Of a stretch of 33,694 nucleotides of DNA, positions 1 to 33,694 are shown in pieces. Source of the DNA: an uncultured Lachnospiraceae bacterium (GTDB taxonomy: Bacteria; Bacillota; Clostridia; Lachnospirales; Lachnospiraceae); NCBI GenBank assembly GCA_947623805.1, contig CANQHZ010000037.1, forward strand, positions 1 through 33,694, in the 5' to 3' direction. Position numbers and translations under genes: made by a program. Within the stretch, counting starts at the first letter, position 1, and the number at the start of each line of letters is the position of its first letter. Below the pieces are notes generated by a model. The model did not search any database. It was not told where the DNA came from and saw only the letters and a list, made by a program, of their open reading frames with translations.

Positions 1-141
1 CTGAAAATCCAGTCTTTATAAAGGGTTAAAGGGTGTACGGCTGTTATGGAAAGATAATTAGGCTGTCAAACTTCCGACATATCAGCTCCATTCTTAAACA
101 TTCCCATCAAAATATATATACACGTTTCCACATCAGCACAA

Positions 142-170
142 ATTACACCTTGCCAAACTCCCAATATAAT
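142..170 (+). promoter_or_regulatory. Putative sigma-A promoter of the PurF-like gene
   Basis: ATTACA at 142-147 and a perfect TATAAT at 165-170 are separated by 17 bases. This gives a leader of about 45 bases before the start at 222. The -35 box is weak (4 of 6). I saw no known riboswitch or other structure in bases 1-221. Confidence 0.4.
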
Positions 171-221
171 GTTACTGTAATTATGTAGTAAAACAAAACA
201 CCACACAAATGGAGGGAACTA

Positions 222-1628
222 ATGGGGGGATTCTTTGGAGTAGCAGCAAAACATGACTGCGTATTTGATTTATTTTTCGGAACGGACTATCATTCTCATC
301 TTGGCACAAGGCGCGGCGGCATGGCAGTGTACGGCGAAAAGGGCTTTGACCGCTCAATCCACAACATCGAAAACTCGCCCTTCCGCACCAAATTTGACAA
401 GGACATGCAGGAAATGAAAGGCTGGTATGGGATAGGCTGCATATCGGACTTCGAGCCGCAGCCGTTGATCGTGCGATCGCATCACGGCACATACGCGTTG
501 ACTACAATCAGCAAAATCAACAACATGGACGAGCTCGCAAAGCTCCTGTTTGACAACGGACATTCGCATTTCCTCGAAATGAGCGGAGGCGACATAAACG
601 CCACGGAAATGGTAGCCGCGCTCATAAACCAGAAAGAAAACCTAATTGACGGCATACACTATGCGCTTGAAATGGTGGACGGCTCGGTCTCAATCCTGCT
701 GATGAACAAGGCGGGCATTTACGCCGCAAGGGATAAATACGGCAGGACACCTATAGTCGTAGGGAAAAAAGAAGACGCTTTCTGCGTCTCGTTTGAAAAC
801 TTCGCATACAAAAATTTAGGCTATACAGACTACAAGGAGCTTGGAGCAGGAGAAATCGCTGTCATAACAAATGACAAGTGTGTCACTTTAGTAAACCCGA
901 ATAAGGAAATGAAAATCTGCACCTTTTTATGGGTATATTACGGCTATCCGTCAAGCTCTTATGAGGGCGTGGGTGTGGAGAATATGCGCTACAGATGTGG
1001 GCAAAAAATGGCTCAGCGCGACAGCGTAAAACCCGACATAGTCGCGGGCGTGCCGGATTCAGGCACGGCGCACGCGATAGGCTACGCAAATGCATCAGGT
1101 ATACCATTTTCAAGGCCATTTATCAAATATACTCCGACATGGCCGCGTTCGTTTATGCCTACAGTGCAGAGCAGGAGAAATCTCATCGCAAAAATGAAAC
1201 TGCTTGCCGTAGAGGAGCTTATCAGGGACAAGAGCCTACTGTTGATTGACGACTCAATTGTAAGAGGCACGCAGCTAAGGGAAACCACGGAATTTCTATA
1301 TCAGAGCGGCGCAAAGGAGGTTCATATACGCCCCGCATGTCCGCCGTTGCTTTATGGTTGCAAATACCTAAACTTCTCGCGCTCGTCATCGGAGATGGAC
1401 CTCATAACAAGGCGCGTGATAGACAGGCTTGAAAACGGAAATGTGACAGACGAAGTGCTTGCCGAATATGCAGACCCTGAGTCGGAAAAATATGAGCGTA
1501 TGGTAGAGGAAATCAGAAAAGAACTCAATTTTACGACACTCAGGTTCAACAGGCTTGACGATATGCTTGATGCCGTAGGGATAGAAAAGGACAGGCTGTG
1601 TACATACTGCTGGTCGGGAAAAGAATAA
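222..1628 (+). CDS. PurF-like amidophosphoribosyltransferase paralog lacking the glutaminase cysteine
   Basis: 468 residues with the two-domain layout of PRPP amidotransferase: N-terminal Ntn-hydrolase-like domain (about 1-220) and C-terminal phosphoribosyltransferase domain. The PRPP loop LLIDDSIVRGT is at about 340-350. Canonical PurF begins (after processing) with a catalytic Cys, but this protein starts MGGFFG, so the nucleophile position is Gly. The usual HTRYST and HNG glutamine-site motifs are also not recognisable. By contrast, four cysteines (233, 380, 460, 463, the last two in CTYC) fall where Bacillus PurF binds a 4Fe-4S cluster. It may be an ammonia-dependent PRPP aminotransferase or use another nucleophile; this is inference. 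The start is supported by GGAGGG at 211-216. The gene stands alone, with no purine genes beside it. Family membership is confident, function is not. Confidence 0.82.
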   Translation: MGGFFGVAAKHDCVFDLFFGTDYHSHLGTRRGGMAVYGEKGFDRSIHNIENSPFRTKFDKDMQEMKGWYGIGCISDFEPQPLIVRSHHGTYALTTISKINNMDELAKLLFDNGHSHFLEMSGGDINATEMVAALINQKENLIDGIHYALEMVDGSVSILLMNKAGIYAARDKYGRTPIVVGKKEDAFCVSFENFAYKNLGYTDYKELGAGEIAVITNDKCVTLVNPNKEMKICTFLWVYYGYPSSSYEGVGVENMRYRCGQKMAQRDSVKPDIVAGVPDSGTAHAIGYANASGIPFSRPFIKYTPTWPRSFMPTVQSRRNLIAKMKLLAVEELIRDKSLLLIDDSIVRGTQLRETTEFLYQSGAKEVHIRPACPPLLYGCKYLNFSRSSSEMDLITRRVIDRLENGNVTDEVLAEYADPESEKYERMVEEIRKELNFTTLRFNRLDDMLDAVGIEKDRLCTYCWSGKE

Positions 1629-1660
1629 GACAGGCAGCAGGAAATTTAGATAAAATATAC

Positions 1661-1701
1661 AAAACAGGGGTTGGTTTGCAATGCATTAAGCCCCTGTTTT
1701 T
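1661..1701 (+). terminator. Rho-independent terminator after the PurF-like gene
   Basis: AAAACAGGGG (1661-1670) pairs perfectly with CCCCTGTTTT (1691-1700) across a 20-base loop, and the 3' arm ends in a T-run. It lies 32 bases after the stop. Confidence 0.8.
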
Positions 1702-1789
1702 GTGCATTAAGCCCAAACTTGAAAACTTTAATGGCATAATTGAAGTCTCCTAATATACTAAATAATAATGCGTAAAAAATGGTGAGCTG

Positions 1790-3058
1790 ATGAAAAGCAT
1801 TTATATAGGCGATTCGGGAGTTTTTGTGGAGTATCTGCAGCTTGCGCTTAGCAGGGCAGGATTTCCGACAGAGATAGACGGGCATTTCGGGGGAAAAACC
1901 TGCCGTATGCTGAGAGCGTTTTTGGGAGAAAGCGCTGCAGGCTGCTATGTTGACGAATATGTATGGGAGCGTCTGCTGCCGTATTTAAAAGGCTATACTA
2001 CGCATACGGTAAAAGAGGGAGATACCATCGCAAAAATTGCGCAAATGCATGATACATCAGTCGAGGCAATACTTACGGCAAATCCGTCAGTGGAGGTTAT
2101 GAATTTGCAGATAGGCGCGCAGATATATGTGCCGTTTTCATTTCCTCTTGTGTCGGAGGAAGTGCAGTATACATCATATTTAAGTGAGTATATTATAGAG
2201 GGGCTTTCCGTGCGCTATCCGTTCCTTATTACGGGCTGCATAGGCAAAAGCGTGATGGGCAGGCAGATATGTTATATGCAGCTTGGCTCGGGCAAAAAAC
2301 AAGTCTGCTATGCGGCGGCGTTTCATGCAAATGAGTGGATAACCACACCAGTTTTGCTTAAATTTGCGGAGGAGTATTGTGCAGCTTATGCGGAGAAAAG
2401 TGAGCTTTACGGTGAAAATGCCCATTCGCTTTATGAGCAGTATACCTTATTTTTAGTGCCAATGGTAAATCCTGACGGCGTAGACCTCGTGAACCACGCA
2501 TTAGACAGTGTACCATACGAAACAAAGGCGGCGAATATAGCATCAAGTTATCCGGACATACCTTTTCCCGACGGCTGGAAAGCAAACATTGACGGCATTG
2601 ACTTAAATTTGCAGTTTCCTGCGGGTTGGGAGTGTGCGCGAGAAATCAAGTTCGCGCAAGGGTATGTGTCGCCCGCGCCGCGTGATTTTGTGGGCGTTGC
2701 TCCGCTTACCGCGCCCGAGAGTAACGCAATGTACGATTTTACTGGCTCGCATGACTTTTTGCTGATACTTGCGTACCACACTCAAGGAGAAGTCATTTAC
2801 TGGAAATACCTCGACTATGAGCCTGAAAATTCTCGCCGTATTGCACAATATTTTTCACAGGTCAGCGGTTATACCCTAGAGCTTACGCCTAAAACGTCAG
2901 GCTATGCGGGATATAAAGACTGGTTCATTCAGGAATATAACCGCCCGGGCTGTACCATAGAGGCAGGGCTAGGTGAAAATCCGTTGGATATGAGCCAGTT
3001 TGCGCAGATATACGAAGCCAATAGGCTTATCCTCGTCGGAGGAATGACACAGGTATAA
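1790..3058 (+). CDS. LysM / M14-family gamma-D-glutamyl-L-diamino acid endopeptidase
   Basis: 422 residues. An N-terminal peptidoglycan-binding-like domain (about 1-65) is followed by a LysM domain (about 70-115, HTVKEGDTIAKIA) and a zinc carboxypeptidase domain of family M14 (about 130-420). Zinc ligands appear as HANE (H179, E182) and H330, and the catalytic Glu as E391 in IEAGLGENP. The motif GIDLNLQFPAGW resembles endopeptidase I and YqgT proteins, which cut the gamma-D-Glu to diamino-acid bond of peptidoglycan stem peptides, rather than digestive carboxypeptidases. No signal peptide is visible, so it may act in the mother cell during sporulation, on recycled muropeptides, or after lysis. 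It is flanked by terminators and is probably a single-gene unit. Family confidence is high; cellular role is inferred. Confidence 0.88.
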   Translation: MKSIYIGDSGVFVEYLQLALSRAGFPTEIDGHFGGKTCRMLRAFLGESAAGCYVDEYVWERLLPYLKGYTTHTVKEGDTIAKIAQMHDTSVEAILTANPSVEVMNLQIGAQIYVPFSFPLVSEEVQYTSYLSEYIIEGLSVRYPFLITGCIGKSVMGRQICYMQLGSGKKQVCYAAAFHANEWITTPVLLKFAEEYCAAYAEKSELYGENAHSLYEQYTLFLVPMVNPDGVDLVNHALDSVPYETKAANIASSYPDIPFPDGWKANIDGIDLNLQFPAGWECAREIKFAQGYVSPAPRDFVGVAPLTAPESNAMYDFTGSHDFLLILAYHTQGEVIYWKYLDYEPENSRRIAQYFSQVSGYTLELTPKTSGYAGYKDWFIQEYNRPGCTIEAGLGENPLDMSQFAQIYEANRLILVGGMTQV

Positions 3059-3070
3059 AAATAATATGAC

Positions 3071-3112
3071 CTTCAGGCTGATAGGACATTCAGCCTGAAG
3101 AAAGAATAGATT
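3071..3112 (+). terminator. Rho-independent terminator after the M14 endopeptidase
   Basis: CTTCAGGCTG (3071-3080) and CAGCCTGAAG (3091-3100) form a perfect 10-bp stem with a 10-base loop, starting 12 bases after the stop. The tail is T-rich but interrupted. Confidence 0.7.
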
Positions 3113-3334
3113 TTATTTTGTGTGAAAAATGATTAAATGTGCTGTCCTCTGAAGTGTCGGCATATGTACCTGGTTTATTGAAATGCAGTAATGTCTTAGA
3201 ATTTAGAACCACGCGCGTCTCTATAATAAGTATAGCATTTTGAAAAATAATGTATATAGTAAAATAGTACCAATCTTCTGTACTTTGATGTTGAAACAGA
3301 CAATAATAAGTAGTATCATTATTATATAATTAGA
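3113..3334. other. Intergenic stretch without a recognisable gene
   Basis: This AT-rich stretch lies between the endopeptidase terminator and the argC leader. I see no ORF with a ribosome binding site and no repeat. A TATAAT at 3325-3330 is a possible -10 box that would start a transcript at the foot of the argC leader hairpin, but its -35 partner is poor. Confidence 0.5.
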
Positions 3335-3420
3335 TTAAAACATTAAGGAACTCTAAGACGGCAAAAGACGCCGCCTAAGACTTCCTAAATGTTTAAGAAA
3401 AACGCAAGGTCGGCGTTTTT
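3335..3420 (+). promoter_or_regulatory. Structured argC leader with terminator-like hairpin (possible attenuator)
   Basis: Bases 3335-3350 pair with 3382-3396 (14 bp, one bulge, one mismatch), enclosing a small CGGC/GCCG hairpin at 3359-3373. It is followed by AAAAACGC (3398-3405) and GCGTTTTT (3413-3420), a compact intrinsic-terminator shape ending 29 bases before argC. ACGCCG (3368-3373) in the first hairpin could instead pair with CGGCGT (3411-3416) of the terminator, so the two folds compete. That is the layout of an attenuator. No T-box sequence was recognised. Confidence 0.45.
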
Positions 3421-3449
3421 CATTATAAACGATGGGTATGGAGGAAGAA

Positions 3450-4394
3450 ATGAAAAAAATATTTATAGACGGCAGCGAAGGCACTACGGGGCTTCGCATT
3501 TTTGAGCGCTTTGAGGGGCGCGACGATATCGAGCTTTTGAAAATCCCCACAGAGCTGCGAAAAGATCCTGCCGAGGTAAAAAAGTATATAAACGCGTCAG
3601 ACATCACTTTTTTATGTCTTCCCGATGCGGCAGCAAGAGAGGCGGTCGCAATGGTGGAAAATGAAAATGTCATAATATTGGACACGTCTACAGCCCACCG
3701 CACGCAGGAGGGCTGGGCATACGGCTATCCTGAGCTTTCAAAGGAGCACAGACAGGCAATCAGACATAGCAAAAGAATAGCAGTCCCTGGTTGTTACGCT
3801 ACGGGTTTTATCACTATTATATATCCTCTAATTAGGGGCGGCATACTCCCCAAGGATTATCCTGTATCTGCTTTTGCCATGTCAGGCTACAGTGGCGCGG
3901 GCAAAAAGACAATAGCAGTCTATGAGGGCGAAAACCGCCCGCCTGAGCTTGAAGCCCCAAGAGAATACGCGCTTTCACAGGAGCACAAGCACCTAAAGGA
4001 GATGCAGCTGATTACAGGCTTGAGCAGGACGCCGCTGTTTTCCCCAATAATATGCGATTACTACAGCGGAATGCTCCTCACAGTCCCATTTTACACGGAT
4101 ATGCTAAGCGATCAGCAGACGCCCGAGAAAATCCACGCGTTTTTGAGCGAATATTACGGCGGAGAAAAGTTTGTCAAGGTAATGCCGTTTGGAAAAGAAG
4201 CCGATTACAACGGCTTCCTCGCCGCCAATTCCTGCTCGGGCTGGGACGGCATTGAGATTTACGTGACAGGAAACGCGGACAGGGCACTCGTGACGACGCG
4301 CTTTGACAATCTGGGAAAAGGCGCATCGGGAGCGGCAGTCCAGTGTCTCAACATTCTGCTTGGCTGCGAGGAGGATAAGGGATTAGTCTTATGA
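3450..4394 (+). CDS. argC: N-acetyl-gamma-glutamyl-phosphate reductase, short (type 2) form
   Basis: 314 residues. Catalyses NADPH-dependent reduction of N-acetyl-glutamyl-5-phosphate to the semialdehyde in arginine biosynthesis. The NADP-binding loop GSEGTTG is at 8-14, and the catalytic Cys is C115 in VPGCYATGF. The length matches the shorter ArgC class (about 310 residues). An in-frame ATG at 3432 exists, but GGAGGA at 3440-3445 lies just before the ATG at 3450, which is the better start and gives the usual MKKIFIDG opening. No other arg gene is in the window, so it is separated from its pathway. Its last four bases overlap the next gene (ATGA), implying translational coupling. A structured leader lies upstream. 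Confidence 0.93.
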   Translation: MKKIFIDGSEGTTGLRIFERFEGRDDIELLKIPTELRKDPAEVKKYINASDITFLCLPDAAAREAVAMVENENVIILDTSTAHRTQEGWAYGYPELSKEHRQAIRHSKRIAVPGCYATGFITIIYPLIRGGILPKDYPVSAFAMSGYSGAGKKTIAVYEGENRPPELEAPREYALSQEHKHLKEMQLITGLSRTPLFSPIICDYYSGMLLTVPFYTDMLSDQQTPEKIHAFLSEYYGGEKFVKVMPFGKEADYNGFLAANSCSGWDGIEIYVTGNADRALVTTRFDNLGKGASGAAVQCLNILLGCEEDKGLVL

Positions 4395-5839
4395 CAAGTG
4401 TACAGCTGCCAAAGGCTTTTGAGGAGAGAATGCAGGATATGCTAAAAGACGCGTATCCTGCTTTCATACACAGTTACTGTGATGAAAAGAAAAGCGCCCT
4501 GAGAGTAAACACGCTCAAAGGCACGGTTGAGGAATTTCTGGCAAATTCAGGCTTTGACGGGCTAAAGCCTGTCGCGTGGGAGAAAAGGGGATTTTATTAT
4601 GATGAAGCCCTGCGCGCGGGAAAACACCCCCTGCACGAGGCGGGAGCGTACTATATTCAGGAGCCAAGCGCTATGGCGCCCGCCGCGTACCTTGATGCAA
4701 AGCCTTATGAAAAAGTGCTTGACCTGTGCGCCGCGCCTGGAGGGAAAAGCACGCAGATTGCGTCATATATGGAAAGCACAGGACTTTTAATCTGCAACGA
4801 AATCAATCCCGCGCGCGCAAAAATCCTGTCCGAAAATATAGAGCGAATGGGCATAAAAAACGCGGTAGTCACAAACGAGACGCCGCAACGGCTTTCGGAG
4901 CTGTTTATCGGCTGCTTTGACCGCGTGCTTGTTGACGCGCCGTGTTCAGGCGAGGGAATGTTCCGCAAAAATGAGGAGGCGGTAAAGGAGTGGAGCCTTG
5001 AAAATGTAAGGCTCTGCGCCGAAAGGCAGGGGAAAATCCTTGAGTGCGCCGACTCCATGCTGCGCGCAGGAGGCAGGCTTGTATATTCGACCTGCACCTT
5101 TTCCCCAGAGGAAAACGAGGGCAGTATCGCGGGCTTTCTGAAGTCACATCCAGACTATGAGATTGAGGATATCTATAAATATGAAGGAATGGCGTCAGGC
5201 AGTCCTGAATGGGCAGGCTGCGGTCAAATGAACGATGCGGCGCAGGAGGGCTTAGACTGCAGCCCGAGTGCGCTTGAACGCACAATCAGGCTTTTCCCGC
5301 ATCTTATAGAGGGCGAAGGACATTATATCGCTGTGTTAAAAAAGGGCGGAGAAGTGCCAGCAGCTTACAGGGGAATTTATGCAAACGGTCTTCAAAAGGG
5401 AATAAAGCCCAAAGAAATAAAAGAGCTTTTGGAGTTTGTGAACGATGCCCTGAATACAAGCCTGTTTGATGAAAAAAAGGAATGTATAGTGCGCTTTGGC
5501 GAACAGCTTTATCTTATGCCTGATGAAATGCCGTTGATTGACAAGCTTAAGGTGCTGCGCGCGGGACTTCATTTAGGCACGCTCAAAAAGAACCGTTTCG
5601 AGCCGTCACACGCGCTTGCCCTTGCGCTGAAATCCAGTGACGCAAAAAGGACCTACGCGCTTTCAGATGATGAGGCGGCGGCGTTTATAAACGGACAGGC
5701 AATAAATATAGCGCCTGATGCCGAAACGCCTGTGGAAAAGGGCTGGTGCCTTATGACGTACAGGGGCTACAGCATTGGCTGGGGAAAGCTTGCGGGACAG
5801 ATGATTAAAAATCACTATCCAAAGGGACTTAGAAAATAA
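4391..5839 (+). CDS. RsmF/NOL1-NOP2-Sun family rRNA cytosine-C5 methyltransferase
   Basis: 482 residues. An N-terminal RNA-recognition segment (1-100) precedes a Rossmann methyltransferase domain with SAM motif LDLCAAPGGKS (110-120), motif IV DAPCSGEG (182-189) and motif VI YSTCTFSPEENE, whose Cys (about 235) is the expected catalytic nucleophile. A C-terminal region (about 300-482) resembles the RsmF-specific and PUA-like tail. The family transfers methyl from SAM to C5 of cytosine in rRNA, most often 16S rRNA. Which position is modified here cannot be told. The start overlaps the argC stop by four bases, so the two are co-translated although functionally unrelated. Confidence 0.9.
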   Translation: MTSVQLPKAFEERMQDMLKDAYPAFIHSYCDEKKSALRVNTLKGTVEEFLANSGFDGLKPVAWEKRGFYYDEALRAGKHPLHEAGAYYIQEPSAMAPAAYLDAKPYEKVLDLCAAPGGKSTQIASYMESTGLLICNEINPARAKILSENIERMGIKNAVVTNETPQRLSELFIGCFDRVLVDAPCSGEGMFRKNEEAVKEWSLENVRLCAERQGKILECADSMLRAGGRLVYSTCTFSPEENEGSIAGFLKSHPDYEIEDIYKYEGMASGSPEWAGCGQMNDAAQEGLDCSPSALERTIRLFPHLIEGEGHYIAVLKKGGEVPAAYRGIYANGLQKGIKPKEIKELLEFVNDALNTSLFDEKKECIVRFGEQLYLMPDEMPLIDKLKVLRAGLHLGTLKKNRFEPSHALALALKSSDAKRTYALSDDEAAAFINGQAINIAPDAETPVEKGWCLMTYRGYSIGWGKLAGQMIKNHYPKGLRK

Positions 5840-5853
5840 CGGGGTAAATAATC

Positions 5854-7206
5854 ATGGCAGCAAAAGAAAATTCAAAAACAGCGCTCAGGCTTACTGAGGG
5901 CAGACCTGTAAAGCTTATATTGTTGTTTGCTATTCCTGTTTTCTTTGGAAACCTTTTTCAGATACTGTACAGCCTTGTAGATACGAAAATCGTGGGCAGC
6001 ATACTGGGCGCTGACGCTCTTGCGGCAGTGGGCTCCGTCTCCGTGCTGTACACATTGCTGACAGGCTTTTTCAATGGACTGAGCCTTGGTTTCAGCGTGA
6101 TAACCTCGCGCTTTTACGGAAGCTGTGATGAAAAAGGCTTGAAGAAAAACGTGGCGGGCGCGATTGTGCTTGGCTTTATCACGGCGGCAGTCATAATAGT
6201 CCTTATATCGCTTTTTCTTCGTTCAATTTTAGGGCTTTTGCATGCAGGCGGGGGACAGGCGGATATGTCGCGGCAGTATATAAGCATACTGATTTGGGGA
6301 ATGTTTGTTACAATAGCCTACAACCTCTGCGCGAACACTCTCAGGGCAATCGGCGATTCAGTGACGCCGCTGGTGTTTCTGATAATAGCTTCATTTACAA
6401 ATGTGGCGCTTGACTACATATTTATATTAAATTTCGGGCTCGGCGTAAAAGGGGCGGCAATTGCGACAGTCGTGTCACAATTTTTGTCTGCGGTGCTCTG
6501 TCTTGTGCATATTTACAGGAATTTTCCAATACTTCATTTGTCAAGGGCGGATTTTAAGCTGTCAAGAGAGCAGGTATTTTCCATGTATCAGAGCGGGCTT
6601 TCCATGGGGTTGATGTCAAGCCTTGTGAACTTTGGCACGCTTGTGCTGCAGAGCGGCATCAACCAGCTCGGCACTTCGATAATAGTAGCGCATACGGCGG
6701 CGCGCAAGGTGTTTGAAATATGGAATTTACCCGTGAGCGTCATTGGCTCGTCAATGGCGACCTACTGCGGGCAGAATTACGGCGCAAAGAAATATGACAG
6801 AATACGCAGCGGAATAAAATCGGCGCTTATACTTGGCATATGCTGGGCGGGCGTTATCTTTATACTGGCGCATACGATTTCGGGGTATTTGATTGGATTT
6901 ATTGCGAGTACAGATAGTGAGGAGATACTGTATTGGGGTACGAAATACCTTGAATACGATATGTCATTTCTTATAGTGTGTGTGCTTATCGTGGTGCTTA
7001 GAAATTCAATGCAGGGCTTTGGCGACTATAGGACGCCTATAGTTTCGAGTTTTATAGAGCTTGTCGGGAAGTTGGTGTTTACGTTTGTGTTTGTGAGGAT
7101 TTTTGGGTATTGGGGGATTATATGGACTGAGCCTGTAATATGGTGCTTGATGGTGATTCCGCTTATAGTGATGACGGTCAAAAATCCAATTATGAAAAAA
7201 CAATAA
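5854..7206 (+). CDS. MATE family efflux transporter (first of two)
   Basis: 450 residues, almost wholly hydrophobic with about 12 predicted membrane segments, opening LTEGRPVKLILLFAIPVFFGNLFQILYS-like as is typical of MATE (NorM/DinF type) transporters. The family exports cationic drugs and metabolites using a Na+ or H+ gradient across the cytoplasmic membrane; substrates cannot be predicted. It starts 14 bases after the methyltransferase stop with a modest GGGG ribosome binding site, so it is probably in the argC transcript. A palindromic repeat follows its stop by 8 bases, and a paralog lies beyond. Confidence 0.9.
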   Translation: MAAKENSKTALRLTEGRPVKLILLFAIPVFFGNLFQILYSLVDTKIVGSILGADALAAVGSVSVLYTLLTGFFNGLSLGFSVITSRFYGSCDEKGLKKNVAGAIVLGFITAAVIIVLISLFLRSILGLLHAGGGQADMSRQYISILIWGMFVTIAYNLCANTLRAIGDSVTPLVFLIIASFTNVALDYIFILNFGLGVKGAAIATVVSQFLSAVLCLVHIYRNFPILHLSRADFKLSREQVFSMYQSGLSMGLMSSLVNFGTLVLQSGINQLGTSIIVAHTAARKVFEIWNLPVSVIGSSMATYCGQNYGAKKYDRIRSGIKSALILGICWAGVIFILAHTISGYLIGFIASTDSEEILYWGTKYLEYDMSFLIVCVLIVVLRNSMQGFGDYRTPIVSSFIELVGKLVFTFVFVRIFGYWGIIWTEPVIWCLMVIPLIVMTVKNPIMKKQ

Positions 7207-7214
7207 AATAGATA

Positions 7215-7370
7215 ATTGCGAAATGTGTTCTCAACCGTCCGAATTTAGTCAAAATATATAAAAATCGCATCAATGTACTAAAGATACAGTACATAGGTGC
7301 AGCAAGCTGCAAGACGCCGCTTATTTTATATATTTTGCCTAAATTCTATGTTATCGAATAGAGTTTTGCA
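7215..7370 (+). repeat. Palindromic intergenic element, copy 1
   Basis: Outer arms 7241-7263 and 7324-7346 are inverted copies of 23 bases with one mismatch (T7249 opposite C7338). The centre holds ATGTACT/AGTACAT (7-bp arms) and TGCAGC/GCTGCA hairpins. Conserved flanks run from ATTGCGAAATGTGTTCT on the left to GAATAGAGTTTTGCA on the right. The same element recurs at 10660-10816 and 18463-18590. This copy starts 9 bases after the MATE stop, in its orientation. Confidence 0.9.
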
Positions 7371-7411
7371 AATATTAAAAAAGCAATAAAAAAGAAAGAG
7401 GCGTAACAGAT

Positions 7412-8800
7412 ATGCAGAAAGAAAATAAAAAATATGAGATTGACATGTGCAGCGGTTCTGTGTTCAAGAAAATGCTGATATTCGCTGTGCCGTTGATGTT
7501 TTCAAGTATTTTGCAGCTTTTGTTTAATGCTGCGGATATCGTGGTGGTGGGGCGCTTTGCGGGCGACAACGCGCTGGCGGCTGTGGGTTCAAATGGTTCG
7601 CTGATTAATCTTATCACCAATCTTTTCATAGGGCTGTCAATCGGTTCAAACGTGCTGACGGCGCAGTATTACGGCGCTAAGCGAGATGATGATTTAAAAG
7701 AAACTGTGCATACTTCGATGCTGCTTAGCATTTACAGCGGCATCATACTGACAATCGTAGGTATCGCCTCGGCGCGTGTGCTGCTGGAGCTTATGCAGGC
7801 GCCTGAGGAAGTGCTTAATCTGGCTGTGCTGTATCTTCGCATATATTTCCTCGGAATGACTTCGACTATGGTTTATAACTTTGGCAGTGCGATTTTGAGG
7901 GCGGTCGGAGATACTAAGCGCCCGCTTTATTTCCTGCTCAGCGCGGGCATTATAAATGTCATCTTGAATTTGTTTTTTGTAATCGTGTGCCATTGGGGAG
8001 TGGCGGGAGTAGCTGTAGCTACGGCTGTTTCACAAACTGTTTCGGCGCTCTTGGTGGTGCGCTGCCTTATGAAAGAGCAGGGCGGCATACATCTTGATCT
8101 GAAACAGCTTGCCATTTCTCGAGAAAAATTTATGAAGATAGTGCAGATTGGCTTGCCTGCGGGTTTTCAGGGCGTGGTGTTCTCGCTTTCAAATGTTGTC
8201 ATACAGTCGGCTGTAAATTCATTCGGCGCGATATCCGTAGCGGGCAATTCGGCGGCTGTAAACATAGAGGGCTTTGTGTATATGGGAATGAACGCGTTCT
8301 ATCAGGCGGCGATATCGTTTACAAGCCAGAATTACGGCGCGCACGAGTACAAGCGTGTGTATAAGATTTTGATAGCGGGCGAGATTTATGCTATGGCTGT
8401 AGGGCTGCTGCTTGGCAATCTTGCCGTACACTTTGGAAATTCTCTGCTTGGCATATATTCCCAGAGCCCTGATGTAATAGCGGCGGGACTTAGGCGAATG
8501 AGGATAATCTGCACGACATACGCGCTCTGCGGCATGATGGACGTGTTTGTAGGCGTGATGAGAGGGCTTGGGTATTCCGTGGTGCCTATGGTGGTATCGC
8601 TGATTGGCGCCTGCGGGCTGCGTCTTTTGTGGATTGCGACGATTTTCCATATACCGCAGTACCACAGCCTTGCGGCAGTGTATATTTCGTATCCGATAAC
8701 ATGGGCTATAACTATGCTTATTCATGCGCTGACGTTTGCGTTTGTGGCGCATAAGGTGCTCGTGGGAAAAGCGGACAGGACAGTGAACGAACCCGTTTAA
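7412..8800 (+). CDS. MATE family efflux transporter (second of two)
   Basis: 462 residues, about 12 hydrophobic segments, with the MATE N-terminal pattern (FKKMLIFAVPLMFSSILQ, then NAADIVVVGRFAGDNALAAVGS). It is a diverged paralog of the preceding transporter, not a recent duplicate. It is an inner-membrane antiporter of unknown substrate. Ribosome binding site AGAGGCG lies about 10 bases before the ATG. It is separated from the first MATE gene by 205 bases that consist mostly of repeat copy 1. A new promoter lies after it for the isomerase gene. Confidence 0.9.
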   Translation: MQKENKKYEIDMCSGSVFKKMLIFAVPLMFSSILQLLFNAADIVVVGRFAGDNALAAVGSNGSLINLITNLFIGLSIGSNVLTAQYYGAKRDDDLKETVHTSMLLSIYSGIILTIVGIASARVLLELMQAPEEVLNLAVLYLRIYFLGMTSTMVYNFGSAILRAVGDTKRPLYFLLSAGIINVILNLFFVIVCHWGVAGVAVATAVSQTVSALLVVRCLMKEQGGIHLDLKQLAISREKFMKIVQIGLPAGFQGVVFSLSNVVIQSAVNSFGAISVAGNSAAVNIEGFVYMGMNAFYQAAISFTSQNYGAHEYKRVYKILIAGEIYAMAVGLLLGNLAVHFGNSLLGIYSQSPDVIAAGLRRMRIICTTYALCGMMDVFVGVMRGLGYSVVPMVVSLIGACGLRLLWIATIFHIPQYHSLAAVYISYPITWAITMLIHALTFAFVAHKVLVGKADRTVNEPV

Positions 8801-8818
8801 AAATATATTTTATTTTTC

Positions 8819-8847
8819 TTGATTTTTAACGGCATACAATTTAAAAT
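8819..8847 (+). promoter_or_regulatory. Putative promoter and hairpin leader of the isomerase gene
   Basis: TTGATT (8819-8824) and TAAAAT (8842-8847) are spaced by 17 bases. The leader then carries two small perfect hairpins, GGCG/CGCC (8855-8866) and CGGCA/TGCCG with a GATA loop (8885-8898), before the AGGAGG site at 8918-8923. Confidence 0.4.
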
Positions 8848-8931
8848 TAAGTCAGGCGGTGTCGCCGGCAAACAGAAAGTATATCGGCAGATATGCCGGT
8901 AACAAAAATTATAAATTAGGAGGATTAAGAA

Positions 8932-10416
8932 ATGAACAATTTACCACAGGTAAAGGTCGGCATTGTGGCGGTAAGCCGCGATTGTTTCCCTGAAAGCTTG
9001 TCAGTAAACAGGAGGAAAGCACTTGTAAAAGCGTATACTGACAAGTACGGCGCAGACGACATTTACGAGTGTCCTGTATGTATCGTAGAGAGCGAGATAC
9101 ATATGGTTCAGGCGCTTGAAGACATCAAGAAAGCGGGCTGCAATGCGCTCTGCGTATACCTTGGCAACTTTGGCCCTGAGATTTCCGAGACATTGCTTGC
9201 AAAGCATTTTGACGGACCTGCAATGTTTATCGCGGCGGCAGAGGAGACACAGAATGACCTCGTTGGCGGACGCGGCGACGCATATTGCGGCATGCTCAAC
9301 GCAAGCTACAATTTAAAGCTCAGAGGTGTAAAAGCATACATTCCTGAATACCCCGTAGGCACGGCTGACGAGTGCGCCGATATGATTAATGAATTTATTC
9401 CTATCGCAAGAGCGATTGTAGGACTTAAAGATTTGAAGATTATCTCATTTGGTCCGAGGCCTCTCAATTTCCTTGCATGCAATGCGCCTATACAGCAGCT
9501 TTACAATCTCGGTGTTGAGATTGAGGAAAATTCGGAGCTTGACCTTTTTGAAGCGTTCAATAAGCATGCAGGCGATGAAAGAATACCTGCAAAGGTTAAG
9601 GAGATGGAGGCTGAGCTTGGCACAGGCAACAATAAGCCGGAAGTGCTTCCCAAGCTTGCGCAGTATGAGCTTACATTGCTTGACTGGATTGAGGACCACA
9701 AGGGCTACCGCAAATATGTGGCAATCGCAGGCAAATGCTGGCCCGCTTTCCAGACACAGTTTGGTTTCGTTCCCTGCTATGTAAACAGCCGTCTTACAGG
9801 CATGGGCATTCCCGTTTCGTGCGAGGTTGATATTTACGGCTGCCTTAGCGAGTTTATCGGTACATGTGTGAGCAACGATGCCGTTACTCTGCTTGATATC
9901 AACAACACTGTTCCCGCCGATATGTACAATGAGTCAATCAAGGGCAAGTACAATTACACGGCGAACGATACATTTATGGGCTTCCACTGCGGTAATACCA
10001 CGACAAAGAAGCTTTCGTCATGCAGCATGAAGTACCAGATGATTATGGCAAGGACGCTTCCCGAGGAGGTTACGCAGGGTACGCTTGAGGGCGACATCAT
10101 TCCCGGCGATATCACTTTCTATCGTTTACAGTCTACGGCGGACTGCAAACTCCGCGCGTATATCGCACAAGGCGAAATCCTTCCCGTGGCTACCAGGTCA
10201 TTCGGCGGCATAGGTGTATTCGCTATTCCCGAGATGGAGCGTTTTTATCGTCATGTACTGATTGAGAAGAACTATCCTCATCACGGCGCGGTTGCTTTCG
10301 GTCACTTTGGAAAGGCTTTGTTTGAGGTATTTAAGTATATCGGAGTGCCTGTAGAGGACCTCAATTACAACCAGCCAAAATCACTGCCGTATCCTACGGA
10401 AAATCCGTTTAAATAA
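8932..10416 (+). CDS. L-fucose/L-arabinose isomerase family protein
   Basis: 494 residues with the fold signature of fucose/arabinose isomerases, which interconvert aldoses and ketoses in the cytoplasm using Mn2+. Likely metal ligands are E298 (SCEVDIYG), D322 (LLDINNT) and a late His at 450-451 (YPHHGAVAFGHFG), by analogy with FucI Glu, Asp and His; this alignment is by eye. The sequence is well diverged from true FucI and AraA, so the substrate is unknown. Strong AGGAGG site and good start. It is followed by a terminator, so it forms its own unit. No kinase, aldolase or sugar transporter gene adjoins, which leaves the pathway open. Confidence 0.82.
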   Translation: MNNLPQVKVGIVAVSRDCFPESLSVNRRKALVKAYTDKYGADDIYECPVCIVESEIHMVQALEDIKKAGCNALCVYLGNFGPEISETLLAKHFDGPAMFIAAAEETQNDLVGGRGDAYCGMLNASYNLKLRGVKAYIPEYPVGTADECADMINEFIPIARAIVGLKDLKIISFGPRPLNFLACNAPIQQLYNLGVEIEENSELDLFEAFNKHAGDERIPAKVKEMEAELGTGNNKPEVLPKLAQYELTLLDWIEDHKGYRKYVAIAGKCWPAFQTQFGFVPCYVNSRLTGMGIPVSCEVDIYGCLSEFIGTCVSNDAVTLLDINNTVPADMYNESIKGKYNYTANDTFMGFHCGNTTTKKLSSCSMKYQMIMARTLPEEVTQGTLEGDIIPGDITFYRLQSTADCKLRAYIAQGEILPVATRSFGGIGVFAIPEMERFYRHVLIEKNYPHHGAVAFGHFGKALFEVFKYIGVPVEDLNYNQPKSLPYPTENPFK

Positions 10417-10428
10417 GAGATAAAAAAC

Positions 10429-10463
10429 AAAGGGGAACTGCCTGCAGAGGCGGTTCCTTTTTT
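10429..10463 (+). terminator. Rho-independent terminator after the isomerase gene
   Basis: GGAACTGCC and GGCGGTTCC (one G-U pair) form a stem with loop TGCAGA, preceded by an A-run and followed by TTTTTT (10458-10463). Confidence 0.85.
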
Positions 10464-10659
10464 ATCGTTGAAAGTACAGCTGCGTCTGTAAGGCAGTGCT
10501 TTGAATAATTGCGTCAGCAGTGAAAAGTGGGAGAAGTATTAGAATAGTCGGTCGAAAGATTGGTATAATAATTAAAAATGCAACAACCATAATAAGAGGC
10601 TGCCGCATAACGTGGCATAGCCTTTTATAGATTCCTCGTATTCAGCTACAAAAGTTATC
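10464..10659. other. Non-coding stretch between convergent genes
   Basis: No ORF or ribosome binding site was found here. It holds one further hairpin (10594-10626) and then leads into repeat copy 2. Confidence 0.5.
10594..10626. terminator. Terminator-like hairpin between convergent genes
   Basis: AGGCT-GCC (10597-10604) pairs with GGC-AT-AGCCT (10614-10623), a stem with a two-base bulge followed by TTTT on the plus strand. It may back up the isomerase terminator or stop transcripts from the opposing AAA/nuclease gene. Confidence 0.4.
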
Positions 10660-10816
10660 TGCAAAACTCTATTCGACAACATAGAATTTAGGCAAAATAT
10701 ATAAAATAAGCGGCGTCTTGCAGCGTAGCTGCACCTATGTACTGTATCTTTAGTACATTGACGCGATTTTTATATATTTTGCCTAAATTCGGACAGTTTA
10801 GAACACATTTCGCAAT
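10660..10816 (-). repeat. Palindromic intergenic element, copy 2
   Basis: Inverse orientation to copy 1. Arms 10684-10706 and 10768-10790 are perfectly complementary over 23 bases, carrying GGC/GCC where copy 3 has GTC/GAC. The central ATGTACT/AGTACAT and TGCAGC-TAC-GCTGCA hairpins and both flanks match copy 1. It begins 44 bases downstream of the AAA/nuclease stop, again in the same orientation as its upstream gene. Confidence 0.9.
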
Positions 10817-10859
10817 CACTATAAAAATATAAACATGACAAAACACTTATTTCTACGCC

Positions 10860-12560
10860 TCAATTACCAATCAAGACTTCTTTCCCATTAAACGCAAACC
10901 CATATTTCCGTATATTCTCCTCAGGTATCCCCTTTGCAAGCAATGCCTGCTCATATTTTTTATCTTTTATCTGCTGCAGCGCCGATTTGACAGTGTCTCT
11001 TAATGTCTGCTCGTCATCATCGTCATGTACTTTAAATTCTATTATAATCGCAACATCACCTGCATTTTTGGGTTCAAGCATGATGTCGTAACGTCCGAAT
11101 CCACTTTCACGATTGGAAGTGAGCACATAATTTTCCCTGAGCTCAACTAACAGTCCCAGTACGAAACCATAGTAAAACCGCTCAGGTTGTGTCTTTGCAG
11201 ACCCCTTTCTTCCAGTGTCAAAGAAACTGAAAACCTCACAGGTGATGCGGTTCATATATTCGTTCATAGCCTTAAGCTCACCATTTAGCAGCGCTTTTAT
11301 GAAGTAACTGTAATCGGAGGCGACAGTGCCAAACCAGTCCTTAATCATGACCTCAAACATACAGCGCACCTCAAAATTTGTAAGCGCCAGTTCATAGCGC
11401 GGATGTTTCCATTCTTCAAAGCCGATTTCTTCAAAGCCCTCAACATTCAATATTTTCAAATACCCGCATGCGAGCAGGAAACTCCATATGCTGTCCCTTG
11501 TTCCATTAAGGCGGTTGTATACAATCTGCTCGTCAATTTCACTTACAACAGGCTGTCCAAGCAGCAGTCCTTTAAATTCCTCCTTAATTTCAGCCTCAGC
11601 CCCTTGTATCAGCTTTGAAACAAGACTGTTTGAACTGGTGTTTGCCCAATAGGTGTTAAATTTTTGGGTATCAAGATAATTTATTATCGACCAAGGATTG
11701 TATATGTCGTGCATGTTTCCAAATGTAAAACCGTCATACCAGAATTTGACTTTTTCCTTTTTATCAATTCCGTATTCGTCCATTGCCGCGAATACTTCGC
11801 TTTCAGTAAACCCAAACGCAGCAGCGTATTCATTTGAAGTGGTGGTTACAACCTTTAGATTGTTCAAATCCGAAAATATTGACTCCTTACTAACTCTGGT
11901 TATGCCGGTCATAATGCCGCGCTCAAGCCATTGATTAGTTTTAAAGGTGGAGTTGAACAAACTTCTGGTAAAGGCGACAAGTTCCTCCCAAAATCCGCTG
12001 ACATATGCTTCCTGCATAGGCGTGTCGTATTCATCAAGTAGTATTATGACATTTCTGTCATAATATCTATGCAGGAAGTCGCATAACCGATTAAGCGCCA
12101 TGGGTGCGTCAAGCTCTGTCATTGCCCCCATCATTCTCTCATAGTATTCCTTTTCGTATTTTGACAAAAGAGGAGAGTCGAGAAGAAAACGGTTTTGTTC
12201 AAAAAGTATTTTGAGCAGCTCACATATCCGGTATACGGTATTTGGATATGAAATTTCTTTGACATTGGCAAAACTTAAGCTGATGACAGGATAAGTACCC
12301 TGCAAATCGCGGTATTTTTGTTCTTCCCATATGGAAAGCCCGTCAAATAAGTCGCCTCGTCCGGCATATTTTACGGAAAAGAACTTTTCCAGCATATTTA
12401 TAGTGAGTGTTTTGCCAAAGCGCCTCGGACGTGTGATGAGCGTGACGCTGTCGTTGCTCTCCCACCATTCCTTTATGAAAGAAGTCTTGTCCACATAAAA
12501 GCAGTTGTTTTTGATAATCGTCTCAAAATCCTGAATACCTATGCCGACTGTTCGAGCCAT
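10860..12560 (-). CDS. AAA-ATPase-like protein with C-terminal PD-(D/E)XK nuclease domain
   Basis: 566 residues. The N-terminal AAA-ATPase-like domain has a Walker A-type loop RPRRFGKT (44-51) and Walker B VIILLDEYD (171-179). The C-terminal region carries a PD-(D/E)XK nuclease-like core, with D492 in YDIML, then IIEFKV (E508, K510), and QQIKDKKY after it. This architecture (AAA-ATPase-like plus PDDEXK_9) is very abundant in Lachnospiraceae and Bacteroides, often in many copies; its biological role is not settled. AAGGAGG lies close upstream of the ATG. It is a lone minus-strand gene between plus-strand neighbours and is followed by a palindromic repeat. Mobile-element or defence links are possible but not shown here. 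Confidence 0.88.
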   Translation of the reverse strand: MARTVGIGIQDFETIIKNNCFYVDKTSFIKEWWESNDSVTLITRPRRFGKTLTINMLEKFFSVKYAGRGDLFDGLSIWEEQKYRDLQGTYPVISLSFANVKEISYPNTVYRICELLKILFEQNRFLLDSPLLSKYEKEYYERMMGAMTELDAPMALNRLCDFLHRYYDRNVIILLDEYDTPMQEAYVSGFWEELVAFTRSLFNSTFKTNQWLERGIMTGITRVSKESIFSDLNNLKVVTTTSNEYAAAFGFTESEVFAAMDEYGIDKKEKVKFWYDGFTFGNMHDIYNPWSIINYLDTQKFNTYWANTSSNSLVSKLIQGAEAEIKEEFKGLLLGQPVVSEIDEQIVYNRLNGTRDSIWSFLLACGYLKILNVEGFEEIGFEEWKHPRYELALTNFEVRCMFEVMIKDWFGTVASDYSYFIKALLNGELKAMNEYMNRITCEVFSFFDTGRKGSAKTQPERFYYGFVLGLLVELRENYVLTSNRESGFGRYDIMLEPKNAGDVAIIIEFKVHDDDDEQTLRDTVKSALQQIKDKKYEQALLAKGIPEENIRKYGFAFNGKEVLIGN

Positions 12561-12683
12561 ATAAGTGCCTCCTTAAATATCTTATACATATAGTTTAACA
12601 CGCTTTATTGCGTATTGTCATTAGTATTTGTCATTATTTTCAGGCATTCTTTATTTTCAGTGAAGAAAATATTCCAAGACCTA

Positions 12684-12713
12684 TTTACATATTATCCCTG
12701 CGATTTGTATAAT
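12684..12713 (+). promoter_or_regulatory. Putative sigma-A promoter of the GH27 gene
   Basis: TTTACA (12684-12689) and TATAAT (12708-12713) with an 18-base spacer. The leader contains a small CGCCG/CGGCG hairpin at about 12759-12780 before the GGAG site. Confidence 0.55.
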
Positions 12714-12811
12714 AAGTTTATATGTACAAATTTCAAGGACTTTTTAACACTGCAAATCGCCGTCAAACTTTTTGCGGCGGCTTAAAAATTTTAGAATGAA
12801 GGAGATACGGA

Positions 12812-14134
12812 ATGAAAACAGAAACGGACAAAAATAAATTTGCAAAAACACCACCAATGGGGTGGAACAGCTACGACTATTATGACACTGCCGTGACAGA
12901 GGCACAGGTAAAGGCAAACGCCGATATTATGGCAAGGGAATTAAAGGAATACGGCTGGGAGTATATTGTGGTTGATATCGAATGGTATGCGAACGATGCA
13001 GGCACAATGCGCGATAAATTTCAGTATATACCATTCGGCGATTTGGAGATGGATGAGTATTCGCGCCTGCAGCCAAGTCCCAGGAGATTTCCGTCTTCTG
13101 CAGGCGGAAAGGGGTTCAAGCCGCTGGCGGATTACATACACAATTTGGGACTAAAATTCGGTATACACATAATGCGTGGAATACCGCGCCGTGCCGCCGA
13201 AACACATTCCAAGGTTATCGGTACTGATATGACAGCCGACATGATAGCGGACCCCTCATCAATATGCGGATGGAATCCCGATATGTACGGAGTGCGCGAC
13301 ACTTCGGCAGGACAGGCGTATTACGATTCGATTATTCAGATGTATGCGGACTGGGGCGTTGACTTTATCAAATGCGATGACATATGCGACAGTTGGCTGT
13401 ACCGAAACGACGGTTTTTCGGGCTGGCACGAGACACAAATGCTGCATAGAGCAATATTAAAGACGGGCAGACCAATAGTGCTCAGTCTCTCACCGGGACC
13501 TGCACACATAGACAGGGCATGGCAATATTGTGAAAACGCCAATATGTGGCGCATAACCGATGATTTTTGGGATACCTGGGAGCTTTTGAAAAACATGTTT
13601 TGGCGCTGCGAGTTGTGGCAGGACCACGTAAGGAAAGGATGCTTTCCGGATTGCGATATGATTCCCCTGGGCAAAATCGGCGGCGGTTTCGGCAACGGCG
13701 AAAGAAATTGCGGCCTTACATATGATGAACAAATGACAATGATGTCACTTTGGTGTATGTTCCGCTCACCGCTTATGCTTGGCGCGGAGCTTACAAAACT
13801 TGATGACAGGACGCGCGCGCTCATAACAAACAGAGAGCTTTTGGAACTTTTAGGTGATGGACGGCACGGCACGCAGTTGTTTAGAGATGACGAAAAGGCA
13901 GTATGGAAAAACGAAAATAAAGAAGCACAAGGGTTGCATATAGCGCTTTTTAATCTGAGTGACAGTGAAAAAATGATTGAGTGGGAGCTTGGAGGCGACT
14001 TTGAATTATATGATATATGGAGCAGGCAAAAAGGCGCGACAGTCGGCGACAAAATAGCTGCGGATGTGCCGCCTCACGGAGTTAAGCATTACAAAATAAT
14101 AGTTGAAAATTCTCATTTGATTGATTATAATTAA
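12812..14134 (+). CDS. GH27-family glycosidase (alpha-galactosidase-like)
   Basis: 440 residues. Opens with the clan GH-D signature TPPMGWNSYDYY (13-24). The expected nucleophile is D189 in DFIKCDD and the acid/base D251 in WRITDDFW, followed by a small C-terminal beta domain (about 350-440). GH27 enzymes remove alpha-galactosyl residues, but the family also includes alpha-N-acetylgalactosaminidases and beta-L-arabinopyranosidases. The long insert at 60-100 and the IHIMRGIPRR motif mark a bacterial subfamily whose substrate I cannot name. No signal peptide, so it probably acts on imported oligosaccharides. AAGGAG ribosome binding site. No terminator separates it from the chemoreceptor gene 47 bases on. 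Confidence 0.87.
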   Translation: MKTETDKNKFAKTPPMGWNSYDYYDTAVTEAQVKANADIMARELKEYGWEYIVVDIEWYANDAGTMRDKFQYIPFGDLEMDEYSRLQPSPRRFPSSAGGKGFKPLADYIHNLGLKFGIHIMRGIPRRAAETHSKVIGTDMTADMIADPSSICGWNPDMYGVRDTSAGQAYYDSIIQMYADWGVDFIKCDDICDSWLYRNDGFSGWHETQMLHRAILKTGRPIVLSLSPGPAHIDRAWQYCENANMWRITDDFWDTWELLKNMFWRCELWQDHVRKGCFPDCDMIPLGKIGGGFGNGERNCGLTYDEQMTMMSLWCMFRSPLMLGAELTKLDDRTRALITNRELLELLGDGRHGTQLFRDDEKAVWKNENKEAQGLHIALFNLSDSEKMIEWELGGDFELYDIWSRQKGATVGDKIAADVPPHGVKHYKIIVENSHLIDYN

Positions 14135-14181
14135 AATGTCTGCTGAAAGGCGGCGAATTGTAAAAGGAGGAGAAGATTCAC

Positions 14182-15528
14182 ATGGAGAACAAATCTATCA
14201 AAAAAGTATCAATCATATTCAAAATCACTGCCATTATGTTTATAGTATTGGCAATAGCATTTGTGCTGAATGATTTTTTTGCCTGCAAGCTGATAGAGGC
14301 AAACATGTCAAAGGATATGAATATTTCTATGGATGAGGCAGCCGCGGCAGTAAGACAGCTAATAGGAATGTTCACACTGATAAGCTTTGTGATTGGCGTG
14401 ATAGCGCTCGTAATACTTTCCGCAATTCTTCAAAAGCTGCTTATAATACCCTTGAAGAACGCGGTTACGGAGATACATAGAGTAGCAAGATACGACCTCA
14501 CGGAAGGCAATATGGCTTCCGTCAGAGTCAACACCACGCGTACCGATGAGATAGGCAGCATCTGCAGAAACATAGTGCTTATGCAGGACAATCTAAAAGA
14601 AATAGTAGAGCAGATAAAAAATTCTTCCAATGTACTTCTGGAAAGCGTAAGCACGCTTTCAGACAGGACAGGACAGGTAAAAAATTCTTCGGATGAGATA
14701 AGCAATACGATGAACGAACTCAGCCGCGGCGCAATGATGCAGGCGGAGGAGACATCAAGAGGTGCCCAGGAGGTTGCTACGCTTGACGGTCTTATAGTCG
14801 GAAATCTTGACGACACCAAAAATCTCCACAAGAATGCCGAGGAGATGGATAGGGTTAAAAATGACGGACTTGTCACAATACGCGACCTTATAGAAAAGAC
14901 TGCAAGGAGCCGTGAGAGCATATCGGCCGTCAAAGAGGCAATGCAACAGAACAGTGAGCAGGCGCACAAGATAGAGCTTACAAGTCAAAAGATTAATGAC
15001 ATTGCGGACCAGACAAATCTTCTCTCTCTCAACGCGGCAATCGAGGCGGCGCGTGCGGGTGAGGCAGGACGCGGCTTTGCGGTAGTAGCCGAGGAGATAA
15101 GAGGACTTGCGGAGGAGACAAACACACTTACAAACGAAATCGGCGGCATTATCCAAGAGCTTCTTGAAAAGACAGATGACGCGACAAAGAACATGGAGAG
15201 CATGGCTCAGATTTTTGAGCAGCAGGAAAAGAGTGTAGGTGAGACGCGCGAAAAGTTCATTCAGATAGAGCAGTGTCTTGGCAGTGTCAAGGACAGTGCG
15301 GATATGCTTTATGAGTCGAGCAACAATATGATGTCAAGCAAAAATGTCATTGTATCAATGATAGAGGGTGTGTCAGCGGCAAGCGAGGAGAATGCGGCAG
15401 GCACGCAGGAAGTGCTTGCTGCCGTGGACTCGCAGGGGGGCGTAATCGCAGACTTGGCAGGCATGAGCCAAGAGCTTACCCAGGTAGCCGAGGCTTTGAA
15501 CGAGCAGGCGCACAAGTTCAACTATTAA
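14182..15528 (+). CDS. Methyl-accepting chemotaxis protein with minimal outer domain
   Basis: 448 residues. Two membrane segments (about 10-30 and 61-83) leave only about 30 residues outside, so there is no classical ligand-binding domain. A HAMP segment (about 84-135) leads to a coiled-coil signalling domain with the conserved hairpin tip [20 protein letters not shown] (275-294) and [12 protein letters not shown]. It relays signals to CheA/CheW in the receptor array. It may sense membrane state, an intracellular cue or a partner protein. GGAGGAG precedes the start. The close downstream position to the GH27 gene, with no terminator between, suggests they are co-transcribed. No C-terminal CheR/CheB tether pentapeptide was seen. 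Confidence 0.93.
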
Positions 15529-15546
15529 AGAGAAAACATCAAATAG

Positions 15547-15585
15547 AAATTCCCTGTGAGCTTTTGGCTTACAGGGAATTTTTTT
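15547..15585. terminator. Bidirectional terminator between convergent genes
   Basis: AAATTCCCTGT (15547-15557) pairs perfectly with ACAGGGAATTT (15571-15581), extended by three inner pairs including one wobble. T-run on the plus strand and A/T flanks on both sides suit both the chemoreceptor and the opposing c-di-GMP gene. Confidence 0.88.
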
Positions 15586-17260
15586 AGCTTGTCTTCTCGT
15601 TGATAAACATGTTCATAAATTCATCAAACGGACACGGACGCCCAAAATAGTAGCCTTGGCAGTAGTCAGGTTTCAGCAGCTTAATCCGATTGAGCTCCTG
15701 CTGTGTTTCCACACCCTCCACACATACGCGCAGTTTCATGCTGTGCGCCATGTTTATCATAAGCTGCAGGAGGTTAAACTCGTAATCGTTTTCGATTGCC
15801 TTTACCGTAAAACTACGGTCAATTTTTATGATGTCAGGTTTTAAATCGTTGAAATAATGAAAATTTGAATATCCCGTGCCAAAGTCATCAAGCGCGAGAC
15901 TTATATGCTGTTCTTTCATGCGTGAACGCAGCTTGCTGACACGACTGTCAGGTGTGAGCACGCCGCTTTCTGTGAGCTCAATAATTACTGTGGACGGTAT
16001 GATGTTGTAGTCCGATACAGCTGTGAGTATCTCGGAGATAATGTTGCTCTTTAATACCTGAATATAGGAAATATTTATGCTGATTTTAAAATCGGGGTTG
16101 ACTTTATGTATCTCTGTGCAAAGTTCAAGCGATTTGTGCAGCATCCATTTGCCGACAGGTATTATCAGACAAGTCTCCTCCAAAAGCGGTATAAAAACAC
16201 CGGGCGACACTGTGCCAAATTCCTCGGTATGGAAACGCATAAGCGACTCAGCTCCGTAAAGCTCTCCTGTGTCTGCCTTGAAAAGAGGCTGCAGATATGC
16301 TTCAAATCCCTCAAAGTCATTGTTGACAGCTTTTCGCAAAAGCTGAATCATTCGCCTGCTTTTCAAAAATTTTTCGTAGGCAGGATAGTTGAATATCCAG
16401 CAGCGGTTTTTACCGTCACGCTTTGCCTCACTAAGAGCAAACTCCGAAAATTTCATGACATCATTGAACGTGCAGCCCTTGTAGGCATCGCTTGCCAGTA
16501 TACCGCCGGAAACCGTAAATACAGCCTCATAACGTGAGTCTTCGACAAGCCTGTCTATGGAATATCTGATATTCACATATTGTTCGAGAGCTTCCTCTAC
16601 ATGGCGGTTGGCAAAATCAATAACGATAAACTCATCTGCCATGGCGCGATAGAGCCTCTGGTCGGGATAGAGACACTTTGAGATGCAGTCAGCGGTCTTT
16701 TTCAGCAGCATGTCGCCGTATTCGATACCGAGTTTTTCGTTTATAGGCTTAAAATCATCAATGCCAAGCCTCAGTATATATCCGCTGTTCATCATATAAA
16801 AGTTTTCTTCAAAATACGCTTTCAGGCTGGAAAGCCCCAGAAGTCCACTTATATTGTCAGCCATTTGGCGTGTGCCGATTTCGTTTATGCAGCCTATCAT
16901 ATATAGCACCTTGCCGTTGTCCTTCACTACAAAGCCGCGGCAGTTTATCCATATTGGCTTGTTATCTTTTGACAGCCAGCGATATTGAAGGTCGTGAAAT
17001 TCCTTTTTTCCCTGTATAAGCATGTTCAAATCCTTTTGCAGCACATCTATGTCTTCCGGATATACAAAAAGCTCATGCGTTTTGATGACATCACCAAATT
17101 GTGATGCAGGCAGCGCGAAACGTTCTGTGGCGGAGGGTGAAATATAGTAATAGTCATTTTGCAAGTCGTATACATAGATGTAGTCATCCATGCAAGGATA
17201 AAGCATATCAATCACGTCGCATATCTGCTTGACCGAAATGTCCTTATATTTTTCAGACAT
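15584..17260 (-). CDS. PAS - degenerate GGDEF - EAL protein, probable c-di-GMP phosphodiesterase
   Basis: 558 residues with no membrane segment. A PAS domain (about 20-128) is followed by a GGDEF-fold domain (about 135-290) whose signature has become MADEF (207-211), so cyclase activity is unlikely. The EAL domain (about 300-550) reads ESL (338-340) but keeps the other expected catalytic residues: N396, E428, D458-D459 in DDFGTG, K479 in IKIDRS, E515 in VEGVET and Q535 in QGYYFGRP. It should hydrolyse c-di-GMP, with PAS and the inactive GGDEF domain as regulators. AGGAGG lies 8 bases before the start. Monocistronic, with its own likely promoter upstream on the minus strand. Confidence 0.9.
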   Translation of the reverse strand: MSEKYKDISVKQICDVIDMLYPCMDDYIYVYDLQNDYYYISPSATERFALPASQFGDVIKTHELFVYPEDIDVLQKDLNMLIQGKKEFHDLQYRWLSKDNKPIWINCRGFVVKDNGKVLYMIGCINEIGTRQMADNISGLLGLSSLKAYFEENFYMMNSGYILRLGIDDFKPINEKLGIEYGDMLLKKTADCISKCLYPDQRLYRAMADEFIVIDFANRHVEEALEQYVNIRYSIDRLVEDSRYEAVFTVSGGILASDAYKGCTFNDVMKFSEFALSEAKRDGKNRCWIFNYPAYEKFLKSRRMIQLLRKAVNNDFEGFEAYLQPLFKADTGELYGAESLMRFHTEEFGTVSPGVFIPLLEETCLIIPVGKWMLHKSLELCTEIHKVNPDFKISINISYIQVLKSNIISEILTAVSDYNIIPSTVIIELTESGVLTPDSRVSKLRSRMKEQHISLALDDFGTGYSNFHYFNDLKPDIIKIDRSFTVKAIENDYEFNLLQLMINMAHSMKLRVCVEGVETQQELNRIKLLKPDYCQGYYFGRPCPFDEFMNMFINEKTS

Positions 17261-17311
17261 GCCAACACCTCCTAAAATTTTAAAATCAATGTATCAAAAT
17301 TTATACAATTT

Positions 17312-17340
17312 ATTATAATTGATAATTATGCTGTGCGCAA
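17312..17340 (-). promoter_or_regulatory. Putative minus-strand promoter of the PAS-GGDEF-EAL gene
   Basis: Read on the minus strand: TTGCGC (17340-17335), 17-base spacer, perfect TATAAT (17317-17312). Confidence 0.45.
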
Positions 17341-17397
17341 GTAAAAGAAGAATTAAATTTCAGTTATATTTTGAAGATATTCATGAAACGGGCGGCA

Positions 17398-17426
17398 TTG
17401 TTTTTTGGGGGCGGCTGTGGTATAAT
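17398..17426 (+). promoter_or_regulatory. Putative sigma-A promoter of holA
   Basis: TTGTTT (17398-17403), 17 bases, TATAAT (17421-17426). It sits between two candidate starts for holA and rules out the upstream one at 17371. Confidence 0.5.
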
Positions 17427-17466
17427 ACCAGCGAAACACAAATTTGGAAAGGATAAGAGCCTGAAA

Positions 17467-18453
17467 ATGAAACGCATAGCAGAAGATATAAAAAGCGGTC
17501 AGTTCAGCCATATTTACCTGCTCTACGGAGAGGAGGCATATCTTAGGAGGCAGTATTGTGACAAGCTCAAAGCCGCTCTGTCAAACGAGGGCGATACAAT
17601 GAACTGCACTATATATTCAGGCAAGGATATCAATATAAATGAAGTGATTGATATGGCAGGCACGATGCCTTTTTTTGCGGAGCGCAGGGTTATTGTCATC
17701 AATAACAGCGGCTGGTTTAAAAATACAAACGAGCAGGCGCTTGGACTGATAAAAAATCTTCCGGATACCACTTATATCATATTTGTGGAGGAGGAAGTCG
17801 ATAAGCGTGGCAAGCTTTACAAGGCAGTGGCGTCAAATGGCTATGCCGCCGCATGTGAGGTGCAAGACGAGACGACGCTAAAAAAGTGGATAATGGGTAT
17901 ACTAAAAAAAGAAAATAAGCAGATAACGTCAGACGCTCTAAACCTCCTACTCGAAAAAACCGGCACAAATATGGAAAACATAAGACGTGAGCTTGAAAAG
18001 CTCATCTGCTATAAATATTTTGACGAAGGTATAACGGCAAGTGACGTGGAAACGCTGTGCTCATCTCAAATTCAGAATAAAATTTTCGATATGGTAGAGG
18101 CGGTCGCAAGGAAAGACCAAAAAGAGGCGCTTGATTTGTATTATGACCTGATTGCCCTAAAGGAAGCTCCTATAAAGATACTTTCACTAATCACCCGCCA
18201 GTTTAATATGCTGCTGCAGGTAAAAGAGATGAAGAACAAGGGATACTCTGAGGCAAACATTGCGTCACAGACAGGGTTGAACGCTTATTATCTCAAGAAG
18301 AAATATATTCCGCAGGCATCAAGCTTTGAGCTTGCGCAGTTAAAAGGTGCGTTGAAAAGGTGCGTTGAGGCGGATGAGAGCGTAAAGACGGGAAAAATGT
18401 CTGATATTATGAGTGTGGAGCTTATTATAGTGGGGTTGAGTGCAAAAATTTGA
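17467..18453 (+). CDS. holA: DNA polymerase III subunit delta
   Basis: 328 residues. The delta subunit opens the sliding clamp within the clamp-loader complex during replication. The N-terminal pattern HIYLLYGEEAYLRRQY (about 15-30) is characteristic of Gram-positive HolA, followed by the AAA+-like domain and the helical collar domain (about 210-328) with IKILSLITRQFNMLLQVKEMK. The frame is open from an ATG at 17371, but a likely promoter -10 box (17421-17426) lies inside that extension. GGAAAGGA precedes the ATG at 17467, and starting there gives the usual short N-terminus. The 3' neighbour is repeat copy 3, ten bases after the stop. Confidence 0.92.
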   Translation: MKRIAEDIKSGQFSHIYLLYGEEAYLRRQYCDKLKAALSNEGDTMNCTIYSGKDININEVIDMAGTMPFFAERRVIVINNSGWFKNTNEQALGLIKNLPDTTYIIFVEEEVDKRGKLYKAVASNGYAAACEVQDETTLKKWIMGILKKENKQITSDALNLLLEKTGTNMENIRRELEKLICYKYFDEGITASDVETLCSSQIQNKIFDMVEAVARKDQKEALDLYYDLIALKEAPIKILSLITRQFNMLLQVKEMKNKGYSEANIASQTGLNAYYLKKKYIPQASSFELAQLKGALKRCVEADESVKTGKMSDIMSVELIIVGLSAKI

Positions 18454-18462
18454 GTGGTTTAG

Positions 18463-18590
18463 GAAAGGTGTTCTAAGCCGTCCGAATTTAGTCAAAATAT
18501 ATAAAATCGCAGCTAGGTGCTGCTACGCAGCAAGATGCCGCTTATTTTATATATTTTGACTAAATTCTATGTTGTCGAATAGAGCTTCGT
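18463..18590 (+). repeat. Palindromic intergenic element, copy 3 (short form)
   Basis: Arms 18484-18506 and 18545-18567 are perfectly complementary over 23 bases, with GTC/GAC at the position where copy 2 has GGC/GCC. The first central hairpin is deleted. The second reads TGCTGC-TAC-GCAGCA, with the middle pair swapped relative to copy 2. It starts 10 bases after the holA stop, on the same strand. Confidence 0.9.
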
Positions 18591-18635
18591 GAATGTTTAA
18601 GTGCATTATTTATTTAATTAAAAGGAGGGATTATT

Positions 18636-18809
18636 ATGCTTCCCAAAGACCCGGCGATGCTTTTGAGCTTTTTAAATCTAAAGCTGCGTGATTTTTATCC
18701 GAGCCTTGACGCGTTGTGTGAGGATATGGATGTTGATGAGAAGGCTGTGATTGCGGCACTCGAAACTATAGATTATCACTACGACAGCGATAAAAACCAA
18801 TTTGTTTGA
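18636..18809 (+). CDS. DUF4250 family small protein
   Basis: 57 residues, beginning MLPKDPAMLLSFLNLKLRDF and ending YDSDKNQFV. I recognise the pattern as DUF4250, a small conserved protein family of Clostridia with unknown function. The middle (SLDALCEDMDVDEKAVIAALETI) looks like a short helix-turn-helix-like helical unit. AAGGAGGG lies 7 bases before the ATG, a strong site that supports a real gene despite the size. It sits between repeat copy 3 and the convergent deacetylase gene; no promoter of its own is obvious, so it may be read from holA if the repeat does not stop transcription. Confidence 0.85.
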   Translation: MLPKDPAMLLSFLNLKLRDFYPSLDALCEDMDVDEKAVIAALETIDYHYDSDKNQFV

Positions 18810-18849
18810 CACGCTGCACATCAGCATACTGCATAATTTATATATCACA

Positions 18850-19545
18850 CTAATCAAAAAGAATTTCATCCACAGTCACAAAACTGTATCCTTGTCGTGT
18901 AAGCTCATCAATAATCATCAGAGCCGCACTCACAGATGAGGCATAGTAGTCGTGCAGGAGGATAATGTCGTTTTCTTCAGCTTCTCGTATGACAGAGCGC
19001 GCTACCTTTGATGCGTTTGACGTGCACCAGTCAAGCGGGTCGATGCTCCAAAGGACAGGAAACATATTAAGCTCATTTTCAAGCGCCTTATCCCACAAAC
19101 CGTATGGTGGGCGGACATACTGCAGCTCCTCGCCTGTGATTTCTCTTACTATTTCGCTTGTTTGAACAAGCTCATTCTTGAATTTTTCGCGGTTGTCATC
19201 AGTGAGCTGTATATGGCTGTAAGTGTGATTGCCGATAAGGTGCCCCTCGTCATGCATGCGCTTTATAATGTCGGGACACTGTTCAGCGTGTTCTCCTGTG
19301 ACAAAAAATGTCGCTTTTATGCCGCGCTCTTTTAAGCCGTCAAGCAGCTTTTTAGTGTAGACAGGATGCGGTCCGTCGTCAAATGTAATCGCTATGCGTT
19401 TTATCTCGTCGGTATCGGAAGATATTGTCGCGTAGAGCTTAGCCTGCCTGCCGAGAGCAGATAGCGCGAGGATAAAACACAGCGCATATAAAATGCTGAA
19501 AGCTTTATTTTTCATAACTGAAATGGATTTCGCAGATGTTTTCAT
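18850..19545 (-). CDS. Polysaccharide deacetylase (NodB/CE4 family), membrane-anchored or secreted
   Basis: 231 residues. A hydrophobic segment (about 16-32) forms a signal peptide or anchor, so the catalytic domain lies outside. CE4 motifs are all present: TFDDGPHP (54-61, D56-D57), GNHTYSH (105-111, metal His 107 and 111), RPPYG (145-149), DPLDW (169-173) and ILLHD (195-199). It should remove acetyl groups from peptidoglycan or another N-acetylated glycan; the PdaA/PdaB group of sporulating bacteria is a possible relative. An alternative start at residue 11 (MKNKAF) would suit the signal peptide equally; neither has a good ribosome binding site. Divergent from the epimerase gene. Confidence 0.88.
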   Translation of the reverse strand: MKTSAKSISVMKNKAFSILYALCFILALSALGRQAKLYATISSDTDEIKRIAITFDDGPHPVYTKKLLDGLKERGIKATFFVTGEHAEQCPDIIKRMHDEGHLIGNHTYSHIQLTDDNREKFKNELVQTSEIVREITGEELQYVRPPYGLWDKALENELNMFPVLWSIDPLDWCTSNASKVARSVIREAEENDIILLHDYYASSVSAALMIIDELTRQGYSFVTVDEILFD

Positions 19546-19652
19546 ATTATTATATGCGGAAAACTATGGAAATGGTACAGAAAATAAAGTATAATTGTGA
19601 GAGACATATAAACTTTAAAATAGCCGCGCAGGCTGTGGAAATGAGGTAAAAA

Positions 19653-20723
19653 ATGCTTGAAAAAAATATAGGACTTGCAGGGAAAACAATATTTGTGACA
19701 GGAGTGTCAGGTTTTATAGGTTCAAACCTTGCACTGTCGCTTTTAAAAAGCTTTGAAAATGTCAGAATCATTGGCATTGATAACATGAATGATTATTACG
19801 ATGTATCATTAAAGGAATTTCGTTTAAGGCAAATTTATGAGCTTGAAAAGACCGTGAGCGGCTGCTTTGAATTTATAAAGGGGAATATCGCGGATAAGCC
19901 TGAAATACACAGAATATTTTCCGAATACAAGCCGCAGATAGTCGTAAACCTTGCGGCGCAGGCGGGCGTACGCTACAGCATAGAAAATCCTGACGCGTAT
20001 ATTGAGGCAAATCTAATCGGTTTCTACAATATACTTGAAGCATGTCGCCACAGCTATGACGGAGGTGCGTCAGGCGTGGAGCACTTAGTCTACGCAAGCT
20101 CGTCATCAGTTTATGGCAGCAATAAAAAAATCCCATATTCCACAGATGACAAGGTGGACAATCCCGTATCGCTCTACGCCGCGACAAAAAAGTCAAACGA
20201 GCTTTTGGCGCACGCGTATTCAAAGCTTTACGGCATACCGTCAACAGGACTTCGCTTTTTCACGGTTTACGGTCCCGCGGGGCGTCCTGATATGGCGTAT
20301 TTTGGCTTTACAAACAAGCTTGTAAAAAATGAGACGATAAAGATTTTTAATTACGGGAACTGTAAGCGGGATTTTACTTATATTGACGATATAGTGACAG
20401 GAATTACAGCGGTCATGCAGTGTTCGCCGCAGCCAAATGATGACGGCGTCAAATATAAGGTGTATAATATCGGCAACAATCAGCCCGAAAATCTCCTTGA
20501 TTTTGTGGAGATACTGCAGGACGAGCTGAAACGCGCAAAGGTGCTGCCGCAGGACTATGATTTTGAGGCGCATAAGGAGCTTGTAGGTATGCAGCCGGGC
20601 GACGTGGAGATTACTTATGCGGACGTAAGCGAGCTCGAACACGACTTTGGATTTAAGCCCTCGACAAGTCTGCGTGACGGTCTGCGCAGCTTCGCGGAGT
20701 GGTACAGGGAATTTTACGGATAA
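19653..20723 (+). CDS. NAD-dependent epimerase/dehydratase, UDP-glucuronate 4-epimerase-like
   Basis: 356 residues of the extended SDR family. NAD-binding motif GVSGFIGS (17-24), catalytic Y176 and K180 in YAATK, and the sugar-nucleotide part RFFTVYGPAGRPDMA, which is typical of UDP-glucuronate 4-epimerases (GAE type) that make UDP-galacturonate. That supplies building blocks for capsule or exopolysaccharide. Other UDP-sugar epimerases cannot be excluded. GAGGT lies before the start. It is divergent from the deacetylase gene and 73 bases upstream of the aminopeptidase gene; no polysaccharide cluster is attached here. Confidence 0.88.
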   Translation: MLEKNIGLAGKTIFVTGVSGFIGSNLALSLLKSFENVRIIGIDNMNDYYDVSLKEFRLRQIYELEKTVSGCFEFIKGNIADKPEIHRIFSEYKPQIVVNLAAQAGVRYSIENPDAYIEANLIGFYNILEACRHSYDGGASGVEHLVYASSSSVYGSNKKIPYSTDDKVDNPVSLYAATKKSNELLAHAYSKLYGIPSTGLRFFTVYGPAGRPDMAYFGFTNKLVKNETIKIFNYGNCKRDFTYIDDIVTGITAVMQCSPQPNDDGVKYKVYNIGNNQPENLLDFVEILQDELKRAKVLPQDYDFEAHKELVGMQPGDVEITYADVSELEHDFGFKPSTSLRDGLRSFAEWYREFYG

Positions 20724-20796
20724 TATTGGTTATAGGGGGCCATTGCGGCTCCTTAATAATATATTGACATGTTTAAAGAAATGGGGGAAATAAGAT

Positions 20797-22191
20797 ATGA
20801 AAAAAGAAAGTCTGTGGCTTGGAAAAGCAAAGGAAAACAGCGATGAACTGGACAAAATTTGTGAGCTCTATAAGAAGTGTCTTGATGAGGGAAAGACAGA
20901 ACGGGAATGTGTGACGCTTGCCGTAAAGATGGCAAAGGAGAAAGGATACAAGGAGCTGTACGGTGCGATTGAGGCGGGCGAGGAGCTCAAAGCGGGCGAT
21001 AAGCTTTATACGGTTCAGATGAACAAGAGCATTGCGCTGTTTGTGCTTGGCAAAAAGCCGGTTTCCGCAGGAATGAATATTCTCGGCGCGCATATCGATT
21101 CGCCGAGGCTTGATGTGAAGCAGAATCCGCTTTATGAAAAAGAGGGCTTTGCATATTTTGATACGCATTATTACGGGGGCATCAAAAAATACCAGTGGAC
21201 GGCTGTGCCGCTTGCAATTCACGGCGTAGTGGCAAAGAAAGATGGGACTTGTGTTGACATATGTATTGGTGAAAATGAAGACGAGCCCGTATTTGTAATT
21301 ACGGATTTGCTGGTGCACTTGGCGGGCAAGCAGCTTGACAAGAAAGCGACAGAGGTGGTGACAGGCGAGAACCTTGACATTCTTATCGGCAATTGTCCAT
21401 TGGATTCGGACGAGGAGCTTGAAAAAGAGGAAAAGGAAAATATCAGGGCGAATATGCTTAAAATATTAAAGGAAGCATATGACATTGAGGAGGAAGATTT
21501 TCTCTCGGCGGAGCTTGAGATTGTGCCCGCGGGCAAGGCACGTGATTTGGGGTTTGACAGGAGTATGATTTTGGCATATGGGCAGGATGACAGGATATGT
21601 GCGTTTACCTCGCTTTTTGCCATGCTTGATGTTGAAAATCCCGAGATGACGGCATGCTGCCTGCTTGTGGACAAGGAGGAGATTGGCAGCGTTGGCGCTA
21701 CAGGCATGCAGTCGAGATTTTTTGAAAATGTTGTCGCAGAGCTTATAGCGGCTACGGAGGGCGAGTCACAGCTCCTTGTGAGAAGGGCGCTTGCGAGGTC
21801 AAGAATGCTTTCATCAGACGTAAGCGCAGGCTATGATCCGCTTTATGCAGACGTGTTTAACAAAAATAACGCGGCATTTTTGTCCAAGGGCATTTCGTTT
21901 AATAAATATACAGGCGCGCGCGGCAAGAGCGGTTCCAATGATGCCAACGCGGAGTATATCGCGCAGCTTAGAAAGGTTATGGACGAGGCGGAGGTCTCAT
22001 ACCAGTTTTCAGAGCTTGGCAGCGTTGACGCAGGCGGCGGCGGCACGATTGCGTATATCATGGCTAAGTACGGCATGAATGTGATCGACAGCGGAGTGGC
22101 AGTGCTGAATATGCATGCGCCGTATGAGATCAGCAGCAAGGCTGATGTATATGAGGCAGTAAGGGGCTACAGGGCATTTCTGAAATGGTAA
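20797..22191 (+). CDS. M18 family aminopeptidase
   Basis: 464 residues. A cytoplasmic dinuclear-zinc aminopeptidase of the aspartyl-aminopeptidase/ApeB family. Metal and catalytic residues by motif: H99 and D101 in GAHIDSP, D264-D265 in YGQDDR, E294-E295 in DKEEIGS, a late Asp in SSDVSAGYDP and H440 in NMHAPYE. Such enzymes release N-terminal residues, often acidic or hydrophobic, during peptide turnover. GGGGGAAA precedes the ATG. Followed by a strong terminator, so it is either alone or the end of the epimerase transcript. A weak six-pair GC hairpin (about 20735-20751) without a T-run lies between the two. Confidence 0.92.
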   Translation: MKKESLWLGKAKENSDELDKICELYKKCLDEGKTERECVTLAVKMAKEKGYKELYGAIEAGEELKAGDKLYTVQMNKSIALFVLGKKPVSAGMNILGAHIDSPRLDVKQNPLYEKEGFAYFDTHYYGGIKKYQWTAVPLAIHGVVAKKDGTCVDICIGENEDEPVFVITDLLVHLAGKQLDKKATEVVTGENLDILIGNCPLDSDEELEKEEKENIRANMLKILKEAYDIEEEDFLSAELEIVPAGKARDLGFDRSMILAYGQDDRICAFTSLFAMLDVENPEMTACCLLVDKEEIGSVGATGMQSRFFENVVAELIAATEGESQLLVRRALARSRMLSSDVSAGYDPLYADVFNKNNAAFLSKGISFNKYTGARGKSGSNDANAEYIAQLRKVMDEAEVSYQFSELGSVDAGGGGTIAYIMAKYGMNVIDSGVAVLNMHAPYEISSKADVYEAVRGYRAFLKW

Positions 22192-22245
22192 AAACTTGGA
22201 AAAGCGGGATTGGCTCAATAATAAAAGATTGATTTATTAAAAACA

Positions 22246-22291
22246 AAGCGGATATAATGCCCTGTGCATAATGGCATATATCCGCTTTTTG
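22246..22291. terminator. Strong bidirectional terminator
   Basis: AAAGCGGATAT (22246-22256) pairs with ATATCCGCTTT, with more pairing inside (ATGCC/GGCAT) and TTTTT at 22287-22291. It separates the aminopeptidase from the convergent cyclase gene. Confidence 0.9.
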
Positions 22292-22306
22292 TGTAAAGCC
22301 CTTCGC

Positions 22307-24028
22307 CTATTTTATCTGCTCGCCTGAAAAAATCCAGATGGTTTCCTCAATGTCTTCGGTCTGTTCGCCCTGGTTTATTATGCGCAGGTACATCTTGCTC
22401 CCGTCAACCTTCAAGTATGAAAAGGAAACAACCTTTTCATTTTTCAGCTTTTCCGTGAGGCGCTTATAGTCAAGCACCTCTTTAAATGCGCCATAATATT
22501 CCCATTTGACGTATTTCTGGATATAAAGCTGCATCGCCTTGCTGTAGCAGTAGTCGGTTTCCTCTATCAGCTCAAGAAAATAATACGGAATATAAATGTG
22601 CTGTAGTGTGTCCTGTTTCAGATTTACGAAGTAAACCCCGTTGTACCTGTCGGAAATCAAGTTCAGAAAACGGTCGGCGTATTTCTTTTCCGTCAGCGTC
22701 TTTTCAAGCTCCTCATTCAATTTACGTCTTTTTCTCTGGTCGCCGTTGTTTTTGTAATAGTTTTCCTTGTCAGCGCGCATGGCAAGCTCGGCGGCGCCGA
22801 CAATCTTATGTATGGGCAGCTCGCTCTTTCCGCTCTCGATGCCTGCGGAAATTTCGTAGTTGTCCCGTATGAGATCCTCCCTAACCCTGCTTATGATGTG
22901 CTCGACGCTGCTTTTGGAAAGCCTGCTGCTGAGCACGATAAACTCGTCTCCGCCAACCCTGTACACTAATTCGTTGGGGAAATATTTTTTTAAGGTGTCG
23001 GCTACTGCGCACAGCATATCGTCGCCCTTTTCATGACCGAGCTTATTGTTCAGCTCGTGAAGCCCGTTGACATCTATGTAGCAGGCGGTCAGATGGGAAA
23101 TCTCGCCTTTTGACATTTCTTTGATATCTTCATTGTATTTGTGGCGGTTGTACAGTCTGGTAAGCGCGTCTCTGTGGTATTCATCGAGTATCGCCTCGCG
23201 GCTGCGCTTTTCTTTAAGGTAATCGTCATGTATATCCCGCACATACAAAATCAGTATCTGGTTGTCGTTAGTGTATTCGATGCTCGGAATCAGTTCGATC
23301 TGCACCCAGCGCCAGTTGTCATTAATCCTGCGCCTGTAACGGCAGCTCTGCACTCCGCTGTTATTTTCACGGAAAAATATGCGCAGCCTGTCAATGTCTG
23401 TAAATTCCTTATACGAATCGGCATCGTCAATGTACACATAACCGTTGTCCGCAAACTGCTGCCACCAGTCAGTGATTTTTTCCAGATGTTTAAATTTGCC
23501 GCGCTCATCTTCAGAGGCCTTGATTACCTGAAAAGTGTCGCTGGTAAGATTTATTTTCAGGATTTTATAGTATATTGTAGAGAGCGCGGAAAGCGCGTCA
23601 ACCATAGCAGTAGTCTCGGTATCAGCGCTCTGCCAGTAAAAAAGCACCCACGGATTGTCGAGCGAAAATTCGTTTGAGATAACGATGCCGAAAGTCATCC
23701 AGATATAGCCCTTGTGCGTCTTACGCTTATAGCTCTGGACAATGCGCCTGTCGCCGTCGTCGAATATTCTTTTTTTCACGTATTCGGGATTTGAATATTT
23801 CAGATAGTCAGCCGCGTATTCTGATGATATCAGATTGTTGGAAACCTGTTTTTCGATATATTTGTAGATGCTTGAAATATTTTCAAAGCCGTCTTCCTTC
23901 ATTATTGTGTCGTATTTGAGAAATTCATATTCCCCAGTCAGAACATTTACCTTGGCGAGTTTAAGAAAGTTGTCAAGCAGCGTATTTTTTACAAAAGAAT
24001 ACGTCGTATCGCCTATGACTTTATCCAT
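22307..24028 (-). CDS. Diguanylate cyclase with flanking PAS-like sensor domains
   Basis: 573 residues, no membrane segment. A long N-terminal sensory part (about 1-275), the second half PAS-like (WRWVQIELIPSIEY and LYVRDIHDDYLKEK), leads to a GGDEF domain (about 280-430): DALTRLYNRHKY, YIDVNGLHELNNKLGHEKGD and intact RVGGDEF (357-363). Catalysis of c-di-GMP synthesis from GTP is therefore expected. The inhibitory RxxD I-site that would precede GGDEF is not present (FPNE there). An unusual extra C-terminal domain (about 440-573), also PAS-like, follows. GGAGG lies 7 bases before the start. It stands alone, divergent from the hydrogenase operon. Together with the EAL protein at 15584-17260 the window holds both c-di-GMP activities. 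Confidence 0.9.
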   Translation of the reverse strand: MDKVIGDTTYSFVKNTLLDNFLKLAKVNVLTGEYEFLKYDTIMKEDGFENISSIYKYIEKQVSNNLISSEYAADYLKYSNPEYVKKRIFDDGDRRIVQSYKRKTHKGYIWMTFGIVISNEFSLDNPWVLFYWQSADTETTAMVDALSALSTIYYKILKINLTSDTFQVIKASEDERGKFKHLEKITDWWQQFADNGYVYIDDADSYKEFTDIDRLRIFFRENNSGVQSCRYRRRINDNWRWVQIELIPSIEYTNDNQILILYVRDIHDDYLKEKRSREAILDEYHRDALTRLYNRHKYNEDIKEMSKGEISHLTACYIDVNGLHELNNKLGHEKGDDMLCAVADTLKKYFPNELVYRVGGDEFIVLSSRLSKSSVEHIISRVREDLIRDNYEISAGIESGKSELPIHKIVGAAELAMRADKENYYKNNGDQRKRRKLNEELEKTLTEKKYADRFLNLISDRYNGVYFVNLKQDTLQHIYIPYYFLELIEETDYCYSKAMQLYIQKYVKWEYYGAFKEVLDYKRLTEKLKNEKVVSFSYLKVDGSKMYLRIINQGEQTEDIEETIWIFSGEQIK

Positions 24029-24246
24029 AATAATCCTCCATACCGTTTTAGTGGTTCAAATAGATATGAAAAACGCTGTGTTCGCTTACAATATCAATTA
24101 TTGTTTATACCTTCATAAGCATCAGTTTATCACAATGCTTTGTCAAAGTCAATAAATGCGCTGAAAATAGCTGTGCTGAAAATAGCAGGTGCTTGTGCAG
24201 AATAATGCAAAAGCAGCTGTGCAGATATTGATTAATAAAAAAGAAA
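24029..24246. other. Divergent intergenic region upstream of the hydrogenase operon
   Basis: No gene is seen in 24029-24402. The part nearest the cyclase holds its GGAGG site. A tandem duplication sits at 24160-24189, and the regulatory sites for the hydrogenase operon begin at 24247. Confidence 0.6.
24160..24189. repeat. Two-copy tandem repeat, 15-base period
   Basis: GCTGAAAATAGCTGT (24160-24174) is followed directly by GCTGAAAATAGCAGG (24175-24189), 13 of 15 identical. No function is apparent. Confidence 0.6.
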
Positions 24247-24264
24247 TTGTCTATAAAATAACAA
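24247..24264. promoter_or_regulatory. Candidate Rex operator
   Basis: TTGTCTATAAAATAACAA matches the clostridial Rex consensus TTGTTAA-N4-TTAACAA at 11 of 14 defined positions. It lies three bases upstream of the -35 box. Rex represses fermentation and hydrogen genes when NADH is low. Confidence 0.4.
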
Positions 24265-24267
24265 TTA

Positions 24268-24296
24268 TTGTCATTTTGCGCATTTCAGTGTAAAAT
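24268..24296 (+). promoter_or_regulatory. Sigma-A promoter of the hydrogenase operon
   Basis: TTGTCA (24268-24273), 17-base spacer, TAAAAT (24291-24296). Predicted transcription start is near 24303, so the in-frame ATG at 24268 cannot be the start of the first gene. Confidence 0.65.
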
Positions 24297-24299
24297 AAA

Positions 24300-24315
24300 A
24301 TGTAAGAGCTTACAT
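24300..24315. promoter_or_regulatory. Perfect palindrome at the predicted transcription start
   Basis: ATGTAAG-AG-CTTACAT, 7-bp arms, overlaps the expected +1. Its position suits a repressor operator; the regulator is unknown. Confidence 0.35.
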
Positions 24316-24402
24316 ACCCGTATTTGCGCCGTGTTTGGGCTGAGCCTGCGGTATGGTATGTGGCTGTGGCGTTTTAAAATATTTTATATTAGGAGGTTAA
24401 TA

Positions 24403-26235
24403 ATGAGCAGACTTGAAATTCCCGTGCCTGATAAAGCGCAGACAGTGGTAGAGCAGCTTTATAAGGACTTGGAGAGAAGGATCGAGGCAAGCCCGCTGGG
24501 ATTATGTCCGATAGATATGACAAAGGCTTTCTTGGAGCTCTGCCATGCGCAGACCTGCGGAAAGTGCGTGCCGTGCCGCGTCGGGCTGAAACAACTGAAA
24601 AACATGATTGCAGACGTGCTTGACGGCAAGGCGACAATGGAGACTCTTGACGAGATGAAGGAGACGGCGGTTTCCATTATGGAGACGGCGGACTGCGCGA
24701 TTGGCTATGAGGCGGCAAATATGGTTTATAAAGGGCTCATCGGCTTTTATGACGAGTATGTGTCGCATATCGAGCTTGGCAGATGCAACTGTACATACAA
24801 GCAGCCCGTGCCGTGCGTGTCGCTGTGTCCCGCGGGCGTGGACATACCTGGCTATATCGCGCTTGTGCTTGAAGGACGCTATCAGGACGCTATCAGGCTT
24901 ATCAGGAAGGACAATCCTTTCCCCACGACCTGCGGCTTTATATGCGAGCATCCCTGCGAGGCGAGGTGCCGCAGAAATATGGTTGACGATGCCATTAATA
25001 TCCGCGGCTTAAAGCGCATGGCGGCAGATTTGGCGGGAAAAGTCGCGCCTCCCGCGTGCGAACCCTCTACAGGCAAGAAGGTTGCCATCGTGGGCGGAGG
25101 CCCAGGCGGTTTGAGCGCTGCTTATTATTTACAGCTTATGGGGCATCAGGTGGTAGTATATGAGATGCTGCCAAAGCTTGGCGGCATGCTGCGCTACGGC
25201 ATTCCCAACTACCGCCTGCCAAAAGACAGGCTTGACGACGACATAAACGCCATTTTGGAGACGGGCGTACAGGTAAAGCATGGTCTTAGGATAGGCATAG
25301 ATATCACGATAAATGAGCTAAGAGAGCAATATGACGCTGTGCTCATCACTATCGGCGCAAGCACGGACAAAAAGCTCGGCATAGACGGCGAGGACGCAAA
25401 CGGAGTAATTTCCGCTGTCAAGTTCCTGCGCGACGTCGGAAAGGACGCGGCTATAGACCTCAAAGGGCAGGAGGTATGCGTAGTCGGCGGCGGCAACGTG
25501 TCAATGGACGCTGTCAGGACTGCTGTAAGGCTTGGCGCGAAGAAGGTCAGCATTGTGTACCGCAGGCGCGTCGCTGATATGACGGCGCTGCATGACGAGA
25601 TAGAAGGCGCGATAGCCGAGGGTGTGGAGGTGCAGACGCTCAAAGCGCCAGTGAGAATAGAGACAGACGGCGACAACAACGTCAAGGGACTGTGGGTACA
25701 GCCGCAGATGATTAGCGAGATAAAGGGAGGGCGCGCGAGCGTCAAGTCTACGGGCGAGCCAGAGGTGCTTCTGCCCTGCACTACCGTGATAGTGGCTATC
25801 GGTCAGGATATCGAGTCAAAGCACTTTGCGGACGCGGGCGTGCCTGTAAACAGAGGAGTGATTCAGACGGGAAGGAATGCGGGCTTTGATTTGCTGCCGG
25901 GCGTATTTGCGGGCGGCGACTGCGCGACGGGACCTGCTACCGTTATCAAGGCGATAGGCGCGGCTAAGGTTATCGCGGCAAATATTGACGAGTACCTTGG
26001 TTTCCACCATATCATACAGAGCGGCGTGGAGGTGCCGCAGCCAAATCTCGCGGACAGAAATCCGTGCGGGCGCGTGAATATGACAGAGCGCGAGGCGTGC
26101 GAGAGGATATGCGACTTTGAAGGCGTAGAGCTGCCTATGACGGAAGCGGAGTGCAAGCAGGAGGCATCAAGGTGCTTACGCTGCGATCATTTTGGATATG
26201 GAGTATTTAAAGGAGGGCGCAAAACATTATGGTAA
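24403..26235 (+). CDS. NuoF-type Fe-S domain fused to GltD-like FAD/NAD(P) oxidoreductase
   Basis: 610 residues. Residues 1-125 match only the C-terminal 4Fe-4S domain of NuoF/HydB (CGKCVPC, C52, C55, C58, then C98 in DCAIGY), without the FMN/NADH-binding part. Residues 125-610 are GltD/NfnL-like: cysteines for two Fe-S clusters (PCVSLCPAG, then CGFICEHPCEARC at 177-189), an FAD loop VAIVGGGPGG (227-236), an NAD(P) loop VCVVGGGNVSMD, and GGDCATGPATV near the end. It should pass electrons between NAD(P)H and the hydrogenase encoded next, with which it overlaps by 7 bases. GGAGG precedes the ATG at 24403; an in-frame start at 24268 lies on the promoter and is rejected. Whether it bifurcates electrons is open. 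Confidence 0.88.
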   Translation: MSRLEIPVPDKAQTVVEQLYKDLERRIEASPLGLCPIDMTKAFLELCHAQTCGKCVPCRVGLKQLKNMIADVLDGKATMETLDEMKETAVSIMETADCAIGYEAANMVYKGLIGFYDEYVSHIELGRCNCTYKQPVPCVSLCPAGVDIPGYIALVLEGRYQDAIRLIRKDNPFPTTCGFICEHPCEARCRRNMVDDAINIRGLKRMAADLAGKVAPPACEPSTGKKVAIVGGGPGGLSAAYYLQLMGHQVVVYEMLPKLGGMLRYGIPNYRLPKDRLDDDINAILETGVQVKHGLRIGIDITINELREQYDAVLITIGASTDKKLGIDGEDANGVISAVKFLRDVGKDAAIDLKGQEVCVVGGGNVSMDAVRTAVRLGAKKVSIVYRRRVADMTALHDEIEGAIAEGVEVQTLKAPVRIETDGDNNVKGLWVQPQMISEIKGGRASVKSTGEPEVLLPCTTVIVAIGQDIESKHFADAGVPVNRGVIQTGRNAGFDLLPGVFAGGDCATGPATVIKAIGAAKVIAANIDEYLGFHHIIQSGVEVPQPNLADRNPCGRVNMTEREACERICDFEGVELPMTEAECKQEASRCLRCDHFGYGVFKGGRKTLW

Positions 26236-27974
26236 AGCTTACAATAGACAATAAAGCTGTGGAGGTGCCAGAGGGAAGCACCATTATGGATGCGGCTAAT
26301 ATCGCGGGTATTCCCATACCAAAGCTCTGCTTTTTAAAGGATATAAATGAAATCGGCGCGTGCCGTGTGTGCGTGGTGGAGATAGAGGGCAAGGAAAAGC
26401 TTGTCACGTCTTGCAACAATCAGGTGGAGGAGGGAATGGTAGTCTATACCAACAGCCCCAAGGTGCGCAGAAACCGCAAAAAGACTGTGGAGATGATACT
26501 TTCCCAGCACAACAGCAACTGTGTGACCTGTGCGAGAAACAGAAACTGTTCGCTGCAGACAATCACGAGGGATTTGAATATTTTAGATGTTCCGTATGAA
26601 AAGGAGCTTTTCCCGCTGCCGTGGAACAAAAATTTCCCGCTTATCAGGGACGCGGACAAGTGCATAAAGTGCATGCGCTGCATACAGGTCTGCGACAAAA
26701 TCCAGAGCGTAAAGATTTGGGACGTCGGAGGAACGGGCTCGCGCACGGGCGTCTATGTGTCGGGCAACAGGAAGATAGAGGAGTCGGACTGCGTGCTCTG
26801 CGGACAGTGCATCACTCATTGTCCTGTCGGCGCGCTGCGTGAGCGTGACGACACTGAGAAGGCCTGGTGGGCAATCGAGAACAAGAAAAAGGTGACGGTC
26901 GTGCAGGTAGCGCCTGCCGTGCGCGCCGCATGGGGCGAGGTATTCGGCATTCCCAGAGAGGAAGCGACTATGGGCAAGATTGCCGACGCTTTGAAGCGCA
27001 TAGGCTTTGACTATGTTTTCGATACTGTATTTTCGGCTGACCTTACTATTATGGAGGAGGGCAATGAGTTTGTAGAGCGCTTTAAAAAGGGCGACACAAA
27101 GCAGATGCCTATGTTTACCTCATGCTGTCCAGGGTGGGTAAGATTTGTGAAATCTCAGTATCCTCACCTTGTATCGCGCCTGTCTACGGCAAAGTCGCCG
27201 CAGCAGATGTTCGGCGCGGTAATGAAAAGCTATTTTGCAAAGAAGATCGGCGTAGCGCCTGAGGATATGGTGACGGTTTCGATAATGCCATGCCTTGCGA
27301 AGAAGGGCGAGAGCAATATGGAGCTTTTCTACGAGGAGTACGCGGGCAAGGACGTTGATATCGTGCTTACTACGAGGGAGCTTACGCGCATGATTCGTAT
27401 GGCGCATATTGATCCTAAGACTTTGAAGGACGTGCCTTGCGATGAGCCTATGACGGACGGCACGGGTGCGGGCGTTATTTTTGGTACTACGGGTGGCGTT
27501 ATGGAGGCAGCGCTTCGGTCGGCTTACTATTTGATTAAGGGGGTAAATCCTGATGCTGATGCCTTTGAGGAGGTAAGGAGTAGCAGGGAACAGCCTAAGT
27601 GGAAGGAAGCGTTGTTTAAAATTGATGATATCACTGTAAAGACTGCGGTTGTCAATGGGCTTGCAAATACGAGGGAGCTTATTGATGCGCTTGAAAGGGG
27701 CGAGGTTCACTATGACTTTGTTGAGGTTATGGCGTGTCCTGGCGGGTGTGTTGGTGGCGGCGGGCAGCCGATAAAGGACGGGTATGAGCTTGCGACGGAC
27801 AGGAGTGTGAATTTGAGGCAGCTTGATGAGAATGCGGCGATTAGGTTTTCGCATGAAAATCCCTCTGTGTTGAAGTTGTATGAGGAGTTTATGGAAAAGC
27901 CGCTTTCGCATAGGGCGCATATGTTGTTGCATACGGATCATAATGCTTGGGAGATGCCGCAGGTTAATCTGTGA
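26229..27974 (+). CDS. hydA: [FeFe] hydrogenase, multicluster group A type
   Basis: 581 residues. N-terminal 2Fe-2S domain (C34, C45, C48, C62), a His-ligated 4Fe-4S cluster (H94, C98, C101, C107), two ferredoxin clusters (C145-C155 and C188-C198), then the H-cluster domain with L1 TSCCPGW (297-303), L2 MPCLAKKGE (353-361) and L3 MACPGGCVGGGGQP (501-514). H-cluster ligands C300, C355, C503 and C507 and the proton-relay residues C299 and E361 are all present, so it should be catalytically active. It makes or oxidises H2 in the cytoplasm, with the upstream flavoprotein as likely electron partner. AAAGGAGGG lies 12 bases before the ATG. No maturase genes (hydE, hydF, hydG) are in the window. A long palindrome follows its stop. 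Confidence 0.95.
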   Translation: MVKLTIDNKAVEVPEGSTIMDAANIAGIPIPKLCFLKDINEIGACRVCVVEIEGKEKLVTSCNNQVEEGMVVYTNSPKVRRNRKKTVEMILSQHNSNCVTCARNRNCSLQTITRDLNILDVPYEKELFPLPWNKNFPLIRDADKCIKCMRCIQVCDKIQSVKIWDVGGTGSRTGVYVSGNRKIEESDCVLCGQCITHCPVGALRERDDTEKAWWAIENKKKVTVVQVAPAVRAAWGEVFGIPREEATMGKIADALKRIGFDYVFDTVFSADLTIMEEGNEFVERFKKGDTKQMPMFTSCCPGWVRFVKSQYPHLVSRLSTAKSPQQMFGAVMKSYFAKKIGVAPEDMVTVSIMPCLAKKGESNMELFYEEYAGKDVDIVLTTRELTRMIRMAHIDPKTLKDVPCDEPMTDGTGAGVIFGTTGGVMEAALRSAYYLIKGVNPDADAFEEVRSSREQPKWKEALFKIDDITVKTAVVNGLANTRELIDALERGEVHYDFVEVMACPGGCVGGGGQPIKDGYELATDRSVNLRQLDENAAIRFSHENPSVLKLYEEFMEKPLSHRAHMLLHTDHNAWEMPQVNL

Positions 27975-28007
27975 TAGTTGGGGAGATAGGTGTATTGGAT
28001 GAGGGAC

Positions 28008-28231
28008 GAAGTCTGTCAGATATGCCTGCCCGCACGGAGGCGGCAGTCGGGTATTTACTAATGCAATGAGTTCGAGGCGCATCAAGGGGTGCGGGTACGG
28101 CGCAAATCGCCATCCGTGGCTCTGTGCGCCTCGATTTGCATCCGTGCAAATCGCCCCTTAGGTGTTTCCATTGCATAAGTAAATACGCCGACTGCCGCCT
28201 AGTGTGCTGGCAGGCATATCTGACAGACTTC
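28008..28231. repeat. Long complex palindrome after the hydrogenase gene
   Basis: Bases 28008-28030 are the exact inverse complement of 28209-28231. Further in, 28038-28050 pairs perfectly with 28188-28200, and 28051-28068 pairs with 28169-28186 with one mismatch. The centre holds perfect hairpins CGAGGCGCA/TGCGCCTCG (28073-28081 with 28125-28133), GGCG/CGCC (28099-28111) and GATTTGCA/TGCAAATC (28133-28152). AAGGGG (28084-28089) can also pair with CCCCTT (28154-28159), which would be a pseudoknot with the first. It is unrelated in sequence to the three-copy element. It begins 33 bases after the stop. Confidence 0.88.
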
Positions 28232-28359
28232 TGGTTATCGCCAACGGAGGGAGAATGCTGTGGAGTTTTGGGGGGATAGGTTGGTATGAATGGGTAATGT
28301 AAAACGAGGTGTTTTTGGTGTTTTATGTAAAAGTGTTGTAATAATGTGGAACTGGGTGG
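28232..28359. other. Intergenic stretch, no gene seen
   Basis: G/T-rich sequence between the palindrome and the next promoter. GGGGATAGG-type phrases recur loosely on both sides of the palindrome (about 27980 and 28271), too weak to call a target duplication. Confidence 0.4.
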
Positions 28360-28387
28360 TTGACGAAATAATGGTAAGCTTTATAAT
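28360..28387 (+). promoter_or_regulatory. Putative sigma-A promoter of the glycosyltransferase-GH35-reductase cluster
   Basis: TTGACG (28360-28365), 16-base spacer, perfect TATAAT (28382-28387). Transcription would start near 28394, ahead of the 31-codon ORF. Confidence 0.6.
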
Positions 28388-28419
28388 ATAAATTAAAGTG
28401 TATTTGGAGGATAGGCGAT

Positions 28420-28515
28420 ATGTGGGGAAATTATGGCTGGGGTGTTGTTTGGCGTTTTCGGACTGGGATTAGAGAATGTGTAACGTACAAAAATGCCGAC
28501 GAGGAGATTTATTAA
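28420..28515 (+). CDS. 31-residue Trp-rich small ORF or leader peptide
   Basis: ATG at 28420 with GGAGG at 28406-28410. The peptide begins MWGNYGWGVVWRFR (three Trp in 11 residues) and ends NADEEIY. Its TAA stop (28513-28515) lies two bases before the ATG of the glycosyltransferase gene, whose GAGGAG site is inside this ORF, so translation of the two could be coupled. I recognise no family. It may be a leader peptide, a true small protein or chance. Confidence 0.4.
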   Translation: MWGNYGWGVVWRFRTGIRECVTYKNADEEIY

Positions 28516-28517
28516 AA

Positions 28518-29678
28518 ATGTCACTACATATATATGCGATGACGCATAAGCGTTTTGATGTGCCAAATGATGCGCTTTATGTTCCGCTTCATCTGGGACA
28601 TGCAAATGCGAAAGAGGATTTTGGTTATATTGGTGATGATACGGGCGACAATATATCGGATTTGAACTGTTATTATGCTGAGCTTTCGGGGGTGTACTGG
28701 GTTTGGAAGAATGTGCATGATGTCGACAGCGTGGGAGTATGTCATTATAGGAGATACCTCACGAGGGAAGATGGTTATGTGTTTACGCAAAGTCAGTATG
28801 AGCAGCTGCTTCAAAGCTACGATATAATTACGACAAAACAGCTTGAGTTGCCAAATTCGTATCGTTATGGATTTGGTGCGCATCATGATGTATCAACACT
28901 TGACAAGACGGGGGAGATAATCAGGGAAAAATATCCTGAATATTATGACATGTTTGTCAGTTTGGCCGACAAAAACAAGACGTATTTCGGAAATATAATG
29001 GTGGCGAAAAAGACGCTTTTTGACGAGTATTCTGAGTGGCTTTTTGATATATTGTTTGAACTGCAAAGCCGTATAGATTTAAGCTTTGAGGACGACTACC
29101 ATAAGAGGGTGTTTGGATTTATTTCGGAGTTTCTTCTCTATGTGTGGGTGACTGTGCGAAAGCTCAAGGCGTATGAGTGTCGTGTGGCGATTATCGGAGA
29201 AAAGACAGAGACGCGAGAGATAAAGGAAAAAATGGCGGAGTTTTTCCGTAAAAAAGATGTGGCGGGTGCGAGGGAATATTTTGCTTTGCGTTTAAAGCAA
29301 AGACCTGATGTGCTTATGGAGGCGTCTGATATCACGGGCGAATGTAAGTTGTGTTTGCAGGCGGTTTCCACGGCGGGACTTGAGCTTGAAATGTATGGGC
29401 ATAGTTTTCTGGAGTACATAAATAATTATGACACGGTTGTCAGATTTTTTAGAGGGCTCAATGATATAGCGGTAAAAATTGCGGACAAAAATGCAGGCAT
29501 TACGCCGGATGAAATAAATGAATACGCGGATTGTCTTAGGAAAAACAATGTGAGCGATATAGCGCTTAGGGCGGCTGTGAGAATAAATTCGCCGAATAAC
29601 AGCATATTGCAGGCAGCATATAAAGTATGCGACGTTATAAATCTTGACGACAAGATGGAGGGCTTATATGGTAATTAA
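28518..29678 (+). CDS. DUF4422 family glycosyltransferase
   Basis: 386 residues. The N-terminal 230 or so match DUF4422, found in capsule and exopolysaccharide transferases: HIYAMTHKRFDVP (4-16), the GDDTGDNIS acidic stretch (39-47), YWVWKN (60-65) and VGVCHYRRYLT (72-82), then FGNIMVAKK. The C-terminal 150 residues are not recognised and are mostly helical. It probably adds a sugar to a surface glycan from the cytoplasmic side. An in-frame ATG at 28476 exists, but GAGGAG at 28501-28506 favours 28518. It overlaps the next gene by 11 bases. Confidence 0.82.
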   Translation: MSLHIYAMTHKRFDVPNDALYVPLHLGHANAKEDFGYIGDDTGDNISDLNCYYAELSGVYWVWKNVHDVDSVGVCHYRRYLTREDGYVFTQSQYEQLLQSYDIITTKQLELPNSYRYGFGAHHDVSTLDKTGEIIREKYPEYYDMFVSLADKNKTYFGNIMVAKKTLFDEYSEWLFDILFELQSRIDLSFEDDYHKRVFGFISEFLLYVWVTVRKLKAYECRVAIIGEKTETREIKEKMAEFFRKKDVAGAREYFALRLKQRPDVLMEASDITGECKLCLQAVSTAGLELEMYGHSFLEYINNYDTVVRFFRGLNDIAVKIADKNAGITPDEINEYADCLRKNNVSDIALRAAVRINSPNNSILQAAYKVCDVINLDDKMEGLYGN

Positions 29679-31821
29679 AATAGGAAAAAAGCCAAAAACA
29701 ACAAAGCTTAAAATCGGCGGCACCGATAGTGACAAAAACAAATATGAGGCAAACAGCAAATATTTGACTAAAAACGGCAAGCCGATACTGCCAGTGATGG
29801 GCGAGTTCCATTATTCACGCTATGCAGCAGGCGAGTGGAAAGACGAAATCTTAAAAATGCAGGCGGGTGGTATAGGAATACTTGCGACATATGTATTCTG
29901 GATTCACCATGAGGAGAAGAAAGGCCAATTTGACTTTACGGGGAACCGCGACATCAGAAGATTTCTGGAAATATGCAGTGAGGTAAATATGCCTGTGTGG
30001 TTGCGCATAGGTCCATGGACGCACGGTGAATGTAGGAACGGCGGCTTTCCCGACTGGCTTGTGGAGGAACTTGACGACAGAGGCTTTGGCACTGTGGCAA
30101 GGACGGACAGCGAGCCGTATTTAAGCTATGTGAGAAGTTTTTGGAAAAGGCTTGCCGAGGAGACAAAGGGGCAGATGTGCAAAGACGGCGGCGCTGTGAT
30201 TGGCATTCAGCTTGAAAATGAATACTGCCATGTGGGAGGACCAAGCGACAAGGACGAGGGCAGAAAGCACATTATGACGTTAAAGATGCTTGCGCGTGAG
30301 CTTGGCTTTGACGTGCCGTATTACACGACTACAGGCTGGGGAGGTGCGGTTTCGGTATATAATGAGACGCTTCCTGTATTTGGCGGCTATGTTGACGCGC
30401 CGTGGGAGGACAGTATAAATGAGCTGCCTGCGTCGGAAAATTTCCTCATCACACCATCCGACGAGGAAGCGAAAACGGATAATCCGTATCTTACGGCGGA
30501 GCTTGGCGGTGGTCTACAGGCGACGGCGCATAGGCGGACATATCCGTTTGCGCAGGATATCGAGGCGCAGAGCTTATGCATGCTTGCCGCGGGCGCGAAT
30601 CTTTTAGGCTATTATATGTACCACGGGGGTTTCAATCCCGACGGAAATGGCGAAAATAAATATTCTACATATCAGGAGTCGAAAGCGACGAATTATTTTA
30701 ACGACTTGCCGATAAAGGGCTATGATTTTGAGGCGCCGATACGCGAAAGCGGCAGGTTAAACGAAAGCTTTTACAGGCTTAAAAGGCTGCATCTGATGAT
30801 AAACGCTTTTGAGGAGCAGCTTGCCCCCGCTGAGGCATATTTTCCAGAAAAACAGCCCCAAAGCGCAGAGGATATGAGAACACCGAGAATAAGCGCAAGA
30901 TACAATCATAAGACGGGCGAGGGATTTTTGTTTGTAAATAATCACCAGCGCCTTAGAAAAATGAAAGACATACGTGGCTTGGAGGTTGAGCTTGAATTTG
31001 CCAATGGCAGGAAACTTTCCATAAAAAACATAAACTGTGCAGATGGTGAGTGCGCAGTAATACCATTTAATCTGAAAATGGGCGGATGCAGGATTATAAG
31101 CACAAATGCCTCGCTTTTGACAAAAGTAGGTTCGCAGTATTTCTTTTACTATGACAGTGAAAATTTTTCGCAAAAACCGCGTTTTGAGTTTGAAGGTCTG
31201 CCAAGTGGGGACATGACGCTTTTGACAAAGGAACAGGCGGAAAATGCGTATGTATTCAAAGATGTGCTCTATATTTCTGAACATCTGTTATATGAAAAAG
31301 ACGGTAAGCTATGTATGCTTTTGGAAGGCGGCTGCTGTGATGCGTGTATCAGCGGATATAAGGAAAGTGAGTTCTTTAAAAGAAATGTGTACGCTGATAC
31401 AAAAGCACTGACGGTATCTGCCAAGGTACAAGAAAGCAGCGGTGCGGAAAGAAAGGACGTACTTAAAACAGCTGACAAATACAACGATATCCCGGCCGAC
31501 GAAAATTGCAGGACATATGAATTATTTATTGAATATAAAAAGGAAAGGGAACTTTCGGAACATGTTTTTTTAAATGATATTTATTTGAATGTATCGTTTG
31601 GCGGGGATAAAGCGCAGCTTTTTTGCGGTGACAGGATTATTGATGATTGGTTCTCAAACGGTGATGAATGGTATGTTGCGCTAAAAAGATACGATTATCC
31701 CGAAAAGCTGCGGCTTGTAGTTTACCCATATAGGGACGAGGTATATTATGATTTACCGCGCAAAATGGGCTGTGAGCTGTTGGCTGTTACGGCGCAGACG
31801 GAATTTGCAGTGGAGCTTTAG
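29668..31821 (+). CDS. GH35-family beta-galactosidase, cytoplasmic
   Basis: 717 residues. The TIM-barrel domain (about 30-380) shows GH35 hallmarks: GEFHYSRYAAGEWKDEI (45-61), YVFWIHHE, WLRIGPWTHGECRNGGFPDW (111-130), and QLENEY with acid/base E185. The nucleophile is probably E278 in LTAELGGG. C-terminal beta domains follow. It should release terminal beta-galactose from oligosaccharides. No signal peptide, so substrates must be imported or made inside. GGAGGG before 29668 favours this ATG over an in-frame one at 29644. The 11-base overlap with the glycosyltransferase gene links a sugar-adding and a sugar-removing enzyme in one transcript. Confidence 0.88.
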   Translation: MVIKIGKKPKTTKLKIGGTDSDKNKYEANSKYLTKNGKPILPVMGEFHYSRYAAGEWKDEILKMQAGGIGILATYVFWIHHEEKKGQFDFTGNRDIRRFLEICSEVNMPVWLRIGPWTHGECRNGGFPDWLVEELDDRGFGTVARTDSEPYLSYVRSFWKRLAEETKGQMCKDGGAVIGIQLENEYCHVGGPSDKDEGRKHIMTLKMLARELGFDVPYYTTTGWGGAVSVYNETLPVFGGYVDAPWEDSINELPASENFLITPSDEEAKTDNPYLTAELGGGLQATAHRRTYPFAQDIEAQSLCMLAAGANLLGYYMYHGGFNPDGNGENKYSTYQESKATNYFNDLPIKGYDFEAPIRESGRLNESFYRLKRLHLMINAFEEQLAPAEAYFPEKQPQSAEDMRTPRISARYNHKTGEGFLFVNNHQRLRKMKDIRGLEVELEFANGRKLSIKNINCADGECAVIPFNLKMGGCRIISTNASLLTKVGSQYFFYYDSENFSQKPRFEFEGLPSGDMTLLTKEQAENAYVFKDVLYISEHLLYEKDGKLCMLLEGGCCDACISGYKESEFFKRNVYADTKALTVSAKVQESSGAERKDVLKTADKYNDIPADENCRTYELFIEYKKERELSEHVFLNDIYLNVSFGGDKAQLFCGDRIIDDWFSNGDEWYVALKRYDYPEKLRLVVYPYRDEVYYDLPRKMGCELLAVTAQTEFAVEL

Positions 31822-31853
31822 TGATTTTATTTAATCGGCATAGGAGGGCAGAA

Positions 31854-32954
31854 ATGAAAAAATTGGGTTTTGGCACTATGAGATTGCCTTTGTTGGATGC
31901 AGAGGATGTTAAGAGTATTGACTATGAGCAGATGTGCAAGATGGTTGATTGTTTTTTGGATGGTGGTTTTGAGTATTTTGATACGGCGTATCCCTACCAT
32001 GGCGAGATGTCTGAGAAAGCTGTGAAGAAGTGCCTTGTGGACAGATATCCGCGCGACAGATACGTTCTGGCGGACAAAATGCCTATTCTGCGCGTGACGG
32101 CTGCGGAGGAGTATGAAAAGTATTTTGAGGAGCAGCTTAGCAGGTGCGGGGTAGATTATTTTGACTATTATCTTTTGCACAATATGGGAAAGGAGCGGTA
32201 CGGAAATACTCTCAAATTTGGGGGCTTTGAATTTATATGCGGCTTGAAAGAGCGCGGGCTTGTAAAAAATATCGGATTTTCTTATCACGACGACCCGCAG
32301 CTGCTCGACGAGATTTTGACAAAATATCCTGAGATGGATGTGGTGCAGCTTCAAATCAATTATCTTGACTGGAACAGTACAGCCATTCAGTCAGGGGCAT
32401 GTTATGATGTGGCATGTCGTCATGGCAAGAAGATTATTGTGATGGAACCTGTAAAAGGCGGTAGTTTGGCTGTGCTTCCCGATAAGGCCATGAATGTGAT
32501 GAGAGAGTGCGGCGCCGAGGGTTCGCCTGCGTCGTATGCCATACGCTATGCCGCGTCGCTTGACAATATCATGATGGTGCTGAGCGGCATGAGCAGCCTG
32601 GAGCAGACGCAGGATAATGTTTCGTATATGAAGGACTTTAAGCCGCTGAATGACTGTGAGCGAAAAATGCTTGAACAGATTACGGATATTGTAAACGATA
32701 GCATTACGCCCTGCACAAACTGTAAATACTGCATGGAAGAGTGTCCGCAAAACATCAATATTCCCGCGTATTTTGGCTTATATAACATGTATGCGGCTAC
32801 GGGGAAAAAGACGAATATGTATTATGAGAGATATTCAATGAACCATGGCAAAGCGTCGGAATGTATCAAGTGCGGAAAATGCGAGCGCATATGTCCGCAG
32901 CATATAAAGATACGTGATGAACTGGTGAAGTTTGCTGATTTGTATGAGCGCTAG
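31854..32954 (+). CDS. Aldo/keto reductase with C-terminal 2x[4Fe-4S] ferredoxin domain
   Basis: 366 residues. Aldo/keto reductase barrel (1-280) with the catalytic tetrad D43 (FDTAYPYHG), Y48, K75 (ADKMP) and H109 (YLLHNM). The C-terminal extension has two clusters, CTNCKYCMEECP (C287, C290, C293, C297) and CIKCGKCERICP (C337, C340, C343, C347). Such proteins are common in anaerobes and may couple carbonyl reduction to ferredoxin; the substrate is unknown. GGAGGG lies 6 bases before the ATG at 31854, preferred over 31821. It starts 32 bases after the GH35 stop and ends the operon at a terminator. Confidence 0.9.
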   Translation: MKKLGFGTMRLPLLDAEDVKSIDYEQMCKMVDCFLDGGFEYFDTAYPYHGEMSEKAVKKCLVDRYPRDRYVLADKMPILRVTAAEEYEKYFEEQLSRCGVDYFDYYLLHNMGKERYGNTLKFGGFEFICGLKERGLVKNIGFSYHDDPQLLDEILTKYPEMDVVQLQINYLDWNSTAIQSGACYDVACRHGKKIIVMEPVKGGSLAVLPDKAMNVMRECGAEGSPASYAIRYAASLDNIMMVLSGMSSLEQTQDNVSYMKDFKPLNDCERKMLEQITDIVNDSITPCTNCKYCMEECPQNINIPAYFGLYNMYAATGKKTNMYYERYSMNHGKASECIKCGKCERICPQHIKIRDELVKFADLYER

Positions 32955-32960
32955 GCACAT

Positions 32961-33006
32961 ATAAAAGGGATTACCGCATGTATTGATTTGCGGCAATCCC
33001 TTTATA
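32961..33006. terminator. Bidirectional terminator
   Basis: AAAGGGATT-ACCGCA pairs with TGCGG-CAATCCCTTT, a stem of about 14 bp with a 10-base loop and A/T runs on both sides, between convergent genes. Confidence 0.88.
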
Positions 33007-33023
33007 AGAGCCTGTCTGTATGT

Positions 33024-33356
33024 TTATTTAGGTCTGACTGTGAGCTTTTTGATATATCCGTCTTTGTCTACTTCGCGGACTGTGGCGATAGCCATTATGT
33101 TGTATCCTCCGAAGTTTGCGATAAATTCGGCTTGTTCGTCATTTACTACTTCCGCGCCGAATATTGAATACTGGCGGAAACCGAATTTGTTTCTGAAAAA
33201 CATATTTATCGCTTCTCTGCCGTATATATGGTATTCCTTTTGGCTGGACGAGTTGGAACAGTAATCGCAGAGGATGCCGTCCTTTGTGAAAAGTTCTGCA
33301 AGTGCTGTGAAGTCTTTATTTTCCATAGCTTCTACATATTTTTCTATAGGTCTCAT
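33024..33356 (-). CDS. NTF2-like / SnoaL-fold protein
   Basis: 110 residues beginning MRPIEKYVEAMENKDF, with the helix then sheet pattern of the NTF2-like superfamily (ALAELFTKDGI, then YGREAINMFFRNKFG). Members include small isomerases, dehydratases and binding proteins; nothing here fixes a function. GAGGAGG lies before the start. It is 17 bases downstream of the SDR gene on the same strand, so the two are very likely co-transcribed and may act on one substrate. Confidence 0.8.
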   Translation of the reverse strand: MRPIEKYVEAMENKDFTALAELFTKDGILCDYCSNSSSQKEYHIYGREAINMFFRNKFGFRQYSIFGAEVVNDEQAEFIANFGGYNIMAIATVREVDKDGYIKKLTVRPK

Positions 33357-33373
33357 GATTGCCGCCTCCTCTC

Positions 33374-33694
33374 TTAATAAACCTTTTCGGAATTGAGGAG
33401 AGCGTCTGTGCCGCCGTCCACAAACAATATATTTCCGTTTATGCCGTTTGCTTTGGGTGATACAAGGAAGACCATTGCCTCGGCGATTTCTACAGGGTCC
33501 ATCAAGGTTTCAAGCCCGTATTTTGTGGGTATCGGCAGGGCGTTGAGCGCCATTTTTGATGAGATTGACATTGTAGCGGTCATGGCTGTGTTTACGTTGC
33601 CCGGGGCTATGGCGTTTATTCTTACGCCGTTTGCCGCCCATGACGCGGAGATGCGCCTTACCCAGCGGGCAAGAGCGTATTTGGTGGAAACGTA
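33374..33694 (-). CDS. SDR family oxidoreductase, 3' part only
   Basis: The frame is open to the window edge, so only the last 106 residues are present. The first codon in the window is the catalytic Tyr of YVSTK (the YxxxK motif), followed by [15 protein letters not shown] (typical of classical SDRs), [29 protein letters not shown] near the end, and a short tail. The NAD(P)-binding Rossmann half lies beyond position 33694. Internal ATG codons such as that at 33583 are not the true start. Substrate unknown. Probably in one operon with the NTF2-like gene. Confidence 0.88.

Follow-up and report, generated by a model that had tools for sequence, protein, structure and literature searches.

Three copies of a palindromic element

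The window, by which we mean the whole 33,694-nucleotide stretch of DNA that was analysed, contains three copies of a palindromic element (Table 1). Copy 1 follows a MATE gene, copy 2 lies between convergent genes for fucose isomerase (+) and an AAA-ATPase/PDDEXK protein (−), and copy 3 adjoins holA. The resemblances on which a sequence-only reading of the window had drawn are all present: the three copies share arms, flanks and central hairpins, the states of one arm pair are T.C, G-C and T-A in copies 1, 2 and 3, respectively, and the central hairpin changes between TGCAGC... and TGCTGC.... Judged by conserved boundaries, each full element extends beyond the limits first given for it. Its core is a cassette of two 23-bp arms around a GC-rich loop, which takes one of several interchangeable forms. 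The three window cassettes fold stably as RNA on both strands (z-scores of −5.9 to −9.3), and a scan of the window copies for a terminator-like pattern, a GC stem with a T run after it, picked out copy 3 alone, on the − strand.

Table 1. Coordinates of the three elements and associated features in the window
Feature	Position	Strand	Remarks
Copy 1, left target duplication	7195..7208	+	AAAAAACAATAAAA; matches right duplication at 13/14 bases
MATE gene stop codon	7204-7206	+	Inside copy 1 left target duplication
Copy 1, full element	7209..7377	+	Left end TAGATAATTGCGAAA, right end TTTTGCAAATATTA; loop form C (nested hairpin)
Copy 1, left arm	7241..7263	+	GAATTTAGTCAAAATATATAAAA
Copy 1, loop	7264..7323	+	
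Copy 1, right arm	7324..7346	+	TTTTATATATTTTGCCTAAATTC
Copy 1, right target duplication	7378..7391	+	AAAAAGCAATAAAA; one difference from left duplication
Copy 2, full element	10653..10821	−	Loop form C; ends approximate
Copy 2, right arm	10684..10706	−	
Copy 2, left arm	10768..10790	−	
Copy 3, full element	18452..18599	+	Loop form B; ends approximate
holA stop codon	18451-18453		Overlapped by copy 3 left end
Copy 3, left arm	18484..18506	+	
Copy 3, right arm	18545..18567	+	

A family of miniature transposable elements

The window repeats are members of a family of small mobile DNA elements. With up to three mismatches allowed, the left arm matches the genome 84 times, compared with no match for a reversed control pattern, which rules out chance as the source of the resemblance between the three copies. 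Among 37 other genomes of the genus, three gave 85, 31 and 10 matches and the remaining 34 gave none. Neither plasmid and phage collections, queried with one copy, nor viral contigs, scanned for the exact pattern, returned a match. Our literature searches found no report of this MITE family, which does not prove that there is none.

A MITE had been among the options raised from the window, and it proved the right one. The elements are non-coding and, at ∼141–176 bp, below the size of a transposase. Their ends (TAGGYAWTTGCRAAA) form terminal inverted repeats, TAGGTAATTGCGAAA / TAGGCATTTGCAAAA. Among 157 long copies from four species, 60 have an L-type left and an R-type right end, 2 are reversed and 9 have one type twice; in the rest one end is undecided or too decayed. 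Sequence conservation stops at TA...TA, which prompted us to consider a duplication of TA only, the trait of ERIC / RUP type MITEs; this was rejected, as the duplications measure ∼9–14 bp. Duplication scores of at least 9 were reached by 11 of 77 copies, against 0.4 expected from shuffled flanks.

Sister species are polymorphic for insertions. A site in our genome (L096) corresponds to a sister copy (L190:3963) with TATAATCAATT on both sides, and sister locus L077 is empty relative to the copy at L141 (CAGTATTAC); of 12 listed candidates only these two are cleanly empty, the others being ambiguous or diverged. Short forms, spanning 33–65 bp, gave 17 matches, and exact repeats of 10–12 bp flank 7 of the 12 loci fetched (5 distinct sites). 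In the 61-bp forms the cassette is absent and the remainder intact.

The 61-bp forms raise the question of whether the cassette is mobile in its own right and inserted at a CTAAA site of an older, 61-bp MITE. A CTAAA repeat does flank the cassette, and at two sites the element is short in our genome and long in a sister (L136/L091 and L153/L212). The route might have been like that of IS1272, for which stem-loop replacement is reported (PMC5678879). However, the same short form would result from deletion between the two CTAAA motifs. Remnants of the outer element (flank score of at least 6 of 12) lie beside 189 of 190 cassettes, so that no free insertion is seen, and cassettes at shared sites mostly retain their state at arm position 9 (see below). 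We consider a second mobile unit unlikely.

A partner insertion sequence

A separate transposase probably moves the family. An insertion sequence on the Butyrivibrio plasmid pCY360 has the same ends; it is 1766 bp long, is bounded by TAGGCGTTTGCAAAA and TAGGTAATTGCGAAA and is flanked by a 14-bp duplication, CATTTATTTATAAA. A related IS end is present in a relative's genome (G026, locus L235), and another lies at a contig edge (C103) in our own genome, with 86% identity over 168 bp from the end repeat on. This single end is all that was found there, with no complete autonomous IS.

The partner transposase scores 53.1 bits with PF05598 (cut-off 23.1) and 21.8 bits with PF13751, which is below the cut-off of 25.1. 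DUF772 together with a DDE transposase domain is typical of the IS1182 family, near which IS1272 is also placed. Against the IS1182 model NCBIfam NF033551 the score was 70.1 bits for a cut-off of 270, and we therefore call the partner IS1182-like only. PF01609 has four matches in our genome, with no exact element end within their loci, and 12 in the three relatives, where L235 alone gave a pair of ends including an exact one (lone ends were left out of that listing). As to an IS1, IS1595 or IS256 partner, PF03400, PF12762 and PF00872 were found in none of the four host genomes. PF06782 was also found in none, but its control gave no signal anywhere, which makes that zero uninformative.

Position and orientation relative to genes

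From the window it had seemed that the element always begins just after a stop codon. This holds for the three window copies, whose left ends lie 2 bp after the stop (copy 1), 38 bp after it (copy 2) or overlap it (copy 3), but fails for the family: of the 73 copies in our genome with both neighbours called, 52 have a left end that faces a stop (gene calls came from our own simple ORF model, not a standard gene finder, and 5 of 78 copies at contig ends were left out). Copy 1 is near a stop because of where it landed, as its 14-bp target duplication contains the MATE stop codon. Co-directional gaps hold 59 of the 73 copies, close to their background share (306 of 365 gaps).

Nor is the orientation fixed as sense; it is only biased. 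In the 59 co-directional gaps 44 copies are sense and 15 antisense (P = 2e-4), and over four species the counts are 85 and 31, with orthologs counted in each. The six placed short forms that lack the cassette are also all sense, so that the bias exists independently of the cassette. Genes themselves follow the GC skew in 1393 of 1572 cases, and at 5 of the 7 informative exceptions the element follows the skew and not the gene. The orientation bias is thus inseparable from the direction of replication.

Pairing and covariation in the cassette

These counts bear on the proposal that the cassette is a folded RNA of the sense strand (3′ UTR element or terminator) that travels with the mobile element and is selected for that role. 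Besides the bias itself and the very stable folds, strong covariation speaks for it. Both sides have changed in 14 of 33 pairs, with a score of 0.223 against 0.129 for shuffled and at most 0.075 for slid alignments (the alignment comprises 36 of 48 distinct arm pairs, those with long loops and one with a very short loop being omitted), and one loop pair is found on the sense strand as T-A, T.G and C-G.

The covariation in the arms lies at pairs other than the one singled out in the window. That pair, position 9, had been offered as evidence for RNA, and is instead the least paired position of all: it is Watson-Crick in 58.7% of 184 cassettes, a set in which a few sites are possibly counted twice, and its commonest state is T.C. 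We have rejected the sense-RNA reading of this pair. In addition, G-T is no commoner than A-C in the arms (3 vs 17; 10 vs 21 among distinct arm pairs without position 9). No Rfam family reached its gathering score at the three window copies, and a relaxed search of copies 1 and 3 gave sub-threshold matches only, the best being rli51 at copy 3, which scored 30.8 bits where 48 are required. Set against the orientation data, and with antisense copies as well conserved as sense ones in the eight pairs available, these results make selection for a sense-strand RNA quite improbable. Of the original suggestion of a folded 3′ RNA element, then, the evidence from position 9 and from orientation falls away, and the importance of the paired structure is supported instead by covariation at other arm pairs and by conservation in place.

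Conservation of the cassette at shared sites

The main comparison comprises 34 same-site pairs between our genome and one sister species, at 33 sites (L131 was entered in both orientations). Query copies were found by the arm pattern, with at most four mismatches per arm, which overlooks badly decayed query copies; no such filter was applied to the other species' side. Excluding position 9, the arms differ at 30 of 1495 bases (2.0%), compared with 10 of 67 (14.9%) at position 9 and 145 of 1341 (10.8%) in the outer parts of the same elements (Fisher P = 3e-6 and 2e-23, respectively). In a larger set of 91 comparisons, which includes reciprocal pairs, the arms differ by 2.8%, the outer parts by 12.2% and the near flanks by 9–10%. 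Two further sets, of 53 and 33 pairs, required the arm pattern in both species, and for arm conservation we therefore rely on the unfiltered comparisons. Within our own genome, 66 of 79 copies show no deviation at any of 44 arm sites, whereas outer segments depart from the consensus at 2–29 of 44.

The contrast is sharpest for the 25 pairs with an identical state at position 9, 11 of them mismatches: the arms differ at 4 of 1100 bases (0.36%), the outer parts by 8.2% and the flanks by 7.7%. With sister copies as queries, 20 such pairs gave 6 of 879 for the arms against 6.0% for the outer parts. Where position 9 differs (9 of the 34 pairs), both values are higher, 6.6% for the arms and 18.3% for the outer parts, and exchange, older age or wrong pairing may occur there. 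Arm divergence is 1.36% in sense (20 pairs), 0.85% in antisense (8) and 2.27% in other contexts (5). The 34 comparisons leave out 8 of 42 of our copies, for which the sister site holds less than 100 bp (empty, short or ambiguous), and so do not imply a role common to all sites.

A plain neutral MITE, whose cassette appears conserved only because the insertions are young, would fit the many copies, the polymorphic insertions and the identical arms. Yet in the same copies at the same sites the outer segments and flanks have diverged by ∼8–11%, and this contrast within copies contradicts neutrality, barring a physical cause for a far lower mutation rate in the arms. Neutrality is accordingly very unlikely in our estimation, though such a cause may exist.

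Alternatively, the arms may be kept alike only through overwriting between copies (gene conversion) or copying from arm to arm (template switching); template switching is known to fix and create hairpins (PMC8794818, PMC8604942). Exchange of some kind is suggested by the loops, whose class differs in 13 of 53 same-site pairs, by one site at which L136 and L091/L193 differ in type in both arms and loop, and by the two copies with reversed ends, in which the interior is flipped relative to the ends. The positions that vary at shared sites (arm position 9 and one in the D loop) are, moreover, those that vary across the family. Position 9, however, lies within the arm, keeps its state per site in 42 of 53 pairs (15.1 expected) and evolves at about the rate of the outer parts, and the T.C mismatch, which switching should correct, is kept in 14 of 19. 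That these states, mismatches included, are mostly bound to their site argues against both processes, and pairs that look unconverted show the fewest arm changes. We judge conversion or switching insufficient, and an improbable cause of arm conservation, whilst either may still act on the loops.

From these sequence comparisons, we read the arm conservation as the work of purifying selection that acts on copies where they sit, whatever their orientation.

Interpretation

The explanation that we favour, with a probability of roughly 0.7, is a MITE moved in trans by an IS1182-like transposase, with a cassette hairpin under purifying selection. The repeats would be copies of an element of ∼141–176 bp with 15-bp ends, on which the transposase of an IS1182-like insertion sequence would act in trans, inserting them into intergenic stretches with duplication of ∼9–14 bp. 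The palindromic cassette would then sit within a drifting outer shell. At most of the sites compared, the arms remain conserved in place regardless of their orientation to the flanking genes, and selection would presumably act on the hairpin itself. Its role may most likely be that of a hairpin in the transcript of either strand, acting in the processing or stabilisation of mRNA or in intergenic termination, or of an extruded or protein-bound DNA site. More tentatively, the interior of a MITE may have become a widespread functional hairpin that is under purifying selection in three related species, in either orientation and at tens of sites, with one free position per arm and one in the D loop, whilst the shell decays and the loop swaps among a few standard forms.

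Similar elements are known. ERIC/IRU, Correia/NEMIS, RUP and YPAL (PMC2229807) are likewise mobile, of ∼100–200 bp, with long stem-loops and, in most, terminal inverted repeats and TA termini; here, in contrast, duplications are 9–14 bp, a site may hold several loop forms, and a separate palindromic cassette is far better conserved than the terminal repeats. The pneumococcal BOX, RUP and SPRITE repeats (PMC3049150) are also MITE-like, with a modular interior in BOX, a terminator-like fold in SPRITE and possible effects on co-transcribed genes, but are over-represented between convergent genes, unlike the present family. Small size, presumed mobility and tens to more than 100 copies within one species group are shared with bcr1 of Bacillus cereus, whereas bcr mobility is linked to TTTAT motifs and possibly site-specific recombination (PMC6542083), and the ends and duplications here fit a DDE transposase. 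REPINs, too, are mobile hairpins of palindromic sequence that show compensatory changes and evidence of selection on that sequence (PMC3116915); they are associated with the tyrosine transposase RAYT, as opposed to the inverted ends, target duplications and DDE-type IS found here. Finally, IS1272 has a transposase related to that of the IS1182-like IS and is reported to act on stem-loops, but by replacing them, without duplications (PMC5678879), whereas both the pCY360 IS and these MITEs duplicate 9–14 bp.

Covarying stems are usually taken as proof that an RNA is functional. In this family such a reading can be tested against internal controls, namely a free arm position, drifting outer segments, both orientations and dozens of sister-species sites, and the test could distinguish a function in RNA from one in DNA, and both from mutational upkeep of hairpins. 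Should the constraint prove to be real selection, the interior of a transposon would have been co-opted as a common component of intergenic DNA in these gut bacteria.

Structure and distribution of the element

The three copies in the window are present and match their description in the sequence-only reading. When 82 copies were aligned on their arms, conservation was confined to TAGG...CCTA, with AT-rich background beyond. The parts run in the order left end TAGGTAATTGCGAAATGTGTTCTAAA, CCGTCC, left arm GAATTTAGNCAAAATATATAAAA, loop, right arm TTTTATATATTTTGNCTAAATTC and TATGTTGTCGAATAGAGTTTTGCAAATGCCTA; we call the arms and loop the cassette, and the rest the outer parts. Rarer loop forms exist besides the four listed in the table, and a second arm type (GAATTTGTGYGAAATATACAAAA) carries changes at paired positions, with the partner arm matching.

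Coordinates and properties of the element, its loop forms and other features (L-numbers are fetched loci)
Feature	Location	Strand	Remarks
Copy 1	window 7209-7377	+	loop form C
Copy 2	window 10653-10821 (ends approximate)	-	loop form C
Copy 3	window 18452-18599 (ends approximate)	+	loop form B
Loop form A			32 bases
Loop form B			37-38 bases
Loop form C			54-66 bases; nested hairpin ATGTACTG...CAGTACAT
Loop form D			34 bases; GCGACTTGGTGCGCGATGCGAAACGTCGC
Loop insertion	L089, between 6141 and 6397		~100 bp, ends TGTACTGTAC... and ...GTACAGCAYA; between two CTAG copies
Loop insertion	L212, between 8035 and 8298		~100 bp, ends TGTACTGTAC... and ...GTACAGCAYA; between two CTAG copies
Inverted interior	L114:8403-8549		inverted relative to ends in own genome, not in sister at same site (L055)
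Miniatures	L169:2044-2076, L159:2071-2120, L152:2045-2085		33-50 bp, nearly just two ends back to back; adjoining repeats resemble duplications
pCY360 IS	L239 1071-2836		1766 bp; no gene entry there in the collection's gene table, which is incomplete
pCY360 IS, partial second copy	L239 359-1056		immediately adjoining; no gene entry in the same incomplete table
AAA-ATPase_like/PDDEXK_9 gene	window 10860-12560	-	similar genes (~62-67% DNA identity) elsewhere in these genomes
TwoAYGGAY RNA	window 28038-28200	-	74.6 bits, cut-off 43
Inverted repeat flanking TwoAYGGAY RNA	window 28008-28035 and 28204-28231		28 nt, 96% complementary

Across the whole own genome, an oriented left-arm pattern allowing up to three mismatches matched at 43 forward and 41 reverse positions; its reversed control matched nowhere. 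The search covered 98 genomes in all (38 from the genus, own included, 22 from the family and 38 from the order), and arm matches occurred in four, which belong to the same genus: 84 in the own genome, 85 in G019, 31 in G028 and 10, diverged, in G026. The remaining genomes had no arm match. Among 84,980 scanned species genomes, possibly not including the own genome, the exact palindrome was found in 49 stretches, which came only from three uncultured Lachnospiraceae metagenome assemblies, Lapin-012, -023 and -030. For comparisons between species, O denotes the own genome, P the Lapin-012 stretches, and B the pooled G019 and Lapin-023 stretches, G019 being taken as the Lapin-023 bin85 genome.

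Mobility and a probable partner insertion sequence

The element is mobile. Both flanks are available for 77 own copies; direct repeats scoring at least 9 bound 11 of these, where shuffling the flanks among copies predicts 0.4. The duplication at copy 1 is 14 bp long and includes the MATE stop codon. Empty sites, which the sequence-only reading had proposed seeking in sister strains, were found in two clean cases: own L096 lacks the copy that the sister has at L190:3963, and sister L077 lacks the one at L141. The others of the 12 candidates were diverged, ambiguous or adjoined a second copy; at L113 the gap is present and the duplication is not clear. A 61-bp short form, with both ends and no cassette, was found by pattern search at 17 places in 4 of the 38 genus genomes, the same four that have arm matches, and has exact duplications of 10-12 bp at 7 of 12 fetched loci (5 distinct sites). 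Further forms of 33-65 bp are scarcely more than both ends.

DDE_Tnp_1 matches number 4 in the own genome and 12 in three relatives, and one of the latter (L235, in G026) is adjoined by an exact TAGGTAATTGCGAAA end. The edge of own contig C103 carries the end of this IS, 86% identical over 168 bp and beginning at TAGGTAATTGCGAAA, and a relative of the L235 transposase (48.5% identity) lies at a G028 contig edge (L237). A 395-residue query protein, cut by a contig end, has relatives on the Butyrivibrio proteoclasticus plasmid pCY360 (81% identical, whole query covered) and on a Roseburia plasmid (70%). The ends of the pCY360 IS are TAGGCGTTTGCAAAA and TAGGTAATTGCGAAA, and its duplication is 14 bp long (CATTTATTTATAAA); the Roseburia IS has one exact end, one end with two mismatches, and no visible duplication. 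The transposase resembles those of IS1182, yet scores far below the family cut-off, and we therefore call it only IS1182-like.

Orientation and gene context

By our own gene calls, 59 of the 73 own copies with both neighbours counted lie in co-directional gaps, 8 in convergent and 6 in divergent ones; gaps of at least 40 bp without copies number 306, 24 and 35, respectively, so the type of gap occupied is ordinary. The sequence-only reading had all three window copies on the sense strand of the upstream gene. A sense excess is indeed seen in co-directional gaps (44 versus 15 antisense, p=2e-4; 85 versus 31 over four species, each species contributing its own orthologs), but the antisense copies show that the orientation is not fixed. 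The short forms that could be placed were sense in 6 of 6. Because 1393 of 1572 genes follow the GC skew, gene and replication orientation of the element are inseparable; the element follows the skew in 5 of the 7 exceptions to gene-skew agreement, and in 16 of 24 convergent and divergent gaps.

Conservation of the arms between species

Own copies were aligned with their species B counterparts in 34 comparisons, without demanding the arm pattern in B and with L131 counted in both orientations. Differences affected 30 of 1495 arm sites other than position 9 (2.0%), 10 of 67 position-9 sites (14.9%) and 145 of 1341 sites in the outer parts of these elements (10.8%). The largest contributors of arm changes were L136/L193 (12, a change of arm type) and L150/L211 (11). 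At L113 and L114 the interior is oriented oppositely in O and B. Position 9 was equal in 25 O-B pairs, including 11 in which it is mismatched; here the arms differed at 4 of 1100 sites (0.36%), compared with 8.2% for the outer parts and 7.7% for the flanks. The corresponding arm counts were 4 of 308 for O-P and 0 of 308 for B-P (n=7 each). In the other 9 O-B pairs, where position 9 is unequal, divergence was higher throughout, at 6.6% for the arms and 18.3% for the outer parts. Of 79 copies in the own genome, 66 have all 44 arm sites perfect, and their outer parts are off consensus at 2-29 of 44. Arm divergence was alike in sense (1.36%, 20 pairs), antisense (0.85%, 8) and other (2.27%, 5) contexts, a comparison for which the arm pattern was demanded in both species.

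We infer that the arms are probably conserved by purifying selection in place. Neither gene conversion nor template switching fits as the main cause, because position 9 is for the most part neither reshuffled nor repaired: conversion should reshuffle its states, yet these mostly keep to their sites (both species have the same state in 42 of 53 pairs, where shuffling predicts 15.1), and template switching should repair its mismatch, yet T.C is retained in 14 of 19. A low mutation rate of the arms, of physical cause and sparing position 9, could take the place of selection.

Loop forms are not fixed. Of 53 pairs, 13 have a different loop class in the two species (one locus entered twice), 10 of these being presence versus absence of the form C nested hairpin, whose ends are similar to those of the larger nested insertions at two sister sites (L089 and L212). 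Changes in D loops (15 in 18 pairs of 34 bases) are confined to the edges and one inner position. The nearest published idea that we met for loop or cassette exchange is the reported replacement of stem-loops by IS1272 (PMC5678879).

Pairing and possible role

Covariation was assessed in 36 cassettes with distinct arm pairs, out of 48 found. Both sides had changed in 14 of 33 pairs, and the covariation score was 0.223, compared with 0.129 after shuffling and no more than 0.075 after sliding; further pair types were fewer than in shuffles (24 versus 28.5). At position 9, which the sequence-only reading had taken for a covarying pair, only 58.7% of the 184 cassettes have a Watson-Crick pair, and the commonest state is T.C (65). 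Arm cells comprised 775 Watson-Crick, 3 G-T, 17 A-C and 32 other combinations; with 3 G-T to 17 A-C, the arms give no hint of the G-U tolerance that a one-strand RNA should have. The loop stem may still act as sense-strand RNA: it has 16 G-T, 10 A-C and 47 other cells, and a single position supplies 10 of the 16.

Given that orientation makes no difference and that the arms lack wobble, we favour a role of the core that would work from either strand over a one-strand role. Effects of hairpin MITEs on mRNAs are known (PMC2229807; PMC3049150). The core may form a hairpin in either transcript, serving in processing, stabilisation or two-way termination; alternatively, it may act as a DNA palindrome.
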